From: a virus
Direction: 5' to 3' (one strand)
Virus record (IMG/VR): IMGVR_UViG_3300009158_000118
Span: 1 to 34,769 of that record
Length of the DNA: 34,769 nucleotides
In this document: positions 1-34,769 of the stretch, one piece after another
How the letters are laid out: the number at the start of each line of letters is the position of its first letter
How positions within the stretch are numbered: position 1 is the first letter of the stretch
Notes under the pieces: generated by a model
What the model saw: the letters and a program-made list of their open reading frames with translations, nothing else
The model's database searches: none
Told to the model about the DNA's origin: nothing
Program-made: the position numbers and the translations under genes

Positions 1-3000
1 ATAATAGATAGTGTAGCATTACTAACTGAATTAAACTACGTATCTTCTCAAATGCAGGAGTTATTTAAAGATTCTTTAGATACTGTTATTAGAGATAAGT
101 ATAAAGGTAAAGAGGCTGATGGTCAAGGTAAATGTACTTTTGACTTTTATAGAACAATGAGTATTCTTACTAGTCAGTGGTCTGATGAACAAGAAGTAGT
201 TTATAAAAAAATTGTAGACTATAATCATTATGATGAATTAGCTGATGAAGAAACTGATCCTACTAAAAAGACAGAGTACATACAACTAAGAGATGCTGTA
301 GGTTATGATCCTACAGAACCGGTATATTTTCCTCCAAAGAAATTTCAATATGCAGGACCTCAAAACTATAGTAGAATTATAGATGGTAAAGAATATGTTG
401 GTGCTCCTCCAATATTTGATAAATTTTCTTTACAACCTTTAATACCTACTATTATAAAAGGGACATCAGATGAACATCTTGCTAAAAGAATGGAATACAA
501 TGGTGTTGCCTATGTAAAGTTTGATAGTGGAACTAAAGTAGAATCACCTAGGATAAAAGATGATTTCTATGAAGACTTTGATCCTGAAAATCCTAATGAA
601 AGAAAAATTCGTCCTTTCCAACCAACTGATAAATTTAAATCTGAGCAGGAACTTTTCTTTAATAACTTTAAAGAGCAGGTAAGTATAGATGCTGAAATTC
701 ATGACCATGCTATATTTGGTTCTCAAATACGTAAGTTAATTCTTATGAATCTTGATAGACCTGAGTTTGAAGCAATGAAGAATAATTATATTAAATATCT
801 TGGTGAACTTGCTGAAATAGAAAAGGTTGCTGTTTATAGTGAAATGGGTATTACTAGAGAGAATGGTAAACTAAAAGTAAAAGACCTTGGTAAAATTGTA
901 GAGTATTTCTTTAAAGAAATTGCTAAAAAGAATCAAGATACTAATGTAAAGAAGGCTCTTAACTATGATGAAAAGACAGGTAAGTTTGATATTCCATTAG
1001 ATGCTGCTGTACAAGCTCAGGTTCTTGAAGGAATTATTATATCTTCTATCAATAATAGAGTGGTTAGATATAAGACCAATGGGTCCATGCTTGTTCAGAT
1101 GGCTGTGACCGGTTCTGAAAAAGTTAATAAGTTTAATAAAGAACAATCTAAGCAAGGCATAGAAACTTATGGTAATGATGATTTAGGGTATTACGAAATT
1201 GTCCCTAATAAAAATGGAGAGAGAGATGTCTCTGATAATCTAATCCCTACTGTTACTAAAATGGGAGTTAAGATAGCTCTTACTGGACAATGGCTTGGTC
1301 TTCTAAACCTTGATCATCCTGATAGATCTAAGATAGGAAGTATTGAACGTCTTAATGAAGCTCTTAAAGATGAGGATTGGGTGGCTCGTCATGAAAAGAA
1401 GATTACAATGACTGCTTATCGTATTCCTACACAGGGTAGAAACTTCTTAGATGTTATGAAAATACAACAATTCTTACCTGCTGCTGCCGGTGATGCAATT
1501 GTTATGCCTCGTGAAGTGGTAATTAAATCTGGATCTGATTTTGATATCGATAAAATGTTTGTATTCTATCCTAATCTTACAGAGAAAGGAAACTATCAAG
1601 ATACTGCTTATACACAAGCTGATTTACAAAATCCTGCAAAGTATAATGAGATTAAAGGTAGTATCCAAAACAAGTTATATGAAACAATGCAGGAGATTAT
1701 ACTACATCCTGCTAATTATATAGAATTAGTTACTCCTTCAGACAACTATCACATCATGCCTATCCTGGACAGTATTTTTGAAAAACTGGGATTAAAAACA
1801 GAAGGTGAAGACCGTAAGAAGACTGACTATAAAAACACTGAAATTCTTGAAAGAGAAAACAATATTAACAAGTTTCTTTCTTTATTAAAAGGTAAATCAG
1901 ATTTAGGAATAGCAGCTGTAGCTAATACATTTAATGTAATGTTCCAGCTTGCCAATGCTACAGCAAACCCTAATTTTTTTGGAGCTGAAGCTAATAAAGG
2001 AACGTCTATTAAAACATTCTTTAATTCTGATTTTGTTGAAAAGTCTATTGGTAGAATAGTAGGTATAGATTTCTCAAGCATTTTTGATGAAGATGGAGCT
2101 TTGAAATCAGAATTCTTTAGTGAGTTTATTAATGCCTTTGTGGATGTAGCTAATGATGACTATGTATTTGCTGCCAATGTTGTAACAGAATTGAGTCCTG
2201 TAATGTTCTACATGAAGTATGCAGGTATGTCTTCTAAGAAAATATTAAACTTTGTAAATCAACCGGCTATTAGGTTATATACAAAGAACCTGGCAATGTT
2301 TCAAAACAAGTTTGTTAAACTTAATGGTATAGGTGAAAACACTTCACCTAGAAAACTGGCTATGTCATTAACTTTAAGGGAGTTAGGATACTCTGATGGT
2401 AAAGATAGGCCGTGGAGTAGAAACACAATGGAAGAGTACTTAAGTAAGAATCAAGGAGGATTTGGTATATCAAACTTTGATCAGTTTTATACTGATGATA
2501 TGTTGTCTAAAGGTATAAGAAAAGATGAATTGGGAATTAATACATTGTCTGATAAAGGAAAATTAATTCAAGTATCAATGTTATTGGAATTAGAAAACTT
2601 AAGACTTCAATCTAATAGTGTCACAGAGGCTCAGAAGTTTTTAAACTTTGATACTAATCCTTTTTCAAGCACGTTTGACATATATTCTCGTGACAGAGAT
2701 TATGAAAATGCTTTAGAAGGAAGCAATATATTATCACCTACTACAATAGCTAATATTAAAGTAAATAGTATCATCAGTCCATTGGATATGTCAGATGATA
2801 TAAAATCTATTTTATCTAGTCTTTTCCCAGTACGTAATGATGACAAGTTTAATAAATTTATATTTGATAAAGCAAATGAGTTAAAAGATACGTATGATAA
2901 TAAGAGTATTATTTCTCAAGATGATGTATTAAGGTTTGCTAGAACAGCAAAGAATGACTACATGAATTTTATTCTACAAAACTTTATTGGTTCTTCTAAA

Positions 3001-5790
3001 GAAGGAATGGAGTTTTTTCATTCTACTTTCGAAACTAAAAAAGATTTTAATGATTATCTAGCTGAACTGGTGCAGACAAATAAATTACCTAGTTTGTTTC
3101 AAACTATAAAGTCACTACCTTATTATGAGGCTTTGGCTAAAAAGTATCCTGTAATTAGAAACATTGTAGTTCAACGTGGTGAAAAAAATAGGAATTTAGT
3201 CTCATTTAAAATTGTAGAAAACAGTTCTAATACCATTGAAAAAGAGAGTGTTATAAGACAATTCGAAGAATTATCTAATCTTTCGGATCCTGAATATAAA
3301 ATTGTAAGAACCTTCTTTAGAGATTTAGCTTTATATTCTATATTCCAATCAGGAATGAATACATCGGACATAAGTTTTACAAGTTCAACTCCTATTAGTA
3401 TAGTGAATAAACTATACGGGGATGCTGTTAAAGAGTATTCTAAAATTAGTGATGCTGAAAAAGATATTCAATTTACCAATTTTGATAAATTATTTGTAAG
3501 CAATAACCCAGGATTTTACAATGGTCGTTCTAATGCTACTCTAACACAAGAAGCAAGTAGTAGAGGTAAATGGTATTCTGATAATGTAAAAATAGGTTGG
3601 GAGACTAAAAAAGCAGAAGTTCCAAAACCTGTGATGACTCCTGTATCAAATAAAGCAGCAGTTAAGATAGTTGAAAATACTGCAGACACTAAAGCTGCAG
3701 CAAGACGTAATGAAGGAATATACTCTATGAGACCTAATCCCGGTGATCAAATACCTGGAGTAGATGAGAATTTTCATTTTGGTAATCCATGGTCACACAA
3801 CGGATATCAAGGAACTATTAAAACAGGATCTCTGTCTGAGGCAGAAGCTAAAGCTATTGGCACGTGGAAAGGGGATATTAAAGCTACTGCTGTTTCAGAA
3901 GCAGCTAGTAACTATGAGAGATGGCTTACTGGTGAATCTTTTCAAGATGTAGAACCAGAAAGACTAGCTTGGATTAGAAATGTTGTAGCTGCAGGAAGAC
4001 TAGATGGTAAAACATTTGTTTATTTCAAACCTGGTTATATAAGTCATGCTGATGTATTAGTTGATTATATTAATGGTAGAAACAAAACTTTACTATCTAC
4101 TAAGGTTGTAGTTGATGCTAAATCTCCGGGAATATCTGAAGTTAAAGTGTTTAAGTGGAACCGTCCTAATGCTGAACGTGGTACAGATGCTGATGTAGCT
4201 ATGAGAAAAGATGCTGATGGCTTTATAGGAGAAGTAAATGATCTTAGTGGTAAAACATCTTCAAATACCTCAGCTAATGAGCTACTTGAAAAAAATAAGA
4301 AAAAAACTCCAAAGGATGCACAAGGAACTGATATACCTTGGGAAATTCAAGTATCTCCTAATGGTAAAACAATAGGAGTAGCTGGAACAAAAGGAACCAT
4401 CATGTTAGCTAGAAATGGTTCATTAAAAGGAAACCCTTTAGAGGAAGCAACTAAACTAGCTATAAAATCTCTTAATAATTCAGGAGACTATACTTTTATT
4501 ATAGGTGATATGGAAGGTGTTGACACTCCATTCATGGAACTTTTAAATGAGATTGGTGCCACTTATAAAATATATGGCCACGGAAGAATAGTGGGTGTTT
4601 CTGATAAAGAACACACCAGAACCAAGCCGGCTAATATTGTTGTGTTAAAAGGAAAAGAAGGAGCTGCTGCATTCATAGAAGGCATAGGAGGTAAGAAAGT
4701 TTCTAAAGGTATACTTAATATAGAAGGTCAGTTCTATTATGTTCCATTAGGAACAGATGCCGGGCAGATGGATATTTTTCCTAAACCTAAAGGGGACGAT
4801 CTTTTCATGTATGATGCAGAGGGAAATGAAGTTTATATAGGATCAAGAACAAAAGGTTCTAAAATATTTATTGTTGATCCTGGTTTTAGATATGCTTTTG
4901 ATAAGGTTAGTAAAACTATACTGAATTATACTAGTGAAGACATAGATCTATTAGAAAGTCGTATGAATAAGTCTTCTACATCTAAGTTGGCAGCCCCTGC
5001 TAAACTATCTGGAAAAGGAGTTAAGATAATGTATGATGCTGATATAGCTGCTTATGCTGCATACTTGATTAAATCTAATGGAAAACCTGCTAAGGAATTC
5101 TTTACATCTGCTACGGCATTTAAAGAATTTTATAATCCTGGAACTGGTAAACGTGAAAAGGCTCCTCAATCTTCTAAATGGGTATTACAAGATAATGGTT
5201 TATATAATTTAGTAGACGATGAGACTGGGGAGTTATACATTGAAAGTGTAGACCTTAAAACAGGAATGAAGTATGAAGAGGAAGTTCAACCTAAAGACAT
5301 AGTGAATAGAGTTAATGAAATCACTTATACTCCTAAAGGTAAAGAGTCTCAGAAATATACAGTAGAGGGAACCAAGATTTTCAAAACTAAAGAAGGTACA
5401 GAAGTGTTCAAAGAAGATTCTGTCGATCGTAATAAAATCTTTGCTAACCTGGCTGTAAAACAGGGCAGGGCCGTAGTAGTAGACCACAAAGGAACAAACT
5501 ATGTGGTAAATGCTAAGAATGTGATTATCTCTGCTAAAACAGGAGCTATTATGAAATGGGGAGCTGATAATGGAAATACTAAAGCCATAGTAGCTTTAGC
5601 AAAAGAAAAGTTCCTTATGAAACAATCTAACCCTAAAACCGGATTAATAGATGCTATTAAAAATTGGATTGGTTCCCAGGAGATTGTGACTATTAAAGAC
5701 TCAGCTGAAAGCATAGCTGCTCAATATGAAACAAATAAATTATCTGGGGAATCAATTGAAGAATTCTTAAAAAGGTTATCTTGCAAATAA
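1..5790 (+). CDS. Giant phage RNA polymerase-like protein with DFDID signature, DUF4326-like and SLOG-like domains (5' partial)
   Basis: The frame is open to base 1, so the protein starts before the window; the first internal ATG is at 52 and numbering below counts from it. At 1537-1551 it encodes DFDID (D496, D498, D500). The stretch before it reads R-I-P-T, then an IQ-x-F-L-P element, D-A-I-V-M-P and finally DFDID. This parallels the bacterial beta-prime catalytic region (RxPT, IQxFxP, AIxxxP, NADFDGD), with the Gly of DFDGD replaced by Ile. That fits the single-chain, virion-packaged RNA polymerases of crAss-like phages, with the three Asp binding catalytic Mg. Around residues 1217-1345 a DUF4326-like domain is visible (FGNPW, YERWL, GKTFVYFKPG, then H-A-D-V-L), but without that family's Cys residues. 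Residues about 1434-1520 (TIGVAG, FIIGDMEGVD) resemble a Rossmann-like SLOG/YspA nucleotide-binding domain. TAA at 5788 is followed 20 bases later by the next giant gene. The RNAP call is fairly sure; the accessory domains less so. Confidence 0.82.
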   Translation: MIDSVALLTELNYVSSQMQELFKDSLDTVIRDKYKGKEADGQGKCTFDFYRTMSILTSQWSDEQEVVYKKIVDYNHYDELADEETDPTKKTEYIQLRDAVGYDPTEPVYFPPKKFQYAGPQNYSRIIDGKEYVGAPPIFDKFSLQPLIPTIIKGTSDEHLAKRMEYNGVAYVKFDSGTKVESPRIKDDFYEDFDPENPNERKIRPFQPTDKFKSEQELFFNNFKEQVSIDAEIHDHAIFGSQIRKLILMNLDRPEFEAMKNNYIKYLGELAEIEKVAVYSEMGITRENGKLKVKDLGKIVEYFFKEIAKKNQDTNVKKALNYDEKTGKFDIPLDAAVQAQVLEGIIISSINNRVVRYKTNGSMLVQMAVTGSEKVNKFNKEQSKQGIETYGNDDLGYYEIVPNKNGERDVSDNLIPTVTKMGVKIALTGQWLGLLNLDHPDRSKIGSIERLNEALKDEDWVARHEKKITMTAYRIPTQGRNFLDVMKIQQFLPAAAGDAIVMPREVVIKSGSDFDIDKMFVFYPNLTEKGNYQDTAYTQADLQNPAKYNEIKGSIQNKLYETMQEIILHPANYIELVTPSDNYHIMPILDSIFEKLGLKTEGEDRKKTDYKNTEILERENNINKFLSLLKGKSDLGIAAVANTFNVMFQLANATANPNFFGAEANKGTSIKTFFNSDFVEKSIGRIVGIDFSSIFDEDGALKSEFFSEFINAFVDVANDDYVFAANVVTELSPVMFYMKYAGMSSKKILNFVNQPAIRLYTKNLAMFQNKFVKLNGIGENTSPRKLAMSLTLRELGYSDGKDRPWSRNTMEEYLSKNQGGFGISNFDQFYTDDMLSKGIRKDELGINTLSDKGKLIQVSMLLELENLRLQSNSVTEAQKFLNFDTNPFSSTFDIYSRDRDYENALEGSNILSPTTIANIKVNSIISPLDMSDDIKSILSSLFPVRNDDKFNKFIFDKANELKDTYDNKSIISQDDVLRFARTAKNDYMNFILQNFIGSSKEGMEFFHSTFETKKDFNDYLAELVQTNKLPSLFQTIKSLPYYEALAKKYPVIRNIVVQRGEKNRNLVSFKIVENSSNTIEKESVIRQFEELSNLSDPEYKIVRTFFRDLALYSIFQSGMNTSDISFTSSTPISIVNKLYGDAVKEYSKISDAEKDIQFTNFDKLFVSNNPGFYNGRSNATLTQEASSRGKWYSDNVKIGWETKKAEVPKPVMTPVSNKAAVKIVENTADTKAAARRNEGIYSMRPNPGDQIPGVDENFHFGNPWSHNGYQGTIKTGSLSEAEAKAIGTWKGDIKATAVSEAASNYERWLTGESFQDVEPERLAWIRNVVAAGRLDGKTFVYFKPGYISHADVLVDYINGRNKTLLSTKVVVDAKSPGISEVKVFKWNRPNAERGTDADVAMRKDADGFIGEVNDLSGKTSSNTSANELLEKNKKKTPKDAQGTDIPWEIQVSPNGKTIGVAGTKGTIMLARNGSLKGNPLEEATKLAIKSLNNSGDYTFIIGDMEGVDTPFMELLNEIGATYKIYGHGRIVGVSDKEHTRTKPANIVVLKGKEGAAAFIEGIGGKKVSKGILNIEGQFYYVPLGTDAGQMDIFPKPKGDDLFMYDAEGNEVYIGSRTKGSKIFIVDPGFRYAFDKVSKTILNYTSEDIDLLESRMNKSSTSKLAAPAKLSGKGVKIMYDADIAAYAAYLIKSNGKPAKEFFTSATAFKEFYNPGTGKREKAPQSSKWVLQDNGLYNLVDDETGELYIESVDLKTGMKYEEEVQPKDIVNRVNEITYTPKGKESQKYTVEGTKIFKTKEGTEVFKEDSVDRNKIFANLAVKQGRAVVVDHKGTNYVVNAKNVIISAKTGAIMKWGADNGNTKAIVALAKEKFLMKQSNPKTGLIDAIKNWIGSQEIVTIKDSAESIAAQYETNKLSGESIEEFLKRLSCK

Positions 5791-5810
5791 ATTAAAAACA
5801 CAATAATACA

Positions 5811-8597
5811 ATGGTAGTTTGTCCTAATAAATCAAGTAAAGAATGGCAGTCATTAGCTAAAGATCTAGGTGAAGATAGAGCTATGCTTGCTTTTATACGT
5901 AATAATGGTGTTGTTCCTAGTACATCTAAAGCTCGTGAATTGATTACTAACAAAGGAGTTTTACAATCTCTTCAGGTTCTTCCTAGACTTTCTGAAAGTA
6001 GTATACTTCAAACACTAAGGACTAACAACTTGATTGTTGGTGAAGGATTTAAACAAGGTGATAGAACATTTTACCAGCTTAATGGAAATGTAACTAATAT
6101 TGGAGATAAGCTTGGTGAATTTACAAGCACTTATGGAACTGTACTAGAGTACAAAGGAGATTATGTAACCATTGATGAAAATTCATTAGCTGCTTGGAAT
6201 AGTATTTCTAGTGCTCAACAACTTCAAAATAAATCTTTAACTGAACTATCTAAAGACTTTTTAAAAAGTATTGGAGTAAGTTTAGTGGAGCAAGATGATG
6301 TTATTAAAAAATATGGATCTAATGGTATAGCTGACTTTGCAGAAAGAATGATAAGAATTCAATCCGGTATGACAGATGAAGTTCTTCCTGAAGAAGCTTT
6401 ACACTTTTTCCTGGATATGTTACCACAGGATCATCCTGCTTTACTAGAATCTTTAGATAAAATACGTAACACTCAAACTTACAAAACTACATTTGAGAAG
6501 TACAAGAATAATCCTAACTATCGTGTTGATGGAGTAATTAATATCACTAAGATTAAAAAAGAAGCATTGGCTAAAGAATTAGCTGCTCAAATGAAAAAAG
6601 AAGAGAAAGCTGGCTGGGCTGAAAACTTACTTAACATTATACTAGACTGGATTAAAAAAACATTTATTAAAAAAGGACCAAATGATATTCTTAGAGATTT
6701 ATACTTTAGTGGGGACATTAGTACGTTAAATACTAACCTTCAGTCTTCTGAAATATACAACCAGCTTACTGATGAAAATAAGGCATACTATGAGGCTCAA
6801 CTTACTAATGAAGCTCAGAGGCAAACATTAGAAAAGATTCTTGCTTATATTCTTCCTACTAGTTTTGATGGTAAAGGACATAAATATACTTATGCCGGCA
6901 ATCCAGAAGGTGCCCTTGTAAAATCTGTTACAACAGTTATAGGTTCAGAATTCTTTTCTGAAGTTGAAAATCCTGATGTAATGCTAGAAGTGGCAAATGC
7001 TTTTGTTCATGAAATTCCATTAGCAACATTTAATGCTGACGATAGTGAAAACGTAAAAGGTAAAAAGATAATCAACTTTATAGTTGAAGAAATATTAAAC
7101 GGCAATAGAACTCCTGAAGAAATGGAGAAAATTGTTGGAACAAAAATCAGTGATTTACTATTTAAAGCATCTGAAGCTAAAGCTAAAACTTTATTTGGTA
7201 CAGCTATTCATAGTATTGCTGAGGCTGTTATTCTTGGAAAAAAGATAAACCTTGATGTTATAGATCCAAAAGATCCTTCTAAAGGTGGTATAGATCCTAT
7301 TGTATATAAGTTGATGGATAGAGCTAGTCTTGAGACACTACTTGCAGGTACAGCTACGGAGGAAGGCCTTATTCAAACTATCAGAAACTTAGTTAAAACT
7401 AATCATGTTGTAATGAGTGAGGTTGCCATAAGTAATGGTAAACTTGGAGGGGTATTAGATATCATAGCAATTGATGATCAGGGTGTGGCTCACATCTATG
7501 ATTTTAAAACAAAATTTATTAAAAATTTTGGTAGTAAATCATTTATCAAAGAAGGTTTAATTGATGAATTTCACAATACAATAAATGCAAAAAGTCCAAT
7601 TGGTGTTAAAAATGAACCAGATACTTTAAAAGAACTTAGAGGTGTGCCTAGAAGTAATAGACAAAAATACAGTCAACAGTTATCCATTTACAAAAAGATG
7701 TTAATGGAGGCTGGTATTCCTGTAGGAAGTATTAACATTATTGGGATACCTTACAGACTTGATGCTGATAATAAAGTATCAGATATTAAAGTCAGTATAG
7801 TTAAAAATATTGAGTTTAATAAATCACTTGCTAACTATTACTTTCCTGGGCTGGATGCTGGCCTGGATGCTACTGTTAAAAAAGCTGTCGAGTCTAAAGA
7901 AGATCCTAGATTAGATACCATCAGGTCTGTAGAAAATAATAAACTTAAAGAAGCCTTTGCTAAATCACTAAGTAGACTTACTCAAATATACAGAGCTTTT
8001 GATAAAAACAAAAGTAAAGAAGAGTTATATAAACTTTTATTAAATGAAGGTAGTAAAGCAAACAAAGTACAACTTCAAAAAAGTGTAGTGGAAGCTACCT
8101 TAGATAACTTTGCTCATGCTGAGGAAATAGGTAACTTTTTAGAAATTCAAAAAAACTTTTTAGAATTAATTGATTCATCTGCTCCTATTATAAGAACAGC
8201 TGTTGAGCATTTTAATAATTTAAAGAAATCTACTCCTACAAACTCTGAAGGTGTATCCTTAAAATTAGCTGAACTTTTAAAAGTTAAAAATTTCTTGTCC
8301 GGTTATCAAAATATGTTTGAAGAATTATTAGACTATTTTCCTGATGCTAATCAAGATAACCTTGTAAAAAAGAAATTAACTGATCTTATTGGTGTCACCT
8401 CTGGAGTAAAAAGTGAGTATATTAAAGTGATTAGTCCTGATATTGTAAACATGTTAGGTGATGTATTTAATAAAGATCTACTAGATAATATTAGACGTGA
8501 GTATAGTGAGTTAATTGCTGCAGCTAATGCTCGTGGGGATGTAGAAAGAGCTAAAGAATTAAAAACTGAAAGAGATGACTTGCTTCACAAAAAGTAA
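5811..8597 (+). CDS. Giant virion-type protein, N-terminal part, with PD-(D/E)XK nuclease domain
   Basis: This 928-residue product follows the RNA polymerase-like gene; its ATG has an A-rich leader. The N-terminus (about residues 1-50, with an S-x-E-W-x-x-L element and a stretch rich in acidic residues and helix formers) resembles, from memory, the starts of other giant Bacteroidetes phage proteins. A PD-(D/E)XK nuclease domain lies in the middle: helix motif GTAIHSIAE with H467, then D550 in a GGVLDII strand and D564-F-K566 in the next strand, the usual D...(D/E)xK layout of RecB/Cas4-like nucleases. The C-terminal third (about 640-928) is charged and helical. The frame stops at TAA 8595-8597 in a charged segment (HKK), and the -1 frame continues with the same character into the 8705-12541 reading frame. 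I therefore read this as the N-terminal part of an about 2,243-residue protein, joined by frameshifting or broken by a sequence error. The role of the nuclease is unknown; host DNA degradation or genome processing are possibilities. Confidence 0.78.
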   Translation: MVVCPNKSSKEWQSLAKDLGEDRAMLAFIRNNGVVPSTSKARELITNKGVLQSLQVLPRLSESSILQTLRTNNLIVGEGFKQGDRTFYQLNGNVTNIGDKLGEFTSTYGTVLEYKGDYVTIDENSLAAWNSISSAQQLQNKSLTELSKDFLKSIGVSLVEQDDVIKKYGSNGIADFAERMIRIQSGMTDEVLPEEALHFFLDMLPQDHPALLESLDKIRNTQTYKTTFEKYKNNPNYRVDGVINITKIKKEALAKELAAQMKKEEKAGWAENLLNIILDWIKKTFIKKGPNDILRDLYFSGDISTLNTNLQSSEIYNQLTDENKAYYEAQLTNEAQRQTLEKILAYILPTSFDGKGHKYTYAGNPEGALVKSVTTVIGSEFFSEVENPDVMLEVANAFVHEIPLATFNADDSENVKGKKIINFIVEEILNGNRTPEEMEKIVGTKISDLLFKASEAKAKTLFGTAIHSIAEAVILGKKINLDVIDPKDPSKGGIDPIVYKLMDRASLETLLAGTATEEGLIQTIRNLVKTNHVVMSEVAISNGKLGGVLDIIAIDDQGVAHIYDFKTKFIKNFGSKSFIKEGLIDEFHNTINAKSPIGVKNEPDTLKELRGVPRSNRQKYSQQLSIYKKMLMEAGIPVGSINIIGIPYRLDADNKVSDIKVSIVKNIEFNKSLANYYFPGLDAGLDATVKKAVESKEDPRLDTIRSVENNKLKEAFAKSLSRLTQIYRAFDKNKSKEELYKLLLNEGSKANKVQLQKSVVEATLDNFAHAEEIGNFLEIQKNFLELIDSSAPIIRTAVEHFNNLKKSTPTNSEGVSLKLAELLKVKNFLSGYQNMFEELLDYFPDANQDNLVKKKLTDLIGVTSGVKSEYIKVISPDIVNMLGDVFNKDLLDNIRREYSELIAAANARGDVERAKELKTERDDLLHKK
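8586..8597 (+). other. Candidate -1 frameshift site between two giant reading frames
   Basis: The zero frame reads CAC AAA AAG TAA, so a five-A run followed by G sits directly before the stop. Re-pairing one base back puts A-site tRNA-Lys on AAA and the next codon becomes GTA at 8594, which opens the frame that runs without a stop to 12541. That frame is closed upstream (TGA at 8576), so the two frames overlap only from about 8579 to 8597, exactly around this site. Between 8594 and the first ATG at 8705 lie 37 codons of ordinary coding character with no ATG, GTG or TTG. A perfect palindrome CTTTTAAAAG follows at 8606-8615, but I see no strong stem-loop or pseudoknot at the usual distance. A one-base error in the A run would give the same picture. 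Confidence 0.6.
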
Positions 8598-8704
8598 TTG
8601 AAGAACTTTTAAAAGGAAACAAAGGGGATACCGGTTGGTTTTTTAGTAAGCTAGTTGCAACTATTTCTAATCCAGATATAGTTTTAGCAGGTGTAGCTAA
8701 AAAA

Positions 8705-11700
8705 ATGAAAGCTACTCTTGACCAAGTGAGACTTGATAATAAGAAATTTAGAGATGGTTTTTCTAAAGAACTTGATAAGAGATTTAAAATATACGGAAGA
8801 GGCAATGTTGATGTTAAAGCTTTTAACCAATCTCTTACAGACATAGTTGAAGAGTTTGATCCTAATGGAGAATATAACTCTGTTACAAAAATTAGAAGTG
8901 AAAAAACTCGTCATGTAATGTATTTTAAAAGTGAGTTTAGTGAAAAACTTTACAATGATTATAATAGATTAAAATTTGCTTTTAAGCAAGCTGAAGATTC
9001 CAAAGATAAGGATGCTATGAGTATAGCTAAAAAAGCTATTAAAGAATTTGAAAACAAATTTTTTCAAACAGGATACACTGATGAGTATTATAAACTAACT
9101 GCCCCATTAGAAACAAAAGTTCGTTATCAAGGAAAGGACATGACTGTTAGAGAAATTGAAGGTCAAATCCGGGATGAGATTAATAAACTTGAACGTCTAT
9201 ATAGTAATGATGACATAGAAACTGGAGCATTTGATAAAGCTCATTTGACTGAACTTCAAAAACTTCATGAAAGAAGAGCTGAGTTAAGGGATGTATTAGA
9301 TTCTAAAGGCAATCCTAAAAGTGGAGAGGAACTAAAGATAGCTAATGCTTTAAATGAATATGATAAAAATAAGTCAAAGCTGTACACAACAGAAGAACAA
9401 ACTGAATATTTTAATCGTGTTAATGAGAAAGCTAAACTTGACATGGGTGAAGATAGTGAAGAGTATAAAAAATGGTTTACTGATAATACTCGTACAGTTG
9501 TTAAAGATGAATATTTTAAAGAGTTATCACGTCTTTATGATGAAAAAGGTAAAATAGTTGGTAGTGTAGGTATGTCTGATGAAATTAATGTATTGTATAC
9601 CAAACTTAGGCAATTAACTAAAGCTTATAAAGATAAAGATGGTACTGTTAGAGGAGCTATGCTTAGTGATGAGGCAGCTGATAAAATTAAAAAAATTCAA
9701 GATCAAATAGTTGAATTGTCTTTAGATATGGAAGATAGTCTACTTAATGGTTATACTAAACAAGAAAAAGATAGACTTAAAACATTATGGTATCTTAAAA
9801 ATAATGGTCTTCCTTATGATGAGATGGAGATGAATGAAATTAGAGAATCTGGTAAAGCAAGATTACAAGCTAGAATAATTGCAGATCCTCTTCTTGGTGA
9901 AAAGATTGATAAACTTAAAGAAATTAATGAGCAAATATGGGGCATGAGTAAAAAAGAAAATACTCCGTATTATGAAAAAGAACTAGAAGATCAAATGCAG
10001 TTATTTGCAACAGCTAATAATATTACTCTTGACCAATTGAAAGAAGAAGGAGTATGGATGGAGCAGTTTAAAGATAGTGATTGGTTTATTAATAATCATA
10101 TCATTAGTAGAAAAGTTTTGTATGAAGATGAGGAGACTGGAGAAAAAAGAATTGATAGAACAGAAATTCCTACATATCAGTGGAGAAGAAATATGCCAGT
10201 TGAAAAGTATATTGAAAGAAAACCAGGAAAACAGTTTTCAAGAACCGTACTTAAAGAATCATATACTGATGAAAAGGGTAATGAAATAATGTTGCAAGAT
10301 CTTGATAACTTAGATGTTCAAAGAAGATTTAAACCTAAAACGAATGAACAATATCGTAAGTTAAATGGTACAGATCATCCCTACTTGAACAAAGAGTTTT
10401 ATAATTTAAAAATTAAAAACGAAAATGGTAGTGCATCTGCAAAAGAGAAAGTTGACTATGAGAATTTACTCTATATCCATGATCAAATGCTTAAGTCTCA
10501 AGAAAATATTGAGCCGTCACAACGTATTGGATTAGCTGTTCCATTCTTAGAGAAAGAATTATTTGAAAGAACTGTTGAATCTAAAGGCACCAATATTAAA
10601 GAAAAGATAGGTGGGAAACTATCAAGTATTTGGGAAGCTATTAAACGTATGTTTAAACGTACAGCTCAGGATGTTGATCAAGAAGGTATTCCTACAACTG
10701 AAGAAAGTAGTAGAAATGATATATCTAAATTGGCAACAATGGATAATTCACAGATTAAATTTATACCAGTAAGATTTAGTACAAAAGGTGAAGCTGAAAA
10801 TGCTAGTTATGATGTATGGGGAGGAGTTTTAAATTATGTAGGATCTATTACTAGAAAAGCTGCACTTGACAAAGAGCTTGCTTTTGTTAATGGTATAGAA
10901 GAAATATTATCTGGTAAAGAGAATCAACCTAAGTCAGAAAGTAGAAACTTAATTTTAAATAATATTTACAAAAAGTACCTGGGCCCAGAGTATGAAGCAA
11001 AAATAAATAAAGGTGGTAATACACGTTTAGAAGTATTAAAAAGCTTTATTAATTCTGTAATGTATAATGAAACTTCTTTTGAAGGATTTGATGTATTAGG
11101 AGTGAACTCTCAAAAGGCCATGAATAATGTTATGGCTTTAAGTAGCTTTACTATTCTTGGAGCTGCTCCTCTTAACTGGGCTACTAACTGGATAAGTGGT
11201 AACGTTCAAAACTTTGTAGAAGCTGCAGGTGGAAAAATCTATAACATAAAAGATTTTAATTCAGCAAATACAGACATCTATACCGGAGGTAAATATGGTT
11301 CTCCTATTAAAGACATGCAAGAAGACTACACTAAAGTAGGTAATAGATCTTTCTGGGGTCAAATTATAGAAGTATGGGATCCTATGCAAGGTGAATTTGA
11401 AAATGAATTTGGTCATAAAACTAACTTTAATGTTGCCAAAAACATATTTAAACAAGGACTTTATGCTGGTAAAATATGGGGTGAGTGGGAAATTCAAATG
11501 AAATCATTTATAGCATTTATGAAAAATCATAAGCTATATGATGGAGAAATAGTTGATAGAGAAACATTTATAACAAAAAAGATTGGTACTGATTTAGATG
11601 GTATGTCACCCTCTCAAATTAGTAAACTAAGACTTGAGGCTTTAAAAGAATTTGAAGCATTAGATGTTAATCTTCTTGACATGATGGAATTAAATAAAGA

Positions 11701-12541
11701 AGGAACCCTTGCTATTAAAGATAAGTATAAAGAGTCTTTTCAGTTTGGTAGTGGTCAATTTAGTGACATAGTTGCTAAACTTCATGCACTGCAGAAAAAA
11801 CTGAATGGTTCATATAACCAGTTTGATAAAGCTTATGCTGAGAAAACATCTATTGGTAAAATGATGTTCTTTTTTAGAAAGTATTTTCTTCCAATAGGTA
11901 TTAATCGTTGGGGAGTTCGTAGAGTTAATTATGAGTCTATGAATATAGAACAAGGATTCTATCTTACGTTTATACAAACAATGGGTAAAGACCTTGCTAA
12001 GTTTAGATTTAAAGTTATAGCTGATTGGAGTAAATACTCACCTGATGAAAAAATAGCTATTAAAAAAACATTGACTGATATGGGAATAGTATTAGGTATA
12101 TGGCTTGCTTATAGTGTTCTTTTAGGATATGATCCTGATGACAAGGACAGATTTAAAAAGCTTAAAGAAAAAGGATGGGCTGCTCAGGCTGCTGTTTTCC
12201 TTCTTTTAAAAGTTAGATCTGAAACTGAACAGTTTCTTCCTTATGCCGGTTTAAATGAGATTAAAGGTGTGTACAGTAATCCATCTTTAGTATTTAATGA
12301 GACCACTCGTTATATGAATTTAACAAAATTAATTGGTGAACACATGTTGAATGTTCTTCCTGGAGTAGATTTTAATCATGATCTTTATTATAGTAAAGAT
12401 GTTGATCAAAGTGGATTGAAAGATAAGGGAGATTCAAAATTAATTTCAGCTGCTGTAAAATCAATAATTGGGTATAGTGGAAGAACAGTACATCCTGATG
12501 ATGCAATCAAGTCCTTTGAATATATGCAGAGAATGAAATAA
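8705..12541 (+). CDS. Giant virion-type protein, C-terminal part (probable continuation of the preceding frame)
   Basis: From its first ATG the frame encodes 1,278 residues, but it is already open from 8579, and the extra codons look coding (WFFSKL, then PDIVLAGVAKKM). Translation from 8594 by a -1 shift would add 37 residues to the front. The first roughly 600 residues are highly charged, Glu/Lys rich and probably coiled coil. The C-terminal half contains hydrophobic stretches near residues 795-825 (MALSSFTILGAAPLNWATNW) and 1122-1140 (GIVLGIWLAYSVLLGY), possibly membrane-interacting. I recognise no enzyme domain. Large proteins with hydrophobic segments beside a virion RNA polymerase would fit internal proteins ejected with the DNA, but that is inference. 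The gene ends at TAA 12539-12541, directly on a terminator hairpin. Confidence 0.72.
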   Translation: MKATLDQVRLDNKKFRDGFSKELDKRFKIYGRGNVDVKAFNQSLTDIVEEFDPNGEYNSVTKIRSEKTRHVMYFKSEFSEKLYNDYNRLKFAFKQAEDSKDKDAMSIAKKAIKEFENKFFQTGYTDEYYKLTAPLETKVRYQGKDMTVREIEGQIRDEINKLERLYSNDDIETGAFDKAHLTELQKLHERRAELRDVLDSKGNPKSGEELKIANALNEYDKNKSKLYTTEEQTEYFNRVNEKAKLDMGEDSEEYKKWFTDNTRTVVKDEYFKELSRLYDEKGKIVGSVGMSDEINVLYTKLRQLTKAYKDKDGTVRGAMLSDEAADKIKKIQDQIVELSLDMEDSLLNGYTKQEKDRLKTLWYLKNNGLPYDEMEMNEIRESGKARLQARIIADPLLGEKIDKLKEINEQIWGMSKKENTPYYEKELEDQMQLFATANNITLDQLKEEGVWMEQFKDSDWFINNHIISRKVLYEDEETGEKRIDRTEIPTYQWRRNMPVEKYIERKPGKQFSRTVLKESYTDEKGNEIMLQDLDNLDVQRRFKPKTNEQYRKLNGTDHPYLNKEFYNLKIKNENGSASAKEKVDYENLLYIHDQMLKSQENIEPSQRIGLAVPFLEKELFERTVESKGTNIKEKIGGKLSSIWEAIKRMFKRTAQDVDQEGIPTTEESSRNDISKLATMDNSQIKFIPVRFSTKGEAENASYDVWGGVLNYVGSITRKAALDKELAFVNGIEEILSGKENQPKSESRNLILNNIYKKYLGPEYEAKINKGGNTRLEVLKSFINSVMYNETSFEGFDVLGVNSQKAMNNVMALSSFTILGAAPLNWATNWISGNVQNFVEAAGGKIYNIKDFNSANTDIYTGGKYGSPIKDMQEDYTKVGNRSFWGQIIEVWDPMQGEFENEFGHKTNFNVAKNIFKQGLYAGKIWGEWEIQMKSFIAFMKNHKLYDGEIVDRETFITKKIGTDLDGMSPSQISKLRLEALKEFEALDVNLLDMMELNKEGTLAIKDKYKESFQFGSGQFSDIVAKLHALQKKLNGSYNQFDKAYAEKTSIGKMMFFFRKYFLPIGINRWGVRRVNYESMNIEQGFYLTFIQTMGKDLAKFRFKVIADWSKYSPDEKIAIKKTLTDMGIVLGIWLAYSVLLGYDPDDKDRFKKLKEKGWAAQAAVFLLLKVRSETEQFLPYAGLNEIKGVYSNPSLVFNETTRYMNLTKLIGEHMLNVLPGVDFNHDLYYSKDVDQSGLKDKGDSKLISAAVKSIIGYSGRTVHPDDAIKSFEYMQRMK

Positions 12542-12569
12542 AAAATCCCCCTTTTTACAGGGGGATTTT
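12542..12569. terminator. Bidirectional intrinsic terminator between convergent blocks
   Basis: A 10-bp perfect stem (AAAATCCCCC at 12542-12551 with GGGGGATTTT at 12560-12569) encloses an 8-base loop. A-runs before and T-runs after the stem give a U-tract in either direction. It lies immediately after the last plus-strand stop and about 20 bases beyond the end of the minus-strand gene that ends at 12587, so it probably stops both transcripts. Confidence 0.85.
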
Positions 12570-12586
12570 CATTTACACCTTCTAAA

Positions 12587-13108
12587 CTACACTTTAAAAG
12601 GATGCTTACCTAAGTAACAATTTTCTGGTTCATCCATGTGCTTTTTGAACCCGTTAATAAAACTTTGAATATTGGTTGCTCCTACAGGATTATGTGAATG
12701 AACACAACATGCTTTTAAAGAAACCTTCATTTTTTGACAATATTCTACTACAAAGTTAGCACAATCTAGTCCTGTCTTTTCTTTATAACTTTCATAGTCA
12801 GGACGTTGAAATCCTTGTTGTTCAAATTGTCTCCAATAATCATCAGTATGCTCAGTGCTTAAATCATGGTCAAAAGATATTAAGTCTGGTACACCATTCT
12901 CAACTATCCACTTTTCAAATTCATCATAGTTTCTTACTACATTCCACGGATGGTATCCGGGAATAGTTTCTGTTGGTGTTCTTACATCGTCTAAATAACA
13001 ACAAGTTTTTAATTTATTTTTTTCCATGTAAGGGCAATTTTTACAACCATTATGACAGCAAAAACCTCTTTTTAACAAGAAGTCTTTGCTCAATGGTTTT
13101 GGTTTCAC
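12587..13108 (-). CDS. DUF5522-like Cys-rich module fused to a cREC-type receiver domain
   Basis: This 173-residue protein has two modules. Residues 1-27 read KPLS...FLLKRGFCC..GC.NCPY, the pattern of the small Cys-rich DUF5522 family, suggesting metal binding by C17, C18, C22 and C25. Residues about 37-155 match the cyclic-phosphate processing receiver (cREC) type of domain: LDDVRTP at 39-45, SFDHDL at 78-83, TGLDCA at 112-117 and VHSHNPVGATNI at 136-147. These give the acidic and His residues typical of that family, which is thought from comparative genomics to act on cyclic-phosphate or nucleotide substrates in RNA repair or signalling contexts. The start overlaps the dNMP kinase stop by 4 bases, so the two are probably translated together. 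It is the last gene of its operon before the shared terminator. Domain assignments are from motif memory; the substrate is unknown. Confidence 0.68.
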   Translation of the reverse strand: MKPKPLSKDFLLKRGFCCHNGCKNCPYMEKNKLKTCCYLDDVRTPTETIPGYHPWNVVRNYDEFEKWIVENGVPDLISFDHDLSTEHTDDYWRQFEQQGFQRPDYESYKEKTGLDCANFVVEYCQKMKVSLKACCVHSHNPVGATNIQSFINGFKKHMDEPENCYLGKHPFKV

Positions 13109-13746
13109 AATAGTTTTTTATGTTTTAAAATATTTTCTATAGATTCTTTTAATTCAAATATACCAGATACATTTGCTATCCTGTAGTCAAAGTTCCAATG
13201 GTCTAATCCAACTTCAGAAGGATGATTATTGATAGGTTTAACTCCTGGTCTATCTATTCTAATAATTATACCACCTTTATCTTTTATAACTTGAGCTTCA
13301 TTGGGAAATCTGCAGTCTGTAATAATCCAATTAGGAAGATGTGGTTGTTCATCATCTCCATATTCTATAGGTTTATAATCAGCCATCAAAGCATTCACCC
13401 ATACATTATCATGTAGTCCTGTTCTTAAAGCATCTGTACCAAGCTTTTGTAAAAACTCTCTTACAGTCATGCCCCATTCAGGTTCTAAGTTAGTCTTCTT
13501 GAACTCTTGGTCTTCAAAATCTTCTATATCAATACCAGTGAGATGGCTAGCTATATCTTTGAGTTTACCTGCAAACTTTCTAATTTCCCATTCTGATTTT
13601 TCTTCTAACCACTCCTCATAATCTTCATAATTTTTTATTGCTTCTTCTATACTAACATTTTCTTTATTAATACATTTTAAATACTGTATGATTATACCTA
13701 CAGTATCTTTGCCAGAATTTGAATATCCATTAATTCCTATGATCAT
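13105..13746 (-). CDS. Deoxynucleoside monophosphate kinase-like P-loop protein
   Basis: The protein is 213 residues. It opens with a P-loop at residues 7-15 (GYSNSGKDT) directly after a beta strand (MIIGIN), as in phage dNMP kinases of the T4 gene 1 type. A central VREFLQKLGTDALR element and a DCRFPNEAQVIKDKGG element followed by an R-I-D-R strand also fit that family, which phosphorylates dNMPs to supply phage DNA synthesis. The length is slightly below the roughly 240 residues of T4 gp1. It is first in a two-gene unit with the DUF5522-cREC gene. A TAnnTTTG element lies 22 bases before its ATG and a terminator separates it from the gene upstream. Whether it uses standard or modified nucleotides cannot be seen. 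Confidence 0.75.
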   Translation of the reverse strand: MIIGINGYSNSGKDTVGIIIQYLKCINKENVSIEEAIKNYEDYEEWLEEKSEWEIRKFAGKLKDIASHLTGIDIEDFEDQEFKKTNLEPEWGMTVREFLQKLGTDALRTGLHDNVWVNALMADYKPIEYGDDEQPHLPNWIITDCRFPNEAQVIKDKGGIIIRIDRPGVKPINNHPSEVGLDHWNFDYRIANVSGIFELKESIENILKHKKLL

Positions 13747-13768
13747 AAGGTGGTTTTTTTAACATTGA

Positions 13769-13776
13769 CAAAATTA
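13769..13776 (-). promoter_or_regulatory. Candidate -7 promoter element (TAATTTTG)
   Basis: On the minus strand the bases read TAATTTTG, matching the Bacteroidetes TAnnTTTG -7 element. It lies between the hairpin terminator at 13842-13870 and the dNMP kinase start at 13746. No convincing TTTG -33 box is present at the expected distance, so this is tentative. Confidence 0.4.
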
Positions 13777-13841
13777 CTAAATAGATGTGATACATCCATC
13801 CTCTTAATGTATTTTTTCTTTGATATTTCATAATAAAAAAA

Positions 13842-13870
13842 GGAGATGACTACAATATGTAGCCACCTCC
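13842..13870 (-). terminator. Intrinsic terminator downstream of the DUF932-like gene
   Basis: The minus strand folds into a 13-bp stem containing two G-U pairs around a 3-base loop, then runs into seven consecutive T (plus-strand A run at 13834-13840). On the plus strand the two wobbles become A-C mismatches, so the signal is directional. It lies 11 bases after the gene that ends at 13881. Confidence 0.8.
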
Positions 13871-13880
13871 GTGTTTTGGG

Positions 13881-14738
13881 TTAGAGAAAATTTACTCCTA
13901 CTACATCTAAATCAAAGTCAGATCCTGCTGGGCTTACCACAAGATCTTCTCTTACATCTTCTTCATCTTCTTCATCGATAGGATCTACCATTACACCTCC
14001 ACCTATTTGAGGAGTGATCAATTGACCATACTGATTAACAAAATATTGGTGAACCTTTTGGTGATCTCCTATATAGTGTCCAGGATGAGATTCTTTTAGA
14101 GCAAAAGTAATATGGTTATACATACTCCATGCAGAATTAGTATCAGCATTGTATGTGTGAGTTGGTTTATCAAGTTCACGTTTAACTATACCTACTTGAG
14201 TGAGAGTTAGTATTTCATCATTGGCAAATAATTCACCAAGAATTCTACCTTTATCTCTAGGAGTTAAGATGATATTCTTAAGCATGTCCTTGTCTTCTAC
14301 CAAACTATTGAAATAAGTTTTAGCATTAGATATTTGTTCCTGTATGCTTGTAACTACATCCTGTATAGCATTTTTACCCATATGCTTACGATTAAAGTTA
14401 CTCATGTCTCCAGATACTACACCATTCATGCATATAAATACTTGAGCACCTGCTGCACATTTAAATCTTTGCTGCTTATTGTAAGAGTTACTCCAAGCAA
14501 ACATTAATCCCATGTCAGCATCATTACCGTATTTTAGGTGATATACACCTTGAGCAATCTGCCCATCTAAGCTGGTTTTATACAGCTCTTTTTCAATTTC
14601 AAAACCAGCAGATGCTAACTGCTGTTTTGTTTCGTCTATAATAGAACCATGAGAGATAACAGCATACTGTCCTCCATGAGTTGGCAGAGAAATGGATCTA
14701 AGCATTTCTTCTGTCATGTAACTTGTCTTTACTGGCAT
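13881..14738 (-). CDS. DUF932-like phage protein
   Basis: The protein is 285 residues. The centre has a strand-rich segment with RFKCAAGAQVFICMNGVVSGD and an NSAWSMYNHITFALKE element. Both resemble the conserved blocks of DUF932 (phage/plasmid-like) proteins, whose biochemical role is not established. The C-terminus has a very acidic run (DEEDEEDVREDL, about residues 256-267), possibly an interaction tail. It follows the DNA polymerase gene with a 12-base spacer, so it is in the replication operon. The family call is from pattern memory and only moderately sure; an unrelated phage recombination or DNA-binding factor cannot be excluded. Confidence 0.6.
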   Translation of the reverse strand: MPVKTSYMTEEMLRSISLPTHGGQYAVISHGSIIDETKQQLASAGFEIEKELYKTSLDGQIAQGVYHLKYGNDADMGLMFAWSNSYNKQQRFKCAAGAQVFICMNGVVSGDMSNFNRKHMGKNAIQDVVTSIQEQISNAKTYFNSLVEDKDMLKNIILTPRDKGRILGELFANDEILTLTQVGIVKRELDKPTHTYNADTNSAWSMYNHITFALKESHPGHYIGDHQKVHQYFVNQYGQLITPQIGGGVMVDPIDEEDEEDVREDLVVSPAGSDFDLDVVGVNFL

Positions 14739-14750
14739 TGTTATTGGTTT

Positions 14751-16688
14751 TTAAAATAATGATAATTGTACACTTTTATTAAAGGTTACTTCTTGAATAT
14801 TATCTATTTGTTTATAAATTTCTTCTAAGTAATACTTTTTGTTAATGTTATAGGATTCAAAGGGCTTACTGGTGTCAATCCTATTAATAGTTGTTTGCAA
14901 CCATTCCCCGGATTCTACTTGAATCTCCCGTCCATCCTGATGACATTTTACCAACTTCCCTCCAGTGTCTGAGATGAAGTATCTAATTATTTTCTGTAAT
15001 TGTTTATTTACTAATTCACCTTGTATAATTTGTCTATCTACAAAGTGCCATCCTGCTTTAGCTTTAACAGCTCCACAATAATCAAAGATGTTATTGTTAG
15101 ATTCTAAAAACTCTTCAGGCTTAATACCAAGTACGAACCATGCATATATTGCTTTAGGTACAATAAGAAAGCTTTTATTCTTATGGAATGTAGCCACTTT
15201 CTTTTTATCCAAGTCTTCCCATTCAAATGCACCTTTGCTTTTTACTTTTCCATTCTTGCTAATAGCCATGTAGTTATTTACATCTCTGATAATCATCTTA
15301 GAGTATTCATCATGTTCCAGATTAAGCTGTGTAAGCTTTTCCCACTCGTGACATACGTTCATATAATCGTCCACTCTGTCTAAAGGAATCATCATCTCAA
15401 AACCATCTGTGTTTAACATAAGAGGAATAGCTTCTGGAATAGCCAAACTTACCATTTCTGCAAGTTTTGATAATAGCAGCTGTCCATTGATCGTAATATC
15501 CATAGTCATCTTTGGATCATACAGAAAACTATTCTCATCACCGGTAAGGCCATAAGTAGAGTTTAGTATAATCTTGAACACATAGTTTTTAGGATCACTC
15601 TTAGGTATTTTCTTTCTCTCTTCAAAGAACCACTCATACAACTGCCCAAACTCTTTCTGTGGTAGATGAGCAGGAGCAAATTTGTTCTTGATAGCTAAAT
15701 TAGGATAGTAGCTAGTAACGTCAGACGTCATTATTGTCCATCCTTCTTTAGCTTCATAAACACCTGCTTGAGTTGCACCATGAATGCCACCCAATCCATA
15801 GTCAATTTTTACTCCTTTAAAGTTCATTGTATACTTAAATCCGTCTTTAGTAGATGTAATCACTTTAGTACGGAAATAGTCCAACACTTTATTAAATTCA
15901 GGAGTATCAAACTTTACATATGGAAGGATACAATCAGCTAGTACAATATATGGTCGTGGTGTACGAAGAGATTTTAAATGAGTTTTAGTCATTCCAGTTC
16001 TTTCTTCCAGGAAGTGAAGAAATAATTCTTTAGATATCCTTGGCTCGGATGCTGAATAGAGGTCTATTCCATACTCTTTGGTTAGAGTTTGCCTAAGTAG
16101 AATTTGTTCTTTAGAATGCTCAAATATCTTCTTAGTGGATCTAACATCATTAATACAATAATCTATAACGGAATTCAAAGTGTAAACATCTGTCACGGGT
16201 TGGTCATGTTTATGAGGCATTTCCTCAACATTCTCCCAGTCCATGGAATATTGTATCCACTTGAGTCCAGACATCTTTGCTTTATTATCCCAGTGATTAA
16301 GCTTAAATAAATCAATTTGTTTAATCTTAAGCTTGTATGGGGCAAATTCAGCAAAGTCCCCCTTGTTAGATCTTTCTATTACACTTTGAGCATACTTATA
16401 GATATAATCTACAAGTTCTTGAGCACTAAGTTTTAAAAGAGCTTTTTGATTTAATAGTAATTTTTGTGTAATCTGAGCATCAAATGATAATCCATTATAG
16501 GATATGTGCCATTGATTTTCTGTCACACATTTTTGAAGAAATGTGACAAACTCAGGAAAGTCATTTCTCTGTTCGTGAACAACGAACACCTTTCTCTCAT
16601 CTTCTTTATAATGTTCAAATACGGCTACAAAACAATTAGAAATTGTTTCATAATCCATTACCCAGTGTGGTTTTATTTGTTCAGCCAT
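14751..16688 (-). CDS. Family B DNA polymerase with 3'-5' exonuclease
   Basis: This 645-residue enzyme copies phage DNA. The proofreading exonuclease motifs are D12-x-E14 (Exo I), SYNGLSFD at 63-70 (Exo II) and Y177-x-x-x-D181 (Exo III). A GLGGIHGA element near 298-305 corresponds to the YxGG-type linker. Polymerase motif A is DVTSYYPN at 323-330, motif B is FKIILNSTYG at 371-380 with K372 and N376, and motif C is NTDG at 426-429. The usual DTD of motif C is N-T-D here, keeping the second Asp that binds metal. At 645 residues it is short for family B (often 750-900) and no terminal-protein priming domain is obvious. A terminator lies just upstream, separating it from the 16777-17184 gene, and the DUF932-like gene follows closely. 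Confidence 0.9.
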   Translation of the reverse strand: MAEQIKPHWVMDYETISNCFVAVFEHYKEDERKVFVVHEQRNDFPEFVTFLQKCVTENQWHISYNGLSFDAQITQKLLLNQKALLKLSAQELVDYIYKYAQSVIERSNKGDFAEFAPYKLKIKQIDLFKLNHWDNKAKMSGLKWIQYSMDWENVEEMPHKHDQPVTDVYTLNSVIDYCINDVRSTKKIFEHSKEQILLRQTLTKEYGIDLYSASEPRISKELFLHFLEERTGMTKTHLKSLRTPRPYIVLADCILPYVKFDTPEFNKVLDYFRTKVITSTKDGFKYTMNFKGVKIDYGLGGIHGATQAGVYEAKEGWTIMTSDVTSYYPNLAIKNKFAPAHLPQKEFGQLYEWFFEERKKIPKSDPKNYVFKIILNSTYGLTGDENSFLYDPKMTMDITINGQLLLSKLAEMVSLAIPEAIPLMLNTDGFEMMIPLDRVDDYMNVCHEWEKLTQLNLEHDEYSKMIIRDVNNYMAISKNGKVKSKGAFEWEDLDKKKVATFHKNKSFLIVPKAIYAWFVLGIKPEEFLESNNNIFDYCGAVKAKAGWHFVDRQIIQGELVNKQLQKIIRYFISDTGGKLVKCHQDGREIQVESGEWLQTTINRIDTSKPFESYNINKKYYLEEIYKQIDNIQEVTFNKSVQLSLF

Positions 16689-16733
16689 TTATATAATATT
16701 CAGTTAAGCTGTCTCCCCTTTAGAGCCAAAAAA

Positions 16734-16751
16734 AGCAGATTTACATCTGCT
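16734..16751 (-). terminator. Intrinsic terminator upstream of the DNA polymerase gene
   Basis: The minus strand forms a perfect 7-bp stem (AGCAGAT/ATCTGCT) with a 4-base loop, followed by a run of seven T. It lies 25 bases beyond the stop of the 16777-17184 gene and before the polymerase start, so it could lower polymerase expression relative to the gene upstream. Confidence 0.7.
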
Positions 16752-16776
16752 GTTTAATGGTATTATGAACAAGGAA

Positions 16777-17184
16777 TTATATGGTTGAAATTAAATTTCC
16801 TGTTTTTGGTGCTTCTGTTTTAGCTTCAATAAAAGAAGTGATATCAAATGTATCAGAATTAACAGCTAATCTAGCTACTATATCTTTAACATCAGCTACA
16901 TCTTCTACATAATATTCATAGAAAGTTTCTAAAGTTTTACGTTCTTCAGCATAATCTTTCCCGTTTGCACGTTTTCCTATTTTCATAGGAACTACGTCTC
17001 CCCATTCATTCACCTTAGCTACCATGTGTAAGCTTTGTTTCTTTTCTTTAGAAATAAGAGCTAACACTTTGCTATCTAAATCAAAAATTGCTTCATTGTA
17101 GATGCAATCTGGTGTTGCTGGGATCATTTTAAAAGTCTTCTTGGGTCCCCAAGTAGACGTAATTAACATCATTGATTTGTTCAT
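16777..17184 (-). CDS. Hypothetical protein in the replication block
   Basis: The product is 135 residues with no recognised domain. It begins with a strand-like segment (MLITSTWGPKKTFKMIP) and has a basic central part (KIGKRANGK) and an acidic helix around YEYYVEDVADVKDIVARL. It is preceded by the best promoter-like sequence in the window (-33 TTTG, 21 bases, -7 TAACTTTG) and followed by a terminator, so it may be its own transcription unit and possibly abundant. A small DNA-binding or accessory replication factor would suit the position, but nothing in the sequence proves it. Confidence 0.75.
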   Translation of the reverse strand: MNKSMMLITSTWGPKKTFKMIPATPDCIYNEAIFDLDSKVLALISKEKKQSLHMVAKVNEWGDVVPMKIGKRANGKDYAEERKTLETFYEYYVEDVADVKDIVARLAVNSDTFDITSFIEAKTEAPKTGNLISTI

Positions 17185-17200
17185 AAATTGGTTTTTTTTT

Positions 17201-17233
17201 CAAAGTTATCAAATTTTAGTTAAACTTTCCAAA
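17201..17233 (-). promoter_or_regulatory. Bacteroidetes-type promoter (TTTG, 21 bases, TAACTTTG)
   Basis: On the minus strand TTTG (17233-17230) is followed after 21 bases by TAACTTTG (17208-17201), matching the Bacteroidetes primary sigma factor consensus (-33 TTTG, -7 TAnnTTTG). The -7 box ends 16 bases before the ATG at 17184, giving a leader of only about ten bases. The same octamer recurs at 25731-25738. Confidence 0.6.
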
Positions 17234-17766
17234 TCTTCTGCTGGGATTTTTAAAATTTCTTTATCAAGATCACAAGGATCACATAATTCCCCAACCCTCT
17301 TTAAAAGATTAACATTAACATCTAATAACTTTGCATACGTTTCAAAATACTTTTCAGGGTATAAATAGGTTTCTATAAATTTATATTCTGCCGAATTCTC
17401 CCCGTAATAGTTTTTTATTGCTTTTTTGAGATGGCTAGATATTTTTGAATATTTACCTAGTAAAAAGTTGAAATAATCTGACTGATATATCTCCAAATCA
17501 AACACATATAGATTAAAATCTTTAACCTGTACTTGATTTAAAAAAAGTGGATTGGTTAACAGCATTTGATTCTCAAAACTCTTAAATCCTTCAGATTTAT
17601 CATCCCTAAATGTACAAATAAGCTTTACATCCTCTGGCTCTACTTTTCCAGAAATGGAAATGTAGGTGCCAGAAGGAGTAATATAGCTTCCCTTCTTTAT
17701 ACCCAAAGCTGGATACAAAAAAGCTCTTGATTTTTGAAAGTATTTTCCATAGAGTTTATCTATCAT
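17209..17766 (-). CDS. Hypothetical protein in the replication block
   Basis: The 185-residue product has no recognised family. The first half is strand rich (GSYITPSGTYISISGKV, then VKLICTFRDDKSEGF). The second half is helical and Tyr/Lys rich, with a C-x-x-C-D near residues 162-166. It follows the PD-(D/E)XK nuclease gene after a 9-base gap and so is probably co-transcribed with it, which hints at a DNA metabolism role. Its 3' end overlaps the promoter of the next gene. Confidence 0.75.
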   Translation of the reverse strand: MIDKLYGKYFQKSRAFLYPALGIKKGSYITPSGTYISISGKVEPEDVKLICTFRDDKSEGFKSFENQMLLTNPLFLNQVQVKDFNLYVFDLEIYQSDYFNFLLGKYSKISSHLKKAIKNYYGENSAEYKFIETYLYPEKYFETYAKLLDVNVNLLKRVGELCDPCDLDKEILKIPAEDLESLTKI

Positions 17767-17775
17767 TTTTTTTGT

Positions 17776-18804
17776 TTATAAGGTTACTTTCCCTATTGCA
17801 AAATCATGTGGTAGTTCATACTTTTTATTTGTATAATGCCATTCAGCCTTTTCTAATGAATCTGTTAGTTTTGTAAACCAATTATTCATTGTATTTTGAC
17901 TTACCGGAAAAGGATACACTTGGTATGCTCTATCAATAACTACAAAGTGAAATTTTAATTCATATCCGGCATCTATTAAATGTATAAATTTGATTGCAAC
18001 CATAGTAGTATAAATAGCAGCTTGCAACCAATAGTTATAAAATTCAATTGATTCAGGAAAATCTTTAAGATCTTTTGAGGTGGTCTTTATATCATTAATA
18101 TAAACGATTTTCTTGTTGTGGTCAAATACTAGGTTATCTAATATACCTTTAAGACCAAACTTTTTACCATTTATGTTACAATCTAAAGGTAACTCATTAA
18201 ATACTTCTTTGTTTTCAAACTCAGTGACATTGCATCCTATGAGATCACACACTTCCTGATTCATTTTTATAAGATCTACACCTGTTTTACAGAAATCGTA
18301 AGTTTCCTGATCTATAAGGGTTTTATTTCCTTTAGTCATAAGAAACTGCCAGTAGTTCATTGCTTCTGGTGTATATACTTTGTCTATTCTTTGCTGGTCA
18401 GTTTTCAAAGCCTGGTGAAGATTAATGTCTTTTAGTACATCTATTACAGCATCACTAAATTCATTAAATTCCCTTCTTTGATCACCATTAGCATGAAGTT
18501 CTGTTGCATGCCTATATACAGAATCAATCACTGTTCTTGTATTACCTGTAGGTAAATTGGTAGGGCTAATAATAAACTGGTCGTTAAACTTAGCTTCTTC
18601 TAGTAACAAAGCATGTATTACTTTACCATTTACTAAATAAGACTCTGTCTTTTCTTCCCGGTTGCCAAGGACATACATTTGATAGAAAGCTTGTGGGTTC
18701 CACAAAAGCTTATTCAAACTACTATACGAGAAGCTAAATGGTTTAGCATAAAAATCGGTTTCCATTAATTCTATAGACTGTGTCATGATTTCTTCTAGTT
18801 CCAT
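17776..18804 (-). CDS. PD-(D/E)XK nuclease (RecB/Cas4-like exonuclease)
   Basis: The protein is 342 residues with a complete-looking PD-(D/E)XK core: an N-terminal SYSSLNKLLWNPQAF helix typical of DUF3799/PDDEXK_1 phage nucleases, V-x-G-K-V-I-H64, E200, D223 in a GILDNLV strand, D238-I-K240 in the next strand, and Q261-x-x-x-Y265 in the following helix. Such enzymes degrade or process DNA ends, often for recombination, and this gene lies near SSB-like and Sak4-like genes. The first ATG (18804) overlaps the end of the 18795-18947 gene by 10 bases; a second in-frame ATG at 18786 is also possible. Confidence 0.85.
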   Translation of the reverse strand: MELEEIMTQSIELMETDFYAKPFSFSYSSLNKLLWNPQAFYQMYVLGNREEKTESYLVNGKVIHALLLEEAKFNDQFIISPTNLPTGNTRTVIDSVYRHATELHANGDQRREFNEFSDAVIDVLKDINLHQALKTDQQRIDKVYTPEAMNYWQFLMTKGNKTLIDQETYDFCKTGVDLIKMNQEVCDLIGCNVTEFENKEVFNELPLDCNINGKKFGLKGILDNLVFDHNKKIVYINDIKTTSKDLKDFPESIEFYNYWLQAAIYTTMVAIKFIHLIDAGYELKFHFVVIDRAYQVYPFPVSQNTMNNWFTKLTDSLEKAEWHYTNKKYELPHDFAIGKVTL

Positions 18805-18947
18805 ATTTGTAATAATTTTAAAAATGTTCTAATTCTATATGCTGTTTCTTTGTCTTTTGTTAAAGCTTCCTCATATTCAAGGAATTCTATTAAGTTTTTA
18901 ATACTAATCTTATCTATAAGATTGGTAATTTCTGTTTTGTCTGACAT
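18795..18947 (-). CDS. Small hypothetical protein (50 aa)
   Basis: ATG at 18947 opens a 50-residue frame ending at TAG 18795-18797, rich in charged residues and Leu/Ile, probably two helices (TEITNLIDKI and KNLIEFLEYEEAL). It overlaps the 77-residue gene upstream by 34 bases and the nuclease downstream by 10. It fills what would otherwise be a 109-base hole in a tightly packed operon. No family is recognised. Confidence 0.55.
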   Translation of the reverse strand: MSDKTEITNLIDKISIKNLIEFLEYEEALTKDKETAYRIRTFLKLLQIWN

Positions 18948-19147
18948 ATTTGTCTAAGTTGTTTTCCTAAATCTGTATCATTAGAAAAGTGGTTAACTAA
19001 TTCGTATATATCAAGTGATATTTCTTCACCTGATTTTTTTTCTAAAGCATCAGCTATTCTTTGAAGCTGATGGGCTATATTTGGTAATGTACCTTCTATA
19101 AGTTTTCTACCCATTAGGGTTTCATGTAGTTCAGGCATGTTATTCAT
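18914..19147 (-). CDS. Small hypothetical protein (77 aa)
   Basis: The product is mainly helical, with a P-N-I-A-H-Q-L-Q-R-I-A-D-A-L-E amphipathic segment near residues 24-38 that resembles a short coiled coil or oligomerisation helix. It overlaps the next upstream gene (19140-19361) by 8 bases. Function unknown; position suggests an accessory factor of the replication operon. Confidence 0.65.
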   Translation of the reverse strand: MNNMPELHETLMGRKLIEGTLPNIAHQLQRIADALEKKSGEEISLDIYELVNHFSNDTDLGKQLRQICQTKQKLPIL

Positions 19148-19361
19148 TTATATTTAGATAAAAAATATCAATTTCTTCTTGACTTAGATCAGATAAAGGA
19201 AATTGAGTACCATGTTCATTTTCTACCATTACAGACTTAGACTCAAAGTTGTAAACTAGTCTTGCTCTATCTAGATTGTCTAATTCTATTTTTTCAGATT
19301 CTATAATTAAAGTACTTAGCCAATAGTTTGCTAAGTCTTCGTGTGTCATAACTTTACTCAT
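19140..19361 (-). CDS. Small hypothetical protein (73 aa)
   Basis: An acidic 73-residue product with an N-terminal helix (THEDLANYWLSTLIIES) and then short strands (ARLVYNFES, SVMVENEHGTQFPL). Its ATG overlaps the TGA of the 19358-19501 gene in an ATGA junction, a sign of coupled translation. No family recognised. Confidence 0.65.
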   Translation of the reverse strand: MSKVMTHEDLANYWLSTLIIESEKIELDNLDRARLVYNFESKSVMVENEHGTQFPLSDLSQEEIDIFYLNINE

Positions 19362-19501
19362 ACTTTATATAATTTATCAATTACTGCTTCAAATTCCCTT
19401 ACTTTTTTAAGTCCTATTTTCTTAATAAGACTGCTAATATTTATAGTGGTTTCATCAAAATAAGCTTGTAATGCTTCCACTTCTTCATTAGTTAGTGTCA
19501 T
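19358..19501 (-). CDS. Small hypothetical protein (47 aa)
   Basis: ATG at 19501 opens a 47-residue helical, charged product (TNEEVEALQAYF near the N-terminus, KKVREFEAVIDKLYK near the C-terminus). The stop TGA overlaps the next start by 4 bases. The ATGA overlap and coding-like composition support a real gene; function unknown. Confidence 0.6.
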   Translation of the reverse strand: MTLTNEEVEALQAYFDETTINISSLIKKIGLKKVREFEAVIDKLYKV

Positions 19502-19514
19502 AATGTTTGTTTTA

Positions 19515-19685
19515 TTAATGTATTTGTATGTTTAATTCATCAACTACCATCCATTGACAATTGTTCGAATTTAATCCTATTTCTGCAGAATCTATAAATT
19601 CTATACAATCTTGCCATATAGGTTCATCATATGGATATACATGTACTTCTGCAGTGTTAAAATCAAGAATTATTATCTTTTTCAT
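19515..19685 (-). CDS. Small hypothetical protein (56 aa)
   Basis: ATG at 19685 opens a 56-residue acidic frame ending at TAA 19515-19517. The pattern is strand, loop, helix, strand (KKIIILDFNTAEVHVYPY, WQDCIEFIDSAE, CQWMVVDEL). It overlaps the end of the 19663-19860 gene by 23 bases. Similar short strand-helix-strand proteins occur in phage early regions, but no family can be named. Confidence 0.6.
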   Translation of the reverse strand: MKKIIILDFNTAEVHVYPYDEPIWQDCIEFIDSAEIGLNSNNCQWMVVDELNIQIH

Positions 19686-19860
19686 CTCTTAAATGTTTAA
19701 ATTGTTTCCAGTCTTCTTCTGGTAGGTATTCTATTAGATTTACATTAGGTAGGAACTTAAGTAGTTCTTCTATAGCTTCTACTTCACTACAGTGAATGTC
19801 TAATTCTATTTGTTTATATACAGTTTCTATAAGGTCCTGTTTATCTTTTGGACTTTTCAT
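19663..19860 (-). CDS. Small hypothetical protein (65 aa)
   Basis: Starting at ATG 19860, the product has 65 residues, helical and acidic, with EVEAIEELLKFLPNVNLIEYLP in the centre. A longer frame begins at GTG 19890. I prefer the ATG because an A-rich leader (AAAAAACACAAG) precedes it and it leaves only a 20-base overlap with the HNH gene. No family recognised. Confidence 0.6.
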   Translation of the reverse strand: MKSPKDKQDLIETVYKQIELDIHCSEVEAIEELLKFLPNVNLIEYLPEEDWKQFKHLRDEKDNNS

Positions 19861-20224
19861 CTTGTGTTTTTTTATTGTGGCAGGTCTCACAAAGCACTTG
19901 TAGATTGTCTACTTCACAAAATAGTCTTTCTACAAAGCCTGGGAGGTCATTGGCACACTTTAAAGTGCCAGCAGGTATAATGTGGTCAACATTGATTTTC
20001 TTCTCAGGAAACCAGTTTAAACACTCTTTACACTGATATTCAAATTTCTGTCTCTTAAGAGGGCCTTTGTAAGTCCTACGAGCTTTCATTTTACATTGTG
20101 TAATAGGTTTCCAAAATCTTGATTTCTGTCTTAAAGCACTACGTATAAAAGACCAAAAGGCAGACTCTGTTAAAGTGCCTGCATTTCTGGTCTTGAGGGT
20201 TAGTACTCGTTTATTTTTAGCCAT
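19841..20224 (-). CDS. HNH endonuclease
   Basis: The 127-residue protein ends in a clear HNH fold: C65-x-x-C68, V-D80-H81-I-I-P, N108, then C112-x-x-C115-H116-N-K-K. The two Cys pairs form a structural zinc site and D80-H81 with H116 the active site. The N-terminal half is very basic (KKRVLTLKTRNA, KMKARRTYKG) and may bind DNA. It overlaps the primase-like gene stop by 8 bases. It could be a free-standing homing-type nuclease or a replication/recombination nuclease; the coupled position inside the operon favours a fixed phage role over a recent invader. Confidence 0.85.
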   Translation of the reverse strand: MAKNKRVLTLKTRNAGTLTESAFWSFIRSALRQKSRFWKPITQCKMKARRTYKGPLKRQKFEYQCKECLNWFPEKKINVDHIIPAGTLKCANDLPGFVERLFCEVDNLQVLCETCHNKKTQDEKSKR

Positions 20225-21188
20225 TGCTTAATTTTTTGTCTAAGATAGGAACTAATCTTATTAAAACCTCTTTAGCTCCATGATCTTTGATTGAATCAGA
20301 TACATCCTTACTCATAGGTAGGACTGTAGTTTCTATAAATGGATACTTTTCTTTATAAGCCTGCATAGAAGCAATCCCTGCATCATCATAATCAAACAGC
20401 ACTACAATCTTTTTGTACCTATTTTGGAGTTCATCCATTACATCTTGTTTAATCATAGTGTTTTCACTGTCAGGGGCAATAATGTCTACAGCAAGCTTTA
20501 GAGACTTGATGGCCATTACATCTTTAAGACTAGATGTGATAACTAAATTAGTATGATTATACAATTGTTCCCAGCCCTGAATATAGTTTGCAACTTTAAT
20601 AAATTTCTTATCTAGTGTCTTAGGCTGGTATATTTTATAGAGAGTACCATCTGCTTTGAAATAACCATAGAGGTATAGACCTTTTATACAAAGGTTCTTA
20701 TCGTCATTAGTCATACAATAACTTTCTAAAGGCTTTATATTGTGAGCCTCAAGTAGTTTAGATCCTATATTGAACTGTGTCCAAAAATACTGATCTTGTG
20801 TGGTCCAACCTCTAAATTTGTGACTGTTCACCTTGTATCTAGATGCTTTTTGAAAATCTTCAAGATTATAGCTTCCGTTATTATGAAGAACATAATCATT
20901 ATAATTTTGAATAATTAACTGGACAGCTTGGTGAAATGAGAGTTGTTTTAAATCTTTTACTAAATCTACTGCACTGCCTCCTTTACCGGTAGAAAAATCT
21001 TTATACCTGTAGGTATTAGACCCATTGGTATAAATACACATGCTAGGAGTACGTTCTTTAGGATTAAATAAAGATTTGATTTTTATATCTTGTCCATTTA
21101 GCTTTTCTGTTATTTTACAAAAATGCTGAAATATCCAAGGAATTGGTACATCGTTTATATCGTGTACTAAGTTTTTTGTTTTAAACAT
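20217..21188 (-). CDS. DnaG-type primase-like Toprim protein, zinc site degenerate
   Basis: The 323-residue protein has DnaG-like layout without the helicase-binding tail. Residues 38-76 follow the CHC2 zinc-finger pattern (F-N-P-K-E-R-T-P-S, then Y-R-Y-K-D-F-S, GKGGSAVDLV), but the zinc Cys/His positions are replaced. Residues about 213-300 form a Toprim domain: LVITSSLKDVMAI, DYDDAG at 266-271 and K-D-V-S-D at 294-298. At the place of the conserved Toprim Glu there is Ser219. The family makes RNA primers; this one sits with DnaB-like, SSB-like and polymerase genes. A terminator and a TAAATTTG element lie just upstream, so it probably heads its own sub-operon. Whether it is catalytic or a structural relative is open. 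Confidence 0.78.
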   Translation of the reverse strand: MFKTKNLVHDINDVPIPWIFQHFCKITEKLNGQDIKIKSLFNPKERTPSMCIYTNGSNTYRYKDFSTGKGGSAVDLVKDLKQLSFHQAVQLIIQNYNDYVLHNNGSYNLEDFQKASRYKVNSHKFRGWTTQDQYFWTQFNIGSKLLEAHNIKPLESYCMTNDDKNLCIKGLYLYGYFKADGTLYKIYQPKTLDKKFIKVANYIQGWEQLYNHTNLVITSSLKDVMAIKSLKLAVDIIAPDSENTMIKQDVMDELQNRYKKIVVLFDYDDAGIASMQAYKEKYPFIETTVLPMSKDVSDSIKDHGAKEVLIRLVPILDKKLSNG

Positions 21189-21193
21189 ATTGG

Positions 21194-21201
21194 CAAATTT
21201 A
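21194..21201 (-). promoter_or_regulatory. Candidate -7 promoter element (TAAATTTG)
   Basis: The minus strand reads TAAATTTG, matching TAnnTTTG, only 5 bases before the primase-like ATG at 21188 and directly after the terminator T-tract. A transcript starting here would be nearly leaderless. No -33 TTTG is seen, since that position falls inside the terminator stem, so this is tentative. Confidence 0.35.
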
Positions 21202-21211
21202 AAAAATAAAA

Positions 21212-21235
21212 GGGGGAATGTGGAAACATCCCCCC
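21212..21235 (-). terminator. Intrinsic terminator after the SSB-like gene
   Basis: The minus strand pairs CCCCC (21216-21212) with GGGGG (within 21235-21230), and ACAT with ATGT, around a 4-base loop with a single-base bulge, then runs into TTTTATTTTTT. It lies 30 bases after the SSB-like stop at 21266 and would separate the SSB/Sak4-like/DnaB-like operon from the primase-like gene. Confidence 0.8.
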
Positions 21236-21265
21236 GAATTAAAAAACAAAAGTTTAAATCAAAAC

Positions 21266-21883
21266 CTAAACATTGAAGTCATTATTTACTGGTTCAAAAC
21301 CACTTACAGCTTTGGTAACAAATGGTGAAAAATGCCATTTATTTGTTTTATCAAAAGCAGGTAGTTTACTTTCGTCTTGAGAACAAAACTTATATCTTGG
21401 AAGAGATAATTTTACAATGATCTTTCCATTATACTCATCTTCTTTTCCAGAAAGAAAGAAATAAGCATCTTGACCTTTTAAAACGTCAACAGCTGCTGCT
21501 ACCCATTCTTCAATAGAGGTAATTTTTTCATTCTTAGATAGGTTATCAATTTCCTTTCTAAGACCTAATTGATCAGAAATAACAATGATCTTACTCAAGA
21601 TTTCATTCTTGTTAACATCATCACTATTAAAGTCAGAAATGTAAATACTAGCACTAACTCGTGCTGTTTGTCCTTTATACTTTTCACCTTCAGGATCTTC
21701 TCTGTCAATAGCCCAACCTTCAAAGCCTAGGATTGCTGGTCCTTCTAATGTGATTTCTAAAGCTTTCTTACCTGTTTTAGAGGTTCGAACTTGTGCACCA
21801 TAAATGTGTGCAAATACTACTCCGGGTTCAAAGGATTTTCCTAATCCTCCTCCCTTGACATCTTGTCCTTCTGTTTTGAACAT
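21266..21883 (-). CDS. Probable single-stranded DNA-binding protein
   Basis: The 205-residue protein is strand rich and has an OB-fold-like layout: GVVFAHIYGAQVRTSKTGKK, ALEITLEGP, ARVSASIYIS, then a helical insertion around residues 95-140 and a later DAYFFLSGKEDEYNGKIIVKLSL hairpin. Pattern and place (directly after the Sak4-like ATPase, before the primase-like gene) fit a phage SSB. There is no classic acidic tip like that of E. coli SSB; the end is VNNDFNV. SSBs are usually abundant, and the terminator directly after the gene agrees with a separately stabilised transcript end. The family call is inference from layout. Confidence 0.62.
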   Translation of the reverse strand: MFKTEGQDVKGGGLGKSFEPGVVFAHIYGAQVRTSKTGKKALEITLEGPAILGFEGWAIDREDPEGEKYKGQTARVSASIYISDFNSDDVNKNEILSKIIVISDQLGLRKEIDNLSKNEKITSIEEWVAAAVDVLKGQDAYFFLSGKEDEYNGKIIVKLSLPRYKFCSQDESKLPAFDKTNKWHFSPFVTKAVSGFEPVNNDFNV

Positions 21884-21915
21884 GTGTTTTGTGTTTTAAA
21901 TTTTAAAAAATGAAA

Positions 21916-22599
21916 TTAATTTTCATAATCTTTAATTGCTTTAGTAACAAGTTGCAAGTCATTAGCTACCTCTAAAGTAGGGAACATACCTCGTGGAGAC
22001 TTACATGTATTTTCACCGTTAGTTTGGGTTTCAAATACATACCTAATCTCTCCGTCTTTGTTTCTCTTGGCTTTTCCAAACAAAACTATAGAAAATAGCC
22101 CTTCTAAAGTTAGTTTTTCATCAACCATTTTGCCAATAGTTTTAGCTTTAAACTTACGTTTACCTTCCATATCTGTTGCCTCTTCTGCATGAGTAAGAAA
22201 GAAGATGATAAGATCATCTCTCATGTCTTTAGGCATACGAGCAATTCTAGCTAGGTGGGCACCTATCTGTGTGAACTTCTCATACCCTTTCTCATTAGCT
22301 TTGTCAAAGAATTCAAAGGAACTCATGTACTGAAAGTCGTCTATGATTATGTTTTTGATCTCAGGACGTTTTTCACTAATGTATTTTATACATGCCTCAA
22401 TATTTTCAGGACCTGATTTGTCATACATGTTACCTGTAGGATTGTCTTTACTCCAGATAGTGTACTTCTTTTTCCATCCTTTAAATGGTAGTGGCTTGTT
22501 AGCTACATTAATGATAAATGTCTCTTTGGGATCTAATGCCTCAATGCTGGTAGACTTTCCAGCACCGGACTCTGCAATAATTAATACTCCTTGTGCCAT
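21916..22599 (-). CDS. Sak4-like RecA-fold recombination ATPase
   Basis: The 227-residue protein has Walker A at residues 9-17 (AESGAGKST), a Walker B strand KNIIIDDFQYM with D87-D88, a DLIIFFLTHAEE sensor-like strand and a late strand that begins SIVLFGKAKR. This is the layout of AAA_24/Sak4 phage ATPases, single RecA-core proteins that promote strand annealing together with the phage SSB. The SSB-like gene lies directly downstream with a 32-base gap, which strengthens the call. It could alternatively be a P-loop packaging-independent accessory ATPase, but the length and neighbours argue for recombination. Confidence 0.75.
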   Translation of the reverse strand: MAQGVLIIAESGAGKSTSIEALDPKETFIINVANKPLPFKGWKKKYTIWSKDNPTGNMYDKSGPENIEACIKYISEKRPEIKNIIIDDFQYMSSFEFFDKANEKGYEKFTQIGAHLARIARMPKDMRDDLIIFFLTHAEEATDMEGKRKFKAKTIGKMVDEKLTLEGLFSIVLFGKAKRNKDGEIRYVFETQTNGENTCKSPRGMFPTLEVANDLQLVTKAIKDYEN

Positions 22600-22603
22600 A
22601 TGC

Positions 22604-23185
22604 TTATTTGTTTTTTATAAGGTCGTTCAACCAGCCTTTTGCACTTACTGGTCTATTTGAATGGATAGCATAATAATCTCTGATTGTTAACTCAGAGTAT
22701 GGTGCATCTTCCATTGGTGCAGGAGCTTTAGGAATAGCCTCCTGTGCTTTTTGTGTAATCTTAAAAACAGATTGGTCATCATCTATCCCTGTAAAAGCTG
22801 CCATTTTACTTATAGCTACTGAGCTACGATGTACAACTTTTAACTCTTCAATAGGAACTAAATAAGAACCTTTTGCATTAAGCTCATACTCTTCTTCGAA
22901 AGAAGATGTAGGAGGAACTCTGTATACTTTTCTATCCGGATCTACAGCATTTAAATCTGAGTCTATAAGCTCAAAGAAAAATCCTTTTGTTTTTTTAAAC
23001 TCTGATGGAAAGATCCCAACCACCAGTCTTCGTTGTTCATCATAGAACTGTGTCTTCATGTTGAAGTCATAAGCACTAATCTCTAAATCTGCAATTAACT
23101 CAGAGTTAAAATCTCTGATTTCCTTGAGTTTGTCGGCTTTGTACTTAGTCTTGTCAGCATCAGACATACTGTGCATAATTGACAT
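22604..23185 (-). CDS. Hypothetical protein between helicase and recombinase
   Basis: The product is 193 residues. A helical N-terminus (about 1-45) leads to a strand-rich centre (RRLVVGIFPSEFKK, KGFFFELID, GSYLVPIEELKVV) and a Pro/Ala-rich linker (EAIPKAPAPMEDAPYS) before a C-terminal helical piece ending WLNDLIKNK. This looks like a folded domain plus a tethered interaction peptide. It sits 4 bases before the Sak4-like gene and 23 after the DnaB-like gene. Helicase loader or recombination mediator are possible roles, without direct evidence. Confidence 0.7.
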   Translation of the reverse strand: MSIMHSMSDADKTKYKADKLKEIRDFNSELIADLEISAYDFNMKTQFYDEQRRLVVGIFPSEFKKTKGFFFELIDSDLNAVDPDRKVYRVPPTSSFEEEYELNAKGSYLVPIEELKVVHRSSVAISKMAAFTGIDDDQSVFKITQKAQEAIPKAPAPMEDAPYSELTIRDYYAIHSNRPVSAKGWLNDLIKNK

Positions 23186-23208
23186 AATGTGTAATTTTTG
23201 TTTTTGTG

Positions 23209-24264
23209 TTATGGAAATTGTTGTGTTGAATTGTTAAATCTGTTAGCTGTTCGTCTTTGAGGAGGTTGTCCTGTTGGATTCATAGCTGTTGGTTCCGGTA
23301 CTTCTATCATTCTTTGCTTAGCAAACTCGGCTTTTAAAAATATCAAATTAACATCATCTGCACTATTTCTAGATTTTAGAATATGTCCAAAAATATCATC
23401 TGTTTTACAAGGATATTCTTTTCTGCCATAAAGCTCAATGTCAGCTTTGTATGGTCTAGTTAATACTAATACCATATCTGAACCCTGCATGAGAGCATCT
23501 CCACCAAATATGTCACTACTTGTTGGATAGTTTGCAATATTGCCTGGAATTTTTCTTATAGATTCATCAATACTTCTGTTAAGTTGAGAAATCATAAGTA
23601 CTATAATCGGAAGTTTATTTTTTACCTTCATTAACATCTCTACAGTGTTGTAAAGTGTGGCAATCTTTTCTCTTTCAGCAGTATCTTTTTTAATTAACCA
23701 GCTATGATCAATAGTTACAACAAGAGGTTTACCACCTAGCCCGTTGTATCCAGCATAAATAGCTTCTTCCATTCCTCGTACTGTAAGAGGCTCATTAATT
23801 TGAGTTCTGTAATTACCAATATTTTGAAATATTCTACTATCGTCAAGATATTGTTTCATCATTTTAATAGCAAACTCGTCCACTTGTTTATGTGTACTTA
23901 ATACTTGATTGTAATCAAGCCCTACTTGAGAAGCAAAGTCTCTAGATGCTGTTTGTCTAGCCCCCATTTCAAATTGAAACTCTAGGATATTAAAATCTTG
24001 TGTTGGATTTAGAAGCTTAGATTCTCTTAGTATTTGAGAAACAAACATTGTTTTACCAGACCCCGGTCTAGCTCCAATTGTAAGCATTGATCCCCACTCT
24101 AATCCTGCAACACCTGCATTATTCAAACCTGTCCACGGAAGCATTAATGATTTAATTTTTCCTGACCGTCTGTCTTCTATATATCTTAGACCTTCTTCTA
24201 AAATCTCTATGTAAGATTTTATACCAAACGGTCTATCTTTAAGGGGGAGTTTGAGAATATTCAT
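23209..24264 (-). CDS. DnaB-like replicative helicase (ATPase domain only)
   Basis: The 351-residue protein carries the RecA-like core of DnaB-family helicases: GARPGSGKT at residues 64-72 (Walker A), E99 in a FQFEM strand, LVVTIDHSWLI with D186 (Walker B), ISQLNR with Q227 (sensor/H3) and a late GSDMVLVLTR strand, with a K-A-E-F-A-K-Q-R segment near the end. The roughly 100-residue DnaB N-terminal domain is not evident, so only a short leader (1-40) precedes the core. The enzyme would unwind phage DNA ahead of PolB. The small 24267-24473 gene ends 2 bases upstream and the Pro/Gln-rich C-terminus may contact partners. Confidence 0.85.
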   Translation of the reverse strand: MNILKLPLKDRPFGIKSYIEILEEGLRYIEDRRSGKIKSLMLPWTGLNNAGVAGLEWGSMLTIGARPGSGKTMFVSQILRESKLLNPTQDFNILEFQFEMGARQTASRDFASQVGLDYNQVLSTHKQVDEFAIKMMKQYLDDSRIFQNIGNYRTQINEPLTVRGMEEAIYAGYNGLGGKPLVVTIDHSWLIKKDTAEREKIATLYNTVEMLMKVKNKLPIIVLMISQLNRSIDESIRKIPGNIANYPTSSDIFGGDALMQGSDMVLVLTRPYKADIELYGRKEYPCKTDDIFGHILKSRNSADDVNLIFLKAEFAKQRMIEVPEPTAMNPTGQPPQRRTANRFNNSTQQFP

Positions 24265-24266
24265 TG

Positions 24267-24473
24267 TTATATAGACCCATTAAGAGTTTCTGAAAATAAA
24301 GTAGCCATATCAATTTTACCTTTACTATAAGCTACTTCAACTATTCTAGTAACAGCTATATTAAAGTTGTCAAAAGTAGTAGCTCTAATTTTTTCACTAT
24401 TTGGAATAGCAACTGTACAACCTAAATAAAGGTCTTGGATTTCTTTAGAAAAATCTATCGTTGGTTCAGTCAT
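24267..24473 (-). CDS. Small hypothetical protein (68 aa)
   Basis: A 68-residue, mildly acidic, mainly helical protein (IDFSKEIQDLYLGCTVAIP, then FDNFNIAVTRIVEVAY). It overlaps the upstream small membrane protein gene by 8 bases and ends 2 bases before the DnaB-like gene, so it is probably translated with it. A helicase cofactor would fit the position, but no domain is recognised. Confidence 0.65.
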   Translation of the reverse strand: MTEPTIDFSKEIQDLYLGCTVAIPNSEKIRATTFDNFNIAVTRIVEVAYSKGKIDMATLFSETLNGSI

Positions 24474-24654
24474 TTAGCTTTAGTTTTTGCTTTGTAAATT
24501 TAAATAATTTAATCGAAACTATCAAAATAAGTTCAATAGCCATGTATCTCCAAAAAGACATTTTAACTAAGAAAAAATCTATTAATCTCCAGTTAATAAA
24601 ACTAAAACATATTGATATTATTAGGGAATGAAATACTTTTTCTCTTATTGTCAT
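24466..24654 (-). CDS. Small predicted membrane protein (62 aa)
   Basis: The product has two hydrophobic segments (about residues 9-24, SLIISICFSFINWRLI, and 34-50, FWRYMAIELILIVSIKL) with a basic C-terminal tail (KFTKQKLKLND). It is probably an inner-membrane protein with two passes. A membrane protein inside the replication operon is unusual; superinfection exclusion or membrane anchoring are possible but unproven. Confidence 0.6.
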   Translation of the reverse strand: MTIREKVFHSLIISICFSFINWRLIDFFLVKMSFWRYMAIELILIVSIKLFKFTKQKLKLND

Positions 24655-24663
24655 TTTTCTTTT

Positions 24664-25242
24664 TTAATTGTTAGATAATATTTTTGGATTGTCAAGTATT
24701 TCTTGACAATAGTCAGCAAGCTTTGAGCTTACTTCTTTAGTTAAAGGATTGGTTTTCTTTATAAAATAGCTACTAGTGGCCATATACTGATAGTTCTTTT
24801 TACTAAAAACTTCATTATAATGATCTGTAGCATCTAGCACAAGATCCCAGTCATATTCGGGGTATGTCTTAAAGAACCAAACAAACTTGTCTTTTAATTC
24901 TTGATTAGATTGTCTAGCCAATTCCCCGGAAGGAAGTCTTTTACCTGGCCAGATTTCTCTGTACTCTTTAATTCGATCATTCATATCAGCTCCTAAAACT
25001 TCACTAGCTACTTTTCGTTTAGTCTTGATAAGAAAAGTCTCATATTCATCAAGTATAACAGCTGCTTTATTAGTTAAATTACCCTTATCGTCTATTAATC
25101 CTTTTGCTTGACACACTAAAGATTCAGCATCTTGATTAATTATGTTTGCAGGTCTTATTTTAGATCGGCAACAATCTAAAAAGTAAATTTGATTAGGACT
25201 CAAGTTCCACTTTATCAGTGTGTTCCAGTGTTGATGGCTCAT
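24664..25242 (-). CDS. Hypothetical protein next to DnaA-like gene
   Basis: The product is 192 residues, mainly helical, with Trp/Tyr-rich elements (IYFLDCCRSKIRP; DKFVWFFKTYPEYDWDLVLDATDHYNE; YMATSSYFIKK). It overlaps the DnaA-domain gene by 50 bases. The place between a DnaA-like initiator and a DnaB-like helicase is where helicase loaders are often found, but there is no Walker motif, so it is not a DnaC-type ATPase. A non-ATPase loader or origin-binding partner is conceivable; unproven. Confidence 0.75.
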   Translation of the reverse strand: MSHQHWNTLIKWNLSPNQIYFLDCCRSKIRPANIINQDAESLVCQAKGLIDDKGNLTNKAAVILDEYETFLIKTKRKVASEVLGADMNDRIKEYREIWPGKRLPSGELARQSNQELKDKFVWFFKTYPEYDWDLVLDATDHYNEVFSKKNYQYMATSSYFIKKTNPLTKEVSSKLADYCQEILDNPKILSNN

Positions 25243-25672
25243 GATGATCGTTTTTTAAAGTTTTAAGAATAGTGTTATACTTCATTTTAAAAATTTCATC
25301 TGTATCATATAAATTCTTAAATGTTGTAATGTTATGTATAACTGTTGTGTGGTCTCTTCCACCTAAGTACTGACCTACACGTTTTAGTGTATAGTTCATT
25401 GATCTTGCAATAAAAAAGAAAATACACCTTAATTCTACTAAACTTCTTGTTCTGTCTTTTGATCCTAATTTTATATCTCTACCACGTGTTTTTGGTAGAA
25501 ATGGAGTAAAATAGTTCTCTAACTCATTAAGTGTTAATATAATAAGTCCATCGTTTGTCATCTCTTTGTCAGTAATAACTGTAGGTTTATAACCTATCTT
25601 TTCTTCAAATTTTAGAATAAACTCTTCAATGAGCTCTTGTTCTATCTTTTTTTTACAATCTGATGCCGTCAT
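25193..25672 (-). CDS. Phage protein with DnaA domain IV (origin-binding helix-turn-helix)
   Basis: The 159-residue protein ends in a clear DnaA C-terminal domain: LVELRCIFFFIARSMNYTLKRVGQYLGG, then GRDHTTV at residues 105-111, the signature loop and helix that in DnaA contacts the DnaA box. The AAA+ domain of DnaA is missing; residues 1-70 are a short acidic/hydrophobic module of unknown type. It is the first gene of the leftward block, next to an A+T-rich spacer, so it may bind the phage origin or regulate this promoter. It may also titrate host DnaA boxes. The domain call is firm; the role is inference. Confidence 0.82.
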   Translation of the reverse strand: MTASDCKKKIEQELIEEFILKFEEKIGYKPTVITDKEMTNDGLIILTLNELENYFTPFLPKTRGRDIKLGSKDRTRSLVELRCIFFFIARSMNYTLKRVGQYLGGRDHTTVIHNITTFKNLYDTDEIFKMKYNTILKTLKNDHHEPSTLEHTDKVELES

Positions 25673-25795
25673 AACTTTTTTAGGTTTGTTCTTGAAAATT
25701 TTGTATATTATAGTGTGTAGAAAAGGGGATCAAAGTTACCTTTTTTCTATCAATCTATATGTATATATTTATAAATTTTTTTAATTTTTTTAGTA
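25673..25795. promoter_or_regulatory. A+T-rich divergent spacer with promoter elements, possible origin
   Basis: This 123-base spacer separates the leftward replication block from the rightward lysis cassette, so it must hold promoters for both. The minus strand has TAACTTTG (25738-25731), 58 bases before the DnaA-like ATG. The plus strand has TAGGTTTG at 25681-25688. The part from 25741 to 25792 is almost only A and T, including TATATGTATATATTTATAAAT. A nearly pure A+T tract next to a DnaA-domain gene is a plausible unwinding element. I see no clear repeated DnaA-box-like 9-mers, so the origin idea is weak. Confidence 0.5.
25731..25738 (-). promoter_or_regulatory. -7 promoter element (TAACTTTG) for the leftward block
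   Basis: The octamer is identical to the -7 box at 17201-17208. It lies 58 bases before the DnaA-domain gene, which starts the long leftward operon. A good -33 TTTG at 19-21 bases is absent (nearest is TTG at a shorter distance), so either a weak or a factor-dependent promoter is suggested. Confidence 0.45.
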
Positions 25796-26131
25796 ATGAG
25801 TGTACCTACTCCAAAAAATTCCATAGCTAACACATTGAAAATCTATGTTTTCCCAGCTTTAGTTACAATTCTAGCCACCCTTATTTGGAGGGATGTTACA
25901 GAAATGAGAACAGACGTTAAAATGTTATTGGCTCAGTCTAATGTAGATAAGACTGAAATTCAACAACTTAAACGTGATGTACAAATGCTTGATCATCAAG
26001 TATTTAAAATACCTGTATCTGTAGCAATGAATGATCAAGAAACAAAATCTAAAGATTATTTATATGCTGATAGGTATTTTAAACATGAAGAAATTTTTGA
26101 TATAACTAAATATATACCCAAAATAGATTAA
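25796..26131 (+). CDS. Small membrane protein with coiled-coil tail (holin-like candidate)
   Basis: The 111-residue product has one hydrophobic helix (about residues 15-31, KIYVFPALVTILATLIW) near the N-terminus, then a charged helical stretch with heptad-like spacing (MRTDVKMLLAQSNVDKTEIQQLKRDVQMLDHQVF). This resembles small phage membrane proteins of the holin/antiholin or accessory lysis type. It is the first gene of the plus-strand cassette that carries the lysozyme. Its exact role is inferred from position. Confidence 0.65.
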   Translation: MSVPTPKNSIANTLKIYVFPALVTILATLIWRDVTEMRTDVKMLLAQSNVDKTEIQQLKRDVQMLDHQVFKIPVSVAMNDQETKSKDYLYADRYFKHEEIFDITKYIPKID

Positions 26132-26133
26132 CA

Positions 26134-26676
26134 ATGGCACAGTATCCTCAAGGAATATTCCAAAGTCTTCAATGGCTTTTAAAGAAAGTTAAAACACTTT
26201 TCTTTACAACTAGACCAATATATGGGTCTTTTTACCATACTGTTCAACAAACAGCTGCCGTTATAAATACAGCATATCCAATGCAATTTGGAACTACAGA
26301 TGTATCCAATGGTATAAGTGTTGTAACTAATGGTACAGGTCTTAGTAGAATCACTGTAGATACCACTGCAAAATATCTTATTACAGTATCTGCTCAAGTA
26401 TGGGAAAATACAGTAACAACAGCTCAAACAGTAGATATTTGGCTTAGAGTGAATGGTGTTAATATTGCTAACTCAAATAGAAAAGTTGAAGTGCAAGGTG
26501 TTGTAAACTTTGTATTGTTTACTAACACATGGACTGTAAATATTCCAGCTAATCAATATGTAGAAATTATGTGGGCTACTAACTCAACAGCTGTTGAATT
26601 AAGATATGATGCTATTAGTGCTCCTCATACAGCTACTCCATCTACTATGGCTACTATTCATAAAATAAGTAACTAA
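26134..26676 (+). CDS. C1q/TNF-like jelly-roll protein
   Basis: The 180-residue product has a basic, aromatic N-terminus (about 1-30, LQWLLKKVKTLFF) and then a strand-rich domain: YGSFYHTVQQTAA, YPMQF, GISVVTN, SRITVDTTAKYLITVSAQV, VDIWLRVNGVNIANS, TNTWTVNIPANQYVEIMW, VELRYDA. This alternation of short strands with a final hydrophobic strand fits the C1q/TNF jelly roll seen in phage tail fibres and decoration proteins, which form trimers. It starts 2 bases after the previous stop, inside the lysis cassette rather than a structural block, so a virion appendage or host-surface binding role is possible. Confidence 0.65.
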   Translation: MAQYPQGIFQSLQWLLKKVKTLFFTTRPIYGSFYHTVQQTAAVINTAYPMQFGTTDVSNGISVVTNGTGLSRITVDTTAKYLITVSAQVWENTVTTAQTVDIWLRVNGVNIANSNRKVEVQGVVNFVLFTNTWTVNIPANQYVEIMWATNSTAVELRYDAISAPHTATPSTMATIHKISN

Positions 26677-26677
26677 T

Positions 26678-26956
26678 ATGACAGCTAAAATTAGAGATAT
26701 TAAAAAGAGAAAATTATCTCATCATAAGACTACATTTAGTATGAAGTCTTACTGGGCTCCTACTCCTAAGAAAGTTAGAAAAATAGGTGATAGCTTACTT
26801 GGTATATTTTCTATTACATCCATGTCATCAATGTTTATGGATAATAAGACTTTAGCTATTATCTCACTTATAGTGGGTGTAATAGGTAAAGTGTTGACTA
26901 ACTTTTTTTCAGAGGAACCTGTTTACATACAAGAAGGAGAAAAAAACTATGAATAG
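26678..26956 (+). CDS. Holin candidate (small membrane protein)
   Basis: The 92-residue product has a strongly basic N-terminus (about 1-38) followed by one long or two short hydrophobic segments (LLGIFSITSMSSMFM and KTLAIISLIVGVIGKVLTNFF, about residues 43-78) and a short acidic tail. This size and layout, directly before spanin-like and lysozyme genes, suggest a holin or related pore protein. It overlaps the next gene by 8 bases. Confidence 0.62.
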   Translation: MTAKIRDIKKRKLSHHKTTFSMKSYWAPTPKKVRKIGDSLLGIFSITSMSSMFMDNKTLAIISLIVGVIGKVLTNFFSEEPVYIQEGEKNYE

Positions 26957-27578
26957 TGAATTCTTAAAAAAGAACTTTATAAACATTGTTGTACTTACAT
27001 TACTAATAATAGTGCTTTTACAAACTTGTAACAAGCATGATAAAGTTGTGGATGGTCCTAAAATCATTAGAGATACTACTTGGGTTATTAAAGATTCTAC
27101 AATTAACAGCAAACCTCAGATTTTTAAGACTGAAGCTTATGGTATTCCTATTGATCGATGGAACACTGAATATCTTCCGGATACTAATTATGATAAGCTT
27201 ATAAAACAATATGAACTTTTAGTTAGAGAACTTTTAGCTAAGAATATATCATCTGATAGTATCAAAATAGATTCAATAGGTCATGTTTATATTATAGATA
27301 CTGTAAGTAAAAATATGATTACAGGAAGAAGTACTCATTATAATCTTAAATATCCAATTATAACTAATACTGTAATAGTTCCTGAAAAAAAGAAATTGCA
27401 GATTTATGTAGGTGGAGGATTGCAAGGACAAAAGGATGAACTAATAAATCAAATAAATGCTGGTCTTTTATTAAAGACTAAAAAAGATCAAATATATGGA
27501 GGTTATTTCGGGATTAACCCTTCCGGTCAATTTCAATTTGGAATACAAACTTATTGGAAGATAAAACTACATAAATGA
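26949..27578 (+). CDS. Spanin-like membrane-anchored periplasmic protein
   Basis: The 209-residue protein has one N-terminal hydrophobic helix (about residues 11-25, INIVVLTLLIIVLLQ) and then a soluble, probably periplasmic, domain. The domain is strand rich and ends in a repeating beta pattern (QIYVGGGLQGQKDEL, INAGLLLKTKKDQIYGGYFGI, GQFQFGIQTYWKIKL), like an outer-membrane-type hairpin series. The position between a holin candidate and the lysozyme, with 4-base overlap to the lysozyme, suggests an i-spanin or similar late lysis protein. There is a Cys at 27 but not a good lipobox. Spanin is inference from position. Confidence 0.6.
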   Translation: MNSEFLKKNFINIVVLTLLIIVLLQTCNKHDKVVDGPKIIRDTTWVIKDSTINSKPQIFKTEAYGIPIDRWNTEYLPDTNYDKLIKQYELLVRELLAKNISSDSIKIDSIGHVYIIDTVSKNMITGRSTHYNLKYPIITNTVIVPEKKKLQIYVGGGLQGQKDELINQINAGLLLKTKKDQIYGGYFGINPSGQFQFGIQTYWKIKLHK

Positions 27579-28048
27579 TAAGAATTAATAACGATTGTAT
27601 AGACTTAATTAAATCTTTTGAAGGTTTATTTTTAAGTGCTTATCATGGTAAAAAAGATAAACCAGGAATAGATACAATAGGATATGGTACAATCAAGTAT
27701 CCTCCTACATATCTTGGTGGTAAAATGGTAAAGCTTGGTGATCCTAATATAACAGAGGCTCAAGCTTTTGAATTTCTTAAATGGGAGGTTGAAAAAATGT
27801 TACCTCAAATTGATTTACTTGTAAGAGATGATTTAACTGTTAATCAGTTTAATGCTCTTACTAGCTTTTGTTATAATCTTGGTACTGGAGCATTAAAAAT
27901 GTCTAATCTTAGAAAAAAGATAAATGTTACTCCTAATGATCCAGGTATAAGAGCTGAATTTATGAAATGGACATGTTCTAATGGAGAATGTGGTATTAAA
28001 GGTCTTATTAGACGTAGAAAAGCTGAAGCTGATTTATACTTTAAATAA
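27575..28048 (+). CDS. Phage lysozyme, GH24 family endolysin
   Basis: The 157-residue enzyme matches T4-type lysozymes: catalytic Glu16 in SFEG, the Y-H-G-K-K-D loop, and D-T-I-G-Y-G-T at residues 33-39, which carries the family Thr of the E...D...T triad. A later NQFNALTSFCYNLGTGAL segment is also conserved. It cleaves the beta-1,4 bond of peptidoglycan to release progeny. It has no signal peptide, so export needs a holin; candidates lie just upstream in the same operon. The active-site loop is longer than in T4, as in several Bacteroides phage members as far as I recall. Confidence 0.9.
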   Translation: MIRINNDCIDLIKSFEGLFLSAYHGKKDKPGIDTIGYGTIKYPPTYLGGKMVKLGDPNITEAQAFEFLKWEVEKMLPQIDLLVRDDLTVNQFNALTSFCYNLGTGALKMSNLRKKINVTPNDPGIRAEFMKWTCSNGECGIKGLIRRRKAEADLYFK

Positions 28049-28054
28049 GCATAA

Positions 28055-28120
28055 ATGAAAAAAAATTTAATTATACTGGCAGTATTATCACTAATATACT
28101 TACTGGCAGGATGCATCTAA
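28055..28120 (+). CDS. Minimal lipopeptide precursor (21 aa) with lipobox
   Basis: ATG at 28055 opens a 21-residue frame that is almost only a lipoprotein signal peptide: M-K-K-N, a hydrophobic core (LIILAVLSLIY), then LLAGC with the lipobox Cys at position 20 and one residue after it. Signal peptidase II would leave a Cys-Ile lipidated dipeptide. It starts 6 bases after the lysozyme stop and 14 before the next gene. A very small o-spanin or lysis peptide is a possible role by analogy with colicin lysis peptides, but its mature part is far shorter. Confidence 0.5.
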   Translation: MKKNLIILAVLSLIYLLAGCI

Positions 28121-28134
28121 TAAATATTTAAACA

Positions 28135-28263
28135 ATGGCAAAAGGTAAATCACTAGGAGATACTAGAAAAGTAAGTTTTGGTAAAAGGAAAAAAGGTAAT
28201 GCTAAAAAAGCATTTAATAAACATACTCCTAGACCAAAGGCATACGTAGGACAAGGACGTTAA
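28135..28263 (+). CDS. Small basic protein (42 aa)
   Basis: The 42-residue product is rich in Lys, Arg and Gly (KGKSLGDTRKVSFGKRKKG, then a KKAFNKHTPRPKAY segment and an end GQGR). It has no hydrophobic core, so it is probably disordered or nucleic-acid binding. From memory, very similar tiny basic proteins recur in Bacteroidetes phages. It is the last gene of the cassette, closed by the terminator at 28322-28357, with a 14-base gap to the lipopeptide gene. Confidence 0.65.
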   Translation: MAKGKSLGDTRKVSFGKRKKGNAKKAFNKHTPRPKAYVGQGR

Positions 28264-28280
28264 CCCTCTATATACATCCT

Positions 28281-28312
28281 ATCCTGTAGAACTACCCTCT
28301 CTGCTACAGGAT
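28281..28312 (+). other. Hairpin between the cassette and its terminator
   Basis: ATCCTGTAG at 28281-28289 pairs perfectly with CTACAGGAT at 28304-28312 around a 14-base loop rich in pyrimidines. No T-run follows, so it is not itself a terminator. It could protect the 3' end of the late transcript or be a processing site. Confidence 0.45.
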
Positions 28313-28321
28313 GAAAAAGTA

Positions 28322-28357
28322 AGGGCCCTACACTATATAGGGCCCTCATTTTTTTTA
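28322..28357. terminator. Strong intrinsic terminator, probably bidirectional
   Basis: AGGGCCCTA (28322-28330) pairs with TAGGGCCCT (28338-28346) around a 7-base loop. Eight T follow on the plus strand (28349-28356), ending the lysis cassette. On the minus strand the same stem is followed by TTACTTTTT, so it can also stop leftward transcription from the VWA gene, whose stop codon at 28355-28357 lies inside the signal. Confidence 0.88.
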
Positions 28358-29866
28358 TATTATTTCACCGTGTTCATTCACTTTACTTATTGACTGACCA
28401 TTAAAGACTACAGCTTGACCTTTGTTAGCATATTCCTTAATAACTTCAGTATTGAAATAATTGAACCTAGCTCCTTCTACACCAATAAAGAAAGCTTTAT
28501 CAGAATAAATGGAACAGCTATCTTCTGCATCTGTAATAACTAATGCATTAACACCATTCTTTTCTATACTTCTAATAGCTTCATCAATAGTAGTACCACC
28601 TCCACAATCTAGCATAGATATAGATATAATATCATTCTTGTATTTTTTCACTCTATTATCAAACTTGTATATGTCATTCAACATATCCATACCTTTGAGT
28701 TTAGCAGCAAATGCTTTACAGAAATCTATTTTACTTATACTTTGTCCATTACTATTTTGTGCACCACAATTAGAAGACATAGATCCTGATACATCTATAT
28801 AGAGATCTATCTTACCTACTTTCTTGGTGTTCTTCACCTGCAAATCTTCAGCAAAAATCTTTCTAAGTTTAGGATGCAGGAGTTCATAATCCTCTAGACC
28901 GGCTATGTTATCACTATTGAACAAGTCTTCATACTCAGTGGTTTGATTAGAACTAAAATAACTAACAGATTTATCTAGTAGTTTCTTAATCTTTTCTTTC
29001 AAACTTCCCATAGAGAGATTGATATTCTCAAGTCTGGCTGCTATTTGTCTCATGAAGTCAGGACTAAGTTTACCTGCCATTCCTCCATCACCGTCTGGTT
29101 TATTAGCATTCTCAAACATTTGATCTTGAACATCTCCGTCCATAGCATCATCCATTTGTTTACACAATTCCTGGGCTTTCTGCATAGCATCCTCTAGCAT
29201 ATTCTTACCCTGTGTGCTGTCCATCATATCCTGCATAGCTTTGTCTACACCATCATTATCAAAATCAGACCCACCATTCAATCCATTCTTAATGTCTTCA
29301 GATGCATTAGGATCTACAAAATCCATAATAGTCATACGGGTGATAAAATAAGATAGGATGTTACGTGCATAAATAGCAGACTTTAGATTGCTATGTTCTG
29401 ACATAATTTTACCTACAGGGTTATTAGCCCTTTCTAAGAATTTAAACTTAGTGTGGTTCTTCTCATCCCTGTCTTCAAAATCAAGCTTATCTATGGGATT
29501 ATAATACATCTTGAAGATGTCTTTAGCCATATGTTTAGGAAATTTTCTATAGTTATCCTGAAACTTTTGATAGAATGCTTGTTGATAAGGTTGTTGTTTT
29601 GGATCAATCTTTTTAAAGTCAGTAGTCTTAGCAAACTTACTATAGTTTTCTTGCACTGCTTTAATATCTTTCATATGAGTGTCCATAATATTCTCAAGCC
29701 TCCATTCATCTATATAATGCATATAGGGCTTGATAAGATCTGGCTTCTTATAAAAATTTATTTTTCCAAATAAACCTTCATCATCTTTATAATAGGATTT
29801 GATTTCTCCTTTCTTTACTTTCTCAAGAATGGTGTATACATTCTTATAATTTTTAGGACTTGCCAT
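28355..29866 (-). CDS. VWA-domain protein, partner of MoxR-type ATPase
   Basis: The 503-residue protein has a C-terminal von Willebrand A domain with a MIDAS metal site: D358-V-S360-G-S362, the threonine loop GGGTTID, and the VITDAED strand end. The N-terminal 330 residues are helical, with an acidic Met/Gln-rich region (DDAMDGDVQDQMFENANKPDGDGGMAGKL shortened here to its character) resembling the linker of CobT/CoxE-like proteins. VWA proteins of this type work with MoxR AAA+ ATPases to remodel or load metal on target proteins. Here the MoxR-type gene lies directly upstream, separated by a terminator of its own. The target is unknown; a phage or host protein complex is possible. Confidence 0.8.
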   Translation of the reverse strand: MASPKNYKNVYTILEKVKKGEIKSYYKDDEGLFGKINFYKKPDLIKPYMHYIDEWRLENIMDTHMKDIKAVQENYSKFAKTTDFKKIDPKQQPYQQAFYQKFQDNYRKFPKHMAKDIFKMYYNPIDKLDFEDRDEKNHTKFKFLERANNPVGKIMSEHSNLKSAIYARNILSYFITRMTIMDFVDPNASEDIKNGLNGGSDFDNDGVDKAMQDMMDSTQGKNMLEDAMQKAQELCKQMDDAMDGDVQDQMFENANKPDGDGGMAGKLSPDFMRQIAARLENINLSMGSLKEKIKKLLDKSVSYFSSNQTTEYEDLFNSDNIAGLEDYELLHPKLRKIFAEDLQVKNTKKVGKIDLYIDVSGSMSSNCGAQNSNGQSISKIDFCKAFAAKLKGMDMLNDIYKFDNRVKKYKNDIISISMLDCGGGTTIDEAIRSIEKNGVNALVITDAEDSCSIYSDKAFFIGVEGARFNYFNTEVIKEYANKGQAVVFNGQSISKVNEHGEII

Positions 29867-29889
29867 AATTAATTGATTTAAAAATAAAC

Positions 29890-29913
29890 CCCCTGGTGTA
29901 GAAACACCAGGGG
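29890..29913 (-). terminator. Intrinsic terminator between MoxR-type and VWA genes
   Basis: CCCCTGGTGT (29890-29899) pairs perfectly with ACACCAGGGG (29904-29913) around a 4-base loop. The minus strand then reads GGTTTATTTTTAAAT. It lies 26 bases past the MoxR-type stop. Partial read-through would set the ratio between the ATPase and its VWA partner. Confidence 0.75.
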
Positions 29914-29939
29914 TAAATTTAAAATATACAAAATGAAAA

Positions 29940-31409
29940 CTAAAACGGATTTGTGTCTTCTACCATATTGTCAAACTCTTCTGATGTTTGATAGTCAGCA
30001 CGAGCTGGATGGTTCTGAAGAATAAACTGCATAGTAGATTCTATTTCTTCCACTTGACCTGTATCCATTACACCTCTAGAAGCATATGTATTAATCAAGC
30101 TTTCTATCTCAGCCACTGCAAGCTCTAAGGCTTCATTGTTGCTGTGAGAATGTAACATCTCCACCTTGGACATAACAGCCTTAATCTCTGGACTCATCAA
30201 TTTGTTCTGCAGCTCTGAACCGGCAGATTGACTAATCATAATTTGTGCTGTTTTTACAAGAGCTTTATCTACACTAATGTCCCATACATAAGATACAGCT
30301 TTAGTAAGCCTTGGTACAAAAGTTAGAGTACGATCTGAACTATGCTGATAGCCTACTTCCAAATACTTGTCTAATTTGTTAGAAGGTATTTCTACAGTGT
30401 CTAACTCTGCTTGATTAGGAATACCAATCTTAAAGCTCTCTCTGTAGTTACGTGCTCCTTTTGCATAATATTTAGATATATCACCTGCAGACACTCTGTT
30501 TACAGTCATCTTTAACATAAATCTGTCCCAGAACGGAGAGTCTTTCTCATCTTTAGGTATTTCATTACATGTAGCAATAAATAACTTCCATTTACATGGG
30601 ATTTTATTCTTACCATTAAATAAGAACTTCTCGTTCATTACACCTAGCATTGCATTTCTAATTGCACTAGATGCTTTATCTACCTCGTTGATTATTACAA
30701 TGTCAGCTTCTGCTACAGGAGCATTTACTTCATATGTATTCTGAGTGAATAACTTACCTAAGTCAGGCATACCTTTAATCTCTGATGCTTTAGTGCCCTC
30801 ATCAGTTTCTAAGATGTACATTTTGTTTTGAAAATCTTCTGCAGTCATCTTACCATCCTTGTTCAACCATGCCTTAGCATATTCTATAATAGTTTTTGTT
30901 TTTGCTACACCTGGCTCACCTATTAGTAATAGTGGTAATCCTGTAGCTTCTGCTAATGCTAGCATCTTAAATACTTCTTCCTTGTTAATTAAGGAAGTTT
31001 CAATGTGACGTACTTCTTGTGTGGTTCTTTTTGTAATTGACTTGGTCTTTGCCATGTTTAGGGGTTTTGTTGTTATTGGTTGTTGTATACTTGGTTGCTG
31101 TGCAGGTGTTGTTTTTCCAGCACTAGGGTCTGGTACCCATCTCTGGACACCTGCACTATTAGCTGCTACTTTCCACCATCTTCCATCATTACCTACTGCT
31201 TGTGTACCTACAGCAAATGCTGTAGCACTATGTGATGGACTAGGTCTTAATGTTTTTGCCATGTCTATGATTGGTTGATTAAAGGTTGGCAAAGATGTCT
31301 GCAGCTGAATCCACTGTTGTTTCGTTACTGCCCACTGCCACCACTGGTTGTTCAACTGGATTGTCTGTCCTATTAGAAATGGATCCTTTGGTACTAATGG
31401 TGTTATCAT
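29940..31409 (-). CDS. MoxR-type AAA+ ATPase with N-terminal Trp-rich repeats
   Basis: From the longest start the protein has 489 residues. The AAA+ core spans about 140-400: Walker A GEPGVAKT at 164-171, Walker B ADIVIINEVDKA at 235-246, sensor 1 FIATCNE at 277-283 and the arginine-bearing SPFWDRF with R296. This is the MoxR/RavA pattern. The N-terminus has two Trp-rich segments (NQWWQWAV near 21-28 and GRWWKVA near 76-82) followed by a Pro/Gln linker, perhaps a small target-binding repeat. Such ATPases act as chaperones with a VWA partner, encoded next here. Its start overlaps the 31279-31623 gene by 131 bases; ATG at 31262 (residue 50) or 31055 (residue 119) would remove the overlap but lose one or both repeats. 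Confidence 0.8.
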   Translation of the reverse strand: MITPLVPKDPFLIGQTIQLNNQWWQWAVTKQQWIQLQTSLPTFNQPIIDMAKTLRPSPSHSATAFAVGTQAVGNDGRWWKVAANSAGVQRWVPDPSAGKTTPAQQPSIQQPITTKPLNMAKTKSITKRTTQEVRHIETSLINKEEVFKMLALAEATGLPLLLIGEPGVAKTKTIIEYAKAWLNKDGKMTAEDFQNKMYILETDEGTKASEIKGMPDLGKLFTQNTYEVNAPVAEADIVIINEVDKASSAIRNAMLGVMNEKFLFNGKNKIPCKWKLFIATCNEIPKDEKDSPFWDRFMLKMTVNRVSAGDISKYYAKGARNYRESFKIGIPNQAELDTVEIPSNKLDKYLEVGYQHSSDRTLTFVPRLTKAVSYVWDISVDKALVKTAQIMISQSAGSELQNKLMSPEIKAVMSKVEMLHSHSNNEALELAVAEIESLINTYASRGVMDTGQVEEIESTMQFILQNHPARADYQTSEEFDNMVEDTNPF

Positions 31410-31623
31410 TCTTAGTGTCGTCTATAATGTTAAAGATTGTAATACTAGTCTCTGCATCTTTTAATGCTGGATGTTTTCTAATAGCCATAATCTGTGGAGC
31501 TGTTGCACCATACTTAGTTTCTATACTTCCATATCCAAGATCATCTTTCTTGAACCATGTTAAACCTTCGTTAAGGTCATTTACTAATTGTGTAACTGTT
31601 AAGTCTACTTTGTTGATTGCCAT
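31279..31623 (-). CDS. Hypothetical protein upstream of MoxR-type gene
   Basis: I place the start at ATG 31623, one base after the UDG stop, giving 114 residues; an earlier ATG at 31695 would overlap the UDG coding end. The first 75 residues look folded (DLTVTQLVNDLNEGLTWF, YGATAPQIMAIRKH, then a strand-like TSITIFNII). The last 35 are low complexity and Thr/Val/Asn rich, and this is the part read in another frame by the MoxR-type ORF. No family recognised. The tight link to UDG and MoxR-type genes suggests one operon. Confidence 0.68.
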   Translation of the reverse strand: MAINKVDLTVTQLVNDLNEGLTWFKKDDLGYGSIETKYGATAPQIMAIRKHPALKDAETSITIFNIIDDTKNDNTISTKGSISNRTDNPVEQPVVAVGSNETTVDSAADIFANL

Positions 31624-31624
31624 T

Positions 31625-32341
31625 TTACCAATTGATTTTAAATGATGGACCATTTTGTCCGTTAATAATTTTGTTAATTTCATTAAACATGTCACTGCAA
31701 TCCCATGCTGTTTTTGTATAAGCAGCTGAAGCTGGGTGACTCACTTTGACTATATAATGATGTTCACCAATCATACTTTCAAGTTCTTGGGCTTGTTTAC
31801 CCATTAGGACAAATATCAATCCACTATCTGTATAGTTTAATATGTCCATAGTGTATGCTATAAACTCTTGCCATATTGCATAGTGTGATCCAACTTTATC
31901 TACTTGGCAGGTGAGGGCTGAATTTAATAACAGCACTCCCTGGTTTGCCCATCTGGTAAGATTTGGGTCTTGATAAGTTGGAAATTCTTGATGTATTGTA
32001 ACTTCTATAGCATCAAATATATTCTTGAGACTAGGTTGTGGTTTCATTGTATTACTACATGAGAAAGCAAGCCCGTCTGCCACACCCAAATGAGGGTATG
32101 GGTCTTGTCCAATCATAATAACTTTTAGTTTATTATGTGGACATTCTTCAAATGCTCTAAACACTTGTTTTAGAGGAGGAGTAAATCTTTTACCATCTTC
32201 TCTTAATCTATATAGCTCAGCTAGTATTTTATCAAAATCAGAGCTTTGCACAAAACCTTTAAGCTTGTCAGCCCAGCCTGAAGGTCTCAATCTCTCTACT
32301 AGCTTGAGTTTTATCTCTTCTAAGTTTATCTGTTCTGTCAC
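31625..32341 (-). CDS. ung: Uracil-DNA glycosylase, family 1
   Basis: The 238-residue enzyme removes uracil from DNA by cleaving the N-glycosidic bond, starting base excision repair. The catalytic loop GQDPYP is at 78-83 with Asp80 as the water-activating residue, LAFS at 91-94, LLLNSALT at about 137-144 and H202-P-A-S in the minor-groove loop, where E. coli has HPSP. Length matches the family (about 230). UDG genes are common in crAss-like phages, where they may protect A+T-rich genomes. It lies between a 130-residue hypothetical gene and the 31279-31623 gene, with a 1-base gap to the latter. Confidence 0.92.
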   Translation of the reverse strand: MTEQINLEEIKLKLVERLRPSGWADKLKGFVQSSDFDKILAELYRLREDGKRFTPPLKQVFRAFEECPHNKLKVIMIGQDPYPHLGVADGLAFSCSNTMKPQPSLKNIFDAIEVTIHQEFPTYQDPNLTRWANQGVLLLNSALTCQVDKVGSHYAIWQEFIAYTMDILNYTDSGLIFVLMGKQAQELESMIGEHHYIVKVSHPASAAYTKTAWDCSDMFNEINKIINGQNGPSFKINW

Positions 32342-32373
32342 AAAAACTATATTAAATTTGTTACGAAATGATT

Positions 32374-32766
32374 TTACTGAAGAGGAAAATTAACTTCTTC
32401 TCCAATTTCTATTGCTGCTTGTATAGCTAGGGATAATTCGTCCCTAGAACAGTCTCCAAAACTTTTAGCTAGAAAATATTCTTTACCTGCAACTTCTCTA
32501 GATATGCAAAGCCCAGCCCTATCTTTTACCAGTAATTTCATATTTTCCACTGTTTCACCAATGTGCATGGATAAATGCTTAAGCATTACATGAAGTTTAG
32601 CAAGCTGTGGAAGTGTTCCATCATCATGCTGCAGCTCATAAAAGAATTCTACTATAGCTCCATCTGTTAGTTTAGAAACAAACTTTTCATATTGTTTCAT
32701 GTCTGCCAGAGATATTGGTTTAAGAAGACCTCTTTCTTTTTTATATTTACCGTTTAAATGATTCAT
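32374..32766 (-). CDS. Hypothetical protein (130 aa)
   Basis: The product is mainly helical with a basic N-terminus (NHLNGKYKKERGLLKP), a central amphipathic part (QLAKLHVMLKHLSMHIGETVENMK) and an AGKEYFLAKSFGDCSRDEL segment. No catalytic motif is seen. It overlaps the helicase gene by 4 bases, so the two are probably translated together, which suggests a partner protein of the helicase. Confidence 0.72.
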   Translation of the reverse strand: MNHLNGKYKKERGLLKPISLADMKQYEKFVSKLTDGAIVEFFYELQHDDGTLPQLAKLHVMLKHLSMHIGETVENMKLLVKDRAGLCISREVAGKEYFLAKSFGDCSRDELSLAIQAAIEIGEEVNFPLQ

Positions 32767-33854
32767 ACGTCAAAGAATTTAATTTTTTTATCGTCAAGAT
32801 CCTTAAGTGCTTCTTCCACCCATTTCTCATCTACTGTGTCTTTGTAACAAAGAATGTGTACAATAGCTGTTTCTGTAGGATTAAGCCTTAATAATCTTCC
32901 TATACGTTGATTACTCTTACGTTCATTACCATATGCATGCATAATTATACCTGCTCTTAGATTTGGAATATTTACACCTTCATTCAATTGCATTACACAA
33001 CTAAGCTTAGTGATATGATCATTACCAAAAAGATCTAAGTTACCTTCAGAATCAGGATTTTTAGAATGGTATGAGTGTTCACATATTCTATCTGCCTGGT
33101 CCTGGGTATTACAAAATATTATACATTTGTCTTCTATATCATTTAGAAGATTTTTCCCGTATGCTTCTTTAGTTTTGAAATCCATCATAGCTCTCATTCT
33201 CATTACAGAACTTATCTGTCTTTGTTTGGGAGAGTTAGCTTCATAAACTCTTTCAGTCCAGTATGCATAGTTTTTCATTTCAGAAGTCCAAAACTCTTTG
33301 TCTTTAAGTTGTACTCTTATGTTGTTACTATTGGAAAGACTCATCTTATGTACTATAATTCTATAGTCGTTAAGAATTTCATCATCAACAGCATCATCTG
33401 TAATGTAAGTAAACTTCATTGGACAAAATTGATTAACCATTCTACCTTTTTCTGAATCAGCATATCTAGGTGGTGTACCGGTAAGACCTAATAGTCTTCC
33501 TGAAAATCCTTCTAAAAATTGCACATGGTTAGTCAATAAGCTATGACATTCATCTAATATTACTACATCGTAGTCGTAATTATTATGTTTATTTAAGGAT
33601 AGGTATGTAGTAAATTCTATACCCTCTATACCGATATTAAATTTTTTAGCATCATTTTTCCAAGATTCAAATATAGAGAGCTTCGGTGCTACTACTAGCA
33701 CACGAAGCTTCCCCATATTCTTCCCCTGTAAATGATTTAAATAATTAAGACCGATAAGAGTTTTACCAACACCCATAGATATCCCTAATCCACATCTGTT
33801 ATTGTTCAATGCTACATTTAGAGCATCTTTTTGGATTTGGTCTCTTTTACTCAT
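32763..33854 (-). CDS. SF2 helicase (SNF2/Rad54-like DEAH-box type)
   Basis: The 363-residue protein has the main superfamily 2 motifs: Walker A with GVGKT at 28-32, RVLVVAPKLS (Ia), VVILDECH at 97-104 (II), LLGLTGTPP at 121-129 (III), a CIIFCNT strand opening the second RecA domain, NEGVNIPNLRAGI (V) and QRIGRLLRL (VI, arginine finger). It couples ATP hydrolysis to movement on DNA. Short compact forms with both RecA domains and little else are common in phages and are annotated as SNF2-like in crAss-like genomes. It could act in replication restart, recombination or transcription. Its ATG overlaps the TAA of the small gene upstream by one base (TAATG), a coupled start. Confidence 0.87.
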   Translation of the reverse strand: MSKRDQIQKDALNVALNNNRCGLGISMGVGKTLIGLNYLNHLQGKNMGKLRVLVVAPKLSIFESWKNDAKKFNIGIEGIEFTTYLSLNKHNNYDYDVVILDECHSLLTNHVQFLEGFSGRLLGLTGTPPRYADSEKGRMVNQFCPMKFTYITDDAVDDEILNDYRIIVHKMSLSNSNNIRVQLKDKEFWTSEMKNYAYWTERVYEANSPKQRQISSVMRMRAMMDFKTKEAYGKNLLNDIEDKCIIFCNTQDQADRICEHSYHSKNPDSEGNLDLFGNDHITKLSCVMQLNEGVNIPNLRAGIIMHAYGNERKSNQRIGRLLRLNPTETAIVHILCYKDTVDEKWVEEALKDLDDKKIKFFDV

Positions 33855-34099
33855 TAGTCAAATACTCTTTGTACTGTGTTATCAAAAGGATTAAACTCCA
33901 CTTGATTATATGACTTGTACTTCCCTTTAGGAAATACCATTTTATCATGTTCGTCATGAGTGAGTATACCCATATCTTTCAGCATAAAAGTTATGCTGTC
34001 TGTATTTTCTATGTATTCCATGTCTTTTTTAGACTCTAGAATGTGCTTATGTCCAATGATTTCTCCTTCACCCAGGACAATACGTTTACTTTTTTTCAT
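33854..34099 (-). CDS. Small hypothetical protein (81 aa)
   Basis: The 81-residue product has a basic start (KKSKRIVLGEGEIIGHKHIL) and then an acidic helix, ending in an aromatic/acidic stretch (NQVEFNPFDNTVQRVF). The GEGEIIGHKH segment resembles a short beta hairpin. It overlaps the 58-residue gene upstream by 14 bases and the helicase start by 1. No family recognised. Confidence 0.68.
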   Translation of the reverse strand: MKKSKRIVLGEGEIIGHKHILESKKDMEYIENTDSITFMLKDMGILTHDEHDKMVFPKGKYKSYNQVEFNPFDNTVQRVFD

Positions 34100-34262
34100 G
34101 TTTGTAAAAATTGGTTTTATATTTATGATAAGAAATTTTAATTAATGGAGTCCATCTCCATCCTTTGTAATATATTCTCCTGGCTATTAAATAACCATTT
34201 TTTAAGGACATGAATTTATAATAGTTCCACTTAGTGAAACTAATAAAATAGAATGATTTCAT
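34086..34262 (-). CDS. Small basic hypothetical protein (58 aa)
   Basis: ATG at 34262 opens a 58-residue frame ending at TAA 34086-34088. It is rich in Tyr, Trp, Phe, Lys and Arg (KSFYFISFTKWNYYKF, RRIYYKGWRWTPL, then KISYHKYKTNFYKHEKK). It overlaps the next start by 14 bases, as other small genes here do, and fills a 186-base hole. The aromatic-basic pattern suggests nucleic-acid or membrane-surface binding; no family recognised. Confidence 0.55.
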   Translation of the reverse strand: MKSFYFISFTKWNYYKFMSLKNGYLIARRIYYKGWRWTPLIKISYHKYKTNFYKHEKK

Positions 34263-34285
34263 TGGAATAGGTTAGTAAAAATTAA

Positions 34286-34768
34286 TTAATCATCTAAATC
34301 GTCTGCATCTTCATTTTGGAATAGCACTTCCACACTTCTAAGTGTTCCATCATCCATGTAATGTGCAATCACTGGATACATACCATCTCCAAATGCTGTA
34401 CTAAATGCTACACCTGCTCCTACATGTCCAAGGTTAAAATTAAGTTCACCATGTCCATCTTCAGATAGTGTGGCTTTAGCACATGCATTATAACTAAATG
34501 GATTAATAGCTTTTTTAGTATCAGGAAGTTCTTCCCATTCTCCAGTAGCTATTAGTTCATTCATATTCTTTCCACCATATATTTCTATAGGTTCTGCATA
34601 GTTTCCAAAGTCTATTCTATAAGTAAGCTTATTCTTTGTGTCTTTGTGTTGGTAAGCTCTAAAGTCTTCAAAGTCTTCCTTCACCCATTGACTGTCTATA
34701 TAACATGGGTCACATAATAGGAGTTGACCTGAATCAACTCCTACATGACCAATTAGTTTTGTACTCAT
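34286..34768 (-). CDS. Conserved-type hypothetical protein with DPCYI motif
   Basis: The 160-residue acidic protein starts with strands and a GQLLLCDPCYI motif near residues 14-24, a pattern I recall from a group of small phage/bacterial proteins of unknown function (G-x-x-x-x-x-DPCY). A middle part (RIDFGNYAEPIEIYGGKNM) and a Gly-rich hydrophobic centre (GHVGAGVAFSTAFGDGMYPVIAHY) suggest a compact beta domain. The C-terminus is very acidic (NEDADDLDD). The start ATG is at the right edge, preceded by only one base here, so upstream regulation cannot be seen. Confidence 0.7.
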   Translation of the reverse strand: MSTKLIGHVGVDSGQLLLCDPCYIDSQWVKEDFEDFRAYQHKDTKNKLTYRIDFGNYAEPIEIYGGKNMNELIATGEWEELPDTKKAINPFSYNACAKATLSEDGHGELNFNLGHVGAGVAFSTAFGDGMYPVIAHYMDDGTLRSVEVLFQNEDADDLDD

Positions 34769-34769
34769 A

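Follow-up and report, generated by a model that had tools for sequence, protein, structure and literature searches.

The polymerase open reading frame

The window, i.e. the whole stretch of DNA analysed, is a linear IMG/VR virus fragment of 34.8 kb that begins within a large open reading frame (ORF; positions 1-5790, plus strand). The contig edge truncates the 5' end of this ORF and leaves 1929 aa readable. The initial annotation numbered the protein from an ATG at position 52, but residue 1 of the window aligns with residues 863-983 of close relatives, whose ORFs are 2258-3082 aa long, and this ATG is therefore internal. Residue numbers given here follow the open frame and equal the ATG-based numbers plus 17.

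The polymerase active centre first suspected from the catalytic context is real: phmmer aligns the ORF with the solved phi14:2 polymerase (PDB 6vr4) at E 3e-23, with KSGSDFDIDKMFVFYPN aligned over KTGSDFDIDKMYVMLPN, and the segment GSDFDIDKM is identical in the window ORF and phi14:2 gp66. By this homology the ORF encodes a crAss-like phage's virion RNA polymerase (vRNAP), which is already known, as is its DFDID motif. Homology to 6vr4, together with PMC7886860, suggests two double-psi beta-barrels in a single chain. A direct search of Pfam, NCBIfam and PHROGs with the whole ORF gave no significant match. The opposite strand encodes DNA polymerase, primase, DnaB, Sak4, exonuclease and helicase, which fits a crass-like replication block. 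The phi14:2 homologue is reportedly carried inside the virion, where crAss001 homologues are also reported to be packaged, and reportedly acts on early genes.

The DFDID motif (positions 1537-1551, plus strand; residues 513-517) had been taken for a deviation from DFDGD. It is instead the family norm, found in 77 of about 95 distinct members, with DFDVD in seven, DYDID in five and DFDGD in only three; as solved phi14:2 gp66 also carries it, novelty of the motif is ruled out. Sequences next to the motif vary in length among relatives. The ORF of the closest relative, L005, has an insertion of about 180 aa directly after it (residues 1504-1686), and about 120 aa are inserted directly before it in L016, L017 and L021.

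Phi14:2 gp66 resembles the window protein in its homologous core, its GSDFDIDKM segment, its position in the gene order, the giant cargo ORF that follows and the cysteines that face both neighbours. It differs in having neither of the two C-terminal modules described below.

The DUF4326-like domain

A DUF4326-like domain devoid of cysteine lies at positions 3694-4086 (plus strand; about residues 1232-1362), with HFGNPW at residue 1259 and SHADVL at 1348. The window's own domain has no Pfam match. In a family built from relatives, however, 18 of 30 members match PF14216 at E <= 1 (best 4.9e-4), although no giant-ORF domain in the records searched exceeds 25 bits, the curated PF14216 cut-off. 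Profile-profile comparison (hhalign) with 69 viral canonical DUF4326 sequences gave a probability of 97.3%, E 1.8e-11 and a score of 63.3; 200 column shuffles used as a control had a mean score of 10.8 and a maximum of 21.0. The domain is thus a genuine relative of DUF4326, as had been proposed. A search with its model by Foldseek and VIA-align yielded no noteworthy match.

Homology with PF14216 extends along the whole domain and includes the GNPF motif and the final His. What the cargo-embedded family lacks is all three cysteines of CxC...CH. Canonical sequences have CxC in 67 and CH in 68 of the 69 cases, whereas none of 40 embedded members has any Cys in the domain segment; the canonical CWCxPxxCHG has become YYKxLGxxSHA. 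Both forms can occur together: the L113 genome encodes the embedded Cys-less form plus a stand-alone DUF4326 gene that retains its Cys. This canonical gene (positions 1465-1842 of L218, from the same genome) is followed by a YspA-type gene (1943-2335). In two other relatives, L111 and L112, a stretch of about 80 aa (IVDRxNPNKIYxFGDNTQRxGTGGQA) is nested within the DUF4326-like domain and interrupts it.

The SLOG-like module

Downstream is a SLOG-like Rossmann module (positions 4183-4635, plus strand; about residues 1395-1545) that is putatively circularly permuted. The characteristic SLOG motif blocks looked for were GxR/RN, GGxxGxD and then GxxRNxxM...AD. Judged by eye, the block order is swapped relative to YspA, with GDxKDxAMRxxADxxI coming first, followed by IMLARNG and VVGDMPGVD; in the window these are represented by TDADVAMR (residue 1395), IMLARNG (1467) and GDMEGVD (1502). 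The Rossmann character of this region had been predicted, and the AlphaFold (AF2) model agrees: strands and helices alternate in an alpha/beta core with pLDDT >90. The start originally assigned was too late, because the motifs are taken to be circularly permuted, and is moved here to about residue 1395.

When compared with a family of YspA/YAcAr sequences taken from viral contigs, the profile scores 30.1 in permuted and 24.5 in native order. The maximum from 200 shuffled double profiles was 25.4, and shuffling the first half alone never gave more than 24.7, so the first half contributes real signal at the permuted position. The module has no match to a Pfam SLOG model, and the permuted alignment found none among Pfam and PDB sequences. 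Foldseek and VIA-align with the predicted model returned weak Rossmann-type matches (Z <5), with no SLOG chain among the matches listed. The module has a predicted Rossmann-type fold and apparently both motif blocks in common with the YspA/YAcAr members of the SLOG superfamily (PF10686), and departs from them in its apparent block order and in lacking a Pfam SLOG match. It is taken here, from its sequence, as a circularly permuted, SLOG-like module rather than a confirmed SLOG member. The permuted module is also present in ORFs of 460-480 aa and of about 1900 aa without an RNA polymerase (L131, L141, L155 and similar), and these have no significant Pfam or PHROG identity.

Distribution and possible role of the accessory modules

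The fusion of an RNA polymerase with these two modules, noted initially in the window, recurs in environmental relatives, within their vRNAP polyproteins. The giant vRNAP ORFs of these crass-like phages show the arrangements RNAP-DUF, DUF-RNAP, RNAP-SLOG and SLOG-RNAP, and all three units are combined in four orders (window and L005; L057; L082; L167). Both modules are missing from the 15 named phages searched, all but one of which are Crassvirales by record, and a tblastn search of named phages with both module sequences gave no match. The fusion of a Cys-less DUF4326-like domain and a permuted SLOG-like module to a polymerase is a new variant.

Other domains also appear in these proteins. 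NADAR is found inside the giant ORFs of L053 (G018), L118 (G031) and L160 (G038), at E 3e-15, 3e-10 and 3e-4, respectively, and the L118 ORF carries the SLOG-like module as well. The C-termini of the close relatives L004, L006 and L007 are different and unrelated, and those of L004 and L006 contain a stretch that looks ASCH-like by eye (RTRTTR...), without a Pfam match. DprA (PF02481) was considered as the origin of 'DprA-like' annotations in named crassviruses and rejected, as it gave one weak, sub-cut-off match, in cr272_1.

What might the modules do? Their distribution fits modular accessory domains, which are probably injected. In this they recall the polyvalent phage proteins, which are large, multidomain, thought to be co-injected with DNA and equipped with swapped accessory domains; SLOG and NADAR are not mentioned, and coupling cysteines not described, in the accessible text of that survey (PMC5512222). 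As accessory parts of an injected polymerase, the modules most likely serve to bind nucleotides or ligands of the ADP-ribose type when the polymerase enters the cell, an assignment made with lower confidence.

The more specific proposal, that they sense or process host signal nucleotides (NAD, ADP-ribose) on entry, is plausible but has somewhat less than an even chance of being right. Crassvirus vRNAPs repeatedly occur with both modules, in several arrangements, relatives carry NADAR in giant ORFs, and one relative has its canonical DUF4326 gene beside a YspA-type gene. Moreover, DUF4326, SLOG, NADAR and Macro domains are paired in phage ADP-ribose systems, with published fusions of DUF4326 to the other three (PMC9503650, PMC7824862). 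On the other hand, CxC...CH is lost from every one of the 40 embedded DUF4326-like members, and the modules are absent from the named phages searched. This role is compatible with the disulfide-joined cargo discussed below. Alternatively, the modules could be degenerate passengers that provide nothing but bulk or spacing in a cargo protein that evolves rapidly, and the unrelated C-termini that L004, L006 and L007 have in their place could be so read; as distant members retain invariant motifs, this is considered unlikely.

Cysteines of the cargo proteins

The loss of Cys is not peculiar to the DUF4326-like domain, because cysteine is excluded from the whole cargo protein. Cys content is 0.067% in 67 non-redundant vRNAP ORFs, compared with 1.18% in ORFs of 150-700 aa from the same loci. 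The few cysteines are not scattered: 56 of the 67 ORFs have Cys among the last five residues, and none has one at -9 to -40.

In the window, the polymerase ORF has Cys at residue 45, which lies well inside the full-length protein, and at -2. The latter codon (positions 5782-5784, plus strand; LSCK-stop) is the proposed coupling cysteine. The next cargo ORF (5811-8597, plus strand), gp65-like with respect to phi14:2 by its position, represents the N-terminal part of a protein whose remainder lies in another frame (8705-12541, plus strand). Its sole Cys is residue 4 (MVVCPNK; codon at 5820-5822, plus strand), the proposed partner cysteine, and the remainder has none. The frame change at 8597/8705 splits this protein into 928 and 1278 aa, and L005 has a single ORF of 2224 aa. 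No Cys pair is present at the split, as expected where there is no real protein end.

How general is this pattern? From RNAP loci, 101 non-redundant junctions between consecutive ORFs of at least 350 aa were collected, and the last six residues upstream and the first ten downstream were scored; start codons were picked by closeness to the upstream stop, irrespective of Cys. Cys is found on both sides at 82 junctions, on neither at 14, downstream only at five and upstream only at none. Four of the five downstream-only cases have an upstream Cys at -7 or -8. The Fisher p of 2e-13 for pairing is to be taken as indicative, since the sequences are related. Other co-directional gene pairs in the same loci have Cys on both sides in 0 of 164 cases. 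The 14 junctions without a pair mostly involve small upstream structural genes, frameshift splits and unrelated ORFs, and include apparent false splits, e.g. that in L013, which is an intact single ORF in its relative L015, and 8597/8705 in the window. Genomes translated with table 11 include recoded stops.

C-terminal ends have Cys in 84 of 89 cases when they face another cargo ORF, as against four of 21 when they are free. A C-terminal tag belonging to each protein is disfavoured, because free ends mostly lack Cys and the partner Cys is on downstream N-terminal ends. Some very long vRNAP ORFs (L035, L039, L048 and L054) share a common EEKIKFL-like, Cys-less tail and may come last in their chain or make it up alone.

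Named crassviruses and gene fusions

In ten named crassviruses both cysteines are present at 12 of 12 junctions. In phi14:2 all cysteines of the three giant cargo proteins lie at ends that face a junction (the last residue of gp67, residues 3 and -2 of gp66 and residue 3 of gp65), and the replication enzymes of the same phage contain about 0.8-2.2% Cys. The junctions of cr272, cr130, cr50 and cr271 also conform to the terminal pair. Cys-poor bodies are not universal, as p-crAssphage gp44 has eight Cys, cr271 gp48 has 15 and cr272 gp23 has 39.

Fused genes are of particular interest. In p-crAssphage and cr3_1, the equivalents of gp66 and gp65 are fused, and the pair is present solely between 67 and 66; in cr118 and cr109, 67 and 66 are fused, and it is present solely before 65. 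The cargo order 67-66-65 in phi14:2 numbering corresponds to 47-50-49 in crAss001, where the gp47 gene is on the opposite strand from gp50 and convergent to gp50-gp49. Gp47 nevertheless has its sole Cys at residue 2339 of 2341; gp50 has Cys at 5, 1334 and 2404 of 2412, and gp49 has its sole Cys at 5. As gp47 carries a terminal Cys without its gene being adjacent, gene adjacency is unnecessary and the feature belongs to the proteins. The crAss001 proteins thus resemble those of the window as virion cargo with the terminal Cys pattern and differ in the convergent arrangement of the gp47 gene (PMC10172136). As a fact of sequence, the rule of terminal cysteines at cargo junctions, with the pair missing at fused boundaries, is strong.

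A disulfide-coupled cargo chain?

Because the Cys pair is located where a peptide bond is missing, and faces C-to-N in the order of the fused proteins, a disulfide is its simplest reading. It is considered probable, if well short of assured, that crassviruses couple separately encoded giant cargo proteins C-to-N by disulfide and thread them as one reducible covalent train, fission and fusion of the genes being freely interchanged. In such a scheme the giant cargo proteins, the vRNAP among them, would exit the capsid via the narrow tail. The facing cysteines would form a disulfide in the virion, and separate cargo proteins would then act as a single polypeptide, pulled through the tail N-to-C and freed once the disulfide is reduced in the cytoplasm of the host. 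In phages with fused cargo genes, a peptide bond would replace the disulfide, hence the absence of a pair. Bodies free of Cys would be spared incorrect disulfides as they unfold and pass through the tail. The same rule would apply to accessory domains, and this would account for the loss of CxC...CH in the embedded DUF4326-like family and its retention by the stand-alone DUF4326 of a related genome.

Several properties of crAss001 are relevant here. Gp47, gp49 and gp50 were found in virions by mass spectrometry, ejection is thought to require partial unfolding through constrictions of <50 angstroms, and the tail has intermolecular disulfides (PMC10172136). In a term search of that paper, cysteine did not come up, and disulfides came up solely for proteins of the capsid vertex and the tail. 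As to thiol chemistry, p-crAssphage gp37 and gp39 and crAss001 Gp5 are annotated as thioredoxins or ferredoxin-thioredoxin reductase, and a link to the cargo is possible.

Against a disulfide chain are the 14 of 101 junctions without a pair and the four of 21 free C-terminal ends with Cys. In addition, a disulfide in a strictly anaerobic gut host requires an oxidant or post-lysis oxidation. Phage N4 (L321) provides a useful comparison. Its ejected gp50, gp51 and gp52 are entirely devoid of Cys; N4 vRNAP, gp51 and gp52 are thus giant ejected cargo without internal cysteine, as in crassviruses, and unlike these have no terminal Cys. The N4 vRNAP is an unrelated polymerase of the single-subunit type. 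Avoidance of Cys alone is therefore not specific to coupling and may be a trait shared more widely among ejected proteins.

Could the terminal cysteines instead bind a metal, or a docking partner common to both proteins, and so keep consecutive cargo proteins or polymerase subunits associated without a covalent bond, either during packaging or in a holoenzyme? The same paired pattern would be predicted, and both gp66 and gp65 are virion proteins related to RNA polymerase. However, each side has a single Cys at a variable distance from the end (-1 to -8 on the upstream protein, residues 2 to 7 on the downstream one), and no conserved His or Asp is seen next to it, unlike a metal site; moreover, the pair is lost where the proteins are fused. 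Perhaps one chance in five may be given to such binding. Although most junctions are consecutive and tightly spaced, it is highly improbable that the Cys codons merely reflect some DNA or RNA element located there (ribosome binding, transcript processing, or an intron or intein remnant). A DNA-level cause is rejected because of the crAss001 gene order, in which gp47 and gp50 both have terminal Cys on opposite strands, and because of the out-of-frame control, in which TGY codons are rare (6% per frame in the 67 vRNAP ORFs); TGT and TGC are both used.

Significance

The paired terminal cysteines are unlike any system known to us. No report of cysteine or disulfide coupling of cargo was found in the open-access literature, and as far as that search reached the pairs are unreported.

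How so much folded protein leaves in an ordered way via a narrow phage tail is an open question (PMC10172136, PMC12633501). If coupling by disulfide is correct, reducible covalent linkage would partly answer it for crassviruses, which rank among the most abundant groups of viruses in the human gut. Their free splitting and fusing of cargo genes would also be accounted for, as would the DUF4326 domain without Cys. The terminal cysteine rule, which matters most if the disulfide is confirmed, could predict from sequence which phage proteins travel together.

Follow-up and report, generated by a model that had tools for sequence, protein, structure and literature searches.

A frame-broken giant gene for a predicted nuclease-bearing homologue of the crAss001 cargo protein gp49

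Reading frames and gene neighbourhood

The window analysed here is the complete virus record IMGVR_UViG_3300009158_000118 (34,769 bases), a fragment that begins inside an RNA polymerase gene. Immediately downstream of this gene two long open reading frames (ORFs) follow on the same strand (Table 1), and the second of these (ORF 8705-12541, 1,278 aa) is in frame -1 relative to the first (ORF 5811-8597). The -1 frame is closed upstream by a TGA at 8576-8578 and open from 8579 onwards; within this open stretch there is no ATG, GTG or TTG upstream of 8705. The two frames overlap at 8579-8594 only, i.e. over 16 bases, and the sequence at the first stop is CAC AAA AAG TAA. Reading through from 5811 to 12541 covers 6,731 bases and would yield a protein of ~2,243 aa. 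A previous sequence-only reading of the window had reported the same two ORFs and their -1 relation, which we find as it described them; it placed the shift at the A5-G run directly before the stop and offered two alternative causes, programmed frameshifting or an indel that broke the gene.

Table 1. Features of the window around the frame break
Feature	Positions	Strand	Remarks
crAss-like virion RNA polymerase, DFDID catalytic motif	1..5790	+	5' truncated by contig end
First fragment	5811..8597	+	ORF of 928 aa; out-of-frame stop TAA at 8595-8597; the PEEALHFF block marks a conserved N-terminal region, and a PD-(D/E)XK-like nuclease block is also present
Second fragment, -1 frame	8579..12541	+	First canonical start ATG 8705; coding conservation already upstream of this ATG
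Most likely site of one-base loss, variable linker	8579..8585	+	Nucleotide, codon and profile alignments
AAAAAG run (slip site of the sequence-only reading)	8589..8594	+	Length as in L004; not conserved in the other four relatives
37 codons between stop and ATG 8705	8594..8704	+	Conserved coding sequence (GDTGWFFSKLVATISNPD...)

An RNA polymerase gene with a DxDxD motif adjoins the two ORFs: the DFDID of ORF 1-5790 is found in the same context as in phi14:2 g066, which is annotated as Catalytic RNA polymerase subunit. A search against solved structures gave weak matches only (E above 0.5) and did not recover an RNA polymerase structure. The gene order corresponds to that of crAss001 (gp50-gp49) and phi14:2 (g066-g065): in all three, the second gene directly follows the one for the virion RNA polymerase, and opposite-strand (convergent) genes come next. 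Two further observations concern genes of relatives. The RNA polymerase ORF of contig G003 (L022) carries ~181 extra residues just after DFDID (residues ~894-1076), which neither the window nor L006 has and which show no obvious intein ends. On contig G001 (L023, 10619-11679 and 12322-13653), a stretch of ~290-350 bases with no counterpart in the window interrupts the Sak4-like helicase gene, and another such stretch the DnaB-like one; both have the look of intron insertions.

The product of the two ORFs is homologous to crAss001 gp49 (NC_049977, 1,349 aa) and phi14:2 g065 (NC_021806, 1,421 aa), the RNA-polymerase-associated cargo proteins of these Crassvirales virions: tblastn gave E values of 5e-11 and 8e-8, respectively, and a profile of the C-terminal half gave 5.5e-30 and 1.3e-12. 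In addition, crAss001 gp49 matches positions 121-345 of the N-terminal half. Mass spectrometry identified both gp49 and gp50 as cargo proteins of the crAss001 virion (PMC10172136), and the presence of g065 in the phi14:2 virion is annotated in its record from MS/MS proteomics. On homology, the gene is predicted to encode a Crassvirales cargo protein, a nuclease-bearing homologue of crAss001 gp49. Unlike gp49 itself, the window protein would comprise ~2,240 aa, includes a nuclease block and is frame-broken by one base. By analogy with crAss001 and phi14:2, packaging of the intact protein into the virion is presumed for the window phage; it would then reach the host cell together with the RNA polymerase.

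The nuclease block is matched by the exonuclease family phrog_298 over residues 348-644 of the first ORF (E 2.4e-8); a Pfam search gave no match. FGTAIH, GGVLD and YDFKTK are conserved across the relatives and supply the H, D and DxK residues of PD-(D/E)XK enzymes, consistent with a putative PD-(D/E)XK nuclease. Yutin et al. have described PDDEXK domains in some crAss-like phages, within large proteins associated with transcription (PMC7886860). In crAss001 gp49 no clear match to the block was found; residues 1573-1807 of crAss001 gp47 (L020) match it weakly instead, which suggests that the nuclease domain may move between cargo proteins. Upstream of the nuclease block, within 5811-8597, a strongly conserved E-E-A-L/M-H block surrounds LPEEALHFFLDML; this block is common to many large viral ORFs. 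L093 and L107 share the PEEALHF region with the N-terminal half; L107 is a 4,227-aa ORF on the bacterial chromosome of Chitinophaga sp. YR573 (NZ_FOJF01000001.1), possibly an integrated element.

The gene in related phages

Viral contigs were searched with each half, and 14 database records were found to hold both. In all 14 the two halves form a single uninterrupted ORF. The six closest relatives have an intact ORF of 2,214-2,247 aa that is 45-60% identical to the window protein; in the eight more distant records the joint ORF measures 2,027-2,035 aa. The IMG/VR contigs G001-G006 (loci L002-L008; crAss-like, 62-129 kb) carry a gene of this length and identity in the same gene order as the window, in one intact reading frame unlike the window. 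In many further contigs the block of the N-terminal half alone lies inside single long ORFs, and crAss001 gp49 is one ORF that matches parts of both the N-half and the C-half profiles. Apart from the window itself, no split gene was found in the records searched.

The 37 codons that precede ATG 8705 are part of this conservation. Between 20 and 26 of the 37 residues (54-70%) match each of the six close relatives, and the nucleotide differences to five relatives, counted in the -1 frame, cluster at third positions; against L004, for instance, there are 10, 8 and 20 differences by codon position. The methionine at 8705 aligns with leucine in the close relatives. The sequence-only reading had noted coding-like codons in this region without a start and had proposed an alignment against homologous giant proteins, which now identifies the stretch as conserved protein. 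Its proposal of one ~2,243-residue protein is likewise borne out by the single ORF of the 14 records; homologues organized as two genes with a true start at 8705, which would have spoken against it, do not occur among them. Because the halves are joined in every relative, the 37 codons are conserved and Met 8705 corresponds to leucine, positions 5811-12541 are to be regarded, on this comparative basis, as one giant gene, in which Met 8705 is predicted to be an internal residue and no start.

Two real genes, the second of them beginning at ATG 8705, are by the same observations the least probable arrangement of all. The start context at 8705 is A-rich like that of other starts in the window, and this ATG is the first canonical start in the -1 frame; yet a start there would discard the 37 conserved codons, the methionine is not conserved and no homologue is split. 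This arrangement was rejected because of the conserved upstream codons.

Position and cause of the frame break

The best one-base gap lies 4-15 bases upstream of the A5-G run, at ~8579-8585. If the frames are joined at 8579-8582, the protein reads R-D-D-L-A-S-Q-K-V-I-E-E-L-L, collinear with R-D-N-L-P-S-E-K-V-I-A-E-L-L in L004, the nearest intact relative; a junction at the A run produces L-L-H-K-K. The upstream position is preferred over the A run (i) in summed BLOSUM scores over five relatives (701 vs 668), (ii) in the profile of the relatives (3178.3 vs 3173.4 bits) and (iii) in nucleotide matches summed over five relatives (438 for a gap near 8579-8585 vs 422-426); the preference is moderate in each test, with relatives that are not independent of one another, and the three tests agree in direction. 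MAFFT places a single gap between 8582 and 8583. In addition, L004 has GAAAAAGTAAT at the place of CAAAAAGTAAT in the window, with five A's before GTAAT in both, and the -1 frame agrees with the relatives already upstream of the run (L-A-S vs L-P/A-S). The alignments thus support the loss of one base at ~8579-8585, about ten bases from the A5-G run to which the sequence-only reading had assigned the shift; that assignment does not hold, given the equal A count of the intact L004. Two extra bases instead of one missing base score lower at every position compared (best fit 3170.4 vs 3176.9 bits), and an intron at the junction was dismissed, as the MAFFT alignment is collinear and shows no extra sequence.

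A programmed -1 ribosomal frameshift at C AAA AAG would fix the ratio of a short nuclease product to the full-length protein. In its favour, AAA AAG directly precedes the in-frame stop, resembling the established slippery site of dnaX, A_AAA_AAG (PMC5009743), and RNA polymerase subunit ORFs of zeta-group crAss-like phages are drastically disrupted by stops and frameshifts, for which Yutin et al. suggested unknown expression mechanisms (PMC7886860). The heptamer at 8588-8594, however, is C_AAA_AAG rather than A_AAA_AAG and does not provide the X_XX half of X_XXY_YYZ. None of the 14 records with both halves changes frame at this place, and no relative has a split, a slippery motif with stop, or a run followed by an in-frame stop at the site; nor do the relatives of the window show a disruption of the kind seen in the zeta-group RNA polymerase ORFs. 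Similarity of the -1 frame to the relatives begins upstream of the run, contrary to expectation for a slip within it. As a candidate downstream stimulator, the 86 nt at 8595-8680 fold worse than shuffled sequences (z +1.49; 190 of 200 shuffles fold equally well or better) in a model that covers structures other than pseudoknots, and an Rfam search matched no family. AAAAAG is abundant in the window (91 copies on both strands, at 32% GC), and the first ORF by itself has five AAA AAG pairs in frame, so that its occurrence near a stop is unremarkable. The window thus shares with programmed -1 frameshift genes (dnaX with A_AAA_AAG, lambda G/GT) the AAA AAG codon pair beside the frame change and differs from them in that site and architecture are not conserved, a stimulator structure is missing and its own shift lies upstream of the run. 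A programmed frameshift at the A run, offered by the sequence-only reading as one of its alternatives with a fixed ratio of forms, was rejected on conservation, placement and folding and is considered very improbable. Since this explanation fails, the nuclease-only short form would be a by-product of the break and not a designed product. Transcriptional slippage at five A's was set aside, the run being too short.

The alternative cause offered by that reading, an indel that broke the gene, fits the evidence, albeit at another place: in this record the gene is broken by the loss of one base at ~8579-8585 in a variable linker. A relative-rate test that compared the window with L004, using four outgroups, revealed no excess change in the window lineage in either half; because neither half is accelerated, the break appears to be very recent or artefactual. 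It is also the sole lesion detected in the window, as each of ~30 other conserved genes keeps to one frame in comparison with the relatives. According to Antonov et al., unclustered frameshifts validated by BLASTp are expected to be sequencing errors and not genuine indels (PMC3711429). Counting against an error, the site of the loss is not a homopolymer and has no tell-tale error context. A second copy of the same phage was not found by an exact 27-mer search, nor was a near-identical second contig, in searches from which near-identical records may have been withheld, and blastn against the phages collection gave no match. A base truly missing in the phage, i.e. a frameshift that arose recently and has inactivated or split the gene in this population, is possible but rather unlikely. 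In its favour, the lesion lies outside a long homopolymer, the absence of frame breaks elsewhere in the window relative to its relatives points to an otherwise clean assembly, and a split might be tolerated in the poorly conserved linker. On the other hand, the gene is conserved across related phages, its homologues are virion components (PMC10172136; phi14:2 record), and a consensus with a broken copy would be surprising if the phage needs the protein; relaxed constraint left no sign in the relative-rate test, and no second lesion occurs in 6.7 kb. Very improbable, too, is that the deletion is real and the gene makes two polypeptides or is rescued by slipping at AAAAAG; a virion cargo protein would then have undergone recoding or fission recently and in this lineage specifically, in keeping with the disrupted frames of RNA polymerase ORFs in zeta-group crAss-like phages. 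The break is therefore probably a sequencing or assembly indel in the gene of a gp49-like, nuclease-bearing cargo protein of ~2,240 residues, an error being inferred rather than a mutation.

Implications for annotation

Positions 5811-12541 should be annotated as one frame-broken gene, and neither as two genes nor as a programmed frameshift. With its putative nuclease, the gp49-like protein extends the reported occurrence of PDDEXK domains in large transcription-associated proteins of crAss-like phages (PMC7886860).
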